Source: Mycetocola reblochoni REB411 (lineage in GTDB: Bacteria; Actinomycetota; Actinomycetes; Actinomycetales; Microbacteriaceae). Taken from it: DNA of 64,000 nucleotides. Below, in pieces: positions 1-64,000 of this stretch. The stretch lies in NCBI RefSeq assembly GCF_900163835.1, contig NZ_FUKR01000032.1, forward strand, positions 1 through 64,000, given 5' to 3'. The first letter of the stretch is position 1. The number at the start of each line of letters is the position of its first letter. The position numbers and the translations under genes are program-made. The notes beneath the pieces were generated by a model. It was not told where the DNA came from, ran no database searches, and saw only the letters and a list, made by a program, of their open reading frames with translations.

Positions 1-322
1 TCGTGTTCCCCGCCGTGATCACACCCCGAATGAGGGCACGGTTCGCCGGGTCGTTCAGAAACTGGATTACCTGCTTCGGTACCGCCCCAGCTCGTTCCCC
101 TCCGCCGTACGTGGGGACAACGAGCACAAACGGCCGTGTAACCCGGATCAACCCCTCCACCCGGGGCCGCAACGGAACACGAACCGCGGGCCGGTCGAGC
201 CGGTCGACGAAGCGACGAGTGTTCTCCGAAACACTCGAAAAGAACACCAGATCAGGCGACCGGGCGGCGGCAAGTTCGCGCACAGAGGGCGCTTCGCGCC
301 GGGACTCGGATAGGGCTGGCAT
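1..322 (-). CDS. nrdI: NrdI flavodoxin, class Ib ribonucleotide reductase (partial, C-terminus off the left edge)
   Basis: Reading leftward from the ATG at 322 gives 107 residues that match the NrdI N-terminus: the FMN-phosphate loop FFSSVSENT followed by RFVDRL, then the second FMN loop PTYGGGE and the end GVITAGNT, cut by the window edge. The start is supported by an AGGAGG sequence about 7 bases upstream. NrdI supplies the oxidant that assembles the dimanganese-tyrosyl cofactor of NrdF, so it needs manganese. nrdE and nrdF would be expected further left, but this cannot be seen. It is transcribed divergently from the PEPCK-like/manganese-transporter operon and has an NrdR box just upstream. 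There is no nrdH between it and the divergent promoter. Confidence 0.9.
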
Positions 323-367
323 GGCGATCCTCCTCGCTCTTCGGTTGCGACGCGCCACGCCAGCAAC

Positions 368-381
368 CACTACATGTTGTG
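368..381. promoter_or_regulatory. NrdR box upstream of nrdI
   Basis: CACTACATGTTGTG fits the known NrdR palindrome (CACwAnATnTwGTG) at every specified position. It ends 46 bases upstream of the nrdI start codon, where a repressor would block the nrdI promoter. NrdR is the dATP/ATP-sensing repressor of ribonucleotide reductase operons, so this supports both the nrdI call and conventional control of it. Confidence 0.75.
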
Positions 382-399
382 CCTCACCAGAGTTTGGAG

Positions 400-413
400 C
401 GGCGTATCTAGTA
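400..413. promoter_or_regulatory. Possible degenerate second NrdR box
   Basis: The right half ATCTAGT matches the NrdR half-site but the left half does not. Its centre is 32 bp from the centre of the good box, close to the three-helical-turn spacing usual for paired NrdR boxes. Spacing is the main argument, so this is a weak call. Confidence 0.35.
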
Positions 414-445
414 ATAACATCACTGTAGTTCCCCGATCTACGACA

Positions 446-468
446 TGCCAACATTTGAAACTACGGCA
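446..468. promoter_or_regulatory. Putative MntR-type operator between nrdI and the PEPCK/Mn-transporter operon
   Basis: An imperfect dyad with outer arms TGCC and GGCA around a TTTGAAA core. Read on the minus strand it nearly repeats the site upstream of the canonical DtxR-family gene (6456-6479): both share GCCGTAGTT, CAAA, GTT and GGCA in the same order. A shared operator implies the canonical regulator controls the pckG-like/ABC operon and possibly nrdI. The assignment to that regulator is inference. Confidence 0.6.
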
Positions 469-484
469 CGCCGAACATTAGAGT
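455..484 (+). promoter_or_regulatory. Candidate promoter of the PEPCK-like/Mn-transporter operon
   Basis: A TTGAAA at 455-460 (one mismatch from the -35 consensus) is spaced 18 bp from TAGAGT at 479-484 as a possible -10. The -35 lies inside the dyad at 446-468, so a bound regulator would cover it. It is followed by an 83-base leader before the start codon at 568. Confidence 0.4.
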
Positions 485-567
485 GAAGTGCGCAGATGAT
501 CTGTGACTGTGGGCAGGACGGTCGTCGGACGCGCTCAGACGCGAAAAGAGAGAAGAAGGAGTGTCAC

Positions 568-2433
568 ATGGCTGATGAGAGCCGAATCCCGATACCTGCC
601 GAGATTGACAATGAGAGCATCCGTGCATTCGTGGAGGAGTGGGCCGAGGTCACCGATCCCGAGCGGATCGAGCTCGTCTCGGCTGCCGATGACGCGCGGC
701 TCATCGGCGAAGCCCTCGCCGCAGGTGAACTGCTGCCCGCTGGTGTGGGCCGGTACTATGCCAGATCCCACCCGAAGGACACCGCCCGCTCCGAGGAACG
801 CACGGTTGTCGCGACCTCGGATCCCGCTGACCGCGGCCGCTACAACAACTGGCGGCCAGCGAGCGAGGTGAAGCCGCTCATCGTCGAGCGGATGCATGGC
901 GCATCTCGCGGGAAGACGATGTACGTCGTCCCCTACCTGATGGCCCCGCCCGGCACACCGCTCGCGGCCTACGCGGCCGGGGTGGAGCTGACCGATGATC
1001 GCACCGTGGTGCTGCAGATGATCCGCATGACCCGCGTCGGCCTCGAACACTTCGACGGGCTCACCGACCCGAACTTCTTCGTCCGCGGCGTGCAGGTCAC
1101 CGGCGATCCAGACACACTCATGCACGGCACACCGGAGGACGCGCGCCTGTTCGCGACCATCGCCGACGAGCGCACGATCCTCCATTACGGCTCCGCCTAC
1201 GGCGGCAACGCACTTCTCGGGAAAATCGCTCACGGCCTCCGCCAAGCCTCCTACGACGGCTACCTCTCGGGCAAGTTCCTCGCCGAACAGTTCCTCCTGT
1301 TAGGCATCCGCGACCTCGAAACCGGTGCCACCACTCACGTCTGCGGCGGGTTCCCAAGCGCGTCGGGCAAGACCAACCTCGCGATGACCCTGCCGCCCGA
1401 CGCTCTCGGCGACCGGTACCGGGTCGACTTCTACGGCGACGATATCGCCTGGATGTGGATCGACGACGAGGGCCGATTGCGGGCGATCAACCCCGAGAAC
1501 GGCGCGTTCGGGGTGGCGAAAGACACGAACGAGCGTACGAACCCGACGGCGATGGCTGCGATCGCGGAGGGCTCCGGCACGATCTTCACCAATACCGCCT
1601 ACAACCGTCTCACTGGCGACGTGTGGTGGGAGGGTCTCACCCCGCAGCCTCCTGCGGAACTCGAGGGCTGGCTCGACTGGACCGGAGCCCCGATCGCCGA
1701 CCGCAGATCTGACCAGCAGGATGCTCCGTGGGCGCACCCGAACAGCCGTTTCACGATTCCCCTCGAACGCATCCCGAACCTCGCCGCCGATGCCGCAGAC
1801 CCTGCAGGTGTTGTGATCGATGCGATCATCTTCGGCGGTCGCACCCGCGACCGCGAACCCCTGATCCGCGCCATCGACGACCTCGCGGTCGGCGTCTACG
1901 ACGGCCTCACCCTGGGCGCGGAGGCGACCTTCGCCGCCGAGGGCGTCGACGGGCAACTCAGATACGACCCCATGTCGATGCGACCCTTCTTCTCCTACTC
2001 AGAAGGCCGCTACGCGAAGCACTGGCTGAGCCTCCTCAGCCAGGCGCGGGAGCTGCCGGTATTCGCGCACGTCAACTGGTTCCAGCGCGACCCCGAAGAC
2101 GGCCACTACCTCTGGCCTGGCTACCGCGAGAACCTCCGCGCGCTGAACTGGCTCTTCCGCTACCGCGCAGGGGACGCCCACGGGCAGCCCACGCCAGTAG
2201 GCGTCCTCCCCACAGCGGAAGAACTCGACCTCACCGGCCTCGATGTTCCCGCAGAGGATCTTGACCGGCTGCTGCGAATCGACACGAAGCGCTGGGCCGA
2301 GGAAATGCAGCACCGACATGGGCACCTCTCGAACCTGCGAGACCTCCCACAAGCCATCTGGGATGCACATCATCGTGTCGCTGAAACTCTCCAACCACTC
2401 GCCTCCGACCCAGCGTCGGATATTGCCCAATGA
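568..2433 (+). CDS. Divergent GTP-type phosphoenolpyruvate carboxykinase homologue
   Basis: A 621-residue protein of the GTP-dependent PEPCK family (usual length about 610), which interconverts oxaloacetate and PEP. The ATG at 568 is chosen for the AGAAGAAGGA Shine-Dalgarno just upstream. It keeps the P-loop-like PSASGKTN (residues 263-270), the kinase-2 motif YGDDIAW (D291, D292), the lysine of NALLGK (K219) and FGGR near the C-terminal third. Against the canonical family, as I remember it, two active-site positions differ: the hyper-reactive cysteine of PSACGKTN is Ser266, and the Mn-ligand histidine of AEHML is Gln241 (AEQFL). Its place at the head of a Mn-uptake operon is unusual. It may be a PEPCK adapted to other metal or redox conditions, or have another activity. 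Confidence 0.8.
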   Translation: MADESRIPIPAEIDNESIRAFVEEWAEVTDPERIELVSAADDARLIGEALAAGELLPAGVGRYYARSHPKDTARSEERTVVATSDPADRGRYNNWRPASEVKPLIVERMHGASRGKTMYVVPYLMAPPGTPLAAYAAGVELTDDRTVVLQMIRMTRVGLEHFDGLTDPNFFVRGVQVTGDPDTLMHGTPEDARLFATIADERTILHYGSAYGGNALLGKIAHGLRQASYDGYLSGKFLAEQFLLLGIRDLETGATTHVCGGFPSASGKTNLAMTLPPDALGDRYRVDFYGDDIAWMWIDDEGRLRAINPENGAFGVAKDTNERTNPTAMAAIAEGSGTIFTNTAYNRLTGDVWWEGLTPQPPAELEGWLDWTGAPIADRRSDQQDAPWAHPNSRFTIPLERIPNLAADAADPAGVVIDAIIFGGRTRDREPLIRAIDDLAVGVYDGLTLGAEATFAAEGVDGQLRYDPMSMRPFFSYSEGRYAKHWLSLLSQARELPVFAHVNWFQRDPEDGHYLWPGYRENLRALNWLFRYRAGDAHGQPTPVGVLPTAEELDLTGLDVPAEDLDRLLRIDTKRWAEEMQHRHGHLSNLRDLPQAIWDAHHRVAETLQPLASDPASDIAQ

Positions 2434-2491
2434 TGTGGGCAGTACCGCAGACGCGACCATTGAACACCCTGACATGAAGGACTTATAGAGC

Positions 2492-3445
2492 ATGAACCGC
2501 AGCACACCCCGATCCCCAGGATCCATCCGACGCTCGCTCGCTTTGTTGGCAGCATCGGCACTCACGATCAGCCTCGCCGCCTGCAGCAGTGCCGGCAGCG
2601 GTGCCGACGCCGCAGCCGACGAACGCCCGGTGGTACTGACCACCTTCACCGTCCTCGCGGACATTGCTGAGAACGTGGCCGGCGACCACTTGCGCGTGGA
2701 GTCGATCACGAAGGTTGGCGCGGAGATCCACGGTTACGAGCCCACGCCGGGGGACATTCGAAAGGCCTCCGAAGCCGACCTCATTCTTGACAACGGGATG
2801 AACCTCGAAGCATGGTTCGGGCAGTTCGTTGAGGGACTGGACGTGCCTCACGTCGTCGTCAGCGAAGGAGTCGAGACGATGGATATCAGTGAGGACGCCT
2901 ATGCCGGGTTGCCGAACCCGCACGCGTGGATGAGCCCAGTGAACGTGCAGATCTACGTCGACAACATGGTCGAGGCGTTCAGCGAGCTCGACCCAGAGAA
3001 CGCGAGCGCATTTGAGGCCAACGGAGAGGCGTACAAGGCTGAGCTTCAGAGCGTGCAAGACGAACTTGTCGAGGAACTATCAGTTTTGCCTGCCAATCAG
3101 CGGGCTTTGGTGACCTGCGAGGGCGCGTTCTCGTACCTCGCTCGTGATGCCGGGCTGACCGAGAAGTACATCTGGGCCGTGAACGCTGAGCAACAGGCCA
3201 CGCCGCAGCAGATCACCTCGGCGATCGAGTTCGTGCGCGCCAACGACGTACCCGCTGTGTTCTGCGAGTCCACCGTTTCAGATGCACCCATGCAGCAGGT
3301 CGTCGAGGCCACCGATGCAGTCTTCGGCGGCACACTCTACGTGGACTCTCTCTCTGAAGCCGACGGCCCGGTGCCGACCTACCTCGACCTCATTCGCCAT
3401 GACGCGACCGTCATCATCGACGCCCTGACCGGACAGCAGTCATGA
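2492..3445 (+). CDS. Manganese-type ABC transporter substrate-binding lipoprotein (cluster A-I)
   Basis: A 317-residue lipoprotein: basic N-terminus, hydrophobic stretch and lipobox LAAC at about residue 30, then the cluster A-I metal-binding fold. Predicted ligands are His in EIHGYEPTP, His in NPHAWMSP, Glu in CEGAFSYL and Asp in YVDSLSEADG. Glu at the third position is typical of Mn/Fe binders such as PsaA/MntC; Zn binders such as ZnuA carry His there. It captures the metal outside the membrane for the ATPase and permease encoded directly downstream. It starts 58 bases after the PEPCK-like gene and its stop overlaps the ATPase start by 4 bases, indicating one operon. Confidence 0.88.
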   Translation: MNRSTPRSPGSIRRSLALLAASALTISLAACSSAGSGADAAADERPVVLTTFTVLADIAENVAGDHLRVESITKVGAEIHGYEPTPGDIRKASEADLILDNGMNLEAWFGQFVEGLDVPHVVVSEGVETMDISEDAYAGLPNPHAWMSPVNVQIYVDNMVEAFSELDPENASAFEANGEAYKAELQSVQDELVEELSVLPANQRALVTCEGAFSYLARDAGLTEKYIWAVNAEQQATPQQITSAIEFVRANDVPAVFCESTVSDAPMQQVVEATDAVFGGTLYVDSLSEADGPVPTYLDLIRHDATVIIDALTGQQS

Positions 3446-4179
3446 CCGCAGCGATCTCAGTGCACGACGTCACAGTGCACTACGGTGAGGTCCTCGCCCT
3501 CGATCACGCCAGCCTCGACATCCAAGCCGGGCGCGTATGTGGACTCATCGGGATGAACGGATCTGGAAAATCCACTCTGTTCAAGACCATCATGGGGCTC
3601 CTGCGTCCCGACTCCGGAACTGTGCGCGTTGAGGGTGAGAATCCCGCGAAAGCACGCAAATCGGGCGTCGTGGGCTACGTGCCGCAGAGTGAGGACGTGG
3701 ACTGGGCCTTCCCGGTAACGGTGCGCGACGTCGTCATGACCGGACGCTACGCCCACATGGGCTTCACCCGCCACGCGAGGAAGGCCGACCATGACGCCGT
3801 TGATCACGCGTTGGAACGGGTGGAACTCACTGAATATGCAAATAGACAGATCGGGCAACTCTCAGGCGGCCAAAAGAAGCGCGCCTTCGTGGCACGCGGC
3901 ATCGCGCAAGGCGCGACGATCCTGCTGCTGGACGAGCCATTCGCTGGCGTCGACAAGCGCTCCGAAGCGACCATCACCCGTCTGCTGCGCGAACTCGCCG
4001 GCGACGGAGCAACGATCCTCGTCTCAACCCACGACCTCCACGCATTACCCGACCTGGCCGACGAGGCCATGCTACTCATGCGGCGCGTGCTCATGCACGG
4101 CGAACCCGGCCTGGTGCTCCAGCCCGACAACCTTGCCCTGGCCTTCGGCCTGGACGTCATGAACCGAGGCGACAACTGA
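3442..4179 (+). CDS. Manganese/zinc-type ABC transporter ATPase
   Basis: A 245-residue ABC ATPase that powers metal import. It has Walker A GMNGSGKST (residues 37-45), signature LSGGQKKR, Walker B LLLDEPFAGVD and the switch histidine in STHDLH. The ATG overlaps the stop of the binding-protein gene in an ATGA arrangement, and its own stop shares one base with the permease start, so the three are probably translationally coupled. The sequence is of the MntB/ZnuC/SitB subfamily; the Mn assignment rests on the binding protein's ligand set. Confidence 0.88.
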   Translation: MTAAISVHDVTVHYGEVLALDHASLDIQAGRVCGLIGMNGSGKSTLFKTIMGLLRPDSGTVRVEGENPAKARKSGVVGYVPQSEDVDWAFPVTVRDVVMTGRYAHMGFTRHARKADHDAVDHALERVELTEYANRQIGQLSGGQKKRAFVARGIAQGATILLLDEPFAGVDKRSEATITRLLRELAGDGATILVSTHDLHALPDLADEAMLLMRRVLMHGEPGLVLQPDNLALAFGLDVMNRGDN

Positions 4180-5054
4180 TGAACCTGATCGAATTCTTCC
4201 TCGAACCCCTCAGCTACGACTTCATGGTCAGAGCCCTCGCCACCACCCTGATCGCCTCGATCGTGTGCGCGGTGCTCTCCTGCTGGCTCGTCCTGATCGG
4301 TTGGTCGCTCATGGGTGACGCTGTCTCCCACGCCGTCCTCCCTGGTGTCGTCCTGGCCTACATCGCCGGTGCGCCCTTTGCGCTCGGCGCGGTGATCTTC
4401 GGCTTCCTCGCCGTCGCCCTGATCGGAGCGGTGAGAGACACCAGCAGAGTGAAGGAGGACGCCGCAATTGGGATCGTGTTCACCACCCTCTTCGCCCTCG
4501 GGCTCGTGCTGATCTCCGTCACGCCGTCGCAGACCGACCTGAATCACATCATCTTCGGTAACCTGCTCGGCGTTTCCTGGTCGGACCTCATCCAGATCAT
4601 CATCCTCGGTGCGATCACCTTCATCATTCTCATCAGCAAACGCCGCGACTTCACCCTCTACGCCTTCGACCCCACACACGCCCACGCCATCGGGCTCAAC
4701 CCGAAGCTCCTCGGTGCCGCCCTCCTCGGCCTCCTCGCACTGACCGCGGTCGTTGCTTTGCAAGCCGTCGGCGTGGTCCTCGTCGTCGCGATGCTCATCA
4801 TCCCAGGAGCCACCGCCTACCTCCTCACCGACCGGTTTGGACGCATGCTCATCATCGCCCCCGCCATCTCCGCCGCTTGCGCCGTGATTGGCCTCTACCT
4901 GAGCTACTACCTCGACACCGCCTCCGGAGGCATGGTCGTCCTCGCCCAGGGGGCCGTGTTCGCAATGGTCTACCTCTTCAGCCCCCGGCACGGCCTCATC
5001 GGAACCCGAGTCCTGAGCTCACGTCGTCGCCGAGCGCTCGCCGCTGCTCAGTGA
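4179..5054 (+). CDS. Manganese/zinc-type ABC transporter permease (ABC-3 family)
   Basis: A 291-residue, very hydrophobic integral membrane protein with about eight or nine membrane segments and the ABC-3 family features GDAVSHAVLPG near residue 50 and DPTHAHAIGLN, the presumed coupling region. It forms the membrane channel for the metal delivered by the lipoprotein. Only one permease gene is present, so it should act as a homodimer. It overlaps the ATPase gene by one base and is followed after 9 bases by the DtxR-like gene. Confidence 0.88.
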   Translation: MNLIEFFLEPLSYDFMVRALATTLIASIVCAVLSCWLVLIGWSLMGDAVSHAVLPGVVLAYIAGAPFALGAVIFGFLAVALIGAVRDTSRVKEDAAIGIVFTTLFALGLVLISVTPSQTDLNHIIFGNLLGVSWSDLIQIIILGAITFIILISKRRDFTLYAFDPTHAHAIGLNPKLLGAALLGLLALTAVVALQAVGVVLVVAMLIIPGATAYLLTDRFGRMLIIAPAISAACAVIGLYLSYYLDTASGGMVVLAQGAVFAMVYLFSPRHGLIGTRVLSSRRRRALAAAQ

Positions 5055-5063
5055 GGGCCCCGT

Positions 5064-5786
5064 ATGCGTGGCAAAAGCGACCGGTCAGGGACCAGAGCGC
5101 GGTATCTTCGTGCGATCTGGTCCCTGACCGAATCCGATCATGTGCCGGTCACGATCACCGGCCTCGCCCGCGCACTGCAACATGTTCCGGGAAGCGTTTC
5201 CGAACAGGTCAAACGTCTCGTCGGCGATGGCCTGATCGAACACGAACGGTACAAGAGTGTTTCGCTTACGCCGGAGGGGCGGTTAGAAGCGATACAGGTC
5301 GTGCGGGCCAATCGAATACTTCGTTGCTTCCTTCACGACATCCTCAACCTCCCTTGGAGCGAACTCGCCACAAACGCAGAAGCCCTGGAAGGCAGCAGTT
5401 CACCTAGGTTTCTCCAGCGGATCGAAGCCTCCCTCGACGAGCCCACCCACGACCCCTACGGGCAACCCATCCCTACACCAGGCGGCGACATCGAACCCCT
5501 CACCGACTCACCGCTGGGACAGCTGGTTCACTTGCACCGGACTCCGGTCGTGATCACGCGAGTCGCCGACGCGCCTGTGGAAATACTGACCTTCCTCGAC
5601 GAGCGGAACCTCCGCCCGGGCACTCGGATGCAGATCCGCGCAAGTGCAACGGGTTCGCACGTCGCTGACGTCCGCACGGCACAATGGCACGGAACGCTAC
5701 TCCCGGCCGGAATAGGGGCGCTTCGCGGGTCACTCCCCGAAGAAACGGAGCAACTGCTGGCTCAACCGTCTGCGATGGACACGTAG
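5064..5786 (+). CDS. DtxR-family regulator with degenerate metal sites
   Basis: A 240-residue protein with a DtxR-type winged helix (residues 10-75), dimerisation domain and C-terminal SH3/FeoA-like domain. The positions that bind the activating metal in DtxR/IdeR/MntR are changed: the His of RRHRL is Asn83 (RANRI), the following Glu is Arg87, and the His of LEHxxSD is Gly110. The canonical paralogue encoded just downstream on the other strand keeps all of these. The protein may therefore be a metal-independent repressor or a modulator of the canonical one. It is the last gene of the PEPCK/transporter operon, and its 3' end overlaps the 3' end of the paralogue by 25 bases. Confidence 0.8.
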   Translation: MRGKSDRSGTRARYLRAIWSLTESDHVPVTITGLARALQHVPGSVSEQVKRLVGDGLIEHERYKSVSLTPEGRLEAIQVVRANRILRCFLHDILNLPWSELATNAEALEGSSSPRFLQRIEASLDEPTHDPYGQPIPTPGGDIEPLTDSPLGQLVHLHRTPVVITRVADAPVEILTFLDERNLRPGTRMQIRASATGSHVADVRTAQWHGTLLPAGIGALRGSLPEETEQLLAQPSAMDT

Positions 5787-6442
5787 AGCGCATCCGTAGC
5801 CGAACGTCCCAACGCCACTGAGGACGCTGCCTCCGCCACCCGCACATCAAGCGAATCCGAAAAGGCCGCCCCTTCGCCGATATCGAGTGTCGCTCCGACC
5901 ACAAATCCTTGCTCCTGAAAGAACTGTAGGAGCGCGGGGTCCGAGTCCGAGATGCGTTCGACCAGAACACGGTGCCCCGCTCCTACCGTAGTCAGTTGCG
6001 TTGCATCTGGGATATGTACGGTGCCGTCTGCTGACGGGATGGGGTCGCCATGCGGGTCGCGGGTGGGGAACTCCAGAAACTCATCGATCCGGTCGATCAT
6101 GAAATCTGACACCGCATGCTCAAGGTGCTCTGCCTCATCGTGCACTTGATCCCAGGAGTAGCCCAGGACACTCACAAGGAACGCCTCGATGAGGCGATGC
6201 CGCCTGACCATCACCAACGCATACGAACGTCCGGTCTCCGTCAACTCCACCGCCCCGTAAGGCGCGTGGTCTACGAGCCCCTGCGACGCGAGCTTGCGGA
6301 CGGCATCAGAGACGGAGGAGAGCTTTAATCCCGTCCGCTCCGCGATCAGCGTCGGCGTCACCTGCGCGGACGACCACTCCGTGAGGCCCCATATGGCCTT
6401 CAGATAGTTCTGTGTGCTGGCGGAAAGCGCTGAGACGGACAT
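5762..6442 (-). CDS. mntR: Canonical DtxR/MntR-family metal-dependent repressor
   Basis: A 226-residue regulator with an N-terminal winged helix, metal-binding/dimerisation domain and C-terminal SH3-like domain. Metal ligands are intact: RRHRLIEAF (His82, Glu86) and EAEHLEHAVSD (Glu and His near 102-109). It should bind operators when Mn or Fe is replete and shut off metal uptake. The ATG at 6442 has no clear Shine-Dalgarno, and the dyad at 6456-6479 begins 13 bases upstream, suggesting autoregulation and a very short leader. It converges with the degenerate paralogue. The mntR symbol follows from the Mn-type transporter alongside; an IdeR-like role is not excluded. Confidence 0.8.
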   Translation of the reverse strand: MSVSALSASTQNYLKAIWGLTEWSSAQVTPTLIAERTGLKLSSVSDAVRKLASQGLVDHAPYGAVELTETGRSYALVMVRRHRLIEAFLVSVLGYSWDQVHDEAEHLEHAVSDFMIDRIDEFLEFPTRDPHGDPIPSADGTVHIPDATQLTTVGAGHRVLVERISDSDPALLQFFQEQGFVVGATLDIGEGAAFSDSLDVRVAEAASSVALGRSATDALYVSIADG

Positions 6443-6455
6443 TTACTCATGGTAC

Positions 6456-6479
6456 TGCCGAACTTTGAACTACGGCGCA
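6456..6479. promoter_or_regulatory. Putative MntR-type operator upstream of the canonical DtxR-family gene
   Basis: Imperfect dyad with arms TGCCG and CGGCGCA around CTTTGAACTA, directly upstream of the regulator start. On the minus strand it reads GCCGTAGTTCAAAG followed by TTCGGCA, nearly identical to the site at 446-468. Position and similarity support autoregulation and co-regulation of the divergent nrdI/pckG region. Confidence 0.6.
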
Positions 6480-6490
6480 GATGTTTTCGA

Positions 6491-7603
6491 CTATGTGCTT
6501 TCGTGCACCAAGCTCACGATTAGCGCCGTAATCGCAGCGCTCGCTTGCCTCGGCAACACGCCATTTCCAAGTGCGGCGAGCTGCTGATTTGCGGTAAGTC
6601 CATGCTGGGCATCAGTTACCCATCCCGATGGAAGACCCATGAGCCATTCCACAAACGCGGGTGCGGGACGGGGGCCGGTGTCGTCGCTCAAATGCGCAGG
6701 CGAGGGCGCAACACGGCCAGCGATCTGCTCCCATCGAGTCACGGCTTCGGCGTATCGTCCCCAGCGTCGAAGAGTTGCCCGATCAACGACCACAGGCTCT
6801 CGGGTTCCTCGGTACGGTACCCGCTCGGTCCGTGGAGGGCGAGGTCTATGATCTGATGACTCAGCGCGATCGTGCCCCGGCGTTCCTTCACCTGTTGCAG
6901 ACTCTCCCCGCCGCGTGAGGCGTCCGACGCGAGTGGTGTCCGGAAGAGTGCGGTGGGCGAGGATGAACACACGGTACCTGGGGTGGGGTGCCCCGATGTC
7001 GGAAGCGGGTAAACCGAGCCATCGCGCGTCAAACCTGAGGTCGGCCGGGTCTCCCAGAACTGCTCCTGCTGCCCGAAGAGGTCGAGTTGCGGCTTCTCCC
7101 AGATGCCACGGGTCGGGTTCCACACCGCGAGGGGTTGCACTGTCGGGGGTTGCATCTCTGAAGTTGCGTTGCTCATTATCGTCTCCTTCGAGGTTTGCGC
7201 GGATCGCGGGCGCGGAGAGCAACCCACGGACGTTCTCGATTACGACCCATTCGGGTTGCAGCGCGTCGATCGCTGCCGCCATGTGTCCCCAGAGGCCGGA
7301 GCGGGTGCCCGGTGCCAGGCCGGCCATCTTCCCGACAGTCGACACATCTTGGCAAGGGAACCCGCCGCAGAGGATGTCCACCGGTGGGACGGTGTCCCAG
7401 TCGATAGTGGTGATGTCGCCGAGGTTCGGCGCATCGGGCCAGTGGTGGGAGAAGACACGCGCGACGGGTTCGTTGATCTCGGAGAACCATATCGTGCGGG
7501 CGTTGAAGACTTCTTCGACGGCGAGATCGAGCCCGCCATAGCCGGAGAACAGTGACCCGACACGCAGTGGCGTGGCCGGGCTGACGAGGGGCAGGTCTGC
7601 CAC
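6491..7603 (-). CDS. DNA (cytosine-5) methyltransferase, Dcm-like
   Basis: A 370-residue C5-cytosine methyltransferase. In order it has motif I GSLFSGYGGLDLA (residues 16-28), motif IV GGFPCQDVS with the catalytic cysteine near residue 83, motif VI ENVRGLL, motif VIII GAPHPRYRVFILA and motif X LGNGVLP near the C-terminus. The GTG at 7603 is chosen because AGGAGG lies 7 bases upstream; an upstream in-frame ATG at 7684 lacks such support. It transfers a methyl group from SAM to cytosine; target unknown. No restriction endonuclease is next to it, so it is probably an orphan enzyme protecting the element, as often seen beside actinobacterial TraA relaxases. A second gene is nested in it (6739-7176). 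Confidence 0.9.
   Translation of the reverse strand: MADLPLVSPATPLRVGSLFSGYGGLDLAVEEVFNARTIWFSEINEPVARVFSHHWPDAPNLGDITTIDWDTVPPVDILCGGFPCQDVSTVGKMAGLAPGTRSGLWGHMAAAIDALQPEWVVIENVRGLLSAPAIRANLEGDDNEQRNFRDATPDSATPRGVEPDPWHLGEAATRPLRAAGAVLGDPADLRFDARWLGLPASDIGAPHPRYRVFILAHRTLPDTTRVGRLTRRGESATGEGTPGHDRAESSDHRPRPPRTERVPYRGTREPVVVDRATLRRWGRYAEAVTRWEQIAGRVAPSPAHLSDDTGPRPAPAFVEWLMGLPSGWVTDAQHGLTANQQLAALGNGVLPRQASAAITALIVSLVHEST
6739..7176 (-). CDS. Gene nested in another frame inside the methyltransferase gene (unknown function)
   Basis: A 145-residue reading frame lying wholly inside the methyltransferase gene, same strand, different frame. It begins at an ATG preceded by AAGGAG with 6 bases between, one of the strongest ribosome sites in this window. 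The product (MSNATSEMQPP..., with DLFG, SGLTRDGSVYPLPTSG and TPLASDASRGGES) does not look like random frame-shifted protein. It resembles Pro/Ser/Thr-rich small proteins I remember beside dcm genes in phages and actinobacterial elements. The same bases encode HPTPGTVCSSS here and PHPRYRVFIL (motif VIII) in the methyltransferase. No known domain or function can be named. Confidence 0.6.
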   Translation of the reverse strand: MSNATSEMQPPTVQPLAVWNPTRGIWEKPQLDLFGQQEQFWETRPTSGLTRDGSVYPLPTSGHPTPGTVCSSSPTALFRTPLASDASRGGESLQQVKERRGTIALSHQIIDLALHGPSGYRTEEPESLWSLIGQLFDAGDDTPKP

Positions 7604-7897
7604 GGGTGAGCCTCCTAGAACAGTGATCCCGGAGTCGTGCTGCTGCCCCGGGATGGTCACCAGCCAGGTGCACCGGCCGCACACGGCTCAGCGCCTATTC
7701 CGTCACTGAGCCTCACGTAGATATCCGCCACCGACGTTCGCCACTCAGTCCTTCGCCACTCAGTCCTTCGCGGTTCGCTCGCACGAGTTGTCACGCGTCT
7801 TGCAAGCGAGGAGCGCCACCGTCCGAAAGTGACCTCAGAAGTCACCACGACAGCGGTTGGTGCGGCTCACCTTCGGGGTGAAGAGAGGTGGCGGCTG
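7604..7897. other. Divergent non-coding region between dcm and traA; oriT candidate
   Basis: These 294 bases separate the divergent methyltransferase and relaxase starts. They hold an inverted repeat, GGCTCAG at 7685-7691 and CTGAGCC at 7706-7712 with a 14-base loop, and a tandem 15-base repeat at 7741-7770. MobF relaxases usually nick an oriT near their own gene, so a transfer origin here is plausible. No nic sequence can be recognised directly, and promoters of both genes must also lie here. Confidence 0.35.
7741..7770. repeat. Tandem 15-bp direct repeat (two copies)
   Basis: CCACTCAGTCCTTCG occurs twice head to tail (7741-7755 and 7756-7770), flanked by further copies of TTCGC/GTTCGC. It lies in the dcm/traA intergenic region and could be an iteron-like binding site for the relaxase or an accessory protein. 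Confidence 0.7.
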
Positions 7898-10800
7898 GTG
7901 ACGGTTTCGATGCGGGTGATGTCCGCCGGCGACGGCTACAAGTACCTCCTGCGCACCGTCGCATCCAGCGACGGCGACCGTGCACTCTCGACCCCGCTGA
8001 CGAGGTACTACACCGAGGAAGGCACCCCGCCCGGGCGGTGGATGGGATCAGCCGTAACCGTGCTCGGTAACGGTGCGCTCGCTGTGGGAGACGAAGTCAG
8101 CGAAGAGCAGCTTCAGCGTCTGATCGGGCAGGGCCTTGACCCGGTGACCAGTCAGGAGCTCGGCAGGCCGTATCGGAAGTACCCGACGGTGGCCGAGCGC
8201 ATTGAGCACCGCACTACACGTCTCGACGCTGATCGTCCTGTGACCGAGCGTGCTGAGGCGGTCGCCGTAATCGAGGCTGAGGAGAGCGCACGGGGCGCGC
8301 GGAAGGCGGTTGCGGGGTTCGATTTCACGTTCTCGATTCCGAAGTCCGCATCAGTGCTGTGGGCAGTGTCCGACGCGGGCACGCAATCGCTGATTGCGGA
8401 CGCGCACCATGCGGCGGTTGCAGAGATGGTTGCGTTCATCGAACGCGAGGTTGCCGCAACCCGCGTCGGTGCCGCAGGCCGCAACGGGGCTGTTGCGCAA
8501 GCCGATGTATCCGGGGTGATCGCGACCGCGTTCGATCACTACGACTCGCGGGCTGGTGACCCGCATCTGCATACGCATGTGGTGATCTCGAACAAGGTGC
8601 AGGCCGTGCACGACGGTAAATGGCGCTCTCTCGACGGCCGACCCCTGCACGCCGCTACCGTCGCGCTCTCCGAACTCCACGAAGCCGTGTTCGCTGACCA
8701 CCTCACGCGCGCGTTCGGTGTCGAGTGGGAAGCCCGCGTCATGGGGCGTGACCGCAACCCTGCGTGGGCGATCGCTACGGTGCCGGAGAGGTTGGTGGCG
8801 GAGTTCTCGTCCAGGTCACGGCAGATTGATCAGGAGAAGAACCGGCTCATCGCTGAGTACGTTGCCCGTCACGGCAGGCAACCGTCGCTTGCGACGGTCA
8901 TCAAGCTCCGCGCGCAGGCAACGTTGGCGACGAGGCCGGAGAAGCAGGTTCGTTCGCTCGCGGACCTCACCGGTGAGTGGCGGGAGCGTGGGTCGCACCT
9001 GCTCGGTGAAGACGCCACCCGCTGGGCCCGTACCGTCACCGCGAACGCTGCACCGTTGCTGTTGCGCGCTGATGATGTGCCGCTGGTTGTGATCGCCACG
9101 CTAGGCAGGATTGTGGTCGAGGCGGTCGGTGAGAAGCGCTCAACCTGGCGCCGATGGAACCTCACCGCCGAGGCTGCCCGCCAAACGATGCCCTACCGGT
9201 TCGCCACCACGAGGGATCGCGAAGCCGTCGTGGGAATGGTCGTCGATGCCGCCGAACACGCCTCCCTGCGACTGACTCCGCCCGAGCTCGCGTCCAGCCC
9301 GGCCGTGTTCCGCCGCTCTGATGACACGAGCAGGTTCCGGCCGATCGCGTCAACGGTGTACTCGTCACCGGCCATCCTCGCGGCAGAAGATCGGCTCCTC
9401 GAGCGCGCCCGCACCATGACCGCACCCACGGTGCCGGTCGAAGTGATCGAGAAGGTCAGCCGTCGCCCAGATCGCGACGGCAGGCTCCTCGCCGACGACC
9501 AAGCCGCAGCCCTCACCGCTGTTGCGATTTCAGGTCGTGTAGTCGATGTGTTGGTTGGCCCGGCGGGTGCCGGAAAGACGACAGCAATGCGCGCGTTGCG
9601 TACTGGGTGGGAGCGGGAACACGGGCGTGGCAGTGTCGGCGGCCTCGCCCCGTCAGCGGTCGCAGCGCAGGTCCTCGCAGACGATCTCGGCATACGAACG
9701 GAGAACACCGCGAAGTGGTGGCAAGACCACCACGACATTGGCGCATCGTTCCGCAGGGGACAGCTCGTGATCGTGGACGAAGCCTCCCTCGCCGGCACCC
9801 TTTCGTTGGATCGCATCACGGCGCACGCCGCAGAGGTCGGGGCCAAGGTGCTGCTCGTGGGTGACTGGGCGCAACTGCAATCCGTCACCGCCGGCGGCGC
9901 GTTCTCACTCCTCGTGCACGACCGCGACGATGCCCCGGAACTGGTCGATGTCCACCGATTCGTCAATGCATGGGAGAAGACCGCCTCCCTTGATCTCCGC
10001 CACGGCCGTACCGAGTCCATCGACACCTACGCCGAACATGACCGCGTCAGCGGCGGCAACACCGAGGCGATGATCGATGCCGCCTACACCGCCTGGCGCA
10101 CGGACACCCTCTCCGGCGCCTCGACGGTGCTGATCGCGGACTCCAACGAATCCGTCCACGCGCTGAACCAGCGCGCCCGGGCTGACCTCATCCTCGATGG
10201 CACCGTGGATGCCCGCCGCGAAGTCGCTCTCCAAAGCGACGCCCGTGCCGGTGTGGGTGACACGATCATCACCCGCAAGAACGACCGCCGCCTCCGCACC
10301 CCGCGAGGATGGGTGCGCAACGGCGACCGTTGGATAGTCACCGACATCCGAGACGACGGATCACTCACCGCACGCCGCGCGAACAGCCGCGGCACCGTGA
10401 TCCTCCCGGCCGGCTACGTCTCGGATCACGTCGATTTGGGGTACGCAGTGACGACGCATAGGGCGCAAGGAATCACGACCGACACCTCGCATGTTCTTGT
10501 TGATCCGTCCACGACGAGGGAGAACCTGTATGTCGCGATGACCCGCGGCCGGCACGCGAATCTCGCCTACGTCGCCACCGACCGACCCGACGACAGTCAC
10601 ACCTCACCGCATCCTGCCGATGATCCGGATTCGACTGCACGGAGCGTGCTCTACGGGGTGCTGCAGCACGTCGGTGCCGAGCTGTCCGCGCACGAGACGA
10701 TCACCACCGAGCAAGAAACCTGGGGGTCGGTGGCGCAGCTCGCGGCCGAGTACGAGACGATCGCGCAAGCAGCCCAACACGACCGCTTCGCCACCCTCAT

Positions 10801-11446
10801 CCGCGAAGCAGGGCTCACCCCGGACGAAGCAGAAGACACGATCCACTCCGACGCCTTCGGCGCACTCACCACCGAACTCCGCAGAGCCGAAGCGAACCAC
10901 CACAACATCGACACCCTCATGCCGCGCCTGGTCGCAGCGCGCAGCTTCGTCGACGCCGACGACATTGCCTCCGTGCTCCATCACCGTCTCGCCCGCGCAA
11001 CCGCCAAACCCGCCGGTTCCGGGCGCACCCGCAAGGTACCCCGCCTGATCGCCGGCCTCATCCCCGAAGCCGCAGGACCCATGAGTGGCGAGATGCGAAA
11101 AGCCCTCACAGAGCGACGCGAGCTGATCGAGCAACGTGCCGTGGCCGTCCTCGACCATGCTCTCACCGAGCGTCACGAATGGGCGCTCGCACTCGGAGAC
11201 ATGCCACCTGATACGCGAGCCGCGGCAGCGTGGAGACAGCAGGCGAGAACCGTGGCCGCGTACCGAGACCGCTACGGCATCAACACGCGCGCTCCGCTCG
11301 GCCCGGCACCCGACAGTGACGCGCAGAAGATCGACCTTGCGAGAGCGAAAGCGGCTCTCGCAAGGCTCAGCGATCTCGCTGCCACCGAACGACACGACGA
11401 CCCGGCGCGGACCGTGCGGCGTGAGGGCGCGAGGCGAGGCCTGTGA
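7898..11446 (+). CDS. MobF-family conjugative relaxase/helicase (TraA-like)
   Basis: About 1,182 residues from the GTG at 7898, chosen because AGAGGTG lies 7 bases upstream and the product then begins VTVSMRVMSAGDGYKYLL, as in related proteins; ATG 7910 is an alternative. The N-terminal TrwC-type relaxase domain carries candidate tyrosines in GDGYKYL and LTRYY and the metal-binding triad HLHTHVVIS. The middle to C-terminal part is a RecD-like helicase: Walker A GPAGAGKTT, Walker B VIVDEAS, and later TTHRAQGIT and VAMTRGRH. The enzyme nicks and unwinds DNA for conjugative transfer. No coupling protein or type IV secretion genes are visible here, so transfer either uses genes to the left or is only mobilisation. 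Confidence 0.92.
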   Translation: MTVSMRVMSAGDGYKYLLRTVASSDGDRALSTPLTRYYTEEGTPPGRWMGSAVTVLGNGALAVGDEVSEEQLQRLIGQGLDPVTSQELGRPYRKYPTVAERIEHRTTRLDADRPVTERAEAVAVIEAEESARGARKAVAGFDFTFSIPKSASVLWAVSDAGTQSLIADAHHAAVAEMVAFIEREVAATRVGAAGRNGAVAQADVSGVIATAFDHYDSRAGDPHLHTHVVISNKVQAVHDGKWRSLDGRPLHAATVALSELHEAVFADHLTRAFGVEWEARVMGRDRNPAWAIATVPERLVAEFSSRSRQIDQEKNRLIAEYVARHGRQPSLATVIKLRAQATLATRPEKQVRSLADLTGEWRERGSHLLGEDATRWARTVTANAAPLLLRADDVPLVVIATLGRIVVEAVGEKRSTWRRWNLTAEAARQTMPYRFATTRDREAVVGMVVDAAEHASLRLTPPELASSPAVFRRSDDTSRFRPIASTVYSSPAILAAEDRLLERARTMTAPTVPVEVIEKVSRRPDRDGRLLADDQAAALTAVAISGRVVDVLVGPAGAGKTTAMRALRTGWEREHGRGSVGGLAPSAVAAQVLADDLGIRTENTAKWWQDHHDIGASFRRGQLVIVDEASLAGTLSLDRITAHAAEVGAKVLLVGDWAQLQSVTAGGAFSLLVHDRDDAPELVDVHRFVNAWEKTASLDLRHGRTESIDTYAEHDRVSGGNTEAMIDAAYTAWRTDTLSGASTVLIADSNESVHALNQRARADLILDGTVDARREVALQSDARAGVGDTIITRKNDRRLRTPRGWVRNGDRWIVTDIRDDGSLTARRANSRGTVILPAGYVSDHVDLGYAVTTHRAQGITTDTSHVLVDPSTTRENLYVAMTRGRHANLAYVATDRPDDSHTSPHPADDPDSTARSVLYGVLQHVGAELSAHETITTEQETWGSVAQLAAEYETIAQAAQHDRFATLIREAGLTPDEAEDTIHSDAFGALTTELRRAEANHHNIDTLMPRLVAARSFVDADDIASVLHHRLARATAKPAGSGRTRKVPRLIAGLIPEAAGPMSGEMRKALTERRELIEQRAVAVLDHALTERHEWALALGDMPPDTRAAAAWRQQARTVAAYRDRYGINTRAPLGPAPDSDAQKIDLARAKAALARLSDLAATERHDDPARTVRREGARRGL

Positions 11447-11598
11447 CCCCATTGCCCTTCCGAATGTCACCGGTACGTCGTAACCTGATAATGAGGCGGA
11501 TTTCTCCTTGATATGACGCTCCTCGGGGCAGGCCGCAAGGCCACTCACACACGCACCGCCTCCGACACTTCGTCGTGCATGTGAGAGGAAACCCCGTC

Positions 11599-11955
11599 AT
11601 GATCCGCCAACTCTGGACCCTCAGCGTCCACACCCGCGCATTCCTGCGCCGCTACATGCCCACCAACATCCTCCTCGACGCCATCCGCACCCGCCGAGGA
11701 CTCAAATGGGGCGTACCCGCGATGCTCCTCGCCGCGCCCTACCTCCTCGCCGCGAGCACCCTCACCACCCTCATCGCAGACGGCGGGCCCGGATGGCTCA
11801 ACCTTCTCGTGCTCCTCTGCCTGTGGAACACAATGAAGTTCGTCATCATGGGGCCGGTCAGCCTGATCCTGCTTTCCAGCGTCCGTGTATCGGAAGCAGC
11901 CGCTGCTCATGCAGAGCAGCGAGCCATGGCTGAGCTGGTCGATCAAAAGGCATGA
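11599..11955 (+). CDS. Small membrane protein of actinobacterial mobile elements
   Basis: 118 residues from ATG 11599, preceded by GAGAGGA. The N-terminal third is basic (RRYMPTNILLDAIRTRRGLKWG), followed by two hydrophobic segments at about residues 40-62 and 66-92, and an Ala/Glu-rich tail. I remember similar proteins directly after TraA-type genes in actinobacterial elements, sometimes mislabelled as sulfate permease; this one is far too short for that. Function unknown; a role in transfer or membrane anchoring is only suggested by position. The 152 bases between traA and this gene show nothing recognisable. Confidence 0.7.
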   Translation: MIRQLWTLSVHTRAFLRRYMPTNILLDAIRTRRGLKWGVPAMLLAAPYLLAASTLTTLIADGGPGWLNLLVLLCLWNTMKFVIMGPVSLILLSSVRVSEAAAAHAEQRAMAELVDQKA

Positions 11956-12053
11956 CCACCTGCGAAGACTGCGCGTGCGTACAGCACCAACTGTCAGGAA
12001 AGATCACCCACTTGCGCGCCGGAGGGAACAGGAGCCGCAACGAGGAGACTTAA
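11952..12053 (+). CDS. 33-residue Cys-rich ORF, possibly a truncated gene
   Basis: The ATG overlaps the preceding stop in an ATGA arrangement, typical of translational coupling. The product starts MTTCEDCACVQHQLSGK (three cysteines in eight residues) and ends at 12053. Its last four bases overlap the stop of the leftward defence operon. It may be a genuine small protein, or the surviving 5' end of a longer gene cut when the defence block was inserted. Confidence 0.35.
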   Translation: MTTCEDCACVQHQLSGKITHLRAGGNRSRNEET

Positions 12054-13810
12054 GACCAGATCCATCCGATACGCCGCCGTAAACCCGCGCGAACTGGAAC
12101 GAGCGGCTTCGATAGCTCGGCGTGATCGATCGTGCCGGCGAGCGCACAAGCGAACCCAGCCAGTCTCACGAGAAGGGCTGACTCGCCTTCGTTGAAGCGA
12201 GACTTGAATCCGTGCGCGCTCAGGTTGCGGATGTTCAGTCCGTCGGATAGCAAGGTGGCGCGAAGCGTGCGAACCCAGTCGACATCCAGGCCGTTATCTT
12301 CGAGCGCCTGGACGTAGAAGTCCAAAGCTGGGAATCGACCAGGGCTTGCGCCTCGTTCTGCTCTGTAGAGCGGTTCATCGAGCTTCAGTAGTAGGCCCCG
12401 GGCCGCGGCCTCAATGAGGGGCAGGCACACAAGGGACGCTCCGGTAAAGTCTCTTTCCCAATGGCGCTTCTGAGCGTCAGCAAGCTGCTCCGATAGAACC
12501 GGATCACAAGCAAAGATGCCGGCGAACCAGTTGGCGAACTCTTCACGGCTGGGGCTGTCGAATCTCGAATCAATGTGCTCAAGTTCGAGCGCGAGAATGC
12601 TCGCCATCGTACCGATGTTGCTGCCTTCGATCCGATGAAGTTGCTCTTCTTCAGCACTGGCACCTGTTCGGGTGGGCAGGTTCAAGGGTCCAAGAGAGAT
12701 GTTGCTCACCAACGACAGCAAACCCTGACGCCCGGTCTCTGCTTCTGTCACGTTCCTTGCGTGATCACCGGTCGGCGCTGCCCCAGCGAGAAATACTCGG
12801 TAAGCATCACGCCAATCACGCGCATGCCGGTACTTCCGAAGATGACGTCGAAGATGGTTCCTCGAAATAGGTAAGTCGTGCTCAAACGTCTGCAACTCGA
12901 CATCTTCGCCTGCAGCCTGAAGAAAGACGGCTGCGTCGTCTCGGAGATCGAACTGCGCGTACCTCTCTGCCAGTTGCATTGCCTCGTACCCGAAGTAGAC
13001 CTTTCGTAGCCCGTTGGTCTCGCCCCGTGCGTTATCGAGATACCAGGAAATGTGGAGTCGCGCGGCCGCTGTCTGGTCCTCTTCACTCTCTGCCGCCAGA
13101 TGGAGCAACCTGACGATCTCATCGATGAACTCGGGCGCTGTCGCAGCGATTCCTCGGAGGGACTCTCGAACTTCGATTCGCTCCGAAGAAGCTGTGGAGC
13201 CATCTCTAGCCGGAACGCTCAAGAGAGCGAACAGAGTCAGCGCGGCGTGGCTGTGGCCGAGAGTGAGCATTTCTCGGGCGAGTTTCAGTGCCTGCTCTCG
13301 CACGGAGGCCTCGGTCGTCATTCGGCGGCTTCGCGCGATCGTGTTAGCTCTCGCAAGTGATATCGCCCGGCGCCCTGGTTCGAGGCCGTCATCTCTCGCG
13401 CAGGTTCGATAGTGCTCAACGGTCGCTTCTGCGTGTGCAGGCGAAGCGTCCCGCCTTCCGCTAAGGATCAGATCAGCGAGGTGAGCACGAACCATGTGGT
13501 CCGAAACCGAACTCAGCAGTGCTTCGCGAAGTAGCCAAGCTGCCTCCGGGGTCGCGGCAAACGGGCGGGTGGCGGTCGCTCTGACATTTGATTCCTCTAA
13601 CGCAACGGACCCTGCAGTTGTGAAGTCCTCTTGGAGCTCGACGCCGAAAAGGAAGTCGAACTCGAGTCGGACCGGGTCAGCCAGTGATCCATAGTCCGCA
13701 TCCGACCAGGACCTCGTCCAAATCTCGGTAGTGTCGCTCGCACCATGAGCATGGTTATCCAGGAGCGCACCGATCCGCACTGAATGCGTCTCTTCGAACT
13801 CATACTCCAC
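12050..13810 (-). CDS. DUF4209 protein with HEPN-like RNxxxHG motif (defence-operon fourth gene)
   Basis: 586 residues from GTG 13810; the Shine-Dalgarno is weak. The N-terminal two thirds are helical and acidic with no domain I recognise. The C-terminal part carries RNLSAHG at about residues 528-534, which fits the RNxxxHG hallmark of DUF4209 and the RX4H signature of HEPN ribonucleases. The gene follows the SMC-like ATPase gene after 64 bases on the same strand and is probably co-transcribed. By analogy with HEPN toxins it could be an RNA-cleaving effector or a regulator of the SIR2/SMC module; this is inference. It could also be an independent gene that simply neighbours the system. Confidence 0.65.
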   Translation of the reverse strand: MEYEFEETHSVRIGALLDNHAHGASDTTEIWTRSWSDADYGSLADPVRLEFDFLFGVELQEDFTTAGSVALEESNVRATATRPFAATPEAAWLLREALLSSVSDHMVRAHLADLILSGRRDASPAHAEATVEHYRTCARDDGLEPGRRAISLARANTIARSRRMTTEASVREQALKLAREMLTLGHSHAALTLFALLSVPARDGSTASSERIEVRESLRGIAATAPEFIDEIVRLLHLAAESEEDQTAAARLHISWYLDNARGETNGLRKVYFGYEAMQLAERYAQFDLRDDAAVFLQAAGEDVELQTFEHDLPISRNHLRRHLRKYRHARDWRDAYRVFLAGAAPTGDHARNVTEAETGRQGLLSLVSNISLGPLNLPTRTGASAEEEQLHRIEGSNIGTMASILALELEHIDSRFDSPSREEFANWFAGIFACDPVLSEQLADAQKRHWERDFTGASLVCLPLIEAAARGLLLKLDEPLYRAERGASPGRFPALDFYVQALEDNGLDVDWVRTLRATLLSDGLNIRNLSAHGFKSRFNEGESALLVRLAGFACALAGTIDHAELSKPLVPVRAGLRRRIGWIWS

Positions 13811-13874
13811 GCGTCGGTCCCCGATCTGTCAGCGAAATCCTCCTAAGCCTTACCCGCAAGGTTGTCCGAGGTAG

Positions 13875-16061
13875 TTACGGGGCGACAAGCTTCAGGGGGC
13901 TGGTTTCCGCAGGGACATCCCATTGCTCAACACCAGGACCGTTGCGGTCCCACTTCGTGAAGCGGACGTAGGTGGTTCGGAAATCTTCGCTTACCGGGCG
14001 AAGTTTCCTCGCCAACAACGAGGCGAACGCGTGATCGTGGGTTGTAACGATCAGTTGGCGATGAGGGAGTATCTTGCGAAGCAGATCAACGAGGCCGAGA
14101 AGGTGCACGTCGTCCAGGTTCTGAAGCGGGTCATCGAGTATCAATGACTTCACGTGAGTAGGCGCGAAGCCGAGGTTGAACGAGAGGAACAAGGAGACGG
14201 CAAGCGCGTTTGCTTGCGATGTAGATAGCGTCTCCCCGGGCTCCGTGACATCGACCTGAACCTCGTCGTCACGCAGCATGGGCGTGAGTCGGTGCTTCCC
14301 ACCGAACTGGCGTGTGGCAATCTCAACGGATCGGAACGTTGGATGGGGGTCGATTGCTGCGTAGAACTGACGCAGGAGAGGCTTCAACTGCTTCAAACGG
14401 TCGGCAACAAACGTCTCCGCGTCTGACTTCACTGCATCAAGAAGTGCGGTAGCGACGTCATTTGTGCGCCGCCGATCGGCAATGTCTTGCTCCTTGGAAG
14501 CCAAAGAGCTGCGAAGTGCCTTGGACTCGATTTCGATTCGATCACGTCGTGTCTTCGACGAGTCCAGTGAAGCTGCTGCATCGAACTCGCGCCCTGCCTC
14601 CAATGTCCGCGCAATCTGAGACTTCCGCCTCGCTACACGATCTAGTTCAGATGCGAGTCGTTGGATTTCGCTGCCCGCCTCTGCTGACGCGTCAGGCAGA
14701 TCATCAGAGAAGCTGGCCAGAATCTCCTTTACTCTGCTTTCCCGATGCTCCTTCGCCGCTTGTGCTGATGCGCGTTGTTCGAGCATGGCGCGGTGCTGAT
14801 CTGAGACAGTCTTGAGTTGCAGGGACAGTTCACCCAGACGCTTCTCTGCGGCTTGGAGCTTTGTTCTTTGTAGTTCAGCGCCTTCTCTGAGAGCGGCGTT
14901 CTCTGTTTCGTTGGCGATGGATTCGAGGCGACGACGATACGCTTCCGGATCGACTTCTTGACCACAGGCTGCGCAGCTATCTGCCACGTGACGGAGCAGG
15001 ATCGACGCCATACTTGCGAGCTCTTCACGAATAGAGGATGCCTGTCTACGCACGGCATCTGCTTCTCCAACTGCGACGCGAAGTAGCTGGATGTCGTGCT
15101 CGACCTGTTCCTTCTGATCCGTCAGATCAGCAACTTGACGTTCGAGTTCGATGACTTCAGCATCGTCCGGACTTTCGGGAAGCGGCACGTTCAGTTCCGC
15201 CTGTGCCGCAAGCAAGGCGGCTTCGTCCTGCTCGATTGTGCTGCGCTCCTGGTTGAGGGCAGCACGCAGTTTTGTCAGCGCACTCTCGCTCAGCTCCCAT
15301 TCTTTCGCTTCTGTAGTCGCGACGAGGCCGAGCGCCTCAACGTCGTTGCTCCATGTCTGCCATCGGCCGATCACCTCGGCCGTATTTGCTTTGGTGATCT
15401 CGGTTTCAAGCACGGACAACGAAGCTGCGAGGTCTTCGAGCTTTGCGCGATCACCCTCGAGCGCTGAGTCAGCCTGGTTGACCGCGCGAACCCACGCTCG
15501 CTTGTGCGACTGGAGTTCATCCGCGAACTCTCGTAGACGCCCGGCACCCACCATGCTTGCGACCGCATCGAAACGCTCAGTGTCCTGGCGTCCGGTCAGG
15601 AACTCCCGTAGCGACTCCTGCTTCAAGTAGATCGAGTCCACGAACGACTGTGCCAATGTGGCGAAGTCTTCGTTGGTATCCGTGCCCGCGAGATTCTGGC
15701 GGAGCCAGACCTCCGCATCCGCACCACGAAGTGACGCTTCGTTAACGCGCACTCGAAGTGGAGCGCGAAGTTTCTTGGCGTCGGTCTCGCCCGGGTTCTC
15801 CAACGACCTCGTGATGACAACATCGTCACCGTCGAAGTCGGTTCGCAACTCAACCGTCGTAGTTCCCGACTTGCTGTAAAGGTTTCGGGGTCCCTGCGTG
15901 CTGGTGGTCTTGCCCGAGATCGCCCATGAAATCGCGTTGCAGATTGTCGTCTTGCCATACCCATTCGCGCCAACGACGATCACCACGTCTGCGTCAAGGT
16001 CGATGTCAACCTCGCCCGAGACTCCGCCAAACCCCGCGATGGAAACTCCAGTGACTCTCAT
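13875..16061 (-). CDS. Rad50/SMC-like ATPase with zinc hook (LmuB-like)
   Basis: 728 residues: N-terminal half of the ATPase with Walker A GANGYGKTT near residue 35, long coiled coil, a CxxC zinc hook (CAACGQE, near residue 363, close to the middle), second coiled coil, then a signature-like LSTSQANALA, Walker B SLILDDPLQNLDD and the H-loop TTHDHAF. This is the SbcC/Rad50/RecN plan, but shorter than Rad50, as in Lamassu LmuB and other three-component ABC systems. It probably senses DNA ends or foreign DNA and activates the SIR2 partner. The ATG overlaps the middle gene's stop by 4 bases (ATGA). Confidence 0.82.
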   Translation of the reverse strand: MRVTGVSIAGFGGVSGEVDIDLDADVVIVVGANGYGKTTICNAISWAISGKTTSTQGPRNLYSKSGTTTVELRTDFDGDDVVITRSLENPGETDAKKLRAPLRVRVNEASLRGADAEVWLRQNLAGTDTNEDFATLAQSFVDSIYLKQESLREFLTGRQDTERFDAVASMVGAGRLREFADELQSHKRAWVRAVNQADSALEGDRAKLEDLAASLSVLETEITKANTAEVIGRWQTWSNDVEALGLVATTEAKEWELSESALTKLRAALNQERSTIEQDEAALLAAQAELNVPLPESPDDAEVIELERQVADLTDQKEQVEHDIQLLRVAVGEADAVRRQASSIREELASMASILLRHVADSCAACGQEVDPEAYRRRLESIANETENAALREGAELQRTKLQAAEKRLGELSLQLKTVSDQHRAMLEQRASAQAAKEHRESRVKEILASFSDDLPDASAEAGSEIQRLASELDRVARRKSQIARTLEAGREFDAAASLDSSKTRRDRIEIESKALRSSLASKEQDIADRRRTNDVATALLDAVKSDAETFVADRLKQLKPLLRQFYAAIDPHPTFRSVEIATRQFGGKHRLTPMLRDDEVQVDVTEPGETLSTSQANALAVSLFLSFNLGFAPTHVKSLILDDPLQNLDDVHLLGLVDLLRKILPHRQLIVTTHDHAFASLLARKLRPVSEDFRTTYVRFTKWDRNGPGVEQWDVPAETSPLKLVAP

Positions 16062-16696
16062 AGTGCGTCCATCCCTGTCCGCTGGGTTGCGATCAATCGT
16101 TCGTGGAGCGCTTCAAGAGGAGACTCGCCTGCCTCATACGCAGCGATGACCACGTCGAGGTGCGCATTGCTGTCAAGAGCCCCCGCAACGCGCGATGGGA
16201 GCGTGGCCAAGGGGTCAGCCCTCCCCGGAGTGGTGTCGAGATCAAGGTCGAGAATCGGCGCCAGTGTTCGCCTAACCTGTGGTGTCAACTCCAGCGGATC
16301 GAAGACACGACTTGGTAGATCGTCCGCTGTCAGCACCAACTTGCGTACACGCCGCGTGTCAGAACGTATGGTGCTCAGCTCGGCAGCCAGTTCCTCCGGA
16401 ACGCCGTCCATCGCGACGAGGATGAGGTATCCATCCCAAGACTTCGGGTCGGTCGCGATTACGTTCGCACCTAGGAAATCGACCACGTGATCCTGTGCCG
16501 TACCCCACCCGGCGACGAGCTCTTCAACCGACTCAAATGCCCACACCGCGATCACTGAGTACTCGTCTTCGAACGCCATCGAGCTGGAAGGCCAGGATCG
16601 GTGGCGCGCGCTGTCTACGCGGACGATCTCAGACTCTGCAAGCAGCCTTGTGATCTCGGTGAGAAGCAGTTCGTTCGTTACAACGGCGTCGGTCAT
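16058..16696 (-). CDS. Middle component of a SIR2/SMC defence system (LmuC / ABC-3C middle-component-like)
   Basis: 212 residues, start ATG 16696 with GAGGAG upstream. No catalytic motif is visible. The N-terminal region has alternating hydrophobic strands (YSVIAVWAF, WDGYLILVAM), followed by RRVRKLVL and a helical C-terminus. It overlaps both neighbours by 4 bases (ATGA on each side), so the three proteins are made together. Position between the effector and the SMC ATPase, size and the W..YL..L pattern fit the small middle components of ABC-3C systems and LmuC; this is by architecture, not by a confirmed domain match. Confidence 0.6.
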   Translation of the reverse strand: MTDAVVTNELLLTEITRLLAESEIVRVDSARHRSWPSSSMAFEDEYSVIAVWAFESVEELVAGWGTAQDHVVDFLGANVIATDPKSWDGYLILVAMDGVPEELAAELSTIRSDTRRVRKLVLTADDLPSRVFDPLELTPQVRRTLAPILDLDLDTTPGRADPLATLPSRVAGALDSNAHLDVVIAAYEAGESPLEALHERLIATQRTGMDAL

Positions 16697-18144
16697 CGTC
16701 GTAGCTCCTCAACCGCTGACTGCAAGTCAGTCGCGGGCCGTCCTAGGTAATCGTCTGCGAAGATCGGGTGAATGCTGTCGGCGCCCCTAATGAGGTCGCC
16801 TGATGTGTCCTCCCGAACAAGGTCATCAACACTTGGCGTTCGCGTGTTTCTTGCTCCAGCCACGATGACAAGATTGGTTCGTTGCTGGGGCGCCAGGCGA
16901 TTGTTTCGCTCACGAATCTTGGCGCTGATGGCGCTCCATGCAATGGTGCCTCCACCATGAGCAAGCCCAAAGACGAGCGTTGAACCGCCACCGGTGTTGA
17001 CCGTGAGACGGCCATGCTCATCCAGGTCCAGGGAACTCGTTGCGAGCGCTGCCGACAAGTGGTCCGTTGCTACCAGGAGGTGCGCGATCTGCCTTTGGTT
17101 CGCGGCGTCACCCTCTCCGGCATAGAAGTGCGGGCCCAGTAGCCAGGTAGCTCTGGCGCGGCCGAGGTCGAGCAGCGTGATCTCTTGGATAGGTGTTGCG
17201 ACATCTTCCGACCGGCGCAACGCCATTTCGGGGTCATCGTCCGCCATCTGGCTATGTGCGTCACGGACTCTTTGCAACTGTTCGAGAACTACCCTTTGAG
17301 CGAGTCTCGACATGAAGTCGCCCCAGTAGAGGTCGACAGTTCCGGTGAGATTCGCGCTCAATGCTTCGTGGAACTTCGAGTCTTGATTGCGGTCGACCAG
17401 ATAGTAGGAGGATTGGGCTTTTGCGGCGAGGTTGCTGACGCTCTCAGTGAGAACATTGGCGGGACTGCCCAGGCCGACGAATACCACGACTGGAGCTGAC
17501 AGATTTGCAGTTGCAATCACGCTCTCCCACTCTGCAGCCCAGTCTGTATCGAGCGCGCTCTTTCTGAGTACCCAGGTCTCCTCGGGCTGATTGACGCTTC
17601 GGTGTAGGTGCACCACGGAATGTGAAGCAAGGTTCGCGTGCTCGTCAGGACCTTCTACGAATGTGATGTTCGTGCTGTTGCCCAGGGCGGTTACGGCGTG
17701 TTGGAAGGCCAAGTCGTAGTTCAGAGTGATCACATGCCGAATCGCGCCTTCGATGAGCAAGGCGGCAGCTATGAGGTGCCCCGAGTTCGGGGCGGCCGTC
17801 CGCCAAGCGTCCTTCGGTAGGCGACTCGTCAGTTCAGTCTGCGATCCGTACTTGTCGTACAGCAGATCAGCTAGAACGGAGAGGTCGTCGGGATCTGTGC
17901 ACTCTCCGTCGTTCAGAACGCCATCGGCAACAAGTCGCCGGTATGCTTCGCGAGAGTAGTGCGCACCACTCGCAAAGCCGGTCGGCTTCTCCATCGAGAC
18001 GCCTGCACCAACAACGAGTACCACGCGGCTGCCTGCTGCGTCCGTGATGCGTTGAAGGATTTCCGCTGGGAAAGCTGCCGGGTCTGTCGACTGGCTCGGG
18101 TCAACTTCTGGCAACACGTCCTCCTCATCGGTGAGAGCTTTCAC
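16693..18144 (-). CDS. SIR2-like protein, probable NAD-consuming effector (LmuA-Sir2-like)
   Basis: 483 residues from GTG 18144; an alternative TTG start at 18114 has AGGAGG 5 bases upstream and may be the real one. The SIR2 domain shows VVGAGVS (residues 45-50), TLNYD (140-144, with the conserved Asn and Asp), VVHLH (177-181) with the catalytic-type His, and a later FVGLGSP. The C-terminal half (from about 290) has no domain I recognise. SIR2 domains in defence systems hydrolyse NAD+ to stop phage growth. The operon with a middle component and SMC ATPase points to a Lamassu-Sir2-type role. Deacetylase function is unlikely because no zinc-binding cysteines are seen. Confidence 0.75.
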   Translation of the reverse strand: MKALTDEEDVLPEVDPSQSTDPAAFPAEILQRITDAAGSRVVLVVGAGVSMEKPTGFASGAHYSREAYRRLVADGVLNDGECTDPDDLSVLADLLYDKYGSQTELTSRLPKDAWRTAAPNSGHLIAAALLIEGAIRHVITLNYDLAFQHAVTALGNSTNITFVEGPDEHANLASHSVVHLHRSVNQPEETWVLRKSALDTDWAAEWESVIATANLSAPVVVFVGLGSPANVLTESVSNLAAKAQSSYYLVDRNQDSKFHEALSANLTGTVDLYWGDFMSRLAQRVVLEQLQRVRDAHSQMADDDPEMALRRSEDVATPIQEITLLDLGRARATWLLGPHFYAGEGDAANQRQIAHLLVATDHLSAALATSSLDLDEHGRLTVNTGGGSTLVFGLAHGGGTIAWSAISAKIRERNNRLAPQQRTNLVIVAGARNTRTPSVDDLVREDTSGDLIRGADSIHPIFADDYLGRPATDLQSAVEELRR

Positions 18145-18204
18145 GTCTACCGATGAGGTCAGCCGTGGTGATCACATGATCCCTACTCTACTAACTCCAC
18201 CTCC

Positions 18205-18693
18205 TCAAGCCGAAGAATCTCGGCGAGCCTCGTGAGGGCGTCTGCCTCGCGGCCGAATCAGACCTCTCTCCTCCACCACTGCGTTCCGGACCGTTTTCTC
18301 GTCGACGCCAAGCCGTTCAGCGACCTCCCGTAGCGTGAGACCTTCTGCGTATAAAGAAGCGGCATGGGCGCGGCCGGTAAGACTGAGCCCAGACGTCCTG
18401 AGCCGCGCTCCGTCCTTGGTGACGAGCGTGGGGACTGTCCCGCGATGTACTGCATACTTCGCGGCGATCATTCGAACTGGCATCCCCGCTTCATAGTCCG
18501 CGACCAACTCCGCCCGCCGTTCCGGGGTCAACCGTGTTTGAGACTTCGCCGCATTCTTCGCGACTACGCCTCGCGAATCGTGCCTCTCCGGGGTTCGACT
18601 CCGCGGTCCGCGTCGCTCAGACCCCTTGAGAACACGGCGAATGAACGTTTTGAGTGCCGGCCTCGTGTTTGAGAATCGCTTGGGAAGGCCCAC
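18205..18693 (-). CDS. Double helix-turn-helix DNA-binding protein (recombinase-associated type)
   Basis: 162 residues. After a basic N-terminal 50 residues come two similar resolvase/Hin-type helix-turn-helix units: RAELVADYEAGMPVRMIAAK followed by HRGTVPTLV, then RAHAASLYAEGLTLREVAER followed by DEKTVRNAV. The tail is basic. Proteins like this occur as single genes in actinobacterial islands and resemble the DNA-binding half of a serine recombinase or transposase without a catalytic domain. It may regulate the island or be a recombinase remnant. It lies 60 bases upstream of the SIR2 operon on the same strand and could also control it. Confidence 0.65.
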   Translation of the reverse strand: MGLPKRFSNTRPALKTFIRRVLKGSERRGPRSRTPERHDSRGVVAKNAAKSQTRLTPERRAELVADYEAGMPVRMIAAKYAVHRGTVPTLVTKDGARLRTSGLSLTGRAHAASLYAEGLTLREVAERLGVDEKTVRNAVVEERGLIRPRGRRPHEARRDSSA

Positions 18694-18919
18694 ACAACAT
18701 TGGCCGGGAACCTGACAAGACCGGCCAGGGCCAGAACATCACCGCCCTCGGACCGCACGAGGCAGGCCTGGGCCCACGTGAAACAGGTCGAGCATCTGAG
18801 CATTGGCCGTGAACAGCACAGTCCACGACGACTCATCCCGGACCGACGCATGTCCGCGCCGGCCCCCGGCCACGGCGGCCATCCGCCCGGACGACCGGCC
18901 TCGCAGAACCACCGGGTGG
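18694..18919. other. Gene-free stretch at the island/chromosome junction
   Basis: 226 bases between the HTH gene and corA with no convincing coding sequence, promoter or hairpin. Conserved chromosomal order and high GC begin immediately to the right, so the island's right end and any attachment site should be here. I could not identify a tRNA or a repeated core. Confidence 0.4.
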
Positions 18920-19954
18920 CTAGAGCCAGTCCTTGCGTTTGAACTGGATGTACAGCGCGAGGGCGAGGAGTCCCATCGTCGCGATCGTGGCCGCGGTCGT
19001 CACGGGGCTTCCCTGCCAGGGCAGTGGAACGTTCATTCCCCACACGCCGGAGACCAGCGTCGGGACGGCGATGATCGCCGCCCAGCTCGTCACCTTCTTC
19101 ATGATCAGGTTCAGCCGGTTGTTCACGTTGCTCATGTTGGTGTCGACGATGCTCGTCACCAGCTGCGTCAAGGAGTCGGCCCACTCGGTGACGCGCTGAG
19201 CATGATCCCGCACCTCCCTCAGGTACGGAACGAGTGCGTCGGGAACGGCCCCAGGCGGATCGGCGAGGAACTGGGCTGCGGCGTCCCGCAACGGGACCGC
19301 CACCCGGCGCTCATGGGCAAGCGCCTTGAACAGGGCGTACGCGTCGCGCTGCACCGCCGCGGTGTCCGGCTCCTCGACGAAAACGGACCGCTCGAGGTGC
19401 TCCAGCCGGGTGTCCAGCCGGGTGAGCTGCGACATCTGGCTGTCGGCGGCCATGTCGAGAACGGCCCAGAGCAGTCCGAGAGCCCCTCCCGCGACGAGCT
19501 CGGGATGCGCCGACCACCGATCCCGCAGCGGTTGGAGGGGCCAGGCCCCGTGCGGACGGATGGTGATCAGGACCCCGGGGGCGATGAGCACGAGCAGGCG
19601 CGCGTTCGCGGCATGGGTGTCCGTGGTGCGTCCGTGGGAGCGGGGTTCGCCCGTCGCCTCGTCGCCGGAGCCGTCGCGTTCCTCAGCCGTGGTGTGGATG
19701 CGCAGGGCGATCGTGGTCACCGGGCCCGCCCTATACAGCGACGGATGCGAGCGGTGACGCTGCAGCCGGGCGATCGCCCACGACGGGAGCCCGACCGCGG
19801 AGGCGATCCGCCCCACGGCCTCCGCAGCGGCCTCGGCGTCGTCCGCGTCGATCCAGAGGACGTCGGCGTCACCCCTGCCGCCGGCCTCGAGCGACTCCAG
19901 CGTGGGGGAGCCCTTCGACGCGACGCCGTCCGTGAACGCGGTGACCGTGACCAT
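18920..19954 (-). CDS. corA: CorA-family divalent cation (Mg/Co) transporter
   Basis: 344 residues from ATG 19954 (an ATG at 19966 is also possible). A large N-terminal cytoplasmic domain with long helices is followed by two C-terminal membrane segments, with the CorA signature GMN in VWGMNVPLP between them and a basic end (KRKDWL). The family forms homopentameric Mg2+ channels; substrate cannot be read from sequence. First chromosomal gene to the right of the island; it does not overlap its neighbours. Confidence 0.85.
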   Translation of the reverse strand: MVTVTAFTDGVASKGSPTLESLEAGGRGDADVLWIDADDAEAAAEAVGRIASAVGLPSWAIARLQRHRSHPSLYRAGPVTTIALRIHTTAEERDGSGDEATGEPRSHGRTTDTHAANARLLVLIAPGVLITIRPHGAWPLQPLRDRWSAHPELVAGGALGLLWAVLDMAADSQMSQLTRLDTRLEHLERSVFVEEPDTAAVQRDAYALFKALAHERRVAVPLRDAAAQFLADPPGAVPDALVPYLREVRDHAQRVTEWADSLTQLVTSIVDTNMSNVNNRLNLIMKKVTSWAAIIAVPTLVSGVWGMNVPLPWQGSPVTTAATIATMGLLALALYIQFKRKDWL

Positions 19955-20069
19955 GTGCCCCAGCATACGGAGACCCCGTACGCCGCGTCGGCGGCAGGGG
20001 CGCGACCGACACGCGTGCGGGCCCGTGACGAGGACTCGCCACAGACCCGCACGCGCGGAAGCTCCCGGC

Positions 20070-21623
20070 TCAGTCCTTGAAGGTCTCGATGTCGGCGCCG
20101 AGGGAGATGAGGCGCTCCTGCAACTGCTCGTACCCCCTGGCGATGATGTCGACATTGCGCAGGACGCTCGTGCCCTTGGCCGCGAGCATCGCCAGCAGGA
20201 TCGCCACCGCGGGCCGGAGGGCCGGAGGGCAGTTGACCTCGGCGCCGGACCACCGGGTGGGACCCTCCACGTCGAGCCGGTGCGGGTCGCGCAACCGGAC
20301 GTTGGCGCCGAGGCGCGTGAGGTCGGTCAGGTGGATCGAGCGCCCCTCGTACACCCAGTCGTGGATGAGGGTGCTGCCGGTGGCCGTCGCCGCGATGACC
20401 GTGAAGAAGGGGAGGTTGTCGATGTTGAGGCCGGGGAAGGGCATCGGATGGATCTTGTCGATCGGGGCGCGCAGCTCGGAGGGGTACACGGTCACGTCGA
20501 CGAGTCGGGTCCTGCCGTTCTCGGCTGCGTACTCCGTGCTCCGGCTCGACCGCAGGCCCATCTCGGACAGCGTCGCCAGCTCGATCTCCATGAACTCGAT
20601 GGGCACCCGCGTGACGGTGATCTCCGACTGCGTGACGATTCCCGCGGTGAGCAGGCTCATGGCCTCGATCGGGTCCTCGCTCGGCCAGTAGTCCACGTCG
20701 GCGTCGAGCGGTCCGCTGCCCGTGATGCGGAGGGTCGTCGTGCCGATCCCCTCGATGCCGACACCGAGCTTCTCCAGGTAGAAGCAGAGGTCCTGAACCA
20801 TGTAGTTGGGGCTGGCGTTGCGGATCGTCGTCACCCCGCGGCGGGCGGCCGCGGCCATGATCGCGTTCTCCGTGACGGTGTCGCCGCGCTCGGTCAGGAC
20901 GACGGTCAGCTCGGCACCGGTGTCCTCGGCCACGGTGGCCTGATACCACCCGGTCGTCGCCTCGACCTCGAGCCCGAACGGCCGCAGCGCGATGAGGTGC
21001 GGTTCGACCGTGCGCGTGCCCAGGTCGCACCCGCCGGCGTAGGGCAGGGCGAAGCGCGTGTGCTGACCGAGCAGCGGACCGAGGAACATCAGAACGCTCC
21101 GGGTGCGTCGACCCGCCGCCTCGTCGAGGTGGTCGAAGTCGAGCCGCTCGGGGACCTGGATGGTGACGTCAGCACCGTCCTCGGACCAGTCCACCTGCAC
21201 GCCGAGGCTGCGCAGCACGTCGATGATGCGGTCGACCTCGACGATGCGGGCAATCCCGTGCAGGGTCGTGCGGCCGCGGTTCAGCAGGGACGCGCAGAGG
21301 AGCGCGACTGCGGCGTTCTTGCTGGAGCGCACCTCGATCGTGCCGGAGAGCTGGCGGCCGCCGTGCACACGGATGTGGGAGGCGCGCCGCTGGTCGCCGA
21401 CCGTGACGATGTCGCTCTCCAGCGCGCTGCCAATGCGGGTGAGCAGGTCGAGGCCGAGGTTCTGGCCGCCCTGCTCGATGCGGTTGATGGCGCTCTGACT
21501 GGTCCCGACGCGTTCGGCGAGCTGAGCCTGGGTGAGCTGCTTCGACTGGCGCGTCGAGCGGATCAGCGCGCCGATCTGGCGCAGGGGAGCGGTGGTGTCG
21601 GACACAGGTGTGGTCGATGTCAT
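20070..21623 (-). CDS. Xre-type HTH domain fused to a MurA-like UDP-GlcNAc enolpyruvyltransferase
   Basis: 517 residues. Residues about 15-75 are an Xre/Cro helix-turn-helix (LTQAQLAERVGTSQSAINRIEQGG). From about 85 the protein follows the EPSP synthase/MurA fold. Family residues are present: SSKNAA corresponding to the MurA GAKNAA loop, and a catalytic-type Cys in GGCDLG followed by EPHL. MurA makes UDP-GlcNAc-enolpyruvate for peptidoglycan. The HTH fusion suggests a regulatory or moonlighting paralogue beside a separate housekeeping murA, a form I recall from Micrococcales; that the enzyme is active is likely but not shown. Confidence 0.85.
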   Translation of the reverse strand: MTSTTPVSDTTAPLRQIGALIRSTRQSKQLTQAQLAERVGTSQSAINRIEQGGQNLGLDLLTRIGSALESDIVTVGDQRRASHIRVHGGRQLSGTIEVRSSKNAAVALLCASLLNRGRTTLHGIARIVEVDRIIDVLRSLGVQVDWSEDGADVTIQVPERLDFDHLDEAAGRRTRSVLMFLGPLLGQHTRFALPYAGGCDLGTRTVEPHLIALRPFGLEVEATTGWYQATVAEDTGAELTVVLTERGDTVTENAIMAAAARRGVTTIRNASPNYMVQDLCFYLEKLGVGIEGIGTTTLRITGSGPLDADVDYWPSEDPIEAMSLLTAGIVTQSEITVTRVPIEFMEIELATLSEMGLRSSRSTEYAAENGRTRLVDVTVYPSELRAPIDKIHPMPFPGLNIDNLPFFTVIAATATGSTLIHDWVYEGRSIHLTDLTRLGANVRLRDPHRLDVEGPTRWSGAEVNCPPALRPAVAILLAMLAAKGTSVLRNVDIIARGYEQLQERLISLGADIETFKD

Positions 21624-21712
21624 GGCGCCAGCCTAACTCGTTCATGAGATGAATGGCGAGCTATGCGGCCGGATTCACCGGAAGAATCCTCGTGGCGAAC
21701 TCGTATCCGATA

Positions 21713-22483
21713 TCAGGGGTGGAAGCCGCCGTCCAGTCGGGCGAGGAACCGCCGGGCGCGATCCGTTCGCGGCGCCGCGAAGAAATCGGCCGAGGGCGCG
21801 TGCTCGACGATGGTCCCGCCGTCGAGGAACGCGATGCTGTCCGCGACCGCACGGGCGAACCCGAGCTCGTGGGTGACGACGATCATCGTCCAGCCCTCGG
21901 CTGCGAGCTCGGACATCACGGTGAGCACCTCGCCGACGAGCTCCGGGTCGAGCGACGAGGTGGGCTCGTCGAACAGCAGCACGCGCGGGTGCAGCGCGAG
22001 TGCCCTCACGATGCCGACCCGCTGCTGCTGACCGCCGGAGAGCTCGGCCGGGTAGGCGTCGGCCCGCTCGCCCAGCCCGACGCGATCGAGCAGGCGCCTG
22101 GCCTCCTGCTCGGCGTCGGCACGCGAACGGCGCTGCACGGACACCGGGCCCTCGATCACGTTGCCGAGAACCGTGCGATGGGGGAACAGATTGTGCTGCT
22201 GGAAGACCATCGCCGTCCGCGACCTCAACGCGTCCCGACCACGCCGGGGCGGCGTCGTGGCCGCGTCGACCTCGACGTCCTCGATCCGGATCCGGCCGGC
22301 GCTCGGCCACTCCAGCCCCGCGAGCACGCGCAACAACGTGGTCTTGCCCGAGCCGGACGCTCCAAGAAGGACGAGGACCTCCCCCTCCGCCACCGTCAGA
22401 GACACACCGTCGAGCACCGGCGTCGGACCGAACGACAGCCGCACGCCCTCGAGCCGGACGGCGGGGGTGGTCTTAAGCGACAT
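21713..22483 (-). CDS. Polar amino acid (probably cystine) ABC transporter ATPase
   Basis: 256 residues with Walker A GASGSGKTT, Q-loop FQQHNLFPH, signature LSGGQQQR, Walker B LLFDEPTSSLDPE and the H-loop THELGFAR. This is the GlnQ/TcyC subfamily that powers polar amino acid uptake. Its start overlaps the end of the permease gene by 11 bases, and the lipoprotein gene is just upstream, giving a three-gene leftward operon. Cystine specificity is inferred from overall similarity of the set to TcyABC/FliY systems. Confidence 0.85.
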   Translation of the reverse strand: MSLKTTPAVRLEGVRLSFGPTPVLDGVSLTVAEGEVLVLLGASGSGKTTLLRVLAGLEWPSAGRIRIEDVEVDAATTPPRRGRDALRSRTAMVFQQHNLFPHRTVLGNVIEGPVSVQRRSRADAEQEARRLLDRVGLGERADAYPAELSGGQQQRVGIVRALALHPRVLLFDEPTSSLDPELVGEVLTVMSELAAEGWTMIVVTHELGFARAVADSIAFLDGGTIVEHAPSADFFAAPRTDRARRFLARLDGGFHP

Positions 22484-23129
22484 GGCGCTCCAAACGGGTC
22501 TCGATGCGGCTCTGTGCGGCCGAGAGCACGAGGCAGATCAGCCAGTAGACCAGTGCCGCCTCGATGTAGAGGGCGAGGAACTCCTGGGTGAAGGCCGCGA
22601 TCTTCTGGGCCTCCCTGAACAGCTCCGTGACCATGATCATGGAGGCCAGGGAGGTGTCCTTGACGAGCGAGATGAAGGTGTTCGACAGCGGCGGGACGCT
22701 CACCCGTGCCGCCTGCGGGAGGATCACCCGCGTCAACGTCTGCCGGCGGCCGAGTCCGATCATGAACGCCGCCTCCCACTGCCCGCGCGGCACCGACAGG
22801 ATCGCCGCCCGGATGGTCTCGGCACCGTAGCCACCGACGTTGAGGGTGAACGCGATCACGGCGGACGGCCACGCGTCCAGCGTCCAGCCGAGGTTGGGCA
22901 GGCCGTAGAAGATCACGAACAGCTGCACGAGCAGCGGCGTGCCCCTGATGACGGAGATGAATGCCCTGGCCGGCCAGCGCAGCCACCGCGATGGCGACAT
23001 CCGGGCGAGCGCGACGACCACCGCGAGCACGAGTCCGAAAGCGAACGACACCAGCGCAAGCGGAATCGTGCCGGTGATCGCGCCGAGCGCGATGGGGCCG
23101 AGCGAGTCGAGGAACAGGCTCAGGTCCAC
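22473..23129 (-). CDS. Polar amino acid (probably cystine) ABC transporter permease
   Basis: 218 residues from GTG 23129. Hydrophobic with about five membrane segments and the HisM/GlnP-type signature around FVIFYGLP, NVGGYGAETIRAAILSV and the EAA-like loop RRQTLTRVILPQAARV. One permease gene only, so the transporter probably uses a homodimer. It lies between the lipoprotein and ATPase genes. Confidence 0.85.
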   Translation of the reverse strand: MDLSLFLDSLGPIALGAITGTIPLALVSFAFGLVLAVVVALARMSPSRWLRWPARAFISVIRGTPLLVQLFVIFYGLPNLGWTLDAWPSAVIAFTLNVGGYGAETIRAAILSVPRGQWEAAFMIGLGRRQTLTRVILPQAARVSVPPLSNTFISLVKDTSLASMIMVTELFREAQKIAAFTQEFLALYIEAALVYWLICLVLSAAQSRIETRLERHVA

Positions 23130-23180
23130 GCGGGCACCGCCGGTCCTGTCGGCGACGGCGACGGCGACGGACGGTGCGGA

Positions 23181-23993
23181 CTACTCACTCACGTCCTCGC
23201 CGAAGTACTTCTCGCCGAGCTCGGCGAGCACGCCGTCGGCGCGGAGCTCGGCCAGGGCGTCGTCGACCGCGGCGACCAGCTCCTCGCTCCCGCCGGGGAA
23301 GGCGAGTGCGCTGCGGGACGGCTCGTCCGACTCTGCGACGATTCGCAGGCCGCGGTCACCGGAGTTCTTCTGGTCGTCGAGCACGGTGAGCTTGTCGTTG
23401 ATCGTCGCGTCGACGCGGCCCTGGCTGAGCAGCTCGGCGGCCTGGGCCCAGCCCTCCACGCCCTCCACGGTCGCGCCGTACGACTCCGCGAGGGTGTACC
23501 AGTTGCTCGTCAGCGACTGGGCGAGGGTCTTGCCCTCGATGTCGTCGAAGCCGGAGATGTCGTCCGTGCCGTCGGCGACGACGAGGACGCCGGGGGACAC
23601 CGAGTAGGGGGTGCTCAGGGTGTACTTCGCCTCGCGTTCGTCGTTGATGGACACCTGGTTGGCGATGACGTCGATCCTGCCGGCGTCCAGCGCGGCGAAC
23701 AGCGCGTCCCACTGCGTCTCGTCGAACTCGGCCGTGACGCCGAGCTTCTCGGCGACGGCGGTGATCACCTCGACGTCGTAGCCGGTGAGGTCGCCGCTGC
23801 CGTCCTCGTGGAAGCTGAACGGGCGGTATGTCCCCTCCGTACCGACGCGGAGGACCCCCGCCTCGGTGATCTGCTCGAGGGTGAGGCCGCCCGCGGGCGT
23901 CGCGGCGTCGTCGGACTGGCCCGAGCATGCGGCGAGCCCGAGCAGCGAGCCGAGGACGACGGGGACGATGAGGGCGCGGCGAAGGCGTGACAT
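23181..23993 (-). CDS. Polar amino acid (probably cystine) ABC transporter substrate-binding lipoprotein
   Basis: 270 residues with a signal peptide ending in lipobox LAAC (about residues 20-23), then a family 3 solute-binding domain: [43 protein letters not shown]. It captures the amino acid outside the membrane for the permease 51 bases downstream. The spacer before the permease contains a short GGCGAC run. Cystine is the best guess from the TcyA/FliY-like sequence; another polar amino acid is possible. Confidence 0.85.
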
Positions 23994-24195
23994 GGAACTC
24001 CTGGGTGTGTGGTGCGCGGATCGGCGCGTGGCGAGTCTAGGCGGAGCCGAGGGGACGTTCCACCGTGTGACGGGCTGTGACGAAGCCTCACCTTCCCGCG
24101 GACGGCGGCGTGACCGGGGCGTCGGCGTCCCGTCGTCGCCACGAGCGCGCGCTAAAGTTGTTCCGTCGATCTCTACTCACGGAAAGCAGGACCAG

Positions 24196-26163
24196 GTGCC
24201 CGACGGTTTTGAACTGTTCACCGACCGAGCCATCGTCGCCATGCGCGTCAACGGTGTACTGAAGGACCTGGCGGCCACCGTCACCGAGTCGGACACGGTC
24301 GAGCCGGTGACGATCGACTCCGAGGACGGGCTCAACATCCTGCGCCACTCGGCCGCCCACGTGCTCGCCCAGGCCGTGCAGCAGACGAACCCCGAGGCCA
24401 GGCTCGGCATCGGCCCGTTCATCACGGACGGCTTCTACTACGACTTCGACGTCGCCGAGCCCTTCACCCCCGACGATCTGAAGGTGCTGCAGAAGGCGAT
24501 GGAGCGCATCGTCAAGCAGGGCCAGCGCTTCGTCCGCCGCGTCGTCACCGAGGACGAGGCGCGACGCGAGCTCGCGTCCGAGCCATACAAGCTCGAGCTG
24601 ATCGGCCTGAAGGGATCCGCGGAGTCCGGAGGGGACAACGAGTCGGTCGAAGTGGGTTCGGGCGAGCTCACCATCTACGACAACGTCGACCCGAAGACGG
24701 GGGAGACGGTGTGGAAGGATCTCTGCCGCGGGCCGCACCTGCCCAGCACGCGGCTGATCGGCAACGGCTACGCGCTCATGCGCGTCGCGGCCGCCTACTG
24801 GAGGGGGTCGGAGAAGAACCCGCAGCTGCAGCGCATCTACGGCACCGCCTGGCCGACGAAGGACGAGCTTCGGGCGTACCAGACCCGTCTCGAGGAGGCG
24901 GCCAAGCGCGACCACCGCAAGCTCGGCGCCGAGCTCGACCTGTTCAGCTTCCCCGATGAGATCGGTTCGGGGCTGGCCGTGTTCCACCCCAACGGCGGCA
25001 TCATCCGCAACGAGATCGAGCAGTACATGCGCAAGCAGCTGCTGACGAACGGCTACGAGCTCGTCAACACCCCGCACATCACCAAGGGGCAGCTGTTCGA
25101 GACGAGCCAGCACCTGAACTGGTATCGCGACGGCATGTTCCCGCCGATGCACCTCGACGAGGAGCACGACGCCGAGGGCAACGTCACCAAGCAGGGCCAG
25201 GACTACTACCTGAAACCCATGAACTGCCCGATGCACAACCTCATCTTCCGGGCAAGGGGCCGCAGCTATCGCGAGCTTCCGCTGCGCCTGGCGGAGTTCG
25301 GCACGGTGTACCGCTACGAGAAGAGCGGCACCCTCGCCGGCCTGACCCGCGTGCGCGGCCTGACCCAGGACGACGCCCACATCTACACCACGCCGGAGCA
25401 GGTGAAGGGCGAGGTCGCCCGCCAGCTCCAGTTCGTGCTCGAGACGCTGCGGGGCTACGGCCTCGACGACTTCTACCTGGAGCTGTCCACGAAGGACCCG
25501 GAGAAGTACGTCGGCTCGGACGCGATCTGGGACGAGGCGACCGAGACACTGCGCGAGGTCGCCGTCGAGTCGGGGCTCGAGCTCGTCGCCGACCCGGGGG
25601 GCGCCGCGTTCTACGGCCCCAAGATCTCCGTCCAGGCGCGCGACGCGATCGGCCGCACCTGGCAGCTGTCGACCGTGCAGCTCGACTTCAACCAGCCGGA
25701 GCTGTTCGACCTGCAGTACACGGCCGCGGACGGCTCGCGTCAGCAGCCCGTCATGATTCACCGCGCACTGCTCGGCTCCGTCGAGCGCTTCTTCGCCATC
25801 CTGCTCGAGCACTACGCCGGAGCGTTCCCCGTCTGGCTGGCCCCCACCCAGGTGGTCGGCATCCCCGTGGCGGCGGAGTACGGGCCGTACCTGGACGGAA
25901 TCGTCGAGCGTCTGCGCGCGGCGGGCGTCAGGGCGCACGTGGACCACTCCGACGACCGCATGCCGAAGAAGATCCGGACCCACACCAAGGCGAAGGTGCC
26001 GTTCCAGCTGATCGCTGGAGAAGAGGACAGGGCGGCCGGCTCCGTCAGCTTCCGCTTCCGCGACGGCAGCCAGCTGAACGGCGTTCCCGTCGACGACGCC
26101 ATCACGCGGATCGTCGACGCGATCGCCGAGCACGCCCAGATCACCACCGCTTGGCAGGGCTGA
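24196..26163 (+). CDS. thrS: Threonyl-tRNA synthetase
   Basis: 655 residues from GTG 24196, which gives the usual actinobacterial N-terminus [11 protein letters not shown] and a TGS domain. It charges tRNA-Thr with threonine. Visible in order: TGS, the editing domain with [10 protein letters not shown] and later [10 protein letters not shown], the class II core with motif 2 ([19 protein letters not shown]) and motif 3 near [11 protein letters not shown], and the anticodon-binding domain. TAAAGT at 24153-24158 is a possible -10. Followed at once by the HIT-protein gene, the same order as in mycobacteria. Confidence 0.96.
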
Positions 26164-26168
26164 GCCGG

Positions 26169-26705
26169 ATGACCGAGGTCGAAGACGGCGCACGCCTCCC
26201 CGGCGTCCCCGACGAGTTCCAGCGGCTCTGGACGCCGCACCGGATGGTCTACGTCGCCGACACCCACCAGCCGGAGCAGCACGAGTGCCCGTTCTGCTAT
26301 GCGCCCAGCCAGGACGACGAGAAGACGCTCATCGTCCACCGCGGCCGGCTCGCCTTCGTGGTGATGAACCTGTACCCGTATAACACCGGCCACCTGATGG
26401 TCCTGCCGTACCGGCACGTGGGGCTGTACAACGAGGCCACCCTCGAGGAGATCACCGAGATCGCCACGCTCACCCAGACGGCGATGAACGTGCTCGGCGA
26501 GGTCGCGCACAACGACGGCGTGAACATCGGGATGAACCAGGGCGCCATCGCCGGAGCCGGCATCGCCGGGCACCTGCACCAGCACATCGTCCCGCGGTGG
26601 GCGCAGGACTCGAACTTCTTCCCCATCATCGCGAAGACGAAGGCTCTCCCTCGGCTCCTCGGCGAGATGAGGGCGGACCTGGCCGCGGCCTGGCCGAGCC
26701 CCTGA
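26169..26705 (+). CDS. HIT-family nucleotide hydrolase/phosphorylase (Ap4A phosphorylase type)
   Basis: 178 residues from ATG 26169. It has the HIT triad HLHQHIVPRW with catalytic His, and an N-terminal CPFC pair. HIT proteins act on dinucleoside polyphosphates. The mycobacterial protein encoded directly after thrS (Rv2613c) is an Ap4A phosphorylase, and the gene order here is the same, so that activity is the best guess. Starts 5 bases after thrS, surely co-transcribed. Confidence 0.85.
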   Translation: MTEVEDGARLPGVPDEFQRLWTPHRMVYVADTHQPEQHECPFCYAPSQDDEKTLIVHRGRLAFVVMNLYPYNTGHLMVLPYRHVGLYNEATLEEITEIATLTQTAMNVLGEVAHNDGVNIGMNQGAIAGAGIAGHLHQHIVPRWAQDSNFFPIIAKTKALPRLLGEMRADLAAAWPSP

Positions 26706-26755
26706 GCCCCGCCGTCGCGCGGATCACACCCCTGCACACCGACTAAGATGAAGGC

Positions 26756-27650
<895 letters not shown>

Positions 27651-27661
<11 letters not shown>

Positions 27662-28274
27662 CGCCGTCCCGCGGATCGGGGTCCTCGCACTCCAGGGCGA
27701 CGTCCGTGAGCACCTCGCGGTCCTCACCCGGCTGGGTGCGGCCGCGGTGCCCGTGCGTCGTCCGGACGAGCTGGCCGCGGTCGACGGCCTCGTCATCCCC
27801 GGAGGCGAGTCCAGCGTGATGGACAAGCTCACCCGGCTGTTCGGGATGCGCGAGCCCCTGCGCGAGGCGATCGCGGCCGGACTGCCCGTCTACGGGACCT
27901 GCGCGGGGCTGATCATGCTCGCGGACCGCCTCGCCGACGGGATCTCCGGCCAGCAGACGCTCGGCGGACTCGACATCACGGCCAGGCGCAACGCGTTCGG
28001 CTCGCAGCTGGACTCGTTCGAGACGGACCTCGCCGTGCCCGATCTCGGTCCGGAGCCCGTGCACGCGGTGTTCATCAGGGCGCCGCTCGTCGACGAGGTC
28101 GGCATGGGCGCGCGGGCGCTGGCGACGCTGGCCGACGGTCGCGTGGTCGCCGTCGCCCAGGGAGCGCTGATCGCCACATCGTTCCACCCCGAGGTCACCG
28201 GGGACACCCGGTTCCACGAGCTGCTGCTCACGCGCGTCGCCGAGCGCGCGGGGCGGACGGCCGCGGCCTCGTAG
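27651..28274 (+). CDS. pdxT: Pyridoxal 5'-phosphate synthase glutaminase subunit PdxT
   Basis: 207 residues from GTG 27651, inside the end of pdxS, which gives the family N-terminus [15 protein letters not shown]. Class I glutaminase with nucleophile in [20 protein letters not shown] substrate loop and the His/Glu pair in SFHPEVTGD. It releases ammonia for PdxS in the PdxST complex. Overlap with pdxS suggests translational coupling. Confidence 0.95.
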
Positions 28275-28310
28275 ACTAGTCACACTTTCCAGACGCAGCA
28301 GAGGGAGCAC

Positions 28311-29069
28311 ATGTCCGGTCACTCCAAGTGGGCAACGACCAAGCACAAGAAGGCCGTCATCGACCAGCGCCGTGCCAAGTCGTTCGCCAAGCTCATCAAG
28401 AACATCGAGGTCGCCGCGAAGATCGGCGGAGCCGACCTGTCCGGCAACCCCACCCTGCAGGACGCGGTCCAGAAGGCCAAGAAGACCTCCGTCCCCAACG
28501 ACAACATCGACAGGGCCATCAAGCGCGGCGCCGGTCTCACCGGCGAGGTCATCGACTACACGAGCATCATGTACGAGGGTTACGCCCAGGCCGGAGTCGC
28601 GCTCATGGTCGAGTGCCTGACCGACAACAAGAACCGTGCCGCAGCGGAGGTCCGCACGGCGATGACCCGCAACGGCGGCACCATGGCCGACCCGGGGTCG
28701 GTCGCGTACAACTTCGCGCGCAAGGGGCTCATCGTCGTTCCGGCCGAGGGCACCAGCGAGGACGACGTCCTCGCCGCGGTGCTCGATGCCGGCGTCGAGG
28801 AGGTCACCGACGAGGGTGAGACCTTCGAGGTCGTCGTCGACACCGCCGACCTCGTCGCGGCGCGCACCGCGCTTCAGGAGGCGGGGATCGACTACGACTC
28901 CGCCGACGTGGCCTTCGTGCCCAACCTTAAGGTCGAGATCGACGCCGAGACGGCGCGCAAGGTGCTCAAGCTCATCGACGCGCTCGAGGACAGCGACGAC
29001 GTGCAGAACGTCTACAGCAACTTCGATCTCACCGCCGAGGCGCAGGCGGAGCTCGAGAACGAGGAGTAG
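28311..29069 (+). CDS. YebC/PmpR family (TACO1) protein
   Basis: 252 residues, typical for the family, starting [15 protein letters not shown], the YebC hallmark. These proteins bind DNA or the ribosome and help regulation or translation of difficult sequences; the exact role here is unknown. GAGGGAGC precedes the start. It directly precedes ruvCAB, the common arrangement. Confidence 0.93.
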
Positions 29070-29075
29070 GCGGGC

Positions 29076-29696
29076 GTGGCCCGGCGCATCCTCGGCATCG
29101 ACCCCGGCCTGACCAGGTGCGGGGTCGGCGTCATCGAGGTGGGGCCGGACCGGCGCGCACACCTCGTGCACTACGGGGTGATCCGCAGCGGCTCCGACGA
29201 GCCGATCGAGCAGCGGCTCCGCCAGATCGGCACGGGGATCGACGAGGTGATCGAGGGGTTCGCCCCCGACGCGGTCGCCGTCGAGCGGGTGTTTGCCCAG
29301 CACAACCTCCGGACGGTCATGGGCACGGCCCAGGTCAGCGGGCTGGCGCTCTACGCCGCAGCGACGAGGGGCATACCGGTCGCCCTGCACACCCCGAGCG
29401 AGGTGAAGGCGGCCGTCACCGGCTACGGCTCGGCCGAGAAGCGCCAGGTGCAGACGATGGTCGCCAAGATCCTCCGGCTCGACGAGTTGCCCTCCCCGGC
29501 CGACGCGGCGGACGCCCTCGCCCTCGCGATCTGCCACTCCTGGCGCGGCGGGGCGCTCCCGTCGCCGACCCGACCTGACACGGGTGATCGGGGAGCGGGC
29601 GTGGGGTCCACCGGCTCGGGGGAGACCCCGGCGCAGCGGGCCTGGCGCGCGGCGGAGCGGGCATCGTCGTCGGCACGCCGTAGGCTGGAACGGTGA
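29076..29696 (+). CDS. ruvC: Crossover junction endodeoxyribonuclease RuvC
   Basis: 206 residues from GTG 29076. It resolves Holliday junctions delivered by RuvAB. Catalytic acidic residues are visible in [16 protein letters not shown] and [27 protein letters not shown] is also conserved. It has a C-terminal extension of about 40 residues beyond the usual end, rich in Gly, Ser and Arg. Overlaps ruvA by 4 bases. Confidence 0.95.
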
Positions 29697-30307
29697 TCTC
29701 CTCCCTCACCGGAACGGTGCGTTCGGCCGCCGGCTCCCTCCTCGTCATCGACGTCCACGGCGTCGGATACGCGGTCAACGTCACCCCCGCGCACGTCCTC
29801 GCCGTTCGCGTCGGCCACGAGACGACGGCGTTCACGGAGCTGATCGTCCGCGAGGACTCCTTGACGCTCTTCGGGTTCGAGGACGCCGCCAGGGTGGAGC
29901 TGTTCCGCATCCTCATCGGTGTGACGGGCGTCGGCCCGAAGTCGGCCCTCGGGATCCTCGCCGAGCTCGATCCCGCCGACATCCACCGCGCGGTGGTGGC
30001 GGAGGACGCGAAGCCGTTCACCCGCGTCAGCGGCATCGGGCCGAAGACCGCGAAGCTCATCGTCGTCTCGCTCGCGGGCAAGCTGGGCGCGTTCCAGGGG
30101 GAGCACACTCCCGAGTCGCCGTCACCGGCCGCGGTCGACGAGATCCTCGAGGCGCTCGTGTCCCTCGGCTGGTCGGAGCGCGAGGCCCGTCCCGCGCTCG
30201 ACGCGGTCGTGGCCGCGCACCCCGCGATCGCCGCGGATGACACCGCCGCGCTGCTTCGGCTGACACTGGTCGCCCTCAGCGGACGCGGGCGGGGGGCGCG
30301 CGCATGA
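29693..30307 (+). CDS. ruvA: Holliday junction branch migration protein RuvA
   Basis: 204 residues, GTG start. N-terminal OB fold ([12 protein letters not shown]), two helix-hairpin-helix motifs ([12 protein letters not shown] and [12 protein letters not shown]) and the C-terminal RuvB-binding domain. Binds the junction and loads RuvB. Overlaps ruvC and ruvB by 4 bases each. Confidence 0.95.
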
Positions 30308-31305
30308 GCGACGCCGTCACCGATCCGCACGCGGGCTCCGCGGCGGAGATCGCGTTCGAGGGGGCGCTTCGCCCGTCGACGCTCGACGAGTTCGTCGGGC
30401 AGTCGAAGGTGCGCGGCCAGCTGAAGCTCCTGCTCACCGCGGCCACGTTGCAGGGCCGCACCCCCGACCACATCCTCCTGGCCGGCCCTCCCGGCCTGGG
30501 AAAGACCACTCTGTCGATGATCGTCGCCGAGGAGACGGGGAAGCCGCTGCGGATGTCCAGCGGACCGGCGATCCAGCATTCGGGTGACCTCGCCGCCGTG
30601 CTGTCGAGCCTGACCCCCGGCGAGGTCCTGTTCATCGACGAGATCCACCGCATGGCGCGCTCGGCGGAGGAGATGCTCTACCTGGCGATGGAGGACTTCC
30701 GGATCGACATCATGGTCGGCAAGGGCGCGGGCGCCACCTCGGTGCCGCTCGAGCTGTCGCCGTTCACCCTCGTGGGCGCGACGACGCGGTCGGGCCTGCT
30801 TCCGAACCCGCTCAGGGACCGCTTCGGCTTCACCGCGCACCTCGAGTTCTACGCGACGGAGGAGCTCGAGCAAGTCGTCGCGCGCGCCGCCGCCCTCCTC
30901 GGTGTCGACCTCGCCTCCGACGGCGTCCACGAGATCGCCTCGCGCAGCAGGGGGACGCCGCGCATCGCGAACCGGCTGCTCCGCCGCGTCCGCGACTTCG
31001 CCCTCGTGCACTCCGAGCGGGCCGACATCTCCGCGGTGCGCGGTGCGCTCGAGCTGTACGACGTCGACGAGCGCGGCCTGGACCGCCTCGACCGCGCCGT
31101 CATGGAGACGCTGCTCACCCGATTCGCCGGAGGCCCCGTCGGGCTCGGAACCCTGTCGATGTCGGTGGGGGAGGAGCCCGAGACGGTGGAGAGCGTCGTC
31201 GAGCCGTTCCTCGTCAGGGCCGGGCTCATCGCGCGGACGCCGCGCGGTCGCATCGCCACGGCCGAGGCCTGGAGGCACTTCGGGATGGCGCAGCCGTCGT
31301 CGTGA
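30304..31305 (+). CDS. ruvB: Holliday junction branch migration helicase RuvB
   Basis: 333 residues, AAA+ motor of branch migration. Walker [11 protein letters not shown], Walker [10 protein letters not shown], sensor I GATTRSG, and a winged-helix C-terminus ending at [18 protein letters not shown] overlaps ruvA. Last gene of the ruv operon; a new promoter for yajC follows. Confidence 0.96.
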
Positions 31306-31365
31306 ACCGCCGTCCGGGCCTGTCCTCCGACTCCGCCCGCCCCGGGTGTGGCAACGTCGGTGCCA

Positions 31366-31371
31366 TATACT
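31366..31371 (+). promoter_or_regulatory. Candidate -10 of the yajC-secDF operon
   Basis: TATACT in the ruvB/yajC intergenic region, five of six bases matching the -10 consensus in otherwise very GC-rich DNA. No convincing -35. It leaves a leader of about 60 bases before the yajC start. Confidence 0.45.
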
Positions 31372-31437
31372 GCCGGAGAACCCCCCGACCGACCCGATGA
31401 CAGCCGCGCCCCGCGGCCGAAAGGCTCACTTCTTTTT

Positions 31438-31764
31438 ATGGACATCATGCAGTACGCCATGCTGGCGATCCTCGCCGTTCTCATCTTCTTCATGTTCCGC
31501 AACGGCCAGAAGCGCAAGAAGGACCTCGCCGCCCTCCGGTCGAGCATCGTCCCCGGTGCGACGGTCATGACCAACTTCGGTCTGTTCGGCTCCATCGTCT
31601 CCATCGACGAGAACGAGAACAAGACCCAGCTCGAGATCGCCCCCGGCGTCGTCGTCGGCGTGCACAGCCAGGCCATCGCCCGCGTCGTCGACGATGTGCA
31701 GCAGCCCGCGGACGACATCATCGGCTCCGACGCGCCCAGCGACAACGACACCAAGAACAACTAG
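31438..31764 (+). CDS. yajC: Preprotein translocase accessory subunit YajC
   Basis: 108 residues from ATG 31438, which puts one membrane segment (about residues 5-22, ending MFRNGQKRKK) at the N-terminus as in YajC; longer in-frame starts would add an unlikely hydrophilic leader. The cytoplasmic part contains PGATVMTNFGLFGSI. It partners SecDF in Sec-dependent export; secD and secF follow. Confidence 0.9.
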   Translation: MDIMQYAMLAILAVLIFFMFRNGQKRKKDLAALRSSIVPGATVMTNFGLFGSIVSIDENENKTQLEIAPGVVVGVHSQAIARVVDDVQQPADDIIGSDAPSDNDTKNN

Positions 31765-31810
31765 TCAGCCGGACGGCCGTCAGCGCCGCCGAGAAGAGAA
31801 CAGAGCATTC

Positions 31811-33526
31811 GTGGCACCCACATCGTCGACGCCTGTCCGCCAGGCGAGGAAGACACTGACCTGGCTGGGGGCGTTGACCGCCGTCCTGGCGGCGGCACTC
31901 GTCGCGGGGGTGATCTGGAGCACCGCGAGCTGGGCTCCCAAACTCGCCCTCGACCTCGAGGGGGGCACCCAGGTGATCCTCTCGGCCAAGCTGTCCGAGG
32001 GTCAGCAGGTCTCGCAGGACCAGCTCAACCAGGCCGTGAGCATCATCAGGCAGCGCGTCGACGCCTCAGGCGTGTCCGAGGCGGAGATCAGCACCCAGGG
32101 TTCGAGCAACATCGTCGTCTCCATGCCGGGTGAGATCGACGACGCGACGCGCGAGCGGATCGAGTCGTCCGCGCAGCTGCAGTTCCGTCCGGTGATCGCC
32201 ACGAGCGCACCGGCGAACACCTTCGTCGGCGAGGACCAGGTCGAGACCCCGTACCCGACCCCTGACGACTCGATGGCCGACACGCCCTCGGCCGAGCCGA
32301 CGGACGCCAGCGACCCCAACTGGATCACCGAGCGGCTGAGCGCCGAGTTCCTCGCCTACAACTGCGCGGAGCCCACCGACGCGAGCGACGCGCCCGCCGA
32401 CGAGCCGCTCATCACCTGCGCGACGGACGGCACGGCCAAGTACCTCCTCGGCCCGGTCGAGCTCACCGGAGAGTCGATCACCGACGCCACGGCGGGGATC
32501 CAGTCGAACAGCCAGGGCGCCAGCACCGGCGTGTGGGGCGTCAACATCGTCCTCAACGGCCACGGCACCGAGGTCTTCGGCGACATCAGCCAGCGGCTGT
32601 ACGGCGCCGAGGCGCCGCAGAACCAGTTCGCCTTCGTCCTCGACGGTTCGGTCCTGTCCGCACCGAGCATGAACGGCCTGATCACCAACGGCAAGCCCAG
32701 CATCACCGGGTCCTTCAACCAGGACAGCGCGCAGGCCCTCGCCGACCAGCTCAAGTACGGCGCGCTCCCCATCAGCTTCACCGTGCAGTCCTCGGACACC
32801 ATCTCGGCGACGCTCGGTGACACGCAACTTCAGATCGGCCTCATCTTCGGCCTCATCGGACTCCTGCTCGTGGTCGTGTACACGCTGTTCCAATACCGGC
32901 TGCTCGGTTTCGTCACCATCGCCTCGCTCATCGTCGCCGGTGTCCTCACCTATCTCGCGATCGCACTGCTGTCCTGGCGTGAGGGGTACCGGCTCTCGCT
33001 CGCCGGCGTGGCGGGTCTGATCGTCGCGATCGGATTCACGGCGGACTCCTTCATCGTCTACTTCGAGCGCATCAGGGACGAGCTGCGCGACGGCAGGGGA
33101 CTGGAGTCGGCCGTCGAAGCGGGCTGGCGTCGCGCCAAGCGCACGATCTTCGCGTCGAAGGCCGTCAACCTGCTCTCCGCGGTGGTGCTGTACGTGCTCG
33201 CCGTCGGCAACGTGCGCGGCTTCGCCTTCACCCTCGGCGTGACGACGATCATCGACGTCATCGTCGTGTTCCTCTTCACCCACCCGATGATGCAGTTGCT
33301 GGCCAAGAGCCGCTTCTTCTCCAGCGGGCACCCGGCGACGGGGCTCGACCCCCACGCCCTCGGCGCGATCTACCGGGGCCGGGCGCAGTTCCGTGCACCC
33401 GACGCCTCGGTCAGCGCATCGAAGCGGCGCAGCAGCAAGCGCGAGGTGCAGCGCAGACAGACGATCGCGGAACGCAAGGCAGCCGAACTGGGGGACAACC
33501 GTCCCGAAGATGGGAAGGACTCCTGA
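31811..33526 (+). CDS. secD: Protein translocase subunit SecD
   Basis: 571 residues from GTG 31811. One N-terminal membrane segment, GLDLEGGTQ-like LDLEGGTQVIL motif, a large external P1-type domain, then five C-terminal membrane segments. An acidic Pro/Thr-rich insertion (about residues 130-210) within the external domain is typical of actinobacterial SecD. It uses the proton motive force to pull proteins out of the SecYEG channel. Its stop shares one base with the secF start. Confidence 0.94.
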   Translation: MAPTSSTPVRQARKTLTWLGALTAVLAAALVAGVIWSTASWAPKLALDLEGGTQVILSAKLSEGQQVSQDQLNQAVSIIRQRVDASGVSEAEISTQGSSNIVVSMPGEIDDATRERIESSAQLQFRPVIATSAPANTFVGEDQVETPYPTPDDSMADTPSAEPTDASDPNWITERLSAEFLAYNCAEPTDASDAPADEPLITCATDGTAKYLLGPVELTGESITDATAGIQSNSQGASTGVWGVNIVLNGHGTEVFGDISQRLYGAEAPQNQFAFVLDGSVLSAPSMNGLITNGKPSITGSFNQDSAQALADQLKYGALPISFTVQSSDTISATLGDTQLQIGLIFGLIGLLLVVVYTLFQYRLLGFVTIASLIVAGVLTYLAIALLSWREGYRLSLAGVAGLIVAIGFTADSFIVYFERIRDELRDGRGLESAVEAGWRRAKRTIFASKAVNLLSAVVLYVLAVGNVRGFAFTLGVTTIIDVIVVFLFTHPMMQLLAKSRFFSSGHPATGLDPHALGAIYRGRAQFRAPDASVSASKRRSSKREVQRRQTIAERKAAELGDNRPEDGKDS

Positions 33527-34524
33527 TGGTCAGCAACCTGACGTCGTTCGGTAACGACCTCTACACGGGCAAGCGCTCGATCAACTTCGTCGGCAACCGC
33601 AAGATCTGGTTCAGCGTCGCGATCGTCCTCGTGGTGATCTCCGTGCTCATCCCGGTCGCCCGTGGCGGCTTCAACTTCTCCATCGAGTTCACCGGTGGGT
33701 CGCAGTTCACCGTCTCCGGCGCGTCCAGCTCGGAGACGACGATCGCCACGACCGCGGTCGACGACGTCGTCTCCAATGCGAACGCCCGCGTCACGACTGT
33801 CGGCGACGGCGGCATCCGCGTGCAGACCGACCAGCTCACTGCCGACGAGACGCTGCAGGTGAGCCGTGCACTGGCCTCTGCCTACGACGTCGACGAGTCG
33901 GAGATCACGAACTCCTTCATCGGGGCGTCGTGGGGCCAGGACATCACCAGGCAGGCCCTTCTCGGGCTCGTCGTGTTCCTCGCCCTCGCGTTCCTGACCA
34001 TGGCGCTGTACTTCCGCACCTGGAAGATGTCGGCGGCGGCGATGATCGCGCTGCTGGACGTGCTCGTCATCACACTGGGCGTGTACGCGGCCTCCGACTT
34101 CGAGGTCAGCCCCGCCACGGTGATCGGGTTCCTGACAATCCTCGGGTATTCGCTCTACGACACGGTGGTGGTGTTCGACAAGATCAGGGAGAACACCACG
34201 GAGGATTCGGGGGAGCGCTCCAGCAGGACGTTCTCCGAGTCCGTCAACCTGGCGGTCAACCAGACCCTGGTCCGTTCGATCAACACCTCGGTGGTGGCCG
34301 CGCTCCCCGTGGCGGCGATCCTCGTCAGCGGCATCTTCATGCCCGGCGTCGAGACGCTGCGCGACATCGCCCTGTCCCTCCTCGTCGGAATCCTGGTGGC
34401 GACGTACTCGACGATCTTCGTCGCGGCGCCGCTGTACGCGCTCTTCCGTGAGAAGGAGCCGACGATCGCCGAGCGCGACGCGCGCGTACTGGCCGCACGC
34501 GAGAAGGCACTCGGAGAGAACTAG
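33526..34524 (+). CDS. secF: Protein translocase subunit SecF
   Basis: 332 residues with six membrane segments, the [11 protein letters not shown] motif after the first and the conserved [20 protein letters not shown] region. Partner of SecD. The operon ends here with a strong hairpin 11 bases downstream. Confidence 0.95.
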
Positions 34525-34534
34525 GCCGCACGCG

Positions 34535-34570
34535 GCGAGCGGGGCGTGGAATGATCCACGCCCCGCTCGC
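34535..34570 (+). terminator. Hairpin after secF
   Basis: A perfect 16-bp stem (34535-34550 with 34555-34570) around an ATGA loop, just after secF. There is no long T run, as is common for actinobacterial terminators. It sits only 25 bases before the rel start codon, so rel must be transcribed from a promoter in or before it, or by readthrough. Confidence 0.8.
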
Positions 34571-34595
34571 GTCATACTTGTCAGAGGAGGTCACC

Positions 34596-36851
34596 ATGTC
34601 AGAGACAACGTCATCCACCGCCTCGCTGCGGCGCCTGGTCCCGAGGATCTTCTCGAAGGCGCAGCCGGCCGGTGCGATCGATCGGCTGACGAAGACCGCC
34701 CGGCTGCACAACCCCCGCGCCGACCTCAGCGTGATCGAACGCGCCTACGAGGTGGCGGAGCGTGCGCACCGGACGCAGAAGCGGCAGAGCGGCGAGCCGT
34801 ACATCACGCACCCGCTGGCCGTGGCCCAGATCCTCGCTGACCTCGGAATCGGAGCGAAGACGCTCGCTGCCGCACTGCTGCACGATACGGTCGAGGACAC
34901 CGACTACACCCTCGAGGAGCTGCGAGCCGACTTCGGCGACGAGATCGCGATGCTCGTCGACGGCGTCACGAAGCTCGACAAGGTCAAGTACGGGGACGCC
35001 GCCCAGGCGGAGACCGTCCGCAAGATGATCGTGGCCATGTCGAAAGACATCCGCGTGCTCATCATCAAGCTGGCCGACCGGCTGCACAACGCCAGGACGT
35101 GGGGCTTCGTCCAGCCGGAGAAGTCGGTACGCAAGGCCACGGAGACGCTCGAGATCTACGCGCCGCTGGCCGGGCGGCTCGGTATCCAGACCATCAAGGC
35201 GGAGCTGCAGGACCTGTCGTTCGCGGTGCTCTACCCGAAGATCTACGCCGAGATCGAGAGCCTCGTTCGTCAGCGCACACCGCAGCGCGAAGACTTCGTC
35301 GAGCAGGTGATCTCCTCGGTCAGTGACGACCTGAAGGCGCTGAAGATCCGCGGCAAGGTCGTGGGCCGGCCGAAGGAGTACTACTCGATCTACCAGAAGA
35401 TGAACGTCCGCGGCCGCGAGTTCAACGACATCTACGACCTCGTCGGCATCCGCGTCCTCGTGTCCTCGGTGCAGGACTGCTATGCGGTTCTCGGTGCCGT
35501 GCACGCCAGGTGGACGCCGATCCCAGGCCGGTTCAAGGACTACATCGCGACACCCAAGTACAACCTGTACCAGTCCCTGCACACGAGCGTGATCGGGCCG
35601 GGCGGCAAGTCCATCGAGATCCAGATCCGCACGCACGAGATGCACCAGCATGCCGAGTACGGTGTGGCCGCGCACTGGAAGTACAAGGAGCAGGTCGCCA
35701 GCAAGTCCGGCGACGCCGGAACCGGCCTGCCGAGCGGGACCGACATGGCCTGGCTGGCGCACATCTCCGACTGGCAGGCGGAGACGGCCGACCCGGGGGA
35801 GTTCCTCGATTCCCTCCGCTACGAGATCGGCGCCAAGGAAGTCTACGTCTTCACGCCGAAGGGCCGCGTGATCGGCCTGCCCTCGGGTGCCACCCCGGTC
35901 GACTTCGCCTACGCCGTCCACACCGAGGTGGGCCACCGCACGATGGGCGCGAAGGTCAACGGCCGTCTGATGCCCCTCGAGACGGCCCTCAGCAGCGGTG
36001 ACGTCGTCGAGGTGTTCACCTCCAAGAACCCCGACTCCGGCCCCAGCCAGGACTGGCTCAACTTCGTCAAGAGCCCCCGCGCGCGCAACAAGATCCGCCA
36101 ATGGTTCACCAAGGAGCGTCGGGACGAGGCGATCGAGCAAGGCAAGGACGCCATCGGGCGCGCCATGCGCAAGCAGAACCTGCCGTTGCAACGGCTCATG
36201 GGTCAGGACTCCTTCGCCGAGGTGGCCGCACAGCTCCACTACGAGGACGTGTCCGCTCTGTACGCCGCCGTCGGTGAGGGCCATGTGTCGACCCAGTCGG
36301 TGCTCGAGAAGGTCGCCCTGCTCCTCCAGGGCGGTTCGGAGACCGATGCGGCCGAGGTGGACTTCCCGATTCACGGCAAGACCCGGGTGCGTCCGCACAG
36401 CGATTCGGGCGTCCTCGTCAGGGGCGCTCCGGACATCCTGGTGAAGCTCGCGAAGTGCTGTACGCCGGTGCCGGGCGACGAGATCGTCGGATTCGTCACG
36501 AGGGGCAGCGGGGTCTCGGTCCACCAGGCCGCCTGCCAGAACGTGCAGTCGTTGCTGTCCGAGCCCGAGCGGATGATCGAGGTCGAGTGGGCACCGAGCT
36601 CGGCGAGCGTGTTCATGGTGAACATCCAGGTCGAGGCGCTCGACAGGGCCGGCCTGCTCAGCGATGTGACCCGGGTGCTGAGCGAGTACCACGTCAACAT
36701 CCTGTCGGCGTCGGTCAACACCTCGAACGCGCGCCTGGCGATCAGTCGATTCGTGTTCGAGATGGGCGACACCACCCATCTGGACCGCGTGCTCAACGCC
36801 GTCAGACGCATCGACGCCGTCTACGACGTCTACCGGGTCAACGCGGGCTAG
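34596..36851 (+). CDS. rel: Bifunctional (p)ppGpp synthetase/hydrolase Rel
   Basis: 751 residues from ATG 34596 with AGAGGAGG upstream. It makes and degrades (p)ppGpp in the stringent response. Hydrolase HD domain with HPLAVAQIL and [10 protein letters not shown]; synthetase domain with [13 protein letters not shown] and [18 protein letters not shown] domain around [14 protein letters not shown]-terminal zinc-finger-like [10 protein letters not shown] and ACT domain. Both catalytic motifs look intact. Monocistronic by position. Confidence 0.96.
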
Positions 36852-36861
36852 CACCGGACGC

Positions 36862-37611
36862 TCAGGCCACCGACCTGGTCGGCATACCGGTCACCGCGAC
36901 GCCGGCCGCGCCCGTCGCCACATGGACGGAGCGCTCCTCCCCGGCGCGTCCGGGGTCGACGGACCGCAGGGCGGGCCGTGTCGAGCGCACCCGCACCGCA
37001 CCTCCCGCGACGGCGCTCAACACCCCGAGCAGCTCCGCGTGGCGTCGGGCACCGCACGTCCTGCGGAGGAGCTCGTCAACCTCATCCCCGACCCGGCCCA
37101 TCCACCGGTCGTACATGAACCTCAGGGCGACGGCGTGCTCCGCCCGACCGCGGAGGACGCCGAGCGACTCCGGGTGCACCGGCGAGAGCGTGTCCAGCCG
37201 GAGCGCGAGGTCGAGGATCGTCGCCGCGGGGGTCAACACCGCCACGGAGGACAACGACCACAGCTGGTCCGCGTCGACCGGACGCTCGCTCACCCGCATC
37301 CGGGCGCGTCCCGACGGGCGGAACCGCGCCTCGGGACGTGAGATGACCTCGTCGGCGCGGGGCGGCTCGGCCGTGCACCCGTGAATCCAGGCGGCGGACG
37401 CCCCGGCGACGACGAGTCGACGTCGGGCTGACTCGCTCCACCCATCGGCGATGCTCCGCGCACGCGTCTCGGCACAGTCCGGCTCGTCGATCAGTCGATA
37501 ACGGCCGACCGCGAGATCGACCAGGCAGCCCTCGTTCCGCAGCGCGCTGAGTTCGGCCGGCAGGAAGCCGTCGAGAGGGAAGTCCGGTCGCGGTGATGTC
37601 ATGGACGGCAT
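36862..37611 (-). CDS. Hypothetical protein, possibly AbiEi-antitoxin-like
   Basis: About 249 residues (a second start at 37602 is possible). The first 75 residues contain a short hydrophobic-charged pattern, LPAELSALRNEGCLVDLAVGRYRL, that looks like a small winged helix, then SARRRLVVAGASAAWIHG, both reminiscent of AbiEi-type or related proteins of Actinobacteria. The rest is Ala/Arg-rich with no domain I can name. There is no nucleotidyltransferase toxin partner next to it, so a toxin-antitoxin role is not supported. Confidence 0.55.
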   Translation of the reverse strand: MPSMTSPRPDFPLDGFLPAELSALRNEGCLVDLAVGRYRLIDEPDCAETRARSIADGWSESARRRLVVAGASAAWIHGCTAEPPRADEVISRPEARFRPSGRARMRVSERPVDADQLWSLSSVAVLTPAATILDLALRLDTLSPVHPESLGVLRGRAEHAVALRFMYDRWMGRVGDEVDELLRRTCGARRHAELLGVLSAVAGGAVRVRSTRPALRSVDPGRAGEERSVHVATGAAGVAVTGMPTRSVA

Positions 37612-37725
37612 CGTGCGGGCTCAGCGCCCGTGCGTCCGAGCGAGACGGCCGACTGTGGAAAGCGGTCCTGCTCGTGCGTCCGGGGATGACGCTGACCCCA
37701 CGGCCGCACACGGCACCCGGAACGG

Positions 37726-37768
37726 CTGACGCCCCGGAGGGACCGGTCGGGTCCCTCCGGGGCGTCAG
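37726..37768 (-). terminator. Hairpin after the DUF349 gene
   Basis: A perfect 19-bp stem (37726-37744 with 37750-37768) and 5-base loop, 15 bases beyond the stop of the leftward DUF349 gene. One of the strongest hairpins in the window; no T run follows. Confidence 0.8.
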
Positions 37769-37783
37769 TGTTGCGTGCCCGGC

Positions 37784-39013
37784 TCAGCCGAGGGCGTCGA
37801 GCCAGGTGCGCTGGGCGTCCAGAGCCTCCTGCGCCGCGGCGATCGCGGCCGCGTCGCCACGCTCCTTCGCCTCGGCGAGCTCCGTCTCCCGCTGCGCAAT
37901 GGACTGCTCCAGCTGCGCGGCCAGGCCCTGGGAGCGCGCCTTCTTCTCGGGGTTGTTGTTGGCCCAGAAGCGGTCGTCCAGCTGCTTCACGTGCTGCTCG
38001 ATCGCGCGGAGTCTGTCCTCGACGGGGCGGAGCGATTCGCGGGGGACACGGCCGATCTCGTCCCAGCGCAGCTGGATCGCGGTGAGACGCTGCCTGGCCT
38101 GCTCGCGGTCGGTGATCGCCAGGATCGGCTCGGCCTCGTCGAGCAGTGCACGCTTGAGCACGAGGTTCGCCTCGTACTCCTCGTTCTCCTGCGCGTCGAT
38201 CTCCGCCTTGGCCTGGTAGATCGCGTCGCCGGCCGCCTTGAACTTCGCCCAGAGGGCGTCGTCCTGCTTGCGCCCCGCCCTGCCCGACTGCTTCCACTCG
38301 TCGAGGAGACGCCTGTACTCGGGAATCGCGTCCGCTCCGCGCGGGATGAGTGCCTCCGCACGCTCGACGAGCGCCTGCTTACGGTTCCTGGCGTCCTTGT
38401 GCGTGGCGTCGAGCTCCGCGAAGAAGCTGCGCCTGGCGGAGTCGAGGTGGCTCCGTGCCGTGCGGAAGCGCTTCCAGAGCTCGTTCGCCTCACCCTTGGG
38501 CAGCCGGGGCCCGCTCTGCTGGTGCTCCTGCCACCGGGCGAACAGGGCGGTGACCTGGTCGCCGGCCTGCTTCCACTGGATCTTCGCGAGGTCCTGCGCG
38601 GCGAGGGCCTCGATCTCGGTCACGATCGCGGTGCGCTCGGCGATCGCCTCGGCCAGCTGCTCCTTGGCCTGCTCGTTCTGCTTCTCCGTCAACGACTCGA
38701 CGGTCCCGCCGAGCGCGGCGACACGGTCGCGGAGGGCCTGCAGATCACCCACGGCGGCGGGTTCGCGCAGCGTCTCCGTGAGTCCTGCGACGGTCTTGGC
38801 GACGTCGGCGGCCGGGGCGGCGCGCTTCACCCGCTGCTCGAGCAGCGTCACCTGACCGGCGAGGTCCTGGTACTTGCGCTCGAAGTAGGCGAGCGCCTCC
38901 TCCGCGGTCGCGTCGGGATAGGCGCCGACCGCCCGCCAGTCCGCTCCGTCGCGGACGAACACTGTGCCGGTCTCATCGACCCGACCCCAGGATTCCTGAT
39001 CAGAATGTGCCAC
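37784..39013 (-). CDS. DUF349 domain protein
   Basis: 409 residues from GTG 39013, chosen for AAGGTGAGG just upstream. Mostly helical and charged: an N-terminal GTVFVRDGADWRAVG segment, coiled coil around residues 45-130, then several DUF349 repeats marked by W and F/W-R patterns (QWKQAGDQV, LDEWKQSGRAGRKQDDALWAKF, LRWDEIGRVPRESL). Function unknown; such proteins are conserved next to the stringent-response gene in Micrococcales. Confidence 0.85.
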   Translation of the reverse strand: MAHSDQESWGRVDETGTVFVRDGADWRAVGAYPDATAEEALAYFERKYQDLAGQVTLLEQRVKRAAPAADVAKTVAGLTETLREPAAVGDLQALRDRVAALGGTVESLTEKQNEQAKEQLAEAIAERTAIVTEIEALAAQDLAKIQWKQAGDQVTALFARWQEHQQSGPRLPKGEANELWKRFRTARSHLDSARRSFFAELDATHKDARNRKQALVERAEALIPRGADAIPEYRRLLDEWKQSGRAGRKQDDALWAKFKAAGDAIYQAKAEIDAQENEEYEANLVLKRALLDEAEPILAITDREQARQRLTAIQLRWDEIGRVPRESLRPVEDRLRAIEQHVKQLDDRFWANNNPEKKARSQGLAAQLEQSIAQRETELAEAKERGDAAAIAAAQEALDAQRTWLDALG

Positions 39014-39095
39014 GTGCCTCACCTTGCTGCGCTGGTCGTGATCGTCACGACGGGGGAAATCACGACAAGCCTATTACCTGGCCGGCCGTGGGGGA

Positions 39096-39890
39096 CTACT
39101 CGACGGTCACGCTCGTCATGATCGTCTCGACCGCGGGGGCTCCGTCCGTGGCGTCGCCCTCGACTCCCTCGTCCGTGATCGTCGACCGCAGCTCGTCCAG
39201 TCCCGAGGTGACGTGACCGAGGACGGTGTACCCGCCGGCGCTGTCCGAGCTGATCGTGGTGTCCTCGTAGACGATGAAGAACTGGCTTCCCATGCTGTAG
39301 CCGTCGTCGGCGACGCGGGCCATCGCGATCGTGCCCGCCGGGTAGACGTCGTCGCTCGGCGCGTTCTCGATGGGGCCGTAGCTGTAGCCGGGTGTTCCGG
39401 AGAGGGTCCCGTCGGGCGAGCCGCACTGGAGCACGAAGAAACCGCCCGTGGTCAGGCGCGGGCAGCTCAGTCCGTCGTAGAAGCCGGACTGGGTCAGGCT
39501 GACGAAGGACGCGACGCCCTGAGGGGCAGCGGCGCCATCGAGCTCGATGCCGAGCGAGACGTCGTCGTTGACGACGATCTCCCCCTGCCAGCTGCGCCCC
39601 TCGCTCAGTTCGATGTCGGGGACCTCGCCACTGTTCTGACCCGACGTCGAGGTCGGCTCCGGCGTCGAGGCGGTCGCCGTGGCCTCGGGGGCCTCGACTC
39701 CGCTCGAGGAGCCGACAACGACGTGAAGGACGACGGCCGCGGCGACGACCGCGACGGACGCACCCACGGCGATCCAGTTGTCGCGCACCCGCCGGGCCCG
39801 CCTGGTCGTGTGCACCCCCTGCCTGACCTCGTACGCGTGCCGACGGCGCCGTTCCTCGCGCTGACGACGTTCCTCGTTCTGCGATGCCAC
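39096..39890 (-). CDS. Membrane-anchored peptidyl-prolyl isomerase (cyclophilin)
   Basis: 264 residues from GTG 39890 with GAGGAG upstream. A highly charged N-terminus (EERRQREERRRR), one membrane segment at about residues 40-60, a Thr/Ser/Pro linker and a cyclophilin-type domain with FYDGLSCPRL, GTIAMAR, SQFFIVY and GHVTSG. It speeds proline isomerisation outside the membrane. The motifs are recognisable but some cyclophilin residues differ, so activity may be reduced. Confidence 0.85.
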   Translation of the reverse strand: MASQNEERRQREERRRRHAYEVRQGVHTTRRARRVRDNWIAVGASVAVVAAAVVLHVVVGSSSGVEAPEATATASTPEPTSTSGQNSGEVPDIELSEGRSWQGEIVVNDDVSLGIELDGAAAPQGVASFVSLTQSGFYDGLSCPRLTTGGFFVLQCGSPDGTLSGTPGYSYGPIENAPSDDVYPAGTIAMARVADDGYSMGSQFFIVYEDTTISSDSAGGYTVLGHVTSGLDELRSTITDEGVEGDATDGAPAVETIMTSVTVE

Positions 39891-40012
39891 AGCTCTCCTC
39901 GTGACGATTGTGGGGGCGAACGCTGTCTGAGCGGACAGCGCTGACCATGCTATCGCTGTCCCGACGCCCCTATCCACACGGCGGTGTCGGTGGCTGGCGA
40001 TACGGTTGACGG

Positions 40013-41521
40013 GTGCAAGCCCAGGGATTCCATAGCGGCCCCGTTCCCCTCGCGGTACGGATGAGACCGCGCAGCCTCGACGAGGTCGCCGGGCAGCGGC
40101 ACCTGCTCAGGCCGGGGTCGCCGCTGCGACGCCTCGCCTCCGATGCCAGCGGGACGACGGGCGCCAGCTCGGTCATCCTCTGGGGCCCGCCCGGCACGGG
40201 CAAGACGACGATCGCTCAGGCGATCGCGCACAGTTCCGGTCGCCGATTCGTCGAGCTCTCGGCGGTCACCGCCGGCGTCAAGGACGTCAGGGCGGTCATG
40301 GAGGAGGCGATGACGAGCCGCGACCTCTATGGACTGGCGACCGTGCTCTTCCTCGACGAGATCCACCGCTTCAGCAAGGCGCAGCAGGACGCTCTGCTGC
40401 CGGGCGTCGAGAACGGCTGGGTCATCCTGGTCGCCGCCACGACGGAGAACCCGTCCTTCTCCGTGATCTCGCCGCTGCTGTCCCGGTCGCTCCTACTCAC
40501 CCTCGAGCAGCTCGACGACGCCGACCTCGGCGTCCTGATCGACAGGGCGGTCACCGACTCGCGCGGCCTCGGCGACGAGTACGTGCTGGAGCCGGAGGCA
40601 CGGAGGGCGTTGATCCAGCTCGCCTCGGGCGACGCCCGACGCGCATTGACGGCGCTCGAGGCCGCCGCGGTCGGGGCTGTGGATCCTACCGCCACCCCGT
40701 CGGCCGGGCGGGGGAGTGCGGCAGGGGGGCCAGACGGAACCGACCACGACGGAGTGGACGACGACGCCGAGACCGCTGACGCCGAGACCGCTGACGCCGA
40801 CGGCGAGGACGACGGTGAGGGCACTGACGGCTCGGCAGCAGGAAGCACGGATGAGGCGGCCGCCCCCGACGACCCGCGCCCCCGGATCACGGCCGAGGTC
40901 GTCGCCCAGGCCGTCGACAGGGCACTCCTGCGCTACGACAGGAACGGTGACGAGCACTACGACGTCATCAGCGCCTTCATCAAGTCCATCCGGGGCTCGG
41001 ACCCCGACGCCGCACTGCACTATCTCGCGCGGATGATCGAGGCGGGGGAGGACGCCCGTTTCATCGCGAGGCGCATCATCGTCTCCGCTGCGGAGGACGT
41101 GGGCATGGCCGACCCGCAGGCGCTTCCGATCGCGGTCGCCGCCGCCGACGCCGTGCAGCTCATCGGCATGCCCGAGGGCCGCATCCCGCTGGCGGAGGCC
41201 GTCGTCTACCTGGCGACGGCGGCGAAGTCGAACGCCTCGTACACCGGAATCAACGAGGCGATCGCGGATGTCAAGGCCGGTCGCTTCGGACGCGTCCCGA
41301 CGCACCTGCGGGACGCGCACTACGCCGGAGCCAAGCGCCTCGGCCACGGCAAGGGCTACCGTTACCCGCACGACGACGACAGGGGCGTCCTCGAGCAGCA
41401 GTACCTTCCCGACGAACTGCGCGGTCGCGTCTACTACCGACCCACCCCGCACGGCAACGAGCGGGACGTCGGCTCGCGGCTCGAGAAGCTGCGCAAGATC
41501 CTGCGCGGCGCACGGCCCTGA
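40013..41521 (+). CDS. rarA: Replication-associated recombination ATPase RarA/MgsA
   Basis: 502 residues from GTG 40013. AAA+ ATPase acting at stalled forks: Walker [10 protein letters not shown], Walker [10 protein letters not shown], sensor ATTENPSF, and the C-terminal tetramerisation region with [26 protein letters not shown] and [11 protein letters not shown]. Between about residues 221 and 290 is an acidic Asp/Ala/Thr-rich insertion not usual for the family, containing a DNA repeat. Divergent from the cyclophilin gene. Confidence 0.93.
40763..40800 (+). repeat. 15-bp in-frame tandem repeat in rarA
   Basis: GACGCCGAGACCGCT occurs twice in tandem with a third partial copy, coding for repeated DAETA. 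It lies within the acidic linker of RarA and could vary in length between strains. Confidence 0.7.
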
Positions 41522-41700
41522 GCCGTCGACGCCGTGCTAGTCTGATGGACGGCCTCGATTCAGGTGTTGCGTGCGGCTGCGCGACATCGCCGAATGACTG
41601 GACGGTTCTGTAGCCGAACCCCCGTGGCTCATCCCTCTTACACCCATACCGACCGGACGACCCGGTCGGCATTCGCCGTAAGAACCGTTGAAAGGACACC

Positions 41701-42330
41701 GTGTCTACCAAGTCACGTACCCGTAGCAAGACCCGCCTCTCCCGGGCCCTGGGCATCGCCCTGACCCCGAAGGCGGCGAAGTACATGGAGAAGCGCCCGT
41801 ACGCCCCCGGCGAGCACGGCCGCACCAAGCGCAAGACCGACAGCGACTACGCCGTCCGCCTGCGTGAGAAGCAGCGTCTTCGCGCCCAGTACGGCATCCG
41901 CGAGAAGCAGCTGACGATCGCCTTCAAGGAGGCGCGTCGTCGTCAGGGCCTGACCGGTGAGAACCTCATCGAGCTGCTCGAGACCCGTCTGGACGCTCTC
42001 GTCCTGCGTGCTGGCCTCGCCAGGACCACCGCGCAGGCGCGTCAGATGGTCGTGCACCGCCACATCATGGTCGACGGCCAGATCGTGGACCGCCCGTCCT
42101 TCCGCGTGAAGCCGGGGCAGCTCATCCACGTGAAGCCGAAGTCCGAGGGCACCGAGCCCTTCCAGGTCGCGGCCGCCGGCGGACACGCCGACGTCATCGC
42201 GAAGGTTCCCGCGTACGTCTCGGTGGAGCTCGACAAGCTCCAGGCACGCCTCGAGCGTGCGCCGAAGCGCAGCGAGATCCCCGTGATCTGCGAAGAGCAG
42301 CTCGTCGTCGAGTACTACGCAGCGCGCTAG
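41701..42330 (+). CDS. rpsD: 30S ribosomal protein S4
   Basis: 209 residues from GTG 41701 with AAAGGA upstream. Starts STKSRTRSKTRLSR and has the S4 RNA-binding domain around LETRLDALVLRAGLARTTAQARQMV. The N-terminal zinc cysteines of the C+ form are absent (C- form). TAGTCT at 41538-41543 may be a -10; the 179-base leader could hold autoregulation, but no specific structure was identified. Isolated from the rps13-rps11 cluster, as usual in this group. Confidence 0.95.
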   Translation: MSTKSRTRSKTRLSRALGIALTPKAAKYMEKRPYAPGEHGRTKRKTDSDYAVRLREKQRLRAQYGIREKQLTIAFKEARRRQGLTGENLIELLETRLDALVLRAGLARTTAQARQMVVHRHIMVDGQIVDRPSFRVKPGQLIHVKPKSEGTEPFQVAAAGGHADVIAKVPAYVSVELDKLQARLERAPKRSEIPVICEEQLVVEYYAAR

Positions 42331-42343
42331 TCTCCGTTTCCTG

Positions 42344-42376
42344 CACGGGCCCCGCGGCATCGCCGTGGGGCCCGTG
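42344..42376 (+). terminator. Hairpin after rpsD
   Basis: A 15-bp GC-rich stem (42344-42358 with 42362-42376, one G-T pair) and a 3-base loop, 13 bases after the rpsD stop. Confidence 0.75.
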
Positions 42377-42451
42377 TGCATTCCCGGACGACCCCGCCCG
42401 GCGAGTAGGATGTCCGGCAGGCCCAGGCCGTCCCACACCACGAGGAGCCCC

Positions 42452-42640
42452 ATGAAAAACGCCGTCTGGCTGATCGTCGGAATCGTCACCGGATTCGTCG
42501 TCGCGCACCAGGTCAACAAGTCTCACGCGGGGCACGAGTTCTTCGCCGAGCTCGACGGACGCATCCGTGAGTTCACCGACTCCGTCTCCGACGCCTACAA
42601 CCGTCGCGAGGCCGAGCTGCGCACCCGCGACGAGAACTGA
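42452..42640 (+). CDS. Small membrane-anchored protein upstream of alaS
   Basis: 62 residues from ATG 42452 with GAGGAG 4 bases upstream. One N-terminal membrane segment (KNAVWLIVGIVTGFVVAH) and a charged helical tail with FFAELDGRIREFTDSVSDAYNRRE split over about 30 residues. Small proteins of this type precede alaS in many actinobacteria. Function unknown. Confidence 0.75.
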   Translation: MKNAVWLIVGIVTGFVVAHQVNKSHAGHEFFAELDGRIREFTDSVSDAYNRREAELRTRDEN

Positions 42641-42687
42641 CGTCCCTCAACGTTTACCCTCCACCCGACACGTCACCGAACGGACCC

Positions 42688-45345
42688 ATGAAGACCGCTG
42701 AAATTCGTCAACGCTGGCTCGACTTCTTCGGCGCGAGGGAGCACACCGTTGTGCCCTCCGCCTCGCTGGTCAGCGACGACCCCTCGCTCCTGTTCACCGT
42801 CGCGGGAATGGTTCCCTTCGTCCCCTACCTCACCGGCGTCGTGCCCGCCCCGTACCCGCGCGCGACCAGCGTGCAGAAGTGCATCAGGACGAACGACATC
42901 GAGGAGGTCGGCAAGACCCCTCGCCACGGCACCTTCTTCCAGATGAACGGCAACTTCTCCTTCGGCGACTACTTCAAGGAGGGGGCGATCAGCTACGCCT
43001 GGGAGCTGCTGACCAGCTCCGAGCTCGCCGGCGGCTACGGCTTCGACCCGAAGGACCTGTGGGTCACCGTCTACCGGGACGACGACGAGGCCGCGGCGCT
43101 GTGGCGCCGCATCGCCGGACTGCCGGAGGAACGCATCCAGCGACTCGACAAGGACACCAACTACTGGTCCACGGGTCAGCCGGGCCCCGCGGGCCCCTGC
43201 TCGGAGATCTTCTTCGACCGCGGCCCCGCCTACGGTCGCGACGGGGGACCGGCGACCGACGACGACCGCTACGTCGAGATCTGGAACCTCGTGTTCATGC
43301 AGTACTCGGTGACGAACGTGCGGAGCAAGGTCGACTTCGACATCGTCGGAGAGCTTCCGAAGAAGAACATCGACACCGGCATGGGCCTCGAGCGCGTCGC
43401 CTTCCTCAAGCAGGGCGTCGAGAACATGTACGAGATCGACCAGGTCAGGCCGGTGCTCGACCGGGCGGCCGAGCTCAGCGGTCGCCGCTACGGGGCGAAC
43501 CACGAGGACGACGTCCGGATGCGCGTCGTCGCCGACCACGTCCGCTCCTCCCTCATGCTGATGAGCGACGGGGTGAGCCCGTCGAACGAGGGTCGCGGGT
43601 ACATCCTGCGCCGGCTGCTGCGTCGCTCCGTTCGGGCGATGCGCCTGCTCGGCGTCGAGGACGCCACGTTCCCCGAGCTGTTCGCCGCCTCGCGCGACGC
43701 GATGGCGGAGTCCTACCCCGAGGTCGAGCGCGACTACGGGCACATCTCCCAGCTGGCCGACAACGAGGAGCAGACGTTCCTGCGCACCCTCGCGGCCGGC
43801 ACGACGATCCTCGATCTCGCGCTCGACGACAGCAAGCGCGCCGGCCGTTCCTCGCTCCCCGGCGACTCGGCCTTTCTGCTGCACGACACCTACGGTTTCC
43901 CGATTGACCTCACCCTCGAGATCGCCGAGGAGTCGGGGCTCAGCGTGGACAGGCGCGAGTTCGACCGTCTGATGGGCGAGCAGCGTTCGCGCGCCAAGGC
44001 CGACGCGAAGTCGAAGAAGACCCAGATGGCCGACCTCACCGTGTACTCGGGGCTGCGCGGCAAGGGCGAGACGGTGTTCACCGGATATACCGAGCTGCAG
44101 ACGGAGTCACGTGTCCTCGGCATCATCGTCGACGGCGTTCCCGTCGACCGTGCGACCACCGGCCAGCGGGCGGAGGTCATCCTCGCCGAGACGGCGCTCT
44201 ACGCCGAGTCCGGTGGGCAGGACGCCGACCAGGGCACGATCGTCGGTCCGGGCTACGACCTCGACGTGATCGACGTGCAGAAGCCCGTCGCGGGCCTCAT
44301 CTCACACACGGTCGACGTGGTCAGGGGTGAGGTCCACGTGGACGCCCCCGCGACGAGCATCGTCGACGCCGACTACCGCAGGGGCGCCAGGCAGGCGCAC
44401 TCGGGGACGCACATCGTGCACGCGGCTCTTCGCCAGGTGCTCGGCGACAACGCCCACCAGTCCGGCTCCTTCAACAAGGCGGGGTACCTGCGGCTGGACT
44501 TCTCCTGGAACCAGGCGCTCAGCGCGGAGACGAAGACCGAGATCGAGGAGATCTCCAACAACGCCATCCGCGACAACCTCGAGGTGACCACGCGCGAGAT
44601 GCCCCTCGACGAGGCGAAGGCCCTCGGGGCGATGGCCCTCTTCGGCGAGAAGTACGGCGACACCGTGCGCATGGTCGACATCGGCGGCCCCTGGTCGCGT
44701 GAGCTCTGCGCGGGAACGCACGTGGCGACCAGCGCGGAGATCGGCATGATCAACCTGGTCAGCGAGTCGAGCGTCGGCTCGACGAACCGACGGGTGGAGT
44801 CCCTGGTCGGGCTCGAGGCGTTCCGCGAGTTCGCCGCGGAGCGTGCGCTCGTGTCCGAGCTGACCTCGTCGCTCAAGACCCCGAAGGACCAGCTGCTGAC
44901 CCGGGTCGGCGAGCTCAGCGCCTCGCTGAAGCAGGCGGAGAAGAAGATTCAGTCGTTCCAGGCCCAGGCGCTCCAGCAGCGCGTGCCCGGCCTGCTGGAG
45001 CGCCGTGTGCGCAGGGGCGCGCTCGAGCTCGTCGCCGAGGACCTCGGCACGCTCGACTCCGCCGACGAGCTGCGCACCCTGACGACGACCGTCCGCGAGC
45101 GGCTGGCCGCCGAGCCCGCCGTCGTGGCGCTGACGGCGACGGTCTCCGGTCGCCCCGTTGTGCTCGTGGCGACGACACCGTCGGCGCGGGACGCCGGGGT
45201 CAAGGCCGGCGCGCTGGTCCGCACGGCCGCGCAGGTGCTCGGCGGCGGCGGGGGCGGCAAGGACGACCTCGCCCAGGGCGGCGGCCAGGACGTCACCGCC
45301 ATCCCCGCGGCACTCCAGGCCATCGCGACACAGCTTCCGGCGTAG
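42688..45345 (+). CDS. alaS: Alanyl-tRNA synthetase
   Basis: 885 residues. Charges tRNA-Ala with alanine. N-terminal class II catalytic core (TAEIRQRWLDFF, FTVAGMVPFVPYL, FFQMNGNFSFGDYFKE), the editing domain with HSGTHIVHAAL and CAGTHV zinc/catalytic residues, and the C-terminal C-Ala domain with a Gly-rich segment GGGGGGKDDLAQGGG. First gene of the run alaS-ruvX-mltG-aro. Confidence 0.96.
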   Translation: MKTAEIRQRWLDFFGAREHTVVPSASLVSDDPSLLFTVAGMVPFVPYLTGVVPAPYPRATSVQKCIRTNDIEEVGKTPRHGTFFQMNGNFSFGDYFKEGAISYAWELLTSSELAGGYGFDPKDLWVTVYRDDDEAAALWRRIAGLPEERIQRLDKDTNYWSTGQPGPAGPCSEIFFDRGPAYGRDGGPATDDDRYVEIWNLVFMQYSVTNVRSKVDFDIVGELPKKNIDTGMGLERVAFLKQGVENMYEIDQVRPVLDRAAELSGRRYGANHEDDVRMRVVADHVRSSLMLMSDGVSPSNEGRGYILRRLLRRSVRAMRLLGVEDATFPELFAASRDAMAESYPEVERDYGHISQLADNEEQTFLRTLAAGTTILDLALDDSKRAGRSSLPGDSAFLLHDTYGFPIDLTLEIAEESGLSVDRREFDRLMGEQRSRAKADAKSKKTQMADLTVYSGLRGKGETVFTGYTELQTESRVLGIIVDGVPVDRATTGQRAEVILAETALYAESGGQDADQGTIVGPGYDLDVIDVQKPVAGLISHTVDVVRGEVHVDAPATSIVDADYRRGARQAHSGTHIVHAALRQVLGDNAHQSGSFNKAGYLRLDFSWNQALSAETKTEIEEISNNAIRDNLEVTTREMPLDEAKALGAMALFGEKYGDTVRMVDIGGPWSRELCAGTHVATSAEIGMINLVSESSVGSTNRRVESLVGLEAFREFAAERALVSELTSSLKTPKDQLLTRVGELSASLKQAEKKIQSFQAQALQQRVPGLLERRVRRGALELVAEDLGTLDSADELRTLTTTVRERLAAEPAVVALTATVSGRPVVLVATTPSARDAGVKAGALVRTAAQVLGGGGGGKDDLAQGGGQDVTAIPAALQAIATQLPA

Positions 45346-45349
45346 CCGC

Positions 45350-45832
45350 GTGCGCACGGGTATCAGGCTCGGGATCGACGTCGGCACCGCGCGTGTCGGC
45401 GTCGCATCCAGCGACCTGCACGGCATCCTCGCGACGCCGGTGGAGACGGTTCCCCGCGATCACGACGGCTCGGACGATGTGGCGCGCATCGCCGCGATCG
45501 TGGCCGAGCGTGCCGCGCTCGAGGTGGTCGTGGGGGAGCCGATGGCGCTGTCCGGTCGCCGGACCGCCTCGACCGAGGACGCGATCGGCTTCGCCTCGCG
45601 ACTGGCCGCGGCACTGCCGGTCCCCGTCCGTCTGGTCGACGAGCGCATGTCGACGGTGAGCGCGCATCAGGCGCTGCGAAGCGCGGGACGCAAACAGAAG
45701 GGCACGCGGCCGATCATCGACCAGGCCGCGGCCGTCGTCATCCTGCAGCACGCCCTCGACAGCGAACGCGGATCGGGACGCCCGCCCGGCCGCGCCGTCG
45801 ACCCGGGGGCCGACACGGAGGGAGCCGAGTGA
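45350..45832 (+). CDS. ruvX: Putative Holliday junction resolvase RuvX/YqgF
   Basis: 160 residues from GTG 45350, 4 bases after alaS. RNase H-like fold with LGIDVGTARVGVA, VVGEPMALSGR and VDERMSTVSAHQAL. YqgF proteins act in pre-16S rRNA processing and possibly junction cleavage. Overlaps mltG by 4 bases. Confidence 0.92.
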   Translation: MRTGIRLGIDVGTARVGVASSDLHGILATPVETVPRDHDGSDDVARIAAIVAERAALEVVVGEPMALSGRRTASTEDAIGFASRLAAALPVPVRLVDERMSTVSAHQALRSAGRKQKGTRPIIDQAAAVVILQHALDSERGSGRPPGRAVDPGADTEGAE

Positions 45833-47355
45833 GCGAATCGGACGCCGACAACCACCCCCTGACCCGCAGGGAGCGTCGGGAGATGCTGCACAGGGAGTCG
45901 CAGGCGACACCCCGGAACGCCGCCGGTCCGGCCACGAAGGGTGGCGCGGCGAGCGGCGACCCCGCGGGCACCGGCACGGCCAACGATGCGATGTCGCGTG
46001 CTGGCGCGACGAACGGCGACCCGGAGGACGCCGGACGCGCGAACGCTCCCGGAGCGCCGGAGCCGAGCGCTCCGCTGCCCGCCGCGGTCGCCCCCGCGAA
46101 CCCCACGGACCAGGACCATGCCGCGGCGAGCGTGGAGAGCCTGCTCGGGTTCACGACCGCCGCCGCCACCGACGCGGCCGCACAGGGGCACGCGGTCGAC
46201 GCAGCAGGCGCAGCCGCCTCGACCGGCAGCGGCGACTCCGGCGGACGGGACTCCAGACGACGGGCCCTGAGCGGTGACCGGCCCCCGCGCCGCAGACGCC
46301 GCTGGCTGACGCCCGTCATCGTCGTCGTCGCGATCATCGCGGTGCTCGGAGGGGGCGCGGCGTTCGCCTACACGACCTTCAAGCCGCAGATCGACGCGAT
46401 CGCGAGCCGCTTCCAGCCGAGCGACTACGAGGGCACGGGCACGGGCGAGGTCGTCATCCAGATCGTGGACGGCCAGGACGGCGCCGACGTCGCGGCGACG
46501 CTCGAGGAGAACGATGTCGTGATGACCTCGCGAGCGTTCTACTCCCTTCTGCTCGCCCAGCCGACGGAGGTCGTGTTCCATGCGGGCACCTACCGGCTGA
46601 AGTCGCAGATGAGCGCACAGGCGGCCCTCACGGCGCTGCAGGACGACGCCAACAAGCTCTCGAACCAGTTCGTGATCCCCGAGGGGACCGGCATCGACGA
46701 CGTGCTCGAGCGCATCGCCACCGGACTGGACATGGACAGGGACGAGCTGGAGGCGGCCGCCGCGGACCCGCAGTCCTTCGGCCTTCCCGACGAGGCCACC
46801 ACCCTCGAGGGCTTCCTGTTCCCCGCGACGTACGTGATCGAGCCGGGCACGAGCGCCACGGATGTCCTCCAGACGCTCGTCGATCGCAGCATGCAGGCCC
46901 TCGACGAGGCGGGCGTGGCGGCGGACGACCGCTGGGACACCGTCATCCTCGCCTCCATCGTGCAGCGGGAGGCGGGCCTCGCCGAGGACTACCCCAAGGT
47001 GGCGCGCGTCTTCCTCAACCGGCTCGACACCGCGAAGTGGCCGTCCGGCCTGCTGCAGTCGGACGCGACGGTCGCCTACGGGACGGGCAACACCCACACC
47101 GTGGAGACAACGCCCGAGGAGCGCGAGGACGCCTCCAACCCGTACAACACCTACGCCAACCCCGGGCTGCCGGTCGGCCCGATCTCCAACCCCGGCGACG
47201 TGGCCATCGACGCGGCCATCCATCCCGCCGACGGGGACTGGCTGTACTTCGTCACCTGGAACCTCGACACCGGCGAGACCTCGTTCTCGACCACCTACGA
47301 GGAGCACGAGGCCGCGGTCACGCGCTGGCAGGAGTGGATGGCGGCGAACCGATGA
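45829..47355 (+). CDS. mltG: Endolytic peptidoglycan transglycosylase MltG
   Basis: 508 residues. A long Ala/Thr/Gly-rich cytoplasmic N-terminus (about 150 residues), one membrane segment near residues 160-182, a LysM-like subdomain and the YceG catalytic domain with the catalytic Glu in ASIVQREAG and the later VAYGTGNTHTV and NTYANPGLP. Cleaves nascent glycan strands. Overlaps both neighbours. Confidence 0.93.
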   Translation: MSESDADNHPLTRRERREMLHRESQATPRNAAGPATKGGAASGDPAGTGTANDAMSRAGATNGDPEDAGRANAPGAPEPSAPLPAAVAPANPTDQDHAAASVESLLGFTTAAATDAAAQGHAVDAAGAAASTGSGDSGGRDSRRRALSGDRPPRRRRRWLTPVIVVVAIIAVLGGGAAFAYTTFKPQIDAIASRFQPSDYEGTGTGEVVIQIVDGQDGADVAATLEENDVVMTSRAFYSLLLAQPTEVVFHAGTYRLKSQMSAQAALTALQDDANKLSNQFVIPEGTGIDDVLERIATGLDMDRDELEAAAADPQSFGLPDEATTLEGFLFPATYVIEPGTSATDVLQTLVDRSMQALDEAGVAADDRWDTVILASIVQREAGLAEDYPKVARVFLNRLDTAKWPSGLLQSDATVAYGTGNTHTVETTPEEREDASNPYNTYANPGLPVGPISNPGDVAIDAAIHPADGDWLYFVTWNLDTGETSFSTTYEEHEAAVTRWQEWMAANR

Positions 47356-48209
47356 GCCGGATCGAGCCGCACGGCGACGTCCTGGCCGTCTGGGGCTCGC
47401 CGATCGGGCACTCACGCTCGCCCCTCCTGCACCGGACCGCCTACGACGTGCTCGGGCTGGACTGGAGCTACGGGCGCAGGGAGGTCGACGAGACCGGCTT
47501 CGCGACGGCGTTCGCGCAGCGCACGCCGCGGTGGCGGGGGCTGTCGCTCACGATGCCGGTGAAGTCGCTCGCCTTCGCGGCGGCTGATCGTCGCGACAGG
47601 ACGAGCGAGCTGACCGGTGCGAGCAACACCCTCGCGTTCACCGACGAGGGCATCGTCGCGGCCAACACGGACGTCGCCGGCATGGTGCTCGCCCTCGCCG
47701 ACCGCGGTGTCACCTCTGCGGGCTCCGCCGCGGTGCTCGGCGGCGGCGCGACGGCGGCCAGCGCCCTCTGCGCCCTCGCAGCGATCGGCGTCACCGAGGT
47801 CGCGCTCTATCTGCGGAACGCGCGCAGGGCGGCCGAGCTGACACCGCTCGCTGATCGTCTCGGCATCGCCCTGTCCCCGCGCACGCTCGACGCGCTGCCC
47901 TCGGGTGACGAGCCCCTGCTCGTCTCGACGCTGCCCGGTCCGGCGCAGACCGATCTCGAGCTGTCACCTGGCCGGTTCCGCGGCGTCGCCGTGCTCGACG
48001 TCGCCTACGACCCCTGGCCGAGCCGCATCGCCGCGCTCGCGGCGGCGGACGGCTCCTCGGCCGCGAGCGGGCTGGACATGCTCGTGCACCAGGCCGTCGC
48101 CCAGATCCGGTTGTTCCTCGCCGGCACTCCCGACGAGCGGCTGCCGGACGAAGCAGCGGTCACCGCGGCGATGTTCCGCGCGGTCGGGCGCCCCGTCCCC
48201 GCCCGCTGA
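47352..48209 (+). CDS. aroE: Shikimate dehydrogenase
   Basis: 285 residues from ATG 47352. Reduces 3-dehydroshikimate with NADPH. Visible: [12 protein letters not shown], the catalytic-lysine motif LTMPVK, TGASNT, ANTDVAG and the nucleotide-binding [11 protein letters not shown]. The NADPH specificity loop is not clearly conserved. Overlaps mltG by 4 bases. Confidence 0.92.
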
Positions 48210-48270
48210 CGCCCGCGAACACGCGCCGCGAGCGTTCCGTCCGCCGCCCGCGCTGTGGAAAGATGGGGGA

Positions 48271-49479
48271 ATGCTTCGTTGGTTGACGGCCGGGGAATCC
48301 CACGGCCCAGAACTCATTGCCGTGCTCGAGGGGCTGCCCGCGGGCGTGCCCGTCACTCTTGACGCCGTCCGGGCCGATCTGGCCCGCCGCAAGCTCGGAT
48401 ACGGGCGCGGGTCGAGGATGAAGTTCGAGCAGGACGAGCTGCACATCTCCGGAGGGGTGCGCCACGGTCTCAGCCTCGGCGGCCCGCTGGCCCTCCGCGT
48501 CGGCAACACCGAGTGGCCGAAGTGGCAGGAGGTCATGAGCCCCGAGCCCGTCGAGGTGACGGAGCGCTCACGCGGCCGCTCGGCGCCGCTGACCCGTCCG
48601 CGGCCCGGCCATGCCGACCTCGTCGGCATGCAGAAGTACGACTTCGACGAGGCCAGGCCGGTCCTGGAGCGGGCGAGCGCGCGGGAGACGGCGGCGCGGG
48701 TGGCTCTCGGAGCCGTCGCCAAGTCGTTCCTGGCGGAGCTCGGCGTGCGGCTCGTGTCGCACACGCTTTCGATCGGACCCGTCCGGGTCCCCGAGGGCGC
48801 GCCCCTGCCCGGGCCCGACGACGTGGCGACCCTCGACGCCGACCCGCTTCGCTGCTTCGACCCGGCGACGAGCGCGCTCATGGTCGACGAGGTCGACGAC
48901 ACGAAGAGGTCGGGCGACACCGTCGGGGGCGTCGTCGAGGTGATCGCCTACGGGCTCCCCGCCGGCCTCGGCTCGTACGTGCACGGCGACCGCCGCCTCG
49001 ACGGCCAGCTCGCCGGCGCGCTCATGGGCATCCAGGCGATCAAGGGGGTCGAGGTCGGCGACGGCTTCCTCACCACGACCCGCAGGGGGTCGGCCGCGCA
49101 CGACGAGCTCGTGATCGGGGCCGACGGCATCGAGCGCACCAGCAACAGGGCGGGGGGCATCGAGGGAGGCATGAGCACGGGCACCCCGTTGCGCGTCCGC
49201 GCGGGGATGAAGCCCATCGCCACCGTCCCGCACTCGCTGCGGACGGTCGACGTCGCGACAGGCGAGACGGCCGGCGCGCACCACCAGCGGTCGGACGTGT
49301 GCGCGGTCCCCGCGGCTGGCGTGGTGGCCGAGGCGATGGTCGCGCTCGTGCTGGCGAACAGCATGGTCGAGAAGTTCGGCGGCGACAGCGTCGGGGAGAC
49401 CAGGCGGAACCTGGAGTCGTACCGTGCCGAGGTCGCCGAGCGTCTGCGCACCAGCGCAGAGCTGGCGGACGAGGCCTGA
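48271..49479 (+). CDS. aroC: Chorismate synthase
   Basis: 402 residues. Last step of the shikimate pathway, FMN-dependent. Starts [18 protein letters not shown] and contains [38 protein letters not shown] and the C-terminal [14 protein letters not shown]. Its stop overlaps the aroK start (TGATG). Confidence 0.96.
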
Positions 49480-50030
49480 TGCCGCGGCCGCTCGCCGTCC
49501 TGATCGGCCCGATGGGGGTGGGGAAGACCCGTCTCGGCAAACGGGTGGCCAAACGGCTGGGTGTTCCGTTCACCGACACGGACAAAGTCGTCGTCGCCGC
49601 CCACGGCCCCATCACCGACATCTTCGCCGAGCACGGTGAGGACTGGTTCCGCGGCGTCGAGAGCGAGACCGTCCTGGCTGCCCTGGAGGGGGACGGCATC
49701 GTGTCCCTCGGCGGGGGAGCGGTCCTCCATCCCGCGACGAGGGCGGCGCTGGCCGGGCACACCGTCGTGTTCCTCACCTCACCGGCGGAGGCGGTCCTCG
49801 CCCGCATCGACCTGGGCAAGCGACCGCTCCTGCGCGACGACCCCGGCGCCTGGGAGCGCATCTTCCGGGAGAGGGAGCCCGTCTACCGCGCCCTCGCGAG
49901 CCACACGGTCGACACCTCGGGGCGGCCGATGGAGCACGTGGTCGACACGATCGTCGCGCTCGTCGCCCCGGCCCGCGACACGACCACCAAGACAGCGACG
50001 GCGGAACCCGCCGCGGAGGAGGCCCCTTGA
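49479..50030 (+). CDS. aroK: Shikimate kinase
   Basis: 183 residues. P-loop [13 protein letters not shown], shikimate-binding [16 protein letters not shown] and the lid [10 protein letters not shown]. An Ala/Thr/Glu-rich tail of about 15 residues follows. Overlaps aroB by 4 bases. Confidence 0.94.
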
Positions 50031-51109
50031 GCGACATCACCCGGATCCCCGTGACGGGGGACGATCCCTACGACATCGTCGTCGGCCGCGGCATCCTCAG
50101 CGCCGAGCTGCTCGAGCGGACTCTGGGCGACGGCGTCGCCAAGGTCCTCGTCGTGCACCCGCCGACCCTCGCCGACCGCGCGGCGGAGCTGCGCGAGCTG
50201 CTGGCCGGCCGCTACCAGGTGCTGCTGGCGGAGATCCCCGACGCCGAGGCGGGCAAGCGCGTCGAGGTCGCCGCGTTCTGCTGGCAGATCATGGGCCAGG
50301 CCGACTTCACCCGGACCGACGCGGTCGTCGGCTTCGGCGGCGGGGCCGTCACCGACCTCGCCGGCTTCGTCGCAGCGACCTGGTTGCGCGGCGTCCCTCT
50401 CGTGCAGATCCCCACCTCCGTGCTCGGCAGCGTGGATGCAGCCGTGGGCGGCAAGACCGGCATCAACACGAACGAGGGCAAGAACATGGTCGGCGCCTTC
50501 TACGCTCCCCGTGGCGTCGTCGTCGACCTGGAGCTGCTCGACACCCTCCCGCGCAACGAGGTGCTCACCGGCTTCGCCGAGATCGTCAAGGCCGGCTTCA
50601 TCGCCGAGCCAGAGATCCTCGACATCATCGAGGCAGACGTCGACACGGCGACGGACCCGCGCTCGCCCCAGTTCCGCCGCTGCGTCGAACTCGCCATCGC
50701 GATGAAGGCCAGGGTCGTCGGGGAGGACTTCACCGAGGCCGGGCTGCGCGAGATCCTCAACTACGGTCACACCCTCGGCCACGCCGTCGAGCACGCGGAG
50801 CGCTACCAGTGGCGGCACGGAGCTGCCGTGTCCGTCGGGATGGTGTTCGCCGCCGAGCTGTCGCGTCTGGCCGGACGGCTGTCCGACGAGGTCGTCGACA
50901 GGCACAGGAGGATCCTCGGCTCGCTCCAGCTGCCGACGAGCTACCCGATCGGCCGCTGGAACACCCTGCTGGCCACCATGCAGCGCGACAAGAAGGCGCG
51001 CGCCGGCCTGCTCCGCTTCATCGTCCTCGACGACACGGCGAAGCCGACCGTGCTCGCCGGGCCGGACGCGTCGCTCCTGTTCGCCGCCTACCAGGAGGTG
51101 GGGGAGTGA
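50027..51109 (+). CDS. aroB: 3-dehydroquinate synthase
   Basis: 360 residues from a TTG start at 50027 inside the aroK end, supported by GGAGGAGG upstream. NAD-dependent: [39 protein letters not shown] and the metal-binding [14 protein letters not shown]. Makes 3-dehydroquinate. Confidence 0.95.
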
Positions 51110-51552
51110 GCGCCGCGGTGTCCCGCTCCGTCCTCGTGCTCAACGGCCCGAACCTCGGCCGGCTCGGATCGCGGCAGCCGGAGGTGTACGGATCGGCCGA
51201 CCTCGCCGACCTCGCCGAGGCGCTCGTCGGCTGGGCGCCGGAGGGCTGGACGAGCGAGGTCAGGCAGACGGACGACGAGTCCGAGCTCATCGCCTGGCTG
51301 CACGAGGCCGTCGACACGCGCAGGCCCGTCATCCTCAACCCCGCCGCGTTCACGCACTACAGCTACGCCGTCCGCGATGCCGCCGTGCTCGTCACCGAGG
51401 CGGGGCTCCCCCTGGTCGAGGTGCACATCTCCAACCCGCACGCCAGGGAGTCCTTCCGCCAGCACAGCACCATCTCAGCGGTCGCCACCGGCGTCGTCGC
51501 GGGCTTCGGCTTCGACTCGTACCGGCTCGCACTCGCCGCCATCACCGGCTGA
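51106..51552 (+). CDS. aroQ: 3-dehydroquinate dehydratase, type II
   Basis: 148 residues from GTG 51106. Type II dehydratase with [32 protein letters not shown] and [11 protein letters not shown] followed by RQHS. No pepQ gene lies between it and efp, unlike in mycobacteria. Confidence 0.94.
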
Positions 51553-51642
51553 GGCCGTGTTGGCCGGCACCCCTTCTGCCACTAAACTGTCCACTCGGGC
51601 CGGATCCGGCCACTGACCAGACGCGAACGGAACATCTTCTCC

Positions 51643-52206
51643 ATGGCATCCACTGCTGACATCAAGAACGGCGTTGTCCTCTCCATCGACGGGCAGCTCT
51701 GGTCCGTCATCGAGTTCCAGCACGTGAAGCCGGGCAAGGGCGGCGCCTTCGTGCGCACCAAGCTGAAGAACGTCGTCACGGGCAAGACGGTCGACCGCAC
51801 CTACAACGCCGGGGCGAAGATCGAGATCGAGAACGTCGACCGCCGCGACTACACCTACCTGTACAACGACGGCGACAGCTTCGTGTTCATGGACCAGGCC
51901 GACTACGACCAGCTGCAGGTCCCCGCGGCCACCGTCGGCGACGCCGCCAACTTCATGCTCGAGAACCAGTCGGTCACGATCGCGATGAACAACGGCAACC
52001 CGCTGTACGTCGAGCTGCCCGCGTCGGTCATCCTCGAGATCACCTACACCGAGCCCGGCCTGCAGGGGGACCGCTCGACCGGCGGAACCAAGGACGCCAC
52101 CGTCGAGACCGGCTACCAGATCCAGGTCCCGCTGTTCCTTGAGACCGGCACCAAGGTCAAGGTCGACACCCGCACGGGCGACTACCTGGGCCGCGTCAAC
52201 GACTAG
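51643..52206 (+). CDS. efp: Elongation factor P
   Basis: 187 residues. Relieves ribosome stalling at proline runs. KOW-like domain with the tip lysine in KPGKGGAFV, then two OB domains and the C-terminal signature around [22 protein letters not shown] at 51583-51588 is a possible -10, and the palindrome GGCCGGATCCGGCC lies between it and the start. Shares one base with nusB. Confidence 0.96.
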
Positions 52207-52625
52207 TGAGCGCACGGAGCAAGGCGCGCAAGCGCGCCATCGACATCCTCTACAGCGCGGACGTGCGTCAACTGGCGCTGGCGGACGCGCTCTCCGACGC
52301 CGCCCGACGGGCGGCCACCGAGCCGGAGCGTGAGGCCTCCTGGCTGTACGCGCGCGACATCGTCGACGGCGTGCGCGACCACGGCGACGAGATCGACGAG
52401 CAGATCCAGTCGTACGCGCAGGGCTGGACGCTGGCGCGCATGCCGCACGTCGACAGGGCGATCCTGCGCATCGCCGTCTGGGAGCTGCTGTTCAACGACG
52501 AGGTCCCCGCGGGCGTGGCCATCGATGAGGCCGTCGAGTGGGCGAAGAGCCTGTCGACGGACGACTCGCCCGGCTTCGTCAACGGCCTCCTCGCGCGAAT
52601 CGCCCAGGCCAACGCGATCGCCTGA
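52206..52625 (+). CDS. nusB: Transcription antitermination factor NusB
   Basis: 139 residues, GTG start overlapping the efp stop. All-helical NusB fold with RKRAIDILYSADVR, VDRAILRIAVWELLF, AIDEAVEWAKSLS and the FVNGLLARI end. Binds boxA of rRNA transcripts. A strong hairpin follows. Confidence 0.94.
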   Translation: MSARSKARKRAIDILYSADVRQLALADALSDAARRAATEPEREASWLYARDIVDGVRDHGDEIDEQIQSYAQGWTLARMPHVDRAILRIAVWELLFNDEVPAGVAIDEAVEWAKSLSTDDSPGFVNGLLARIAQANAIA

Positions 52626-52647
52626 TCCGGCGCGACCGACGCTCGAT

Positions 52648-52681
52648 GTTCGGGCCCCGTGCAGGTGCACGGGGCCCGAAC
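52648..52681 (+). terminator. Hairpin after nusB
   Basis: A perfect 15-bp stem (52648-52662 with 52667-52681) around an AGGT loop, 22 bases after the nusB stop. It separates the efp-nusB unit from the pyr operon. Confidence 0.8.
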
Positions 52682-52782
52682 GCCGTCCGCTCGCCGTCGA
52701 CGGTCCGGAGCGGGCGGCCCCGACCGTCCGCTCCGCTCGGAATGCCGCGCCGGCGAAGATGCGGCGCGCACAGGCCGGACGC

Positions 52783-52788
52783 TATGAT
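52783..52788 (+). promoter_or_regulatory. Candidate -10 of the pyr-car operon
   Basis: TATGAT, matching five of six -10 positions, about 25 bases upstream of the PyrR-site region. No clear -35. It implies a short leader carrying the PyrR element. Confidence 0.5.
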
Positions 52789-52810
52789 CGTGAGCAGAAG
52801 ACACCACTTT

Positions 52811-54331
<1,521 letters not shown>

Positions 54332-54335
<4 letters not shown>

Positions 54336-55660
54336 CCACACGAGCCTTCCTCATCACGGGAGCGCGCCTGGCCGACGGCCGCACGACCGACATCCGCATC
54401 GAGGCGGGCCGCGTCACAGAGCTCGGCGCGGGGCTCGACGCGCGCGGCGCGGAGACGATCGACGCCTCAGGGCTCATCGCCCTCCCCGGACTGGTCGACC
54501 TGCACACCCATCTGCGCGAGCCCGGCTACGAGCAGAGCGAGACGGTGCTGACCGGCACGCGCGCGGCCGCGGCCGGCGGCTTCACGACGGTGTTCGCGAT
54601 GGCCAACACCTCGCCCGTGGCCGACACGGCCGGCGTCGTCGAGCAGGAGCTCGCCCTCGGCGAGGCCGCCGGCTACGCCAGGGTCCAACCGATCGGGGCC
54701 GTGACGGTCGGACTCCAGGGCGAGCGGCTCGCGGAGCTCGGCGCGATGGCCCGGTCGCGTGCCGCCGTCCGGGTGTTCTCTGACGACGGCTTCTGCGTCT
54801 CCGACTCCCGTCTCATGCGCCGCGCGCTCGAGTACGTCAAGACGGTCGACGGGGTCATCGCGCAGCACGCGCAGGACCCCGCGCTCACCGTCGGCGCGCA
54901 AATGAACGAGGGAACCGTCTCCGCCGAGCTCGGGCTGACCGGCTGGCCGGCCGTCGCCGAGGAATCGATCATCGCCCGCGACGTCCTGCTCGCGGAGCAC
55001 GTCGGCGCCCGACTGCACGTGTGTCACCTGTCGACGGCGGGGAGCGTCGAGGTCCTGCGCTGGGCGAAGGCCCGCGGCGCCCAGGTCACCGCGGAGGTCA
55101 CCCCGCATCACCTGCTGCTCACCGAGGAGCTGGTCCGCGGCTACGACCCGCGCTACAAGGTCAACCCGCCGCTGCGCCGCCAGGAGGACGTCGACGCGCT
55201 CCGCCTCGCCGTCGCCGACGGCACCATCGACATCGTCGCCACCGACCACGCACCGCACCCCGTCGAGGCGAAGGAGTGCGAGTGGCCCGCCGCGGCGAAC
55301 GGGATGGTCGGGCTCGAGTCCGCCCTGTCGGTCGTCCAGGCCACCCTCGTCGACCCCGGGCACGTCGGCTGGTCGGATGTGGCGCGGATCCTCTCGGAGG
55401 CGCCGGCGCGGATCGGCCGGATCACCGGGCAGGGCGAGCCGATCGCCGTCGGCTCGACCGCGGAGATCACGCTCTACGACCCCAGCCCCGTGCGCCCCTT
55501 CGGCACCGACCGGCTGCGCGGACAAGCGGTCAACTCGCCGTTCATCGGCACGGAGCTCCCCGGACGGGTCGTCTGGACCTTCCACGACGGCTACCCGACG
55601 CTCGCCGACGGCGAGCTCAGGGAGCCGGACGACATCGCAGCGGAGCTGGTCCGTGCTTGA
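54332..55660 (+). CDS. pyrC: Dihydroorotase
   Basis: 442 residues, class I amidohydrolase. Metal-binding [10 protein letters not shown], the region around [10 protein letters not shown], and later ATDHAPHP. Closes carbamoyl-aspartate to dihydroorotate. Overlaps both neighbours. Confidence 0.95.
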
Positions 55661-56177
55661 GCGGCTGGTCCCCGGCCTGATCGTCCTGGCCGTCCTGCTC
55701 CTCATCGTCGGCCTGATGTACGCGGGCTGGCGGGGACGACGACGACGCGGCGCTCCGCTGGCCGCGGCGCTCGCGCCCGCACCCGAGCGGCTGAGCGACC
55801 CGACGACCAGCGACGCACTCTACGTGGCCACCACTGTGCGCCACGATCCGCTCAACCGCGTCACCGTCCCCGGCCTGGGGTTCCGCGCCAGGGCACGGCT
55901 CACCGTCGCGGACGAGGGCGTCGTCATCGCCGCCAACGGCGAGCCGGCGGTGTTCGTGCCCTCCGCCGACGTCATCGGGGCCGAACAGGCCACCTGGACG
56001 ATCGACAGGGTCGTCGAGGACGGCGGCCTCACCGTCATCGGCTGGCGGCTGGCGGGCACCGAGCTCGACAGCAGCTTCCGTCTGCCCAGCGCCTCCGCGC
56101 AGCACACCATCATCAGCCGGACCCGCGCCCTCGCGGGGACGGCACCGTCACCAAGCGAGAGCGATACTGCATCATGA
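55653..56177 (+). CDS. Membrane protein with PH-like domain in the pyr operon
   Basis: 174 residues from GTG 55653, inside the end of pyrC. One N-terminal membrane segment ([17 protein letters not shown]), a basic stretch WRGRRRRG, then a beta-rich PH-like domain. Proteins of this kind sit between pyrC and carA in many Actinobacteria. Its role in pyrimidine synthesis is unknown. Overlaps carA by 4 bases. Confidence 0.8.
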
Positions 56178-57339
56178 CCAGTCCCAGCTTCCGTCCGGCG
56201 CCCCGGGCCGTCCTCGTGCTCGAGGACGGCACCCGTTTCGAGGGGCGCGCCTACGGCGCGACCGGCCGCACGGTGGGCGAGCTCGTGTTCGCCACCGGGA
56301 TGACCGGCTACCAGGAGACCATCACCGATCCGTCCTACGCGGGCCAGATCGTGATGATGACCGCGCCGCACATCGGCAACACCGGCGTCAACGACCCGGA
56401 CCGCGAGTCGCGCCGCAACTGGGTGGCCGGCTTCGTCGTCCGTGACCCCTCGCGGATCGTGTCGAACTTCCGCGCCCAGGACAGCCTCGACAGCGACCTC
56501 GTCGCCGACGGCATCGTCGGCATCAGCGGCGTCGACACCCGGGCCATCACCCGGCACATCCGCTCCGCCGGGTCGATGCGCGCCGGCGTCTTCTCCGGTT
56601 CCGACCTCGACCTCAGCCCGAGCGAGCAGCTCGACGTGGTCACGCGCAGCGAGGGGATGGCGGGGCGCAACCTCTCCGCCGAGGTGTCGACCGACCACCC
56701 CTACGCGCTGCCCGCCCAGGGGGAGCGCGTGGGCACCGTCGCCGTGCTCGACCTCGGCGTCAAGCAGTCCACGCTCAACTACCTGGCCGAGCGCGGCTTC
56801 GAGGTGCAGGTGCTCCCGCAGACGGTGACCGCCGACCACGTGCTCTCGCTCGCACCCGACGCGCTGTTCTTCTCCAACGGGCCCGGCGACCCGGCGGCGA
56901 GCGAGGCGCACGTGGAGCTGCTGCGGACGGTGCTGCGCGCCGGCGTGCCGTACTTCGGCATCTGCTTCGGCAACCAGCTGCTCGGCCGCGCGCTGGGCTT
57001 CGGCACCTACAAGCTGCCCTTCGGCCACCGCGGCATCAACCAGCCGGTGTTGGACAAGGCCACCGGCCGCGTCGAGATCACCAGCCAGAACCACGGCTTC
57101 GCCGTCGACCTGCCCGTCGAGGGCCGCCACACCAGCCCTGAGGGCTTCGGCGAGGTCGAGGTCAGCCACTACAGCCTCAACGACCAGGTCGTCGAGGGCC
57201 TCGTGTGCCACGACATCAGGGCCTTCAGCGTCCAGTACCACCCGGAGTCCGCGGCGGGACCGCACGACGCCGTGTACCTCTTCGATCGTTTCCGCGACAT
57301 GGTCGCATCCGCCACGCACGCCAAGGGAGAAGGCAAGTA

Positions 57340-57340
<1 letters not shown>
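56174..57340 (+). CDS. carA: Carbamoyl-phosphate synthase small chain
   Basis: 388 residues. N-terminal half [18 protein letters not shown], glutaminase domain with nucleophile in [11 protein letters not shown] and the His/Glu in [12 protein letters not shown]. Supplies ammonia to CarB. TAATG overlap with carB. Confidence 0.96.
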
Positions 57341-60623
<3,283 letters not shown>

Positions 60624-60627
<4 letters not shown>

Positions 60628-61478
60628 CCGGCTTCGGCTCCTCACTTGCCACGGCCTGGGAGCGCTTCGGCAGGCTCTGCGTCGGCATCGACCCGCACGA
60701 CGCGCTGCTCGACGAGTGGGGTCTCCCGCGGAACGCCGTCGGCGTCAGCGAGTTCGGCCTCAGGGTCGTCGAGGCCGCCGCCGGACGCGTCGGTGTGGTC
60801 AAGCCACAGGTGGCGTTCTTCGAGCGTTTCGGCTCGGCAGGCTTCGCCGCGCTCGAGCAGGTGATCGCGGCCGCGCGCCGCGCCGGCCTGCTCGTCATCG
60901 CCGATGCCAAGCGGGGCGACGTCGGCTCCACCATGGCCGGGTACGCCCAGGCCTGGCTCGAACCGGGGTCACCGCTCGAGGCCGACGCCGTCACGCTGAA
61001 CCCGTACCAGGGCGTCGGATCGCTCGCACCGGCCATCGAGCTGGCGTCCCGCACGGGCAAGGGCGTCTTCCTGCTCGCCGCGACCTCGAACCCCGAGGGC
61101 GTGCGACAGCAGCAGGCACGACTGGATGACGCGGACGGCGGTTCCACGACCGTCGCGGCGCACATCGTCGCCGAGGTCGACGCGCTCAACCGCGCCGGAG
61201 GGCCGACCGACGTCGGATCGCTCGGCGTCGTGATCGGCGCGACCCTCGACCTGCAGCCTTTCGGGATCCCGGCGCCCGGCGGACCGGTGCTTCCGGTGCT
61301 CGCACCCGGGTTCGGCGCCCAGGGCGCGACGCTGGACGGCGCAGCCGAACGGTTCGGCGCACTCGCGCCGGGGCTCATCGTCGCGGAGTCCCGCGGCGTC
61401 CTCGGCGGCGACCCCGCACTGCTGTCCGCACGAATCGACGCACGAGCCGAGGAGGTCCGTCATGTCCGTGTCCGATGA
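60624..61478 (+). CDS. pyrF: Orotidine 5'-phosphate decarboxylase (type 2)
   Basis: 284 residues, the longer type found in Actinobacteria. [11 protein letters not shown] at the start and the catalytic [15 protein letters not shown]. Makes UMP. pyrD and pyrE are not in this operon. Overlaps the next gene by 17 bases. Confidence 0.94.
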
Positions 61479-62382
61479 CACCCCCGCCGCCGGCCGTCGC
61501 CGCCCGCCTGAGGTCGACAGGACCCAGGCCTCCCAGGCAGCCGTGCGCGCACGGCAGGCCAGGGCGGAGGTGAAGAGGGCGGTCGCCGCGGGGGACCGTG
61601 ACGCGCTCGACGTGCTCGCCGCGGCCACCACCGACCCCGCGGGGGTCGAGGGGCGCATCCGGGTGACCGAGTTCCTGCTCTCCCTGCCCGCGATCGGCAA
61701 GACCAAGCTGCCGCGTGTGCTCGAGTCCCTCGGCATCTCCGCCTCGAAGCGGCTCGGCGGCCTCGGCGTGCACCAGCGCGCCCGACTCAGGGCGTACCTC
61801 GAGTCACGCCGTCCCGGGGGAACCGCCGTTCCCCGGCTCGTCGTCCTCGCCGGTCCGACGGCCGTCGGAAAGGGCACGGTCGCGGGGTACATCCGTGAGC
61901 GCTTCCCCGAGGTCCTGCTCTCCGTCTCTGCCACGACCCGCGCCCCACGCCCCGGCGAGGTCGAGGGCGTGAGCTACTACTTCGTCGACGACGCCCGCTT
62001 CGACGCCATGGTCGAGCGCGGCGAGCTGCTGGAGTGGGCGACCGTGCACAATTCGCACCGCTACGGCACGCCGCGCGCGCCGATCGACGAGGCGCTGGCC
62101 AGGGGCGAGAGCGTCCTGCTCGAGATCGACCTGCAGGGAGCCCGCCAGGTCCGACGGTCCATGCCGGAGGCCACCCTCGTCTTCCTGCTGCCGCCGAGCT
62201 GGGACGAGCTGGTGCGCCGGCTGGTCGGCAGGGGCACCGAGAGCGAGGAGGAACGCGAACGGCGGCTGCGGACGGCCCGCGTCGAACTGGCCGCCCAGGA
62301 CGAGTTCGACCACCGCGTCGTCAACCACGACGTGGCCGAAGCGGCCGCGGAGGTCGTACACTTGTTGACATCGCCTGCCTGA
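61462..62382 (+). CDS. gmk: mIHF-guanylate kinase fusion
   Basis: 306 residues. Residues about 20-115 are an actinobacterial integration host factor (mIHF) unit ([32 protein letters not shown]), and about 125-306 are guanylate kinase: P-loop [30 protein letters not shown], and [10 protein letters not shown]. In many Actinobacteria these are two neighbouring genes (mihF then gmk); here they form one frame. DNA binding and GMP phosphorylation are both probable. GGAGG precedes the start. Confidence 0.9.
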
Positions 62383-62443
62383 GCGCCGCTCGGCGTCCCG
62401 GCATCGTTCCCGCTTTCGACACCCACTCAAGGAGTGTGACCAC

Positions 62444-62701
62444 GTGGCTGACAAGCTCACCGGAATCATCGACCCGCCCATCGACGAGCTGCTCGCCCGC
62501 GTCGACTCGAAGTACGCGCTGGTCATCTTCGCGTCCAAGCGGGCCCGCCAGATCAACGACTACTACGCCGACCTGCAGGAGGGCAGCCTGTTCGACAACG
62601 TCGGACCGCTCGTCGACTCCAACGTCGAGGACAAGCCGCTGTCGGTGGCTCTGCACGAGATCAACGAGGACAAGCTCGTCCTGAAGCCGATCAGCGAGTA
62701 G
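62444..62701 (+). CDS. rpoZ: RNA polymerase omega subunit
   Basis: 85 residues from GTG 62444 with AAGGAG upstream. Starts [16 protein letters not shown] and has the conserved [18 protein letters not shown]. Binds the beta-prime subunit and helps assembly. It follows gmk as usual. Confidence 0.95.
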
Positions 62702-62731
62702 CACTCCGATGCGCGCACTGGGACGATCGCT

Positions 62732-63943
62732 GTGAGGATCGTCGTCGGGGTGACGGGTGGCATCGCCGCGTTCAAAGCGGTCGGTGTCATCCGTTCTCTC
62801 GTTGAGGGCGGCCACGACGTCCAGGTGATCCCCACGGAGGCGGCGCTGCGCTTCGTCGGGCTCCCCACCTGGGAGGCGATCTCGCGCGCGGAGGTGCACA
62901 CCGATCTGTTCACCGGCGTCGCCGAGGTCAGGCACGTGGCGCTCGGGCAGGGCGCGGACGCGATCCTCATCGTCCCCGCGACGGCGAACACGATCGCGCG
63001 CCTGGCGGCCGGTCTCGCGGACGACCTGCTGACGAACACCGTCCTCGCCTCCACGGCCCCGCTGATCATCGCCCCGGCGATGCACACGGAGATGTGGCGG
63101 AATGCGGCGACCAGGGCGAACATCGCCCGCCTGACCGAGCGGGGCGCGCGCATCGTCGGCCCGGGGACGGGGCGGCTGACCGGCTCCGACTCCGGCGAGG
63201 GGCGGCTCGTCGATACCGAGGTCATCCTCGCCGAGCTGGACGCCGTCGTCTCGACAAGGCGTGACCTCGCCGGCACGCGGATTCTGGTCTCCGCGGGCGG
63301 GACGCGGGAGCCGATCGACCCGGTGCGCTTCATCGGCAACCGCTCCAGCGGGCGTCAGGGCGTCGCCATCGCCGCCGCCGCGCGGGCGAGGGGTGCCGAG
63401 GTCACCCTCGTCGCCGCCCACCTGGAGGTCCCCGTCCCCGCGGGCGTGCGCACGATCGAGGTGTCGCGCGCGGCCGAGCTCGAGTCCGCGCTCGTGGCCG
63501 AGCAGCCGGCGGCGGACGTGGTCGTCATGGCGGCGGCCGTGTCCGACTTCCGCGTCGCCGTCGCGAGCGATCGCAAGATCAGCAAGCAGGACACCGGGGA
63601 GGCGCTCGCGCTCGATCTCGTGCAGAACCCCGACATCCTGCGCGGCCTGGTCCGGACCGCTCCCGAGGGTCAGCGCGTCGTCGGCTTCGCCGCGGAGACC
63701 GTCGACGACGCCGACGAGCTGCTCAGGCGTGGACGTGCGAAGCGCGAACGCAAGGGAGCCGATTTCCTCGTCCTCAACAGTGTGGGCGTCGACCACGGCT
63801 TCGTCGAGGACCGTAACAGCGTCATCGTGATCGACGCGTCCGGCGATATAGTTGCCACGGCTGCAGGGGACAAGCTGTCGGTGGCCGACCGCATCCTGGA
63901 TGCCGTCACCGGTACCGCCTCGGAGCCGGCGACACCGCGGTGA
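62732..63943 (+). CDS. coaBC: Phosphopantothenoylcysteine decarboxylase/synthetase CoaBC
   Basis: 403 residues, GTG start. Two steps of CoA synthesis. CoaC half: VGVTGGIAAFKA, and PAMHTEMW (family usual form PAMNxxMW); CoaB half: GTREPIDPVRFIGNRSSGRQG, VVMAAAVSDFRV and LVLNSVGVDHGF. Downstream 57 bases to the edge hold no recognisable start; metK is expected next. Confidence 0.94.
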   Translation: MRIVVGVTGGIAAFKAVGVIRSLVEGGHDVQVIPTEAALRFVGLPTWEAISRAEVHTDLFTGVAEVRHVALGQGADAILIVPATANTIARLAAGLADDLLTNTVLASTAPLIIAPAMHTEMWRNAATRANIARLTERGARIVGPGTGRLTGSDSGEGRLVDTEVILAELDAVVSTRRDLAGTRILVSAGGTREPIDPVRFIGNRSSGRQGVAIAAAARARGAEVTLVAAHLEVPVPAGVRTIEVSRAAELESALVAEQPAADVVVMAAAVSDFRVAVASDRKISKQDTGEALALDLVQNPDILRGLVRTAPEGQRVVGFAAETVDDADELLRRGRAKRERKGADFLVLNSVGVDHGFVEDRNSVIVIDASGDIVATAAGDKLSVADRILDAVTGTASEPATPR

Positions 63944-64000
63944 TCCGGCGACTTCACGCCGGGTCGGCGCCGACGGTCGGGGCGCGCCCCGCCACCGCTC

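Follow-up and report, generated by a model that had tools for sequence, protein, structure and literature searches.

A reading frame nested in a cytosine-5 DNA methyltransferase gene of actinobacterial mobile elements and phages, and its possible part in a two-polypeptide enzyme

Genes at the methyltransferase locus

We analysed a window of 64,000 nucleotides from Mycetocola reblochoni REB411 (contig NZ_FUKR01000032.1), by which we mean the whole stretch of DNA under study, and all unlabelled positions refer to it; the features discussed are collected in Table 1. The gene dcm encodes a C5 methyltransferase, as indicated by a Pfam match that is best across motifs I–VI, and its profile matches the HhaI and HaeIII methylases. 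A single frame holds motifs I to X, a IX-like motif included, and the PCQ, ENV, motif VIII R-x-R and GNGV residues are invariant or nearly so (alignment A5). The GTG at 7603 is likely to be the start rather than an alternative GTG at 7684, which would give a protein of 397 aa, because a Shine-Dalgarno sequence precedes the former.

A second ORF of 145 codons, running from the ATG at 7176–7174 to a stop at 6739, is enclosed entirely by dcm on the same strand. The first-pass annotation had described it as a well-initiated gene with AAGGAG 6 bases ahead of its ATG, had named several peptide motifs in its product and had placed methyltransferase motif VIII in the overlap. The start and its Shine-Dalgarno sequence were confirmed, all of the named motifs are present in the translation, and RYRVFILA of dcm (6979–6956) does lie within the overlap. 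The shared region extends from just past motif VI, across motif VIII, up to the region preceding motif IX. The N-terminal module of the nested product overprints the motif VI–VIII region of dcm. The full stretch of the second, recognition-type module in the nested frame is LFRTPLASDASRGGESLQQVKERRGTIALSHQIIDLAL (LFRTPLASD...LSHQIIDLAL), which resembles the 'LLPTPxASD' modules of phage relatives.

Just beyond dcm lie two convergent genes for DtxR-type metal-dependent repressors (5064–5786 on the plus strand and 5762–6442 on the minus strand), the 3' ends of which overlap. Farther away, on the minus strand at 13878–18144, an AAA ATPase match (PF13476, 13878–16061) and a weak SIR2_2 match below Pfam's cut-off (16696–18144) were found, and these genes possibly form an anti-phage defence cluster.

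Table 1. Features of the dcm locus and its surroundings in the window
Feature	Position	Strand	Description	Basis
dcm, cytosine-5 DNA methyltransferase	6491..7603	minus	370 aa from GTG 7603	PF00145, E 6.4e-31
dcm Shine-Dalgarno sequence AGGAGG	7611..7616	minus	7 nt before GTG 7603	read by eye
Nested gene	6739..7176	minus	145 aa, +1 relative to dcm	sequence, conservation, position rates
Nested-gene Shine-Dalgarno sequence AAGGAG	7183..7188	minus	6 nt before ATG (plus-strand CTCCTT)	kept in relatives
Nested N-terminal module	6997..7122	minus	WNPTRGIWE...DLFG...TSGLTRDG...PLP	alignments A1 and A3, position rates; coordinates by hand
Nested recognition-type module	6835..6948	minus	LFRTPLASDASRGGES...GTIALSHQIIDLAL	position rates, profile match to phage modules; coordinates by hand
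dcm motif VIII	6956..6979	minus	RYRVFILA, within overlap	coordinates by hand
dcm motif IX-like and motif X	6557..6661	minus	PAPAFVEWLMGLPSGWVTD and NQQLAALGNGV, downstream of nested stop	coordinates by hand
TrwC/TraA-type relaxase-helicase	7829..11446	plus	divergent from dcm	PF08751, E 4.8e-90

Conservation of the nested frame and of its start

With the nested protein as query, matches were found in 9 of 99 genomes, the window's own among them. When dcm alone was the query, which involves no selection for the nested frame, 28 of 398 Microbacteriaceae genomes matched. Of the 30 loci from this dcm-only search (L018–L047, of which L037 and L047 are one place), all except L045 contained a nested homologue (29) and 20 were classed as nested; one of these 20, L025, carries a stop that cuts the nested frame at codon 70. 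Further relatives came from a scan of genome contigs (80 of 184 kept) and from viral scans (80 of 97 kept, plus 3 from a second scan).

Among the 210 fetched loci, a redundant set in which the same places are repeated, 169 were classed as nested, 8 as lying in three frames and 13 (some near-identical) as split, the nested frame of the latter also carrying motifs IX and X. The others were nested with a stop in dcm (6), fused (2) or nested only (1), or lacked a C-terminal match (7), an N-terminal match (2) or a nested match (1); a single locus without any match (L014) belongs to no class. The class 'nested' means that dcm is open between its matched parts, stops in the nested frame being permitted, and the +1 frame is shared by all 169 of its members. 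The same +1 frame was found in phages, in a Streptomyces plasmid and in Methylorubrum. Stops in the nested frame of homologues, which the first-pass annotation had proposed as a test, occurred in only 5 of 102 window-like loci (redundant set), where dcm is intact and the nested frame is stopped; L025 is one such case. Overall, the nested gene looks to be kept by many actinobacterial mobile elements and phages.

On a Microbacterium plasmid (L001, 3001–3468), dcm is broken by a frameshift and a TAG and the nested ORF is intact. The annotated gene there is the nested ORF (hypothetical protein WP_187326295.1), and the locus is counted as nested because the break precedes the matched part of dcm. 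A megaplasmid of the alphaproteobacterium Methylorubrum extorquens AM1 (L211, 2501–2770) has the same +1 overlap; a C-terminal (motif IX–X) match was not found within the 5.3 kb fetched. Locus L011, considered as a fused form with the nested stretch in the dcm frame, was rejected and taken as decaying, because it has a changed motif IV (GDFPCQ) and the dcm frame lacks motif VIII.

Among window-like loci with complete flanks of 4 kb, a set that was not dereplicated, 51 of 54 have a relaxase gene upstream of dcm on the opposite strand (flanks were taken as complete in loci of at least 8300 bases, which 54 of the 115 window-like loci are). The dcm/nested pair therefore appears to be a regular part of a mobile-element family in Microbacteriaceae and other Actinomycetes. 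The presence of the relaxase beside the pair in nearly all loci also suggests a widespread conjugative element family of Actinomycetes. It is our guess that the pair shields transferring DNA from host restriction.

We compared start signals in 55 dereplicated window-like loci. At the best-scoring start of each locus, a choice that biases the outcome toward good starts and Shine-Dalgarno sequences, at least 5 of 6 Shine-Dalgarno bases were present in 55/55 loci and 6/6 in 47, and the start codon was ATG in 52/55. In a fixed stretch before the match, AAGGAG was found in 40 of the 55 loci, always as the dcm codons xAA GGA Gxx. GGA accounts for 15% of Gly codons outside the overlap, yet it was used in all 40 cases; the dcm residues at this site were EGD in 29 of the 40 and different in 11. 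In the distant group, starts were GTG in 32 of 34 sequences, most of them just past motif VI, where the purine-rich bases of the ENVRG codons can act as a Shine-Dalgarno sequence. Conservation of the nested start and Shine-Dalgarno sequence had been posed as a question by the first-pass annotation, and the homologues keep both, together with the frame and the protein sequence.

We infer from these signals that internal initiation at its own Shine-Dalgarno sequence and ATG would yield a second polypeptide. Alternatively, a programmed ribosomal frameshift might link the opening half of dcm with the nested frame; in the window, this frame is free of stops over at least the 17 codons before the ATG (ORF 6739–7227), so that a shift would be possible. 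Such a mechanism would not need a conserved start codon and Shine-Dalgarno sequence, yet both are conserved, and the dcm frame remains open to motifs IX and X; we therefore regard frameshifting in place of internal initiation as highly improbable.

Substitution patterns in the two frames

Where the two genes overlap, the third position of a dcm codon is the second of a nested codon, and the first position of a dcm codon is the third of a nested one. Position rates were obtained from nested-class loci with an N-terminal match starting near motif I and with no N or stop (125 loci), which were dereplicated by shared 12-mers to 89 (55 window-like and 34 distant) and gave 27 and 16 disjoint pairs, respectively. 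For the 27 window-like pairs, dcm positions 1, 2 and 3 differed by 0.114, 0.094 and 0.320 per codon outside the nested ORF, compared with 0.169, 0.066 and 0.116 inside. Position 3 was lower inside in 27/27 pairs and position 1 was higher inside in 23/27. Position 1 exceeded position 3 in 24/27 pairs inside and in 0/27 outside, and the ratio of position 1 to position 3 differences was 682:469 inside versus 600:1679 outside (chi-square test, P = 1e-78). The synonymous-site test proposed by the first-pass annotation thus found methyltransferase third positions constrained in the nested region, and the inverted codon-position pattern within the nested ORF agrees with its claim that two proteins constrain the same bases.

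In the distant, mostly phage group (34 sequences, 16 pairs), positions 1, 2 and 3 differed by 0.239, 0.205 and 0.468 outside and by 0.356, 0.251 and 0.361 inside. The drop at position 3 was weaker here, position 3 being lower inside in 12 of 16 pairs (sign test, P = 0.077). Position 1 was above position 3 inside in 6 of 16 pairs, and the position 1:position 3 shift gave P = 5.8e-23 (chi-square test).

The constraint varied along the overlap. Around motif VIII (reference codons 166–210) it was visible in both frames. At codons 211–240, pairs that were 80–97% identical differed by 0.02–0.03 at position 3 and by 0.33–0.42 at position 1; upstream of the overlap, position 3 of the same pairs differed by 0.19–0.35. 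The dcm frame was little conserved throughout codons 211–255, between motifs VIII and IX, with position 1 above position 3. Judged by these rates, the nested frame is the constrained one at codons 211–240, and the dcm frame there appears to be little more than an open linker. In C5 methyltransferases, it is the part between motifs VIII and IX, the seat of the target-recognition domain (TRD), that reads the target sequence.

A different explanation of the conserved frame is that it echoes high GC content and the conservation of dcm, which together could make the +1 frame look conserved. GC-rich DNA yields long chance ORFs, and 13.9% of synonymously shuffled window-like overlap regions stayed open in the nested frame (only this expected open fraction is used, since the regions were defined by open frames and the observed stops are zero by construction). 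However, an echo does not fit the suppressed third-position and raised first-position differences that disjoint pairs show within the ORF, the retention of the Shine-Dalgarno sequence through a less used Gly codon, or the recurrence of this +1 frame among phages, on a Streptomyces plasmid and in Methylorubrum, and its probability is, in our estimate, close to nil. The position rates indicate instead that protein-level selection acts on both frames over the same bases, and double coding of the overlap appears near certain. Of the interpretation in the first-pass annotation, the overprinting is thereby strongly supported; the regulatory or protective role that it gave to the nested product gained no support.

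Modules in either frame and a candidate two-polypeptide methyltransferase

The nested protein showed no match in Pfam (E up to 1), NCBIfam (E up to 0.1) or PADLOC (E up to 0.01), and a PDB profile search returned nothing meaningful, with an antibody chain as the single hit (E = 0.38). It matched part of the PHROG profile phrog_1008, 'DNA methyltransferase' (positions 62–150 of 329, E = 2.2e-9), which bears out the likeness to small proteins beside phage methylase genes to which the first-pass annotation had pointed. The dcm C-terminus matched a separate stretch of the same profile (positions 229–324, E = 8.4e-31); compared with this profile, the window's nested ORF ends before motifs IX–X, which sit in the dcm frame. 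AlphaFold modelling of the nested protein alone (54 sequences) gave a pLDDT of 51.5, and a fold search from this model was dropped as the model was too poor.

Phage genomes contain related arrangements. In phage Jamun, a second methylase gene (gp40) occupies the nested frame and runs on through motifs IX–X, and GigiOuiOui has an annotated pair of overlapping DNA methylases, gp65 and gp66; the annotations of both nested phage loci that we viewed, L002 and L004, omit the nested ORF. Ahead of motif IX, phage relatives carry tandem modules that start with LLPTPxASD and are mostly about 30–45 aa long, and a locus may have them in either of the two frames or in both at once. With a loose pattern we drew 482 module-like stretches from the redundant loci, of which 371 are read in the nested frame and 111 in that of dcm. 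Both frames were represented in 9 of 31 multi-member module clusters, a count to be taken as a guide (clusters were joined by single linkage, the largest has members of mixed kind, and at least four hold no modules but pieces of motif IX, the N-terminal module, a C-terminal tail or a linker), and the same module text could be read directly in both frames. Two loci, L111 (3001–4491) and L106 (3007–4272), encode chains of 497 and 422 aa in the nested frame, with LLPTP modules in long tandem arrays that look like multispecific recognition arrays.

We compared the modules by hhalign, using 93 window-type, 15 dcm-frame and 13 nested-frame modules (56, 11 and 10 distinct ones). The window's module matched nested-frame phage modules with a probability of 97.2 and dcm-frame phage modules with a probability of 93.7; matches were favoured by the way the modules had been picked, namely for a motif similar to the one in the window's module. 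For the dcm-frame comparison, 20 column-shuffled controls scored no higher than 1.5. Between the dcm-frame and nested-frame phage modules themselves, the match was weaker (probability 70.9). The model of L107, which has its module in cis, is an HhaI-like methylase (VIA-align Z 20.1, 239 residues, 3.1 Å; ranges only are reported, so that the module and the HhaI TRD were not compared residue by residue), and the module itself was modelled at a pLDDT of about 50–62. The TRD role of the module is accordingly argued from its position and its occurrence in both frames, because the models of the module and of the nested protein are of low confidence.

The adjoining relaxase would suit a nested protein with a job independent of the methyltransferase, such as antirestriction or a part in the transfer of the element, but similar modules are parts of methylase chains in phages and PADLOC gave no match at E 0.01, and we consider a separate function very unlikely. 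As to the regulatory or protective protein of the first-pass annotation, the evidence points instead to part of the methyltransferase, most likely target-recognition material.

We propose, at somewhat better than even confidence and on comparative sequence grounds, that the methyltransferase is made of two polypeptides and that the one for recognition is overprinted on the catalytic gene. The dcm frame would make the catalytic chain (motifs I–X), with the stretch between motifs VIII and IX serving as a little-conserved linker, and the +1 frame would make a second polypeptide in which the conserved N-terminal module is joined by a single recognition-type module of the 'LPTP/ASD' kind. Assembly of the two chains would follow, the nested chain supplying target recognition in trans; one transcript would yield both subunits, and the DNA that they share would keep them linked on mobile elements. 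It is simplest to suppose that the catalytic chain receives a recognition module from the nested chain, since similar modules occur in either frame of relatives, and a target-recognition role for this chain seems moderately probable. A point against two chains is that the dcm frame has every catalytic motif and might therefore work alone, and the division of labour is not simple, as some relatives have modules in both chains at once.

The nested protein might also be a true partner of the methyltransferase that acts as a chaperone, stability factor or regulator rather than in recognition. In favour of this, its N-terminal module shows a conservation separate from that of the recognition-type module, and the nested ORF persists in phages with dcm-frame modules. 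In those phages, however, the nested ORF usually bears module-like stretches as well, similar modules are present in both chains, and the dcm frame is little conserved exactly where the nested module is most conserved; we judge a partner outside recognition to be unlikely, though worth keeping in mind.

Several known systems resemble the proposed enzyme in part, and the split enzymes M.EcoHK31I and M.AquI come nearest to it. The gene for the small subunit of M.EcoHK31I begins in another frame within the large-subunit gene. In the excerpts of PMC3404938 and PMC3439449, this enzyme (YGGCCR) is one C5 methyltransferase formed by two polypeptides, of which the small chain has motif IX and the large chain has motifs I–VIII, X and a predicted TRD (PMC3404938). 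Compared by description, the likeness lies in one C5 methyltransferase from two chains, as proposed here; the window differs in that its large chain has all of the catalytic motifs and its small chain the recognition-type module. For M.AquI (CYCGRG), the excerpt of PMC3404938 describes a variable region divided across two chains. Our split relatives, with motifs IX–X in the second chain, resemble it by description, whereas in the window it is the first chain that has motifs IX and X, and the second gene is fully nested. As in such split-type enzymes, a second conserved coding frame is present at the locus, but division of the catalytic motifs between chains was seen only in the 13 split relatives; because these motifs are undivided in the window, we did not place its locus as a member of the M.EcoHK31I or M.AquI type.

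The multispecific phage C5 methyltransferases of the SPR and phi3T type are single chains in which several recognition segments, each about 40 aa long, follow one another between motifs VIII and IX. The phage modules here are likewise tandem short segments between these motifs, going by this general description, but they are spread over two overlapping frames. We think the chances evenly balanced that these loci represent an actinobacterial and phage class of methyltransferase in which the specificity subunit is overprinted, modules are traded between frames and specificity evolves by such moves.

Among the matches listed in the open-licence literature, outside which most subscription papers lie, we found no account of nested or overlapping methyltransferase genes, and the nested pair was undescribed in the listed matches on actinophage methylases and on these elements. 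The excerpt of PMC9927249 on overlapping genes of E. coli concerns antisense overlaps, with an ORF within another gene; here, in contrast, the overlap is on the same strand, is kept over many genera and phages, and has split relatives. According to the same excerpt, only a few long overlapping genes have been fully established in prokaryotes (PMC9927249). Both overlapped products in the present case appear to be parts of one enzyme, so that ordinary methylation assays can test it. The loci offer a natural series (nested, split, and with modules in either frame) for studying the origin of overlapping genes. If the two-chain reading is true, it would locate the target-recognition part of a widespread group of enzymes, and if modules are indeed traded between frames, one stretch of DNA would write both subunits of the enzyme.
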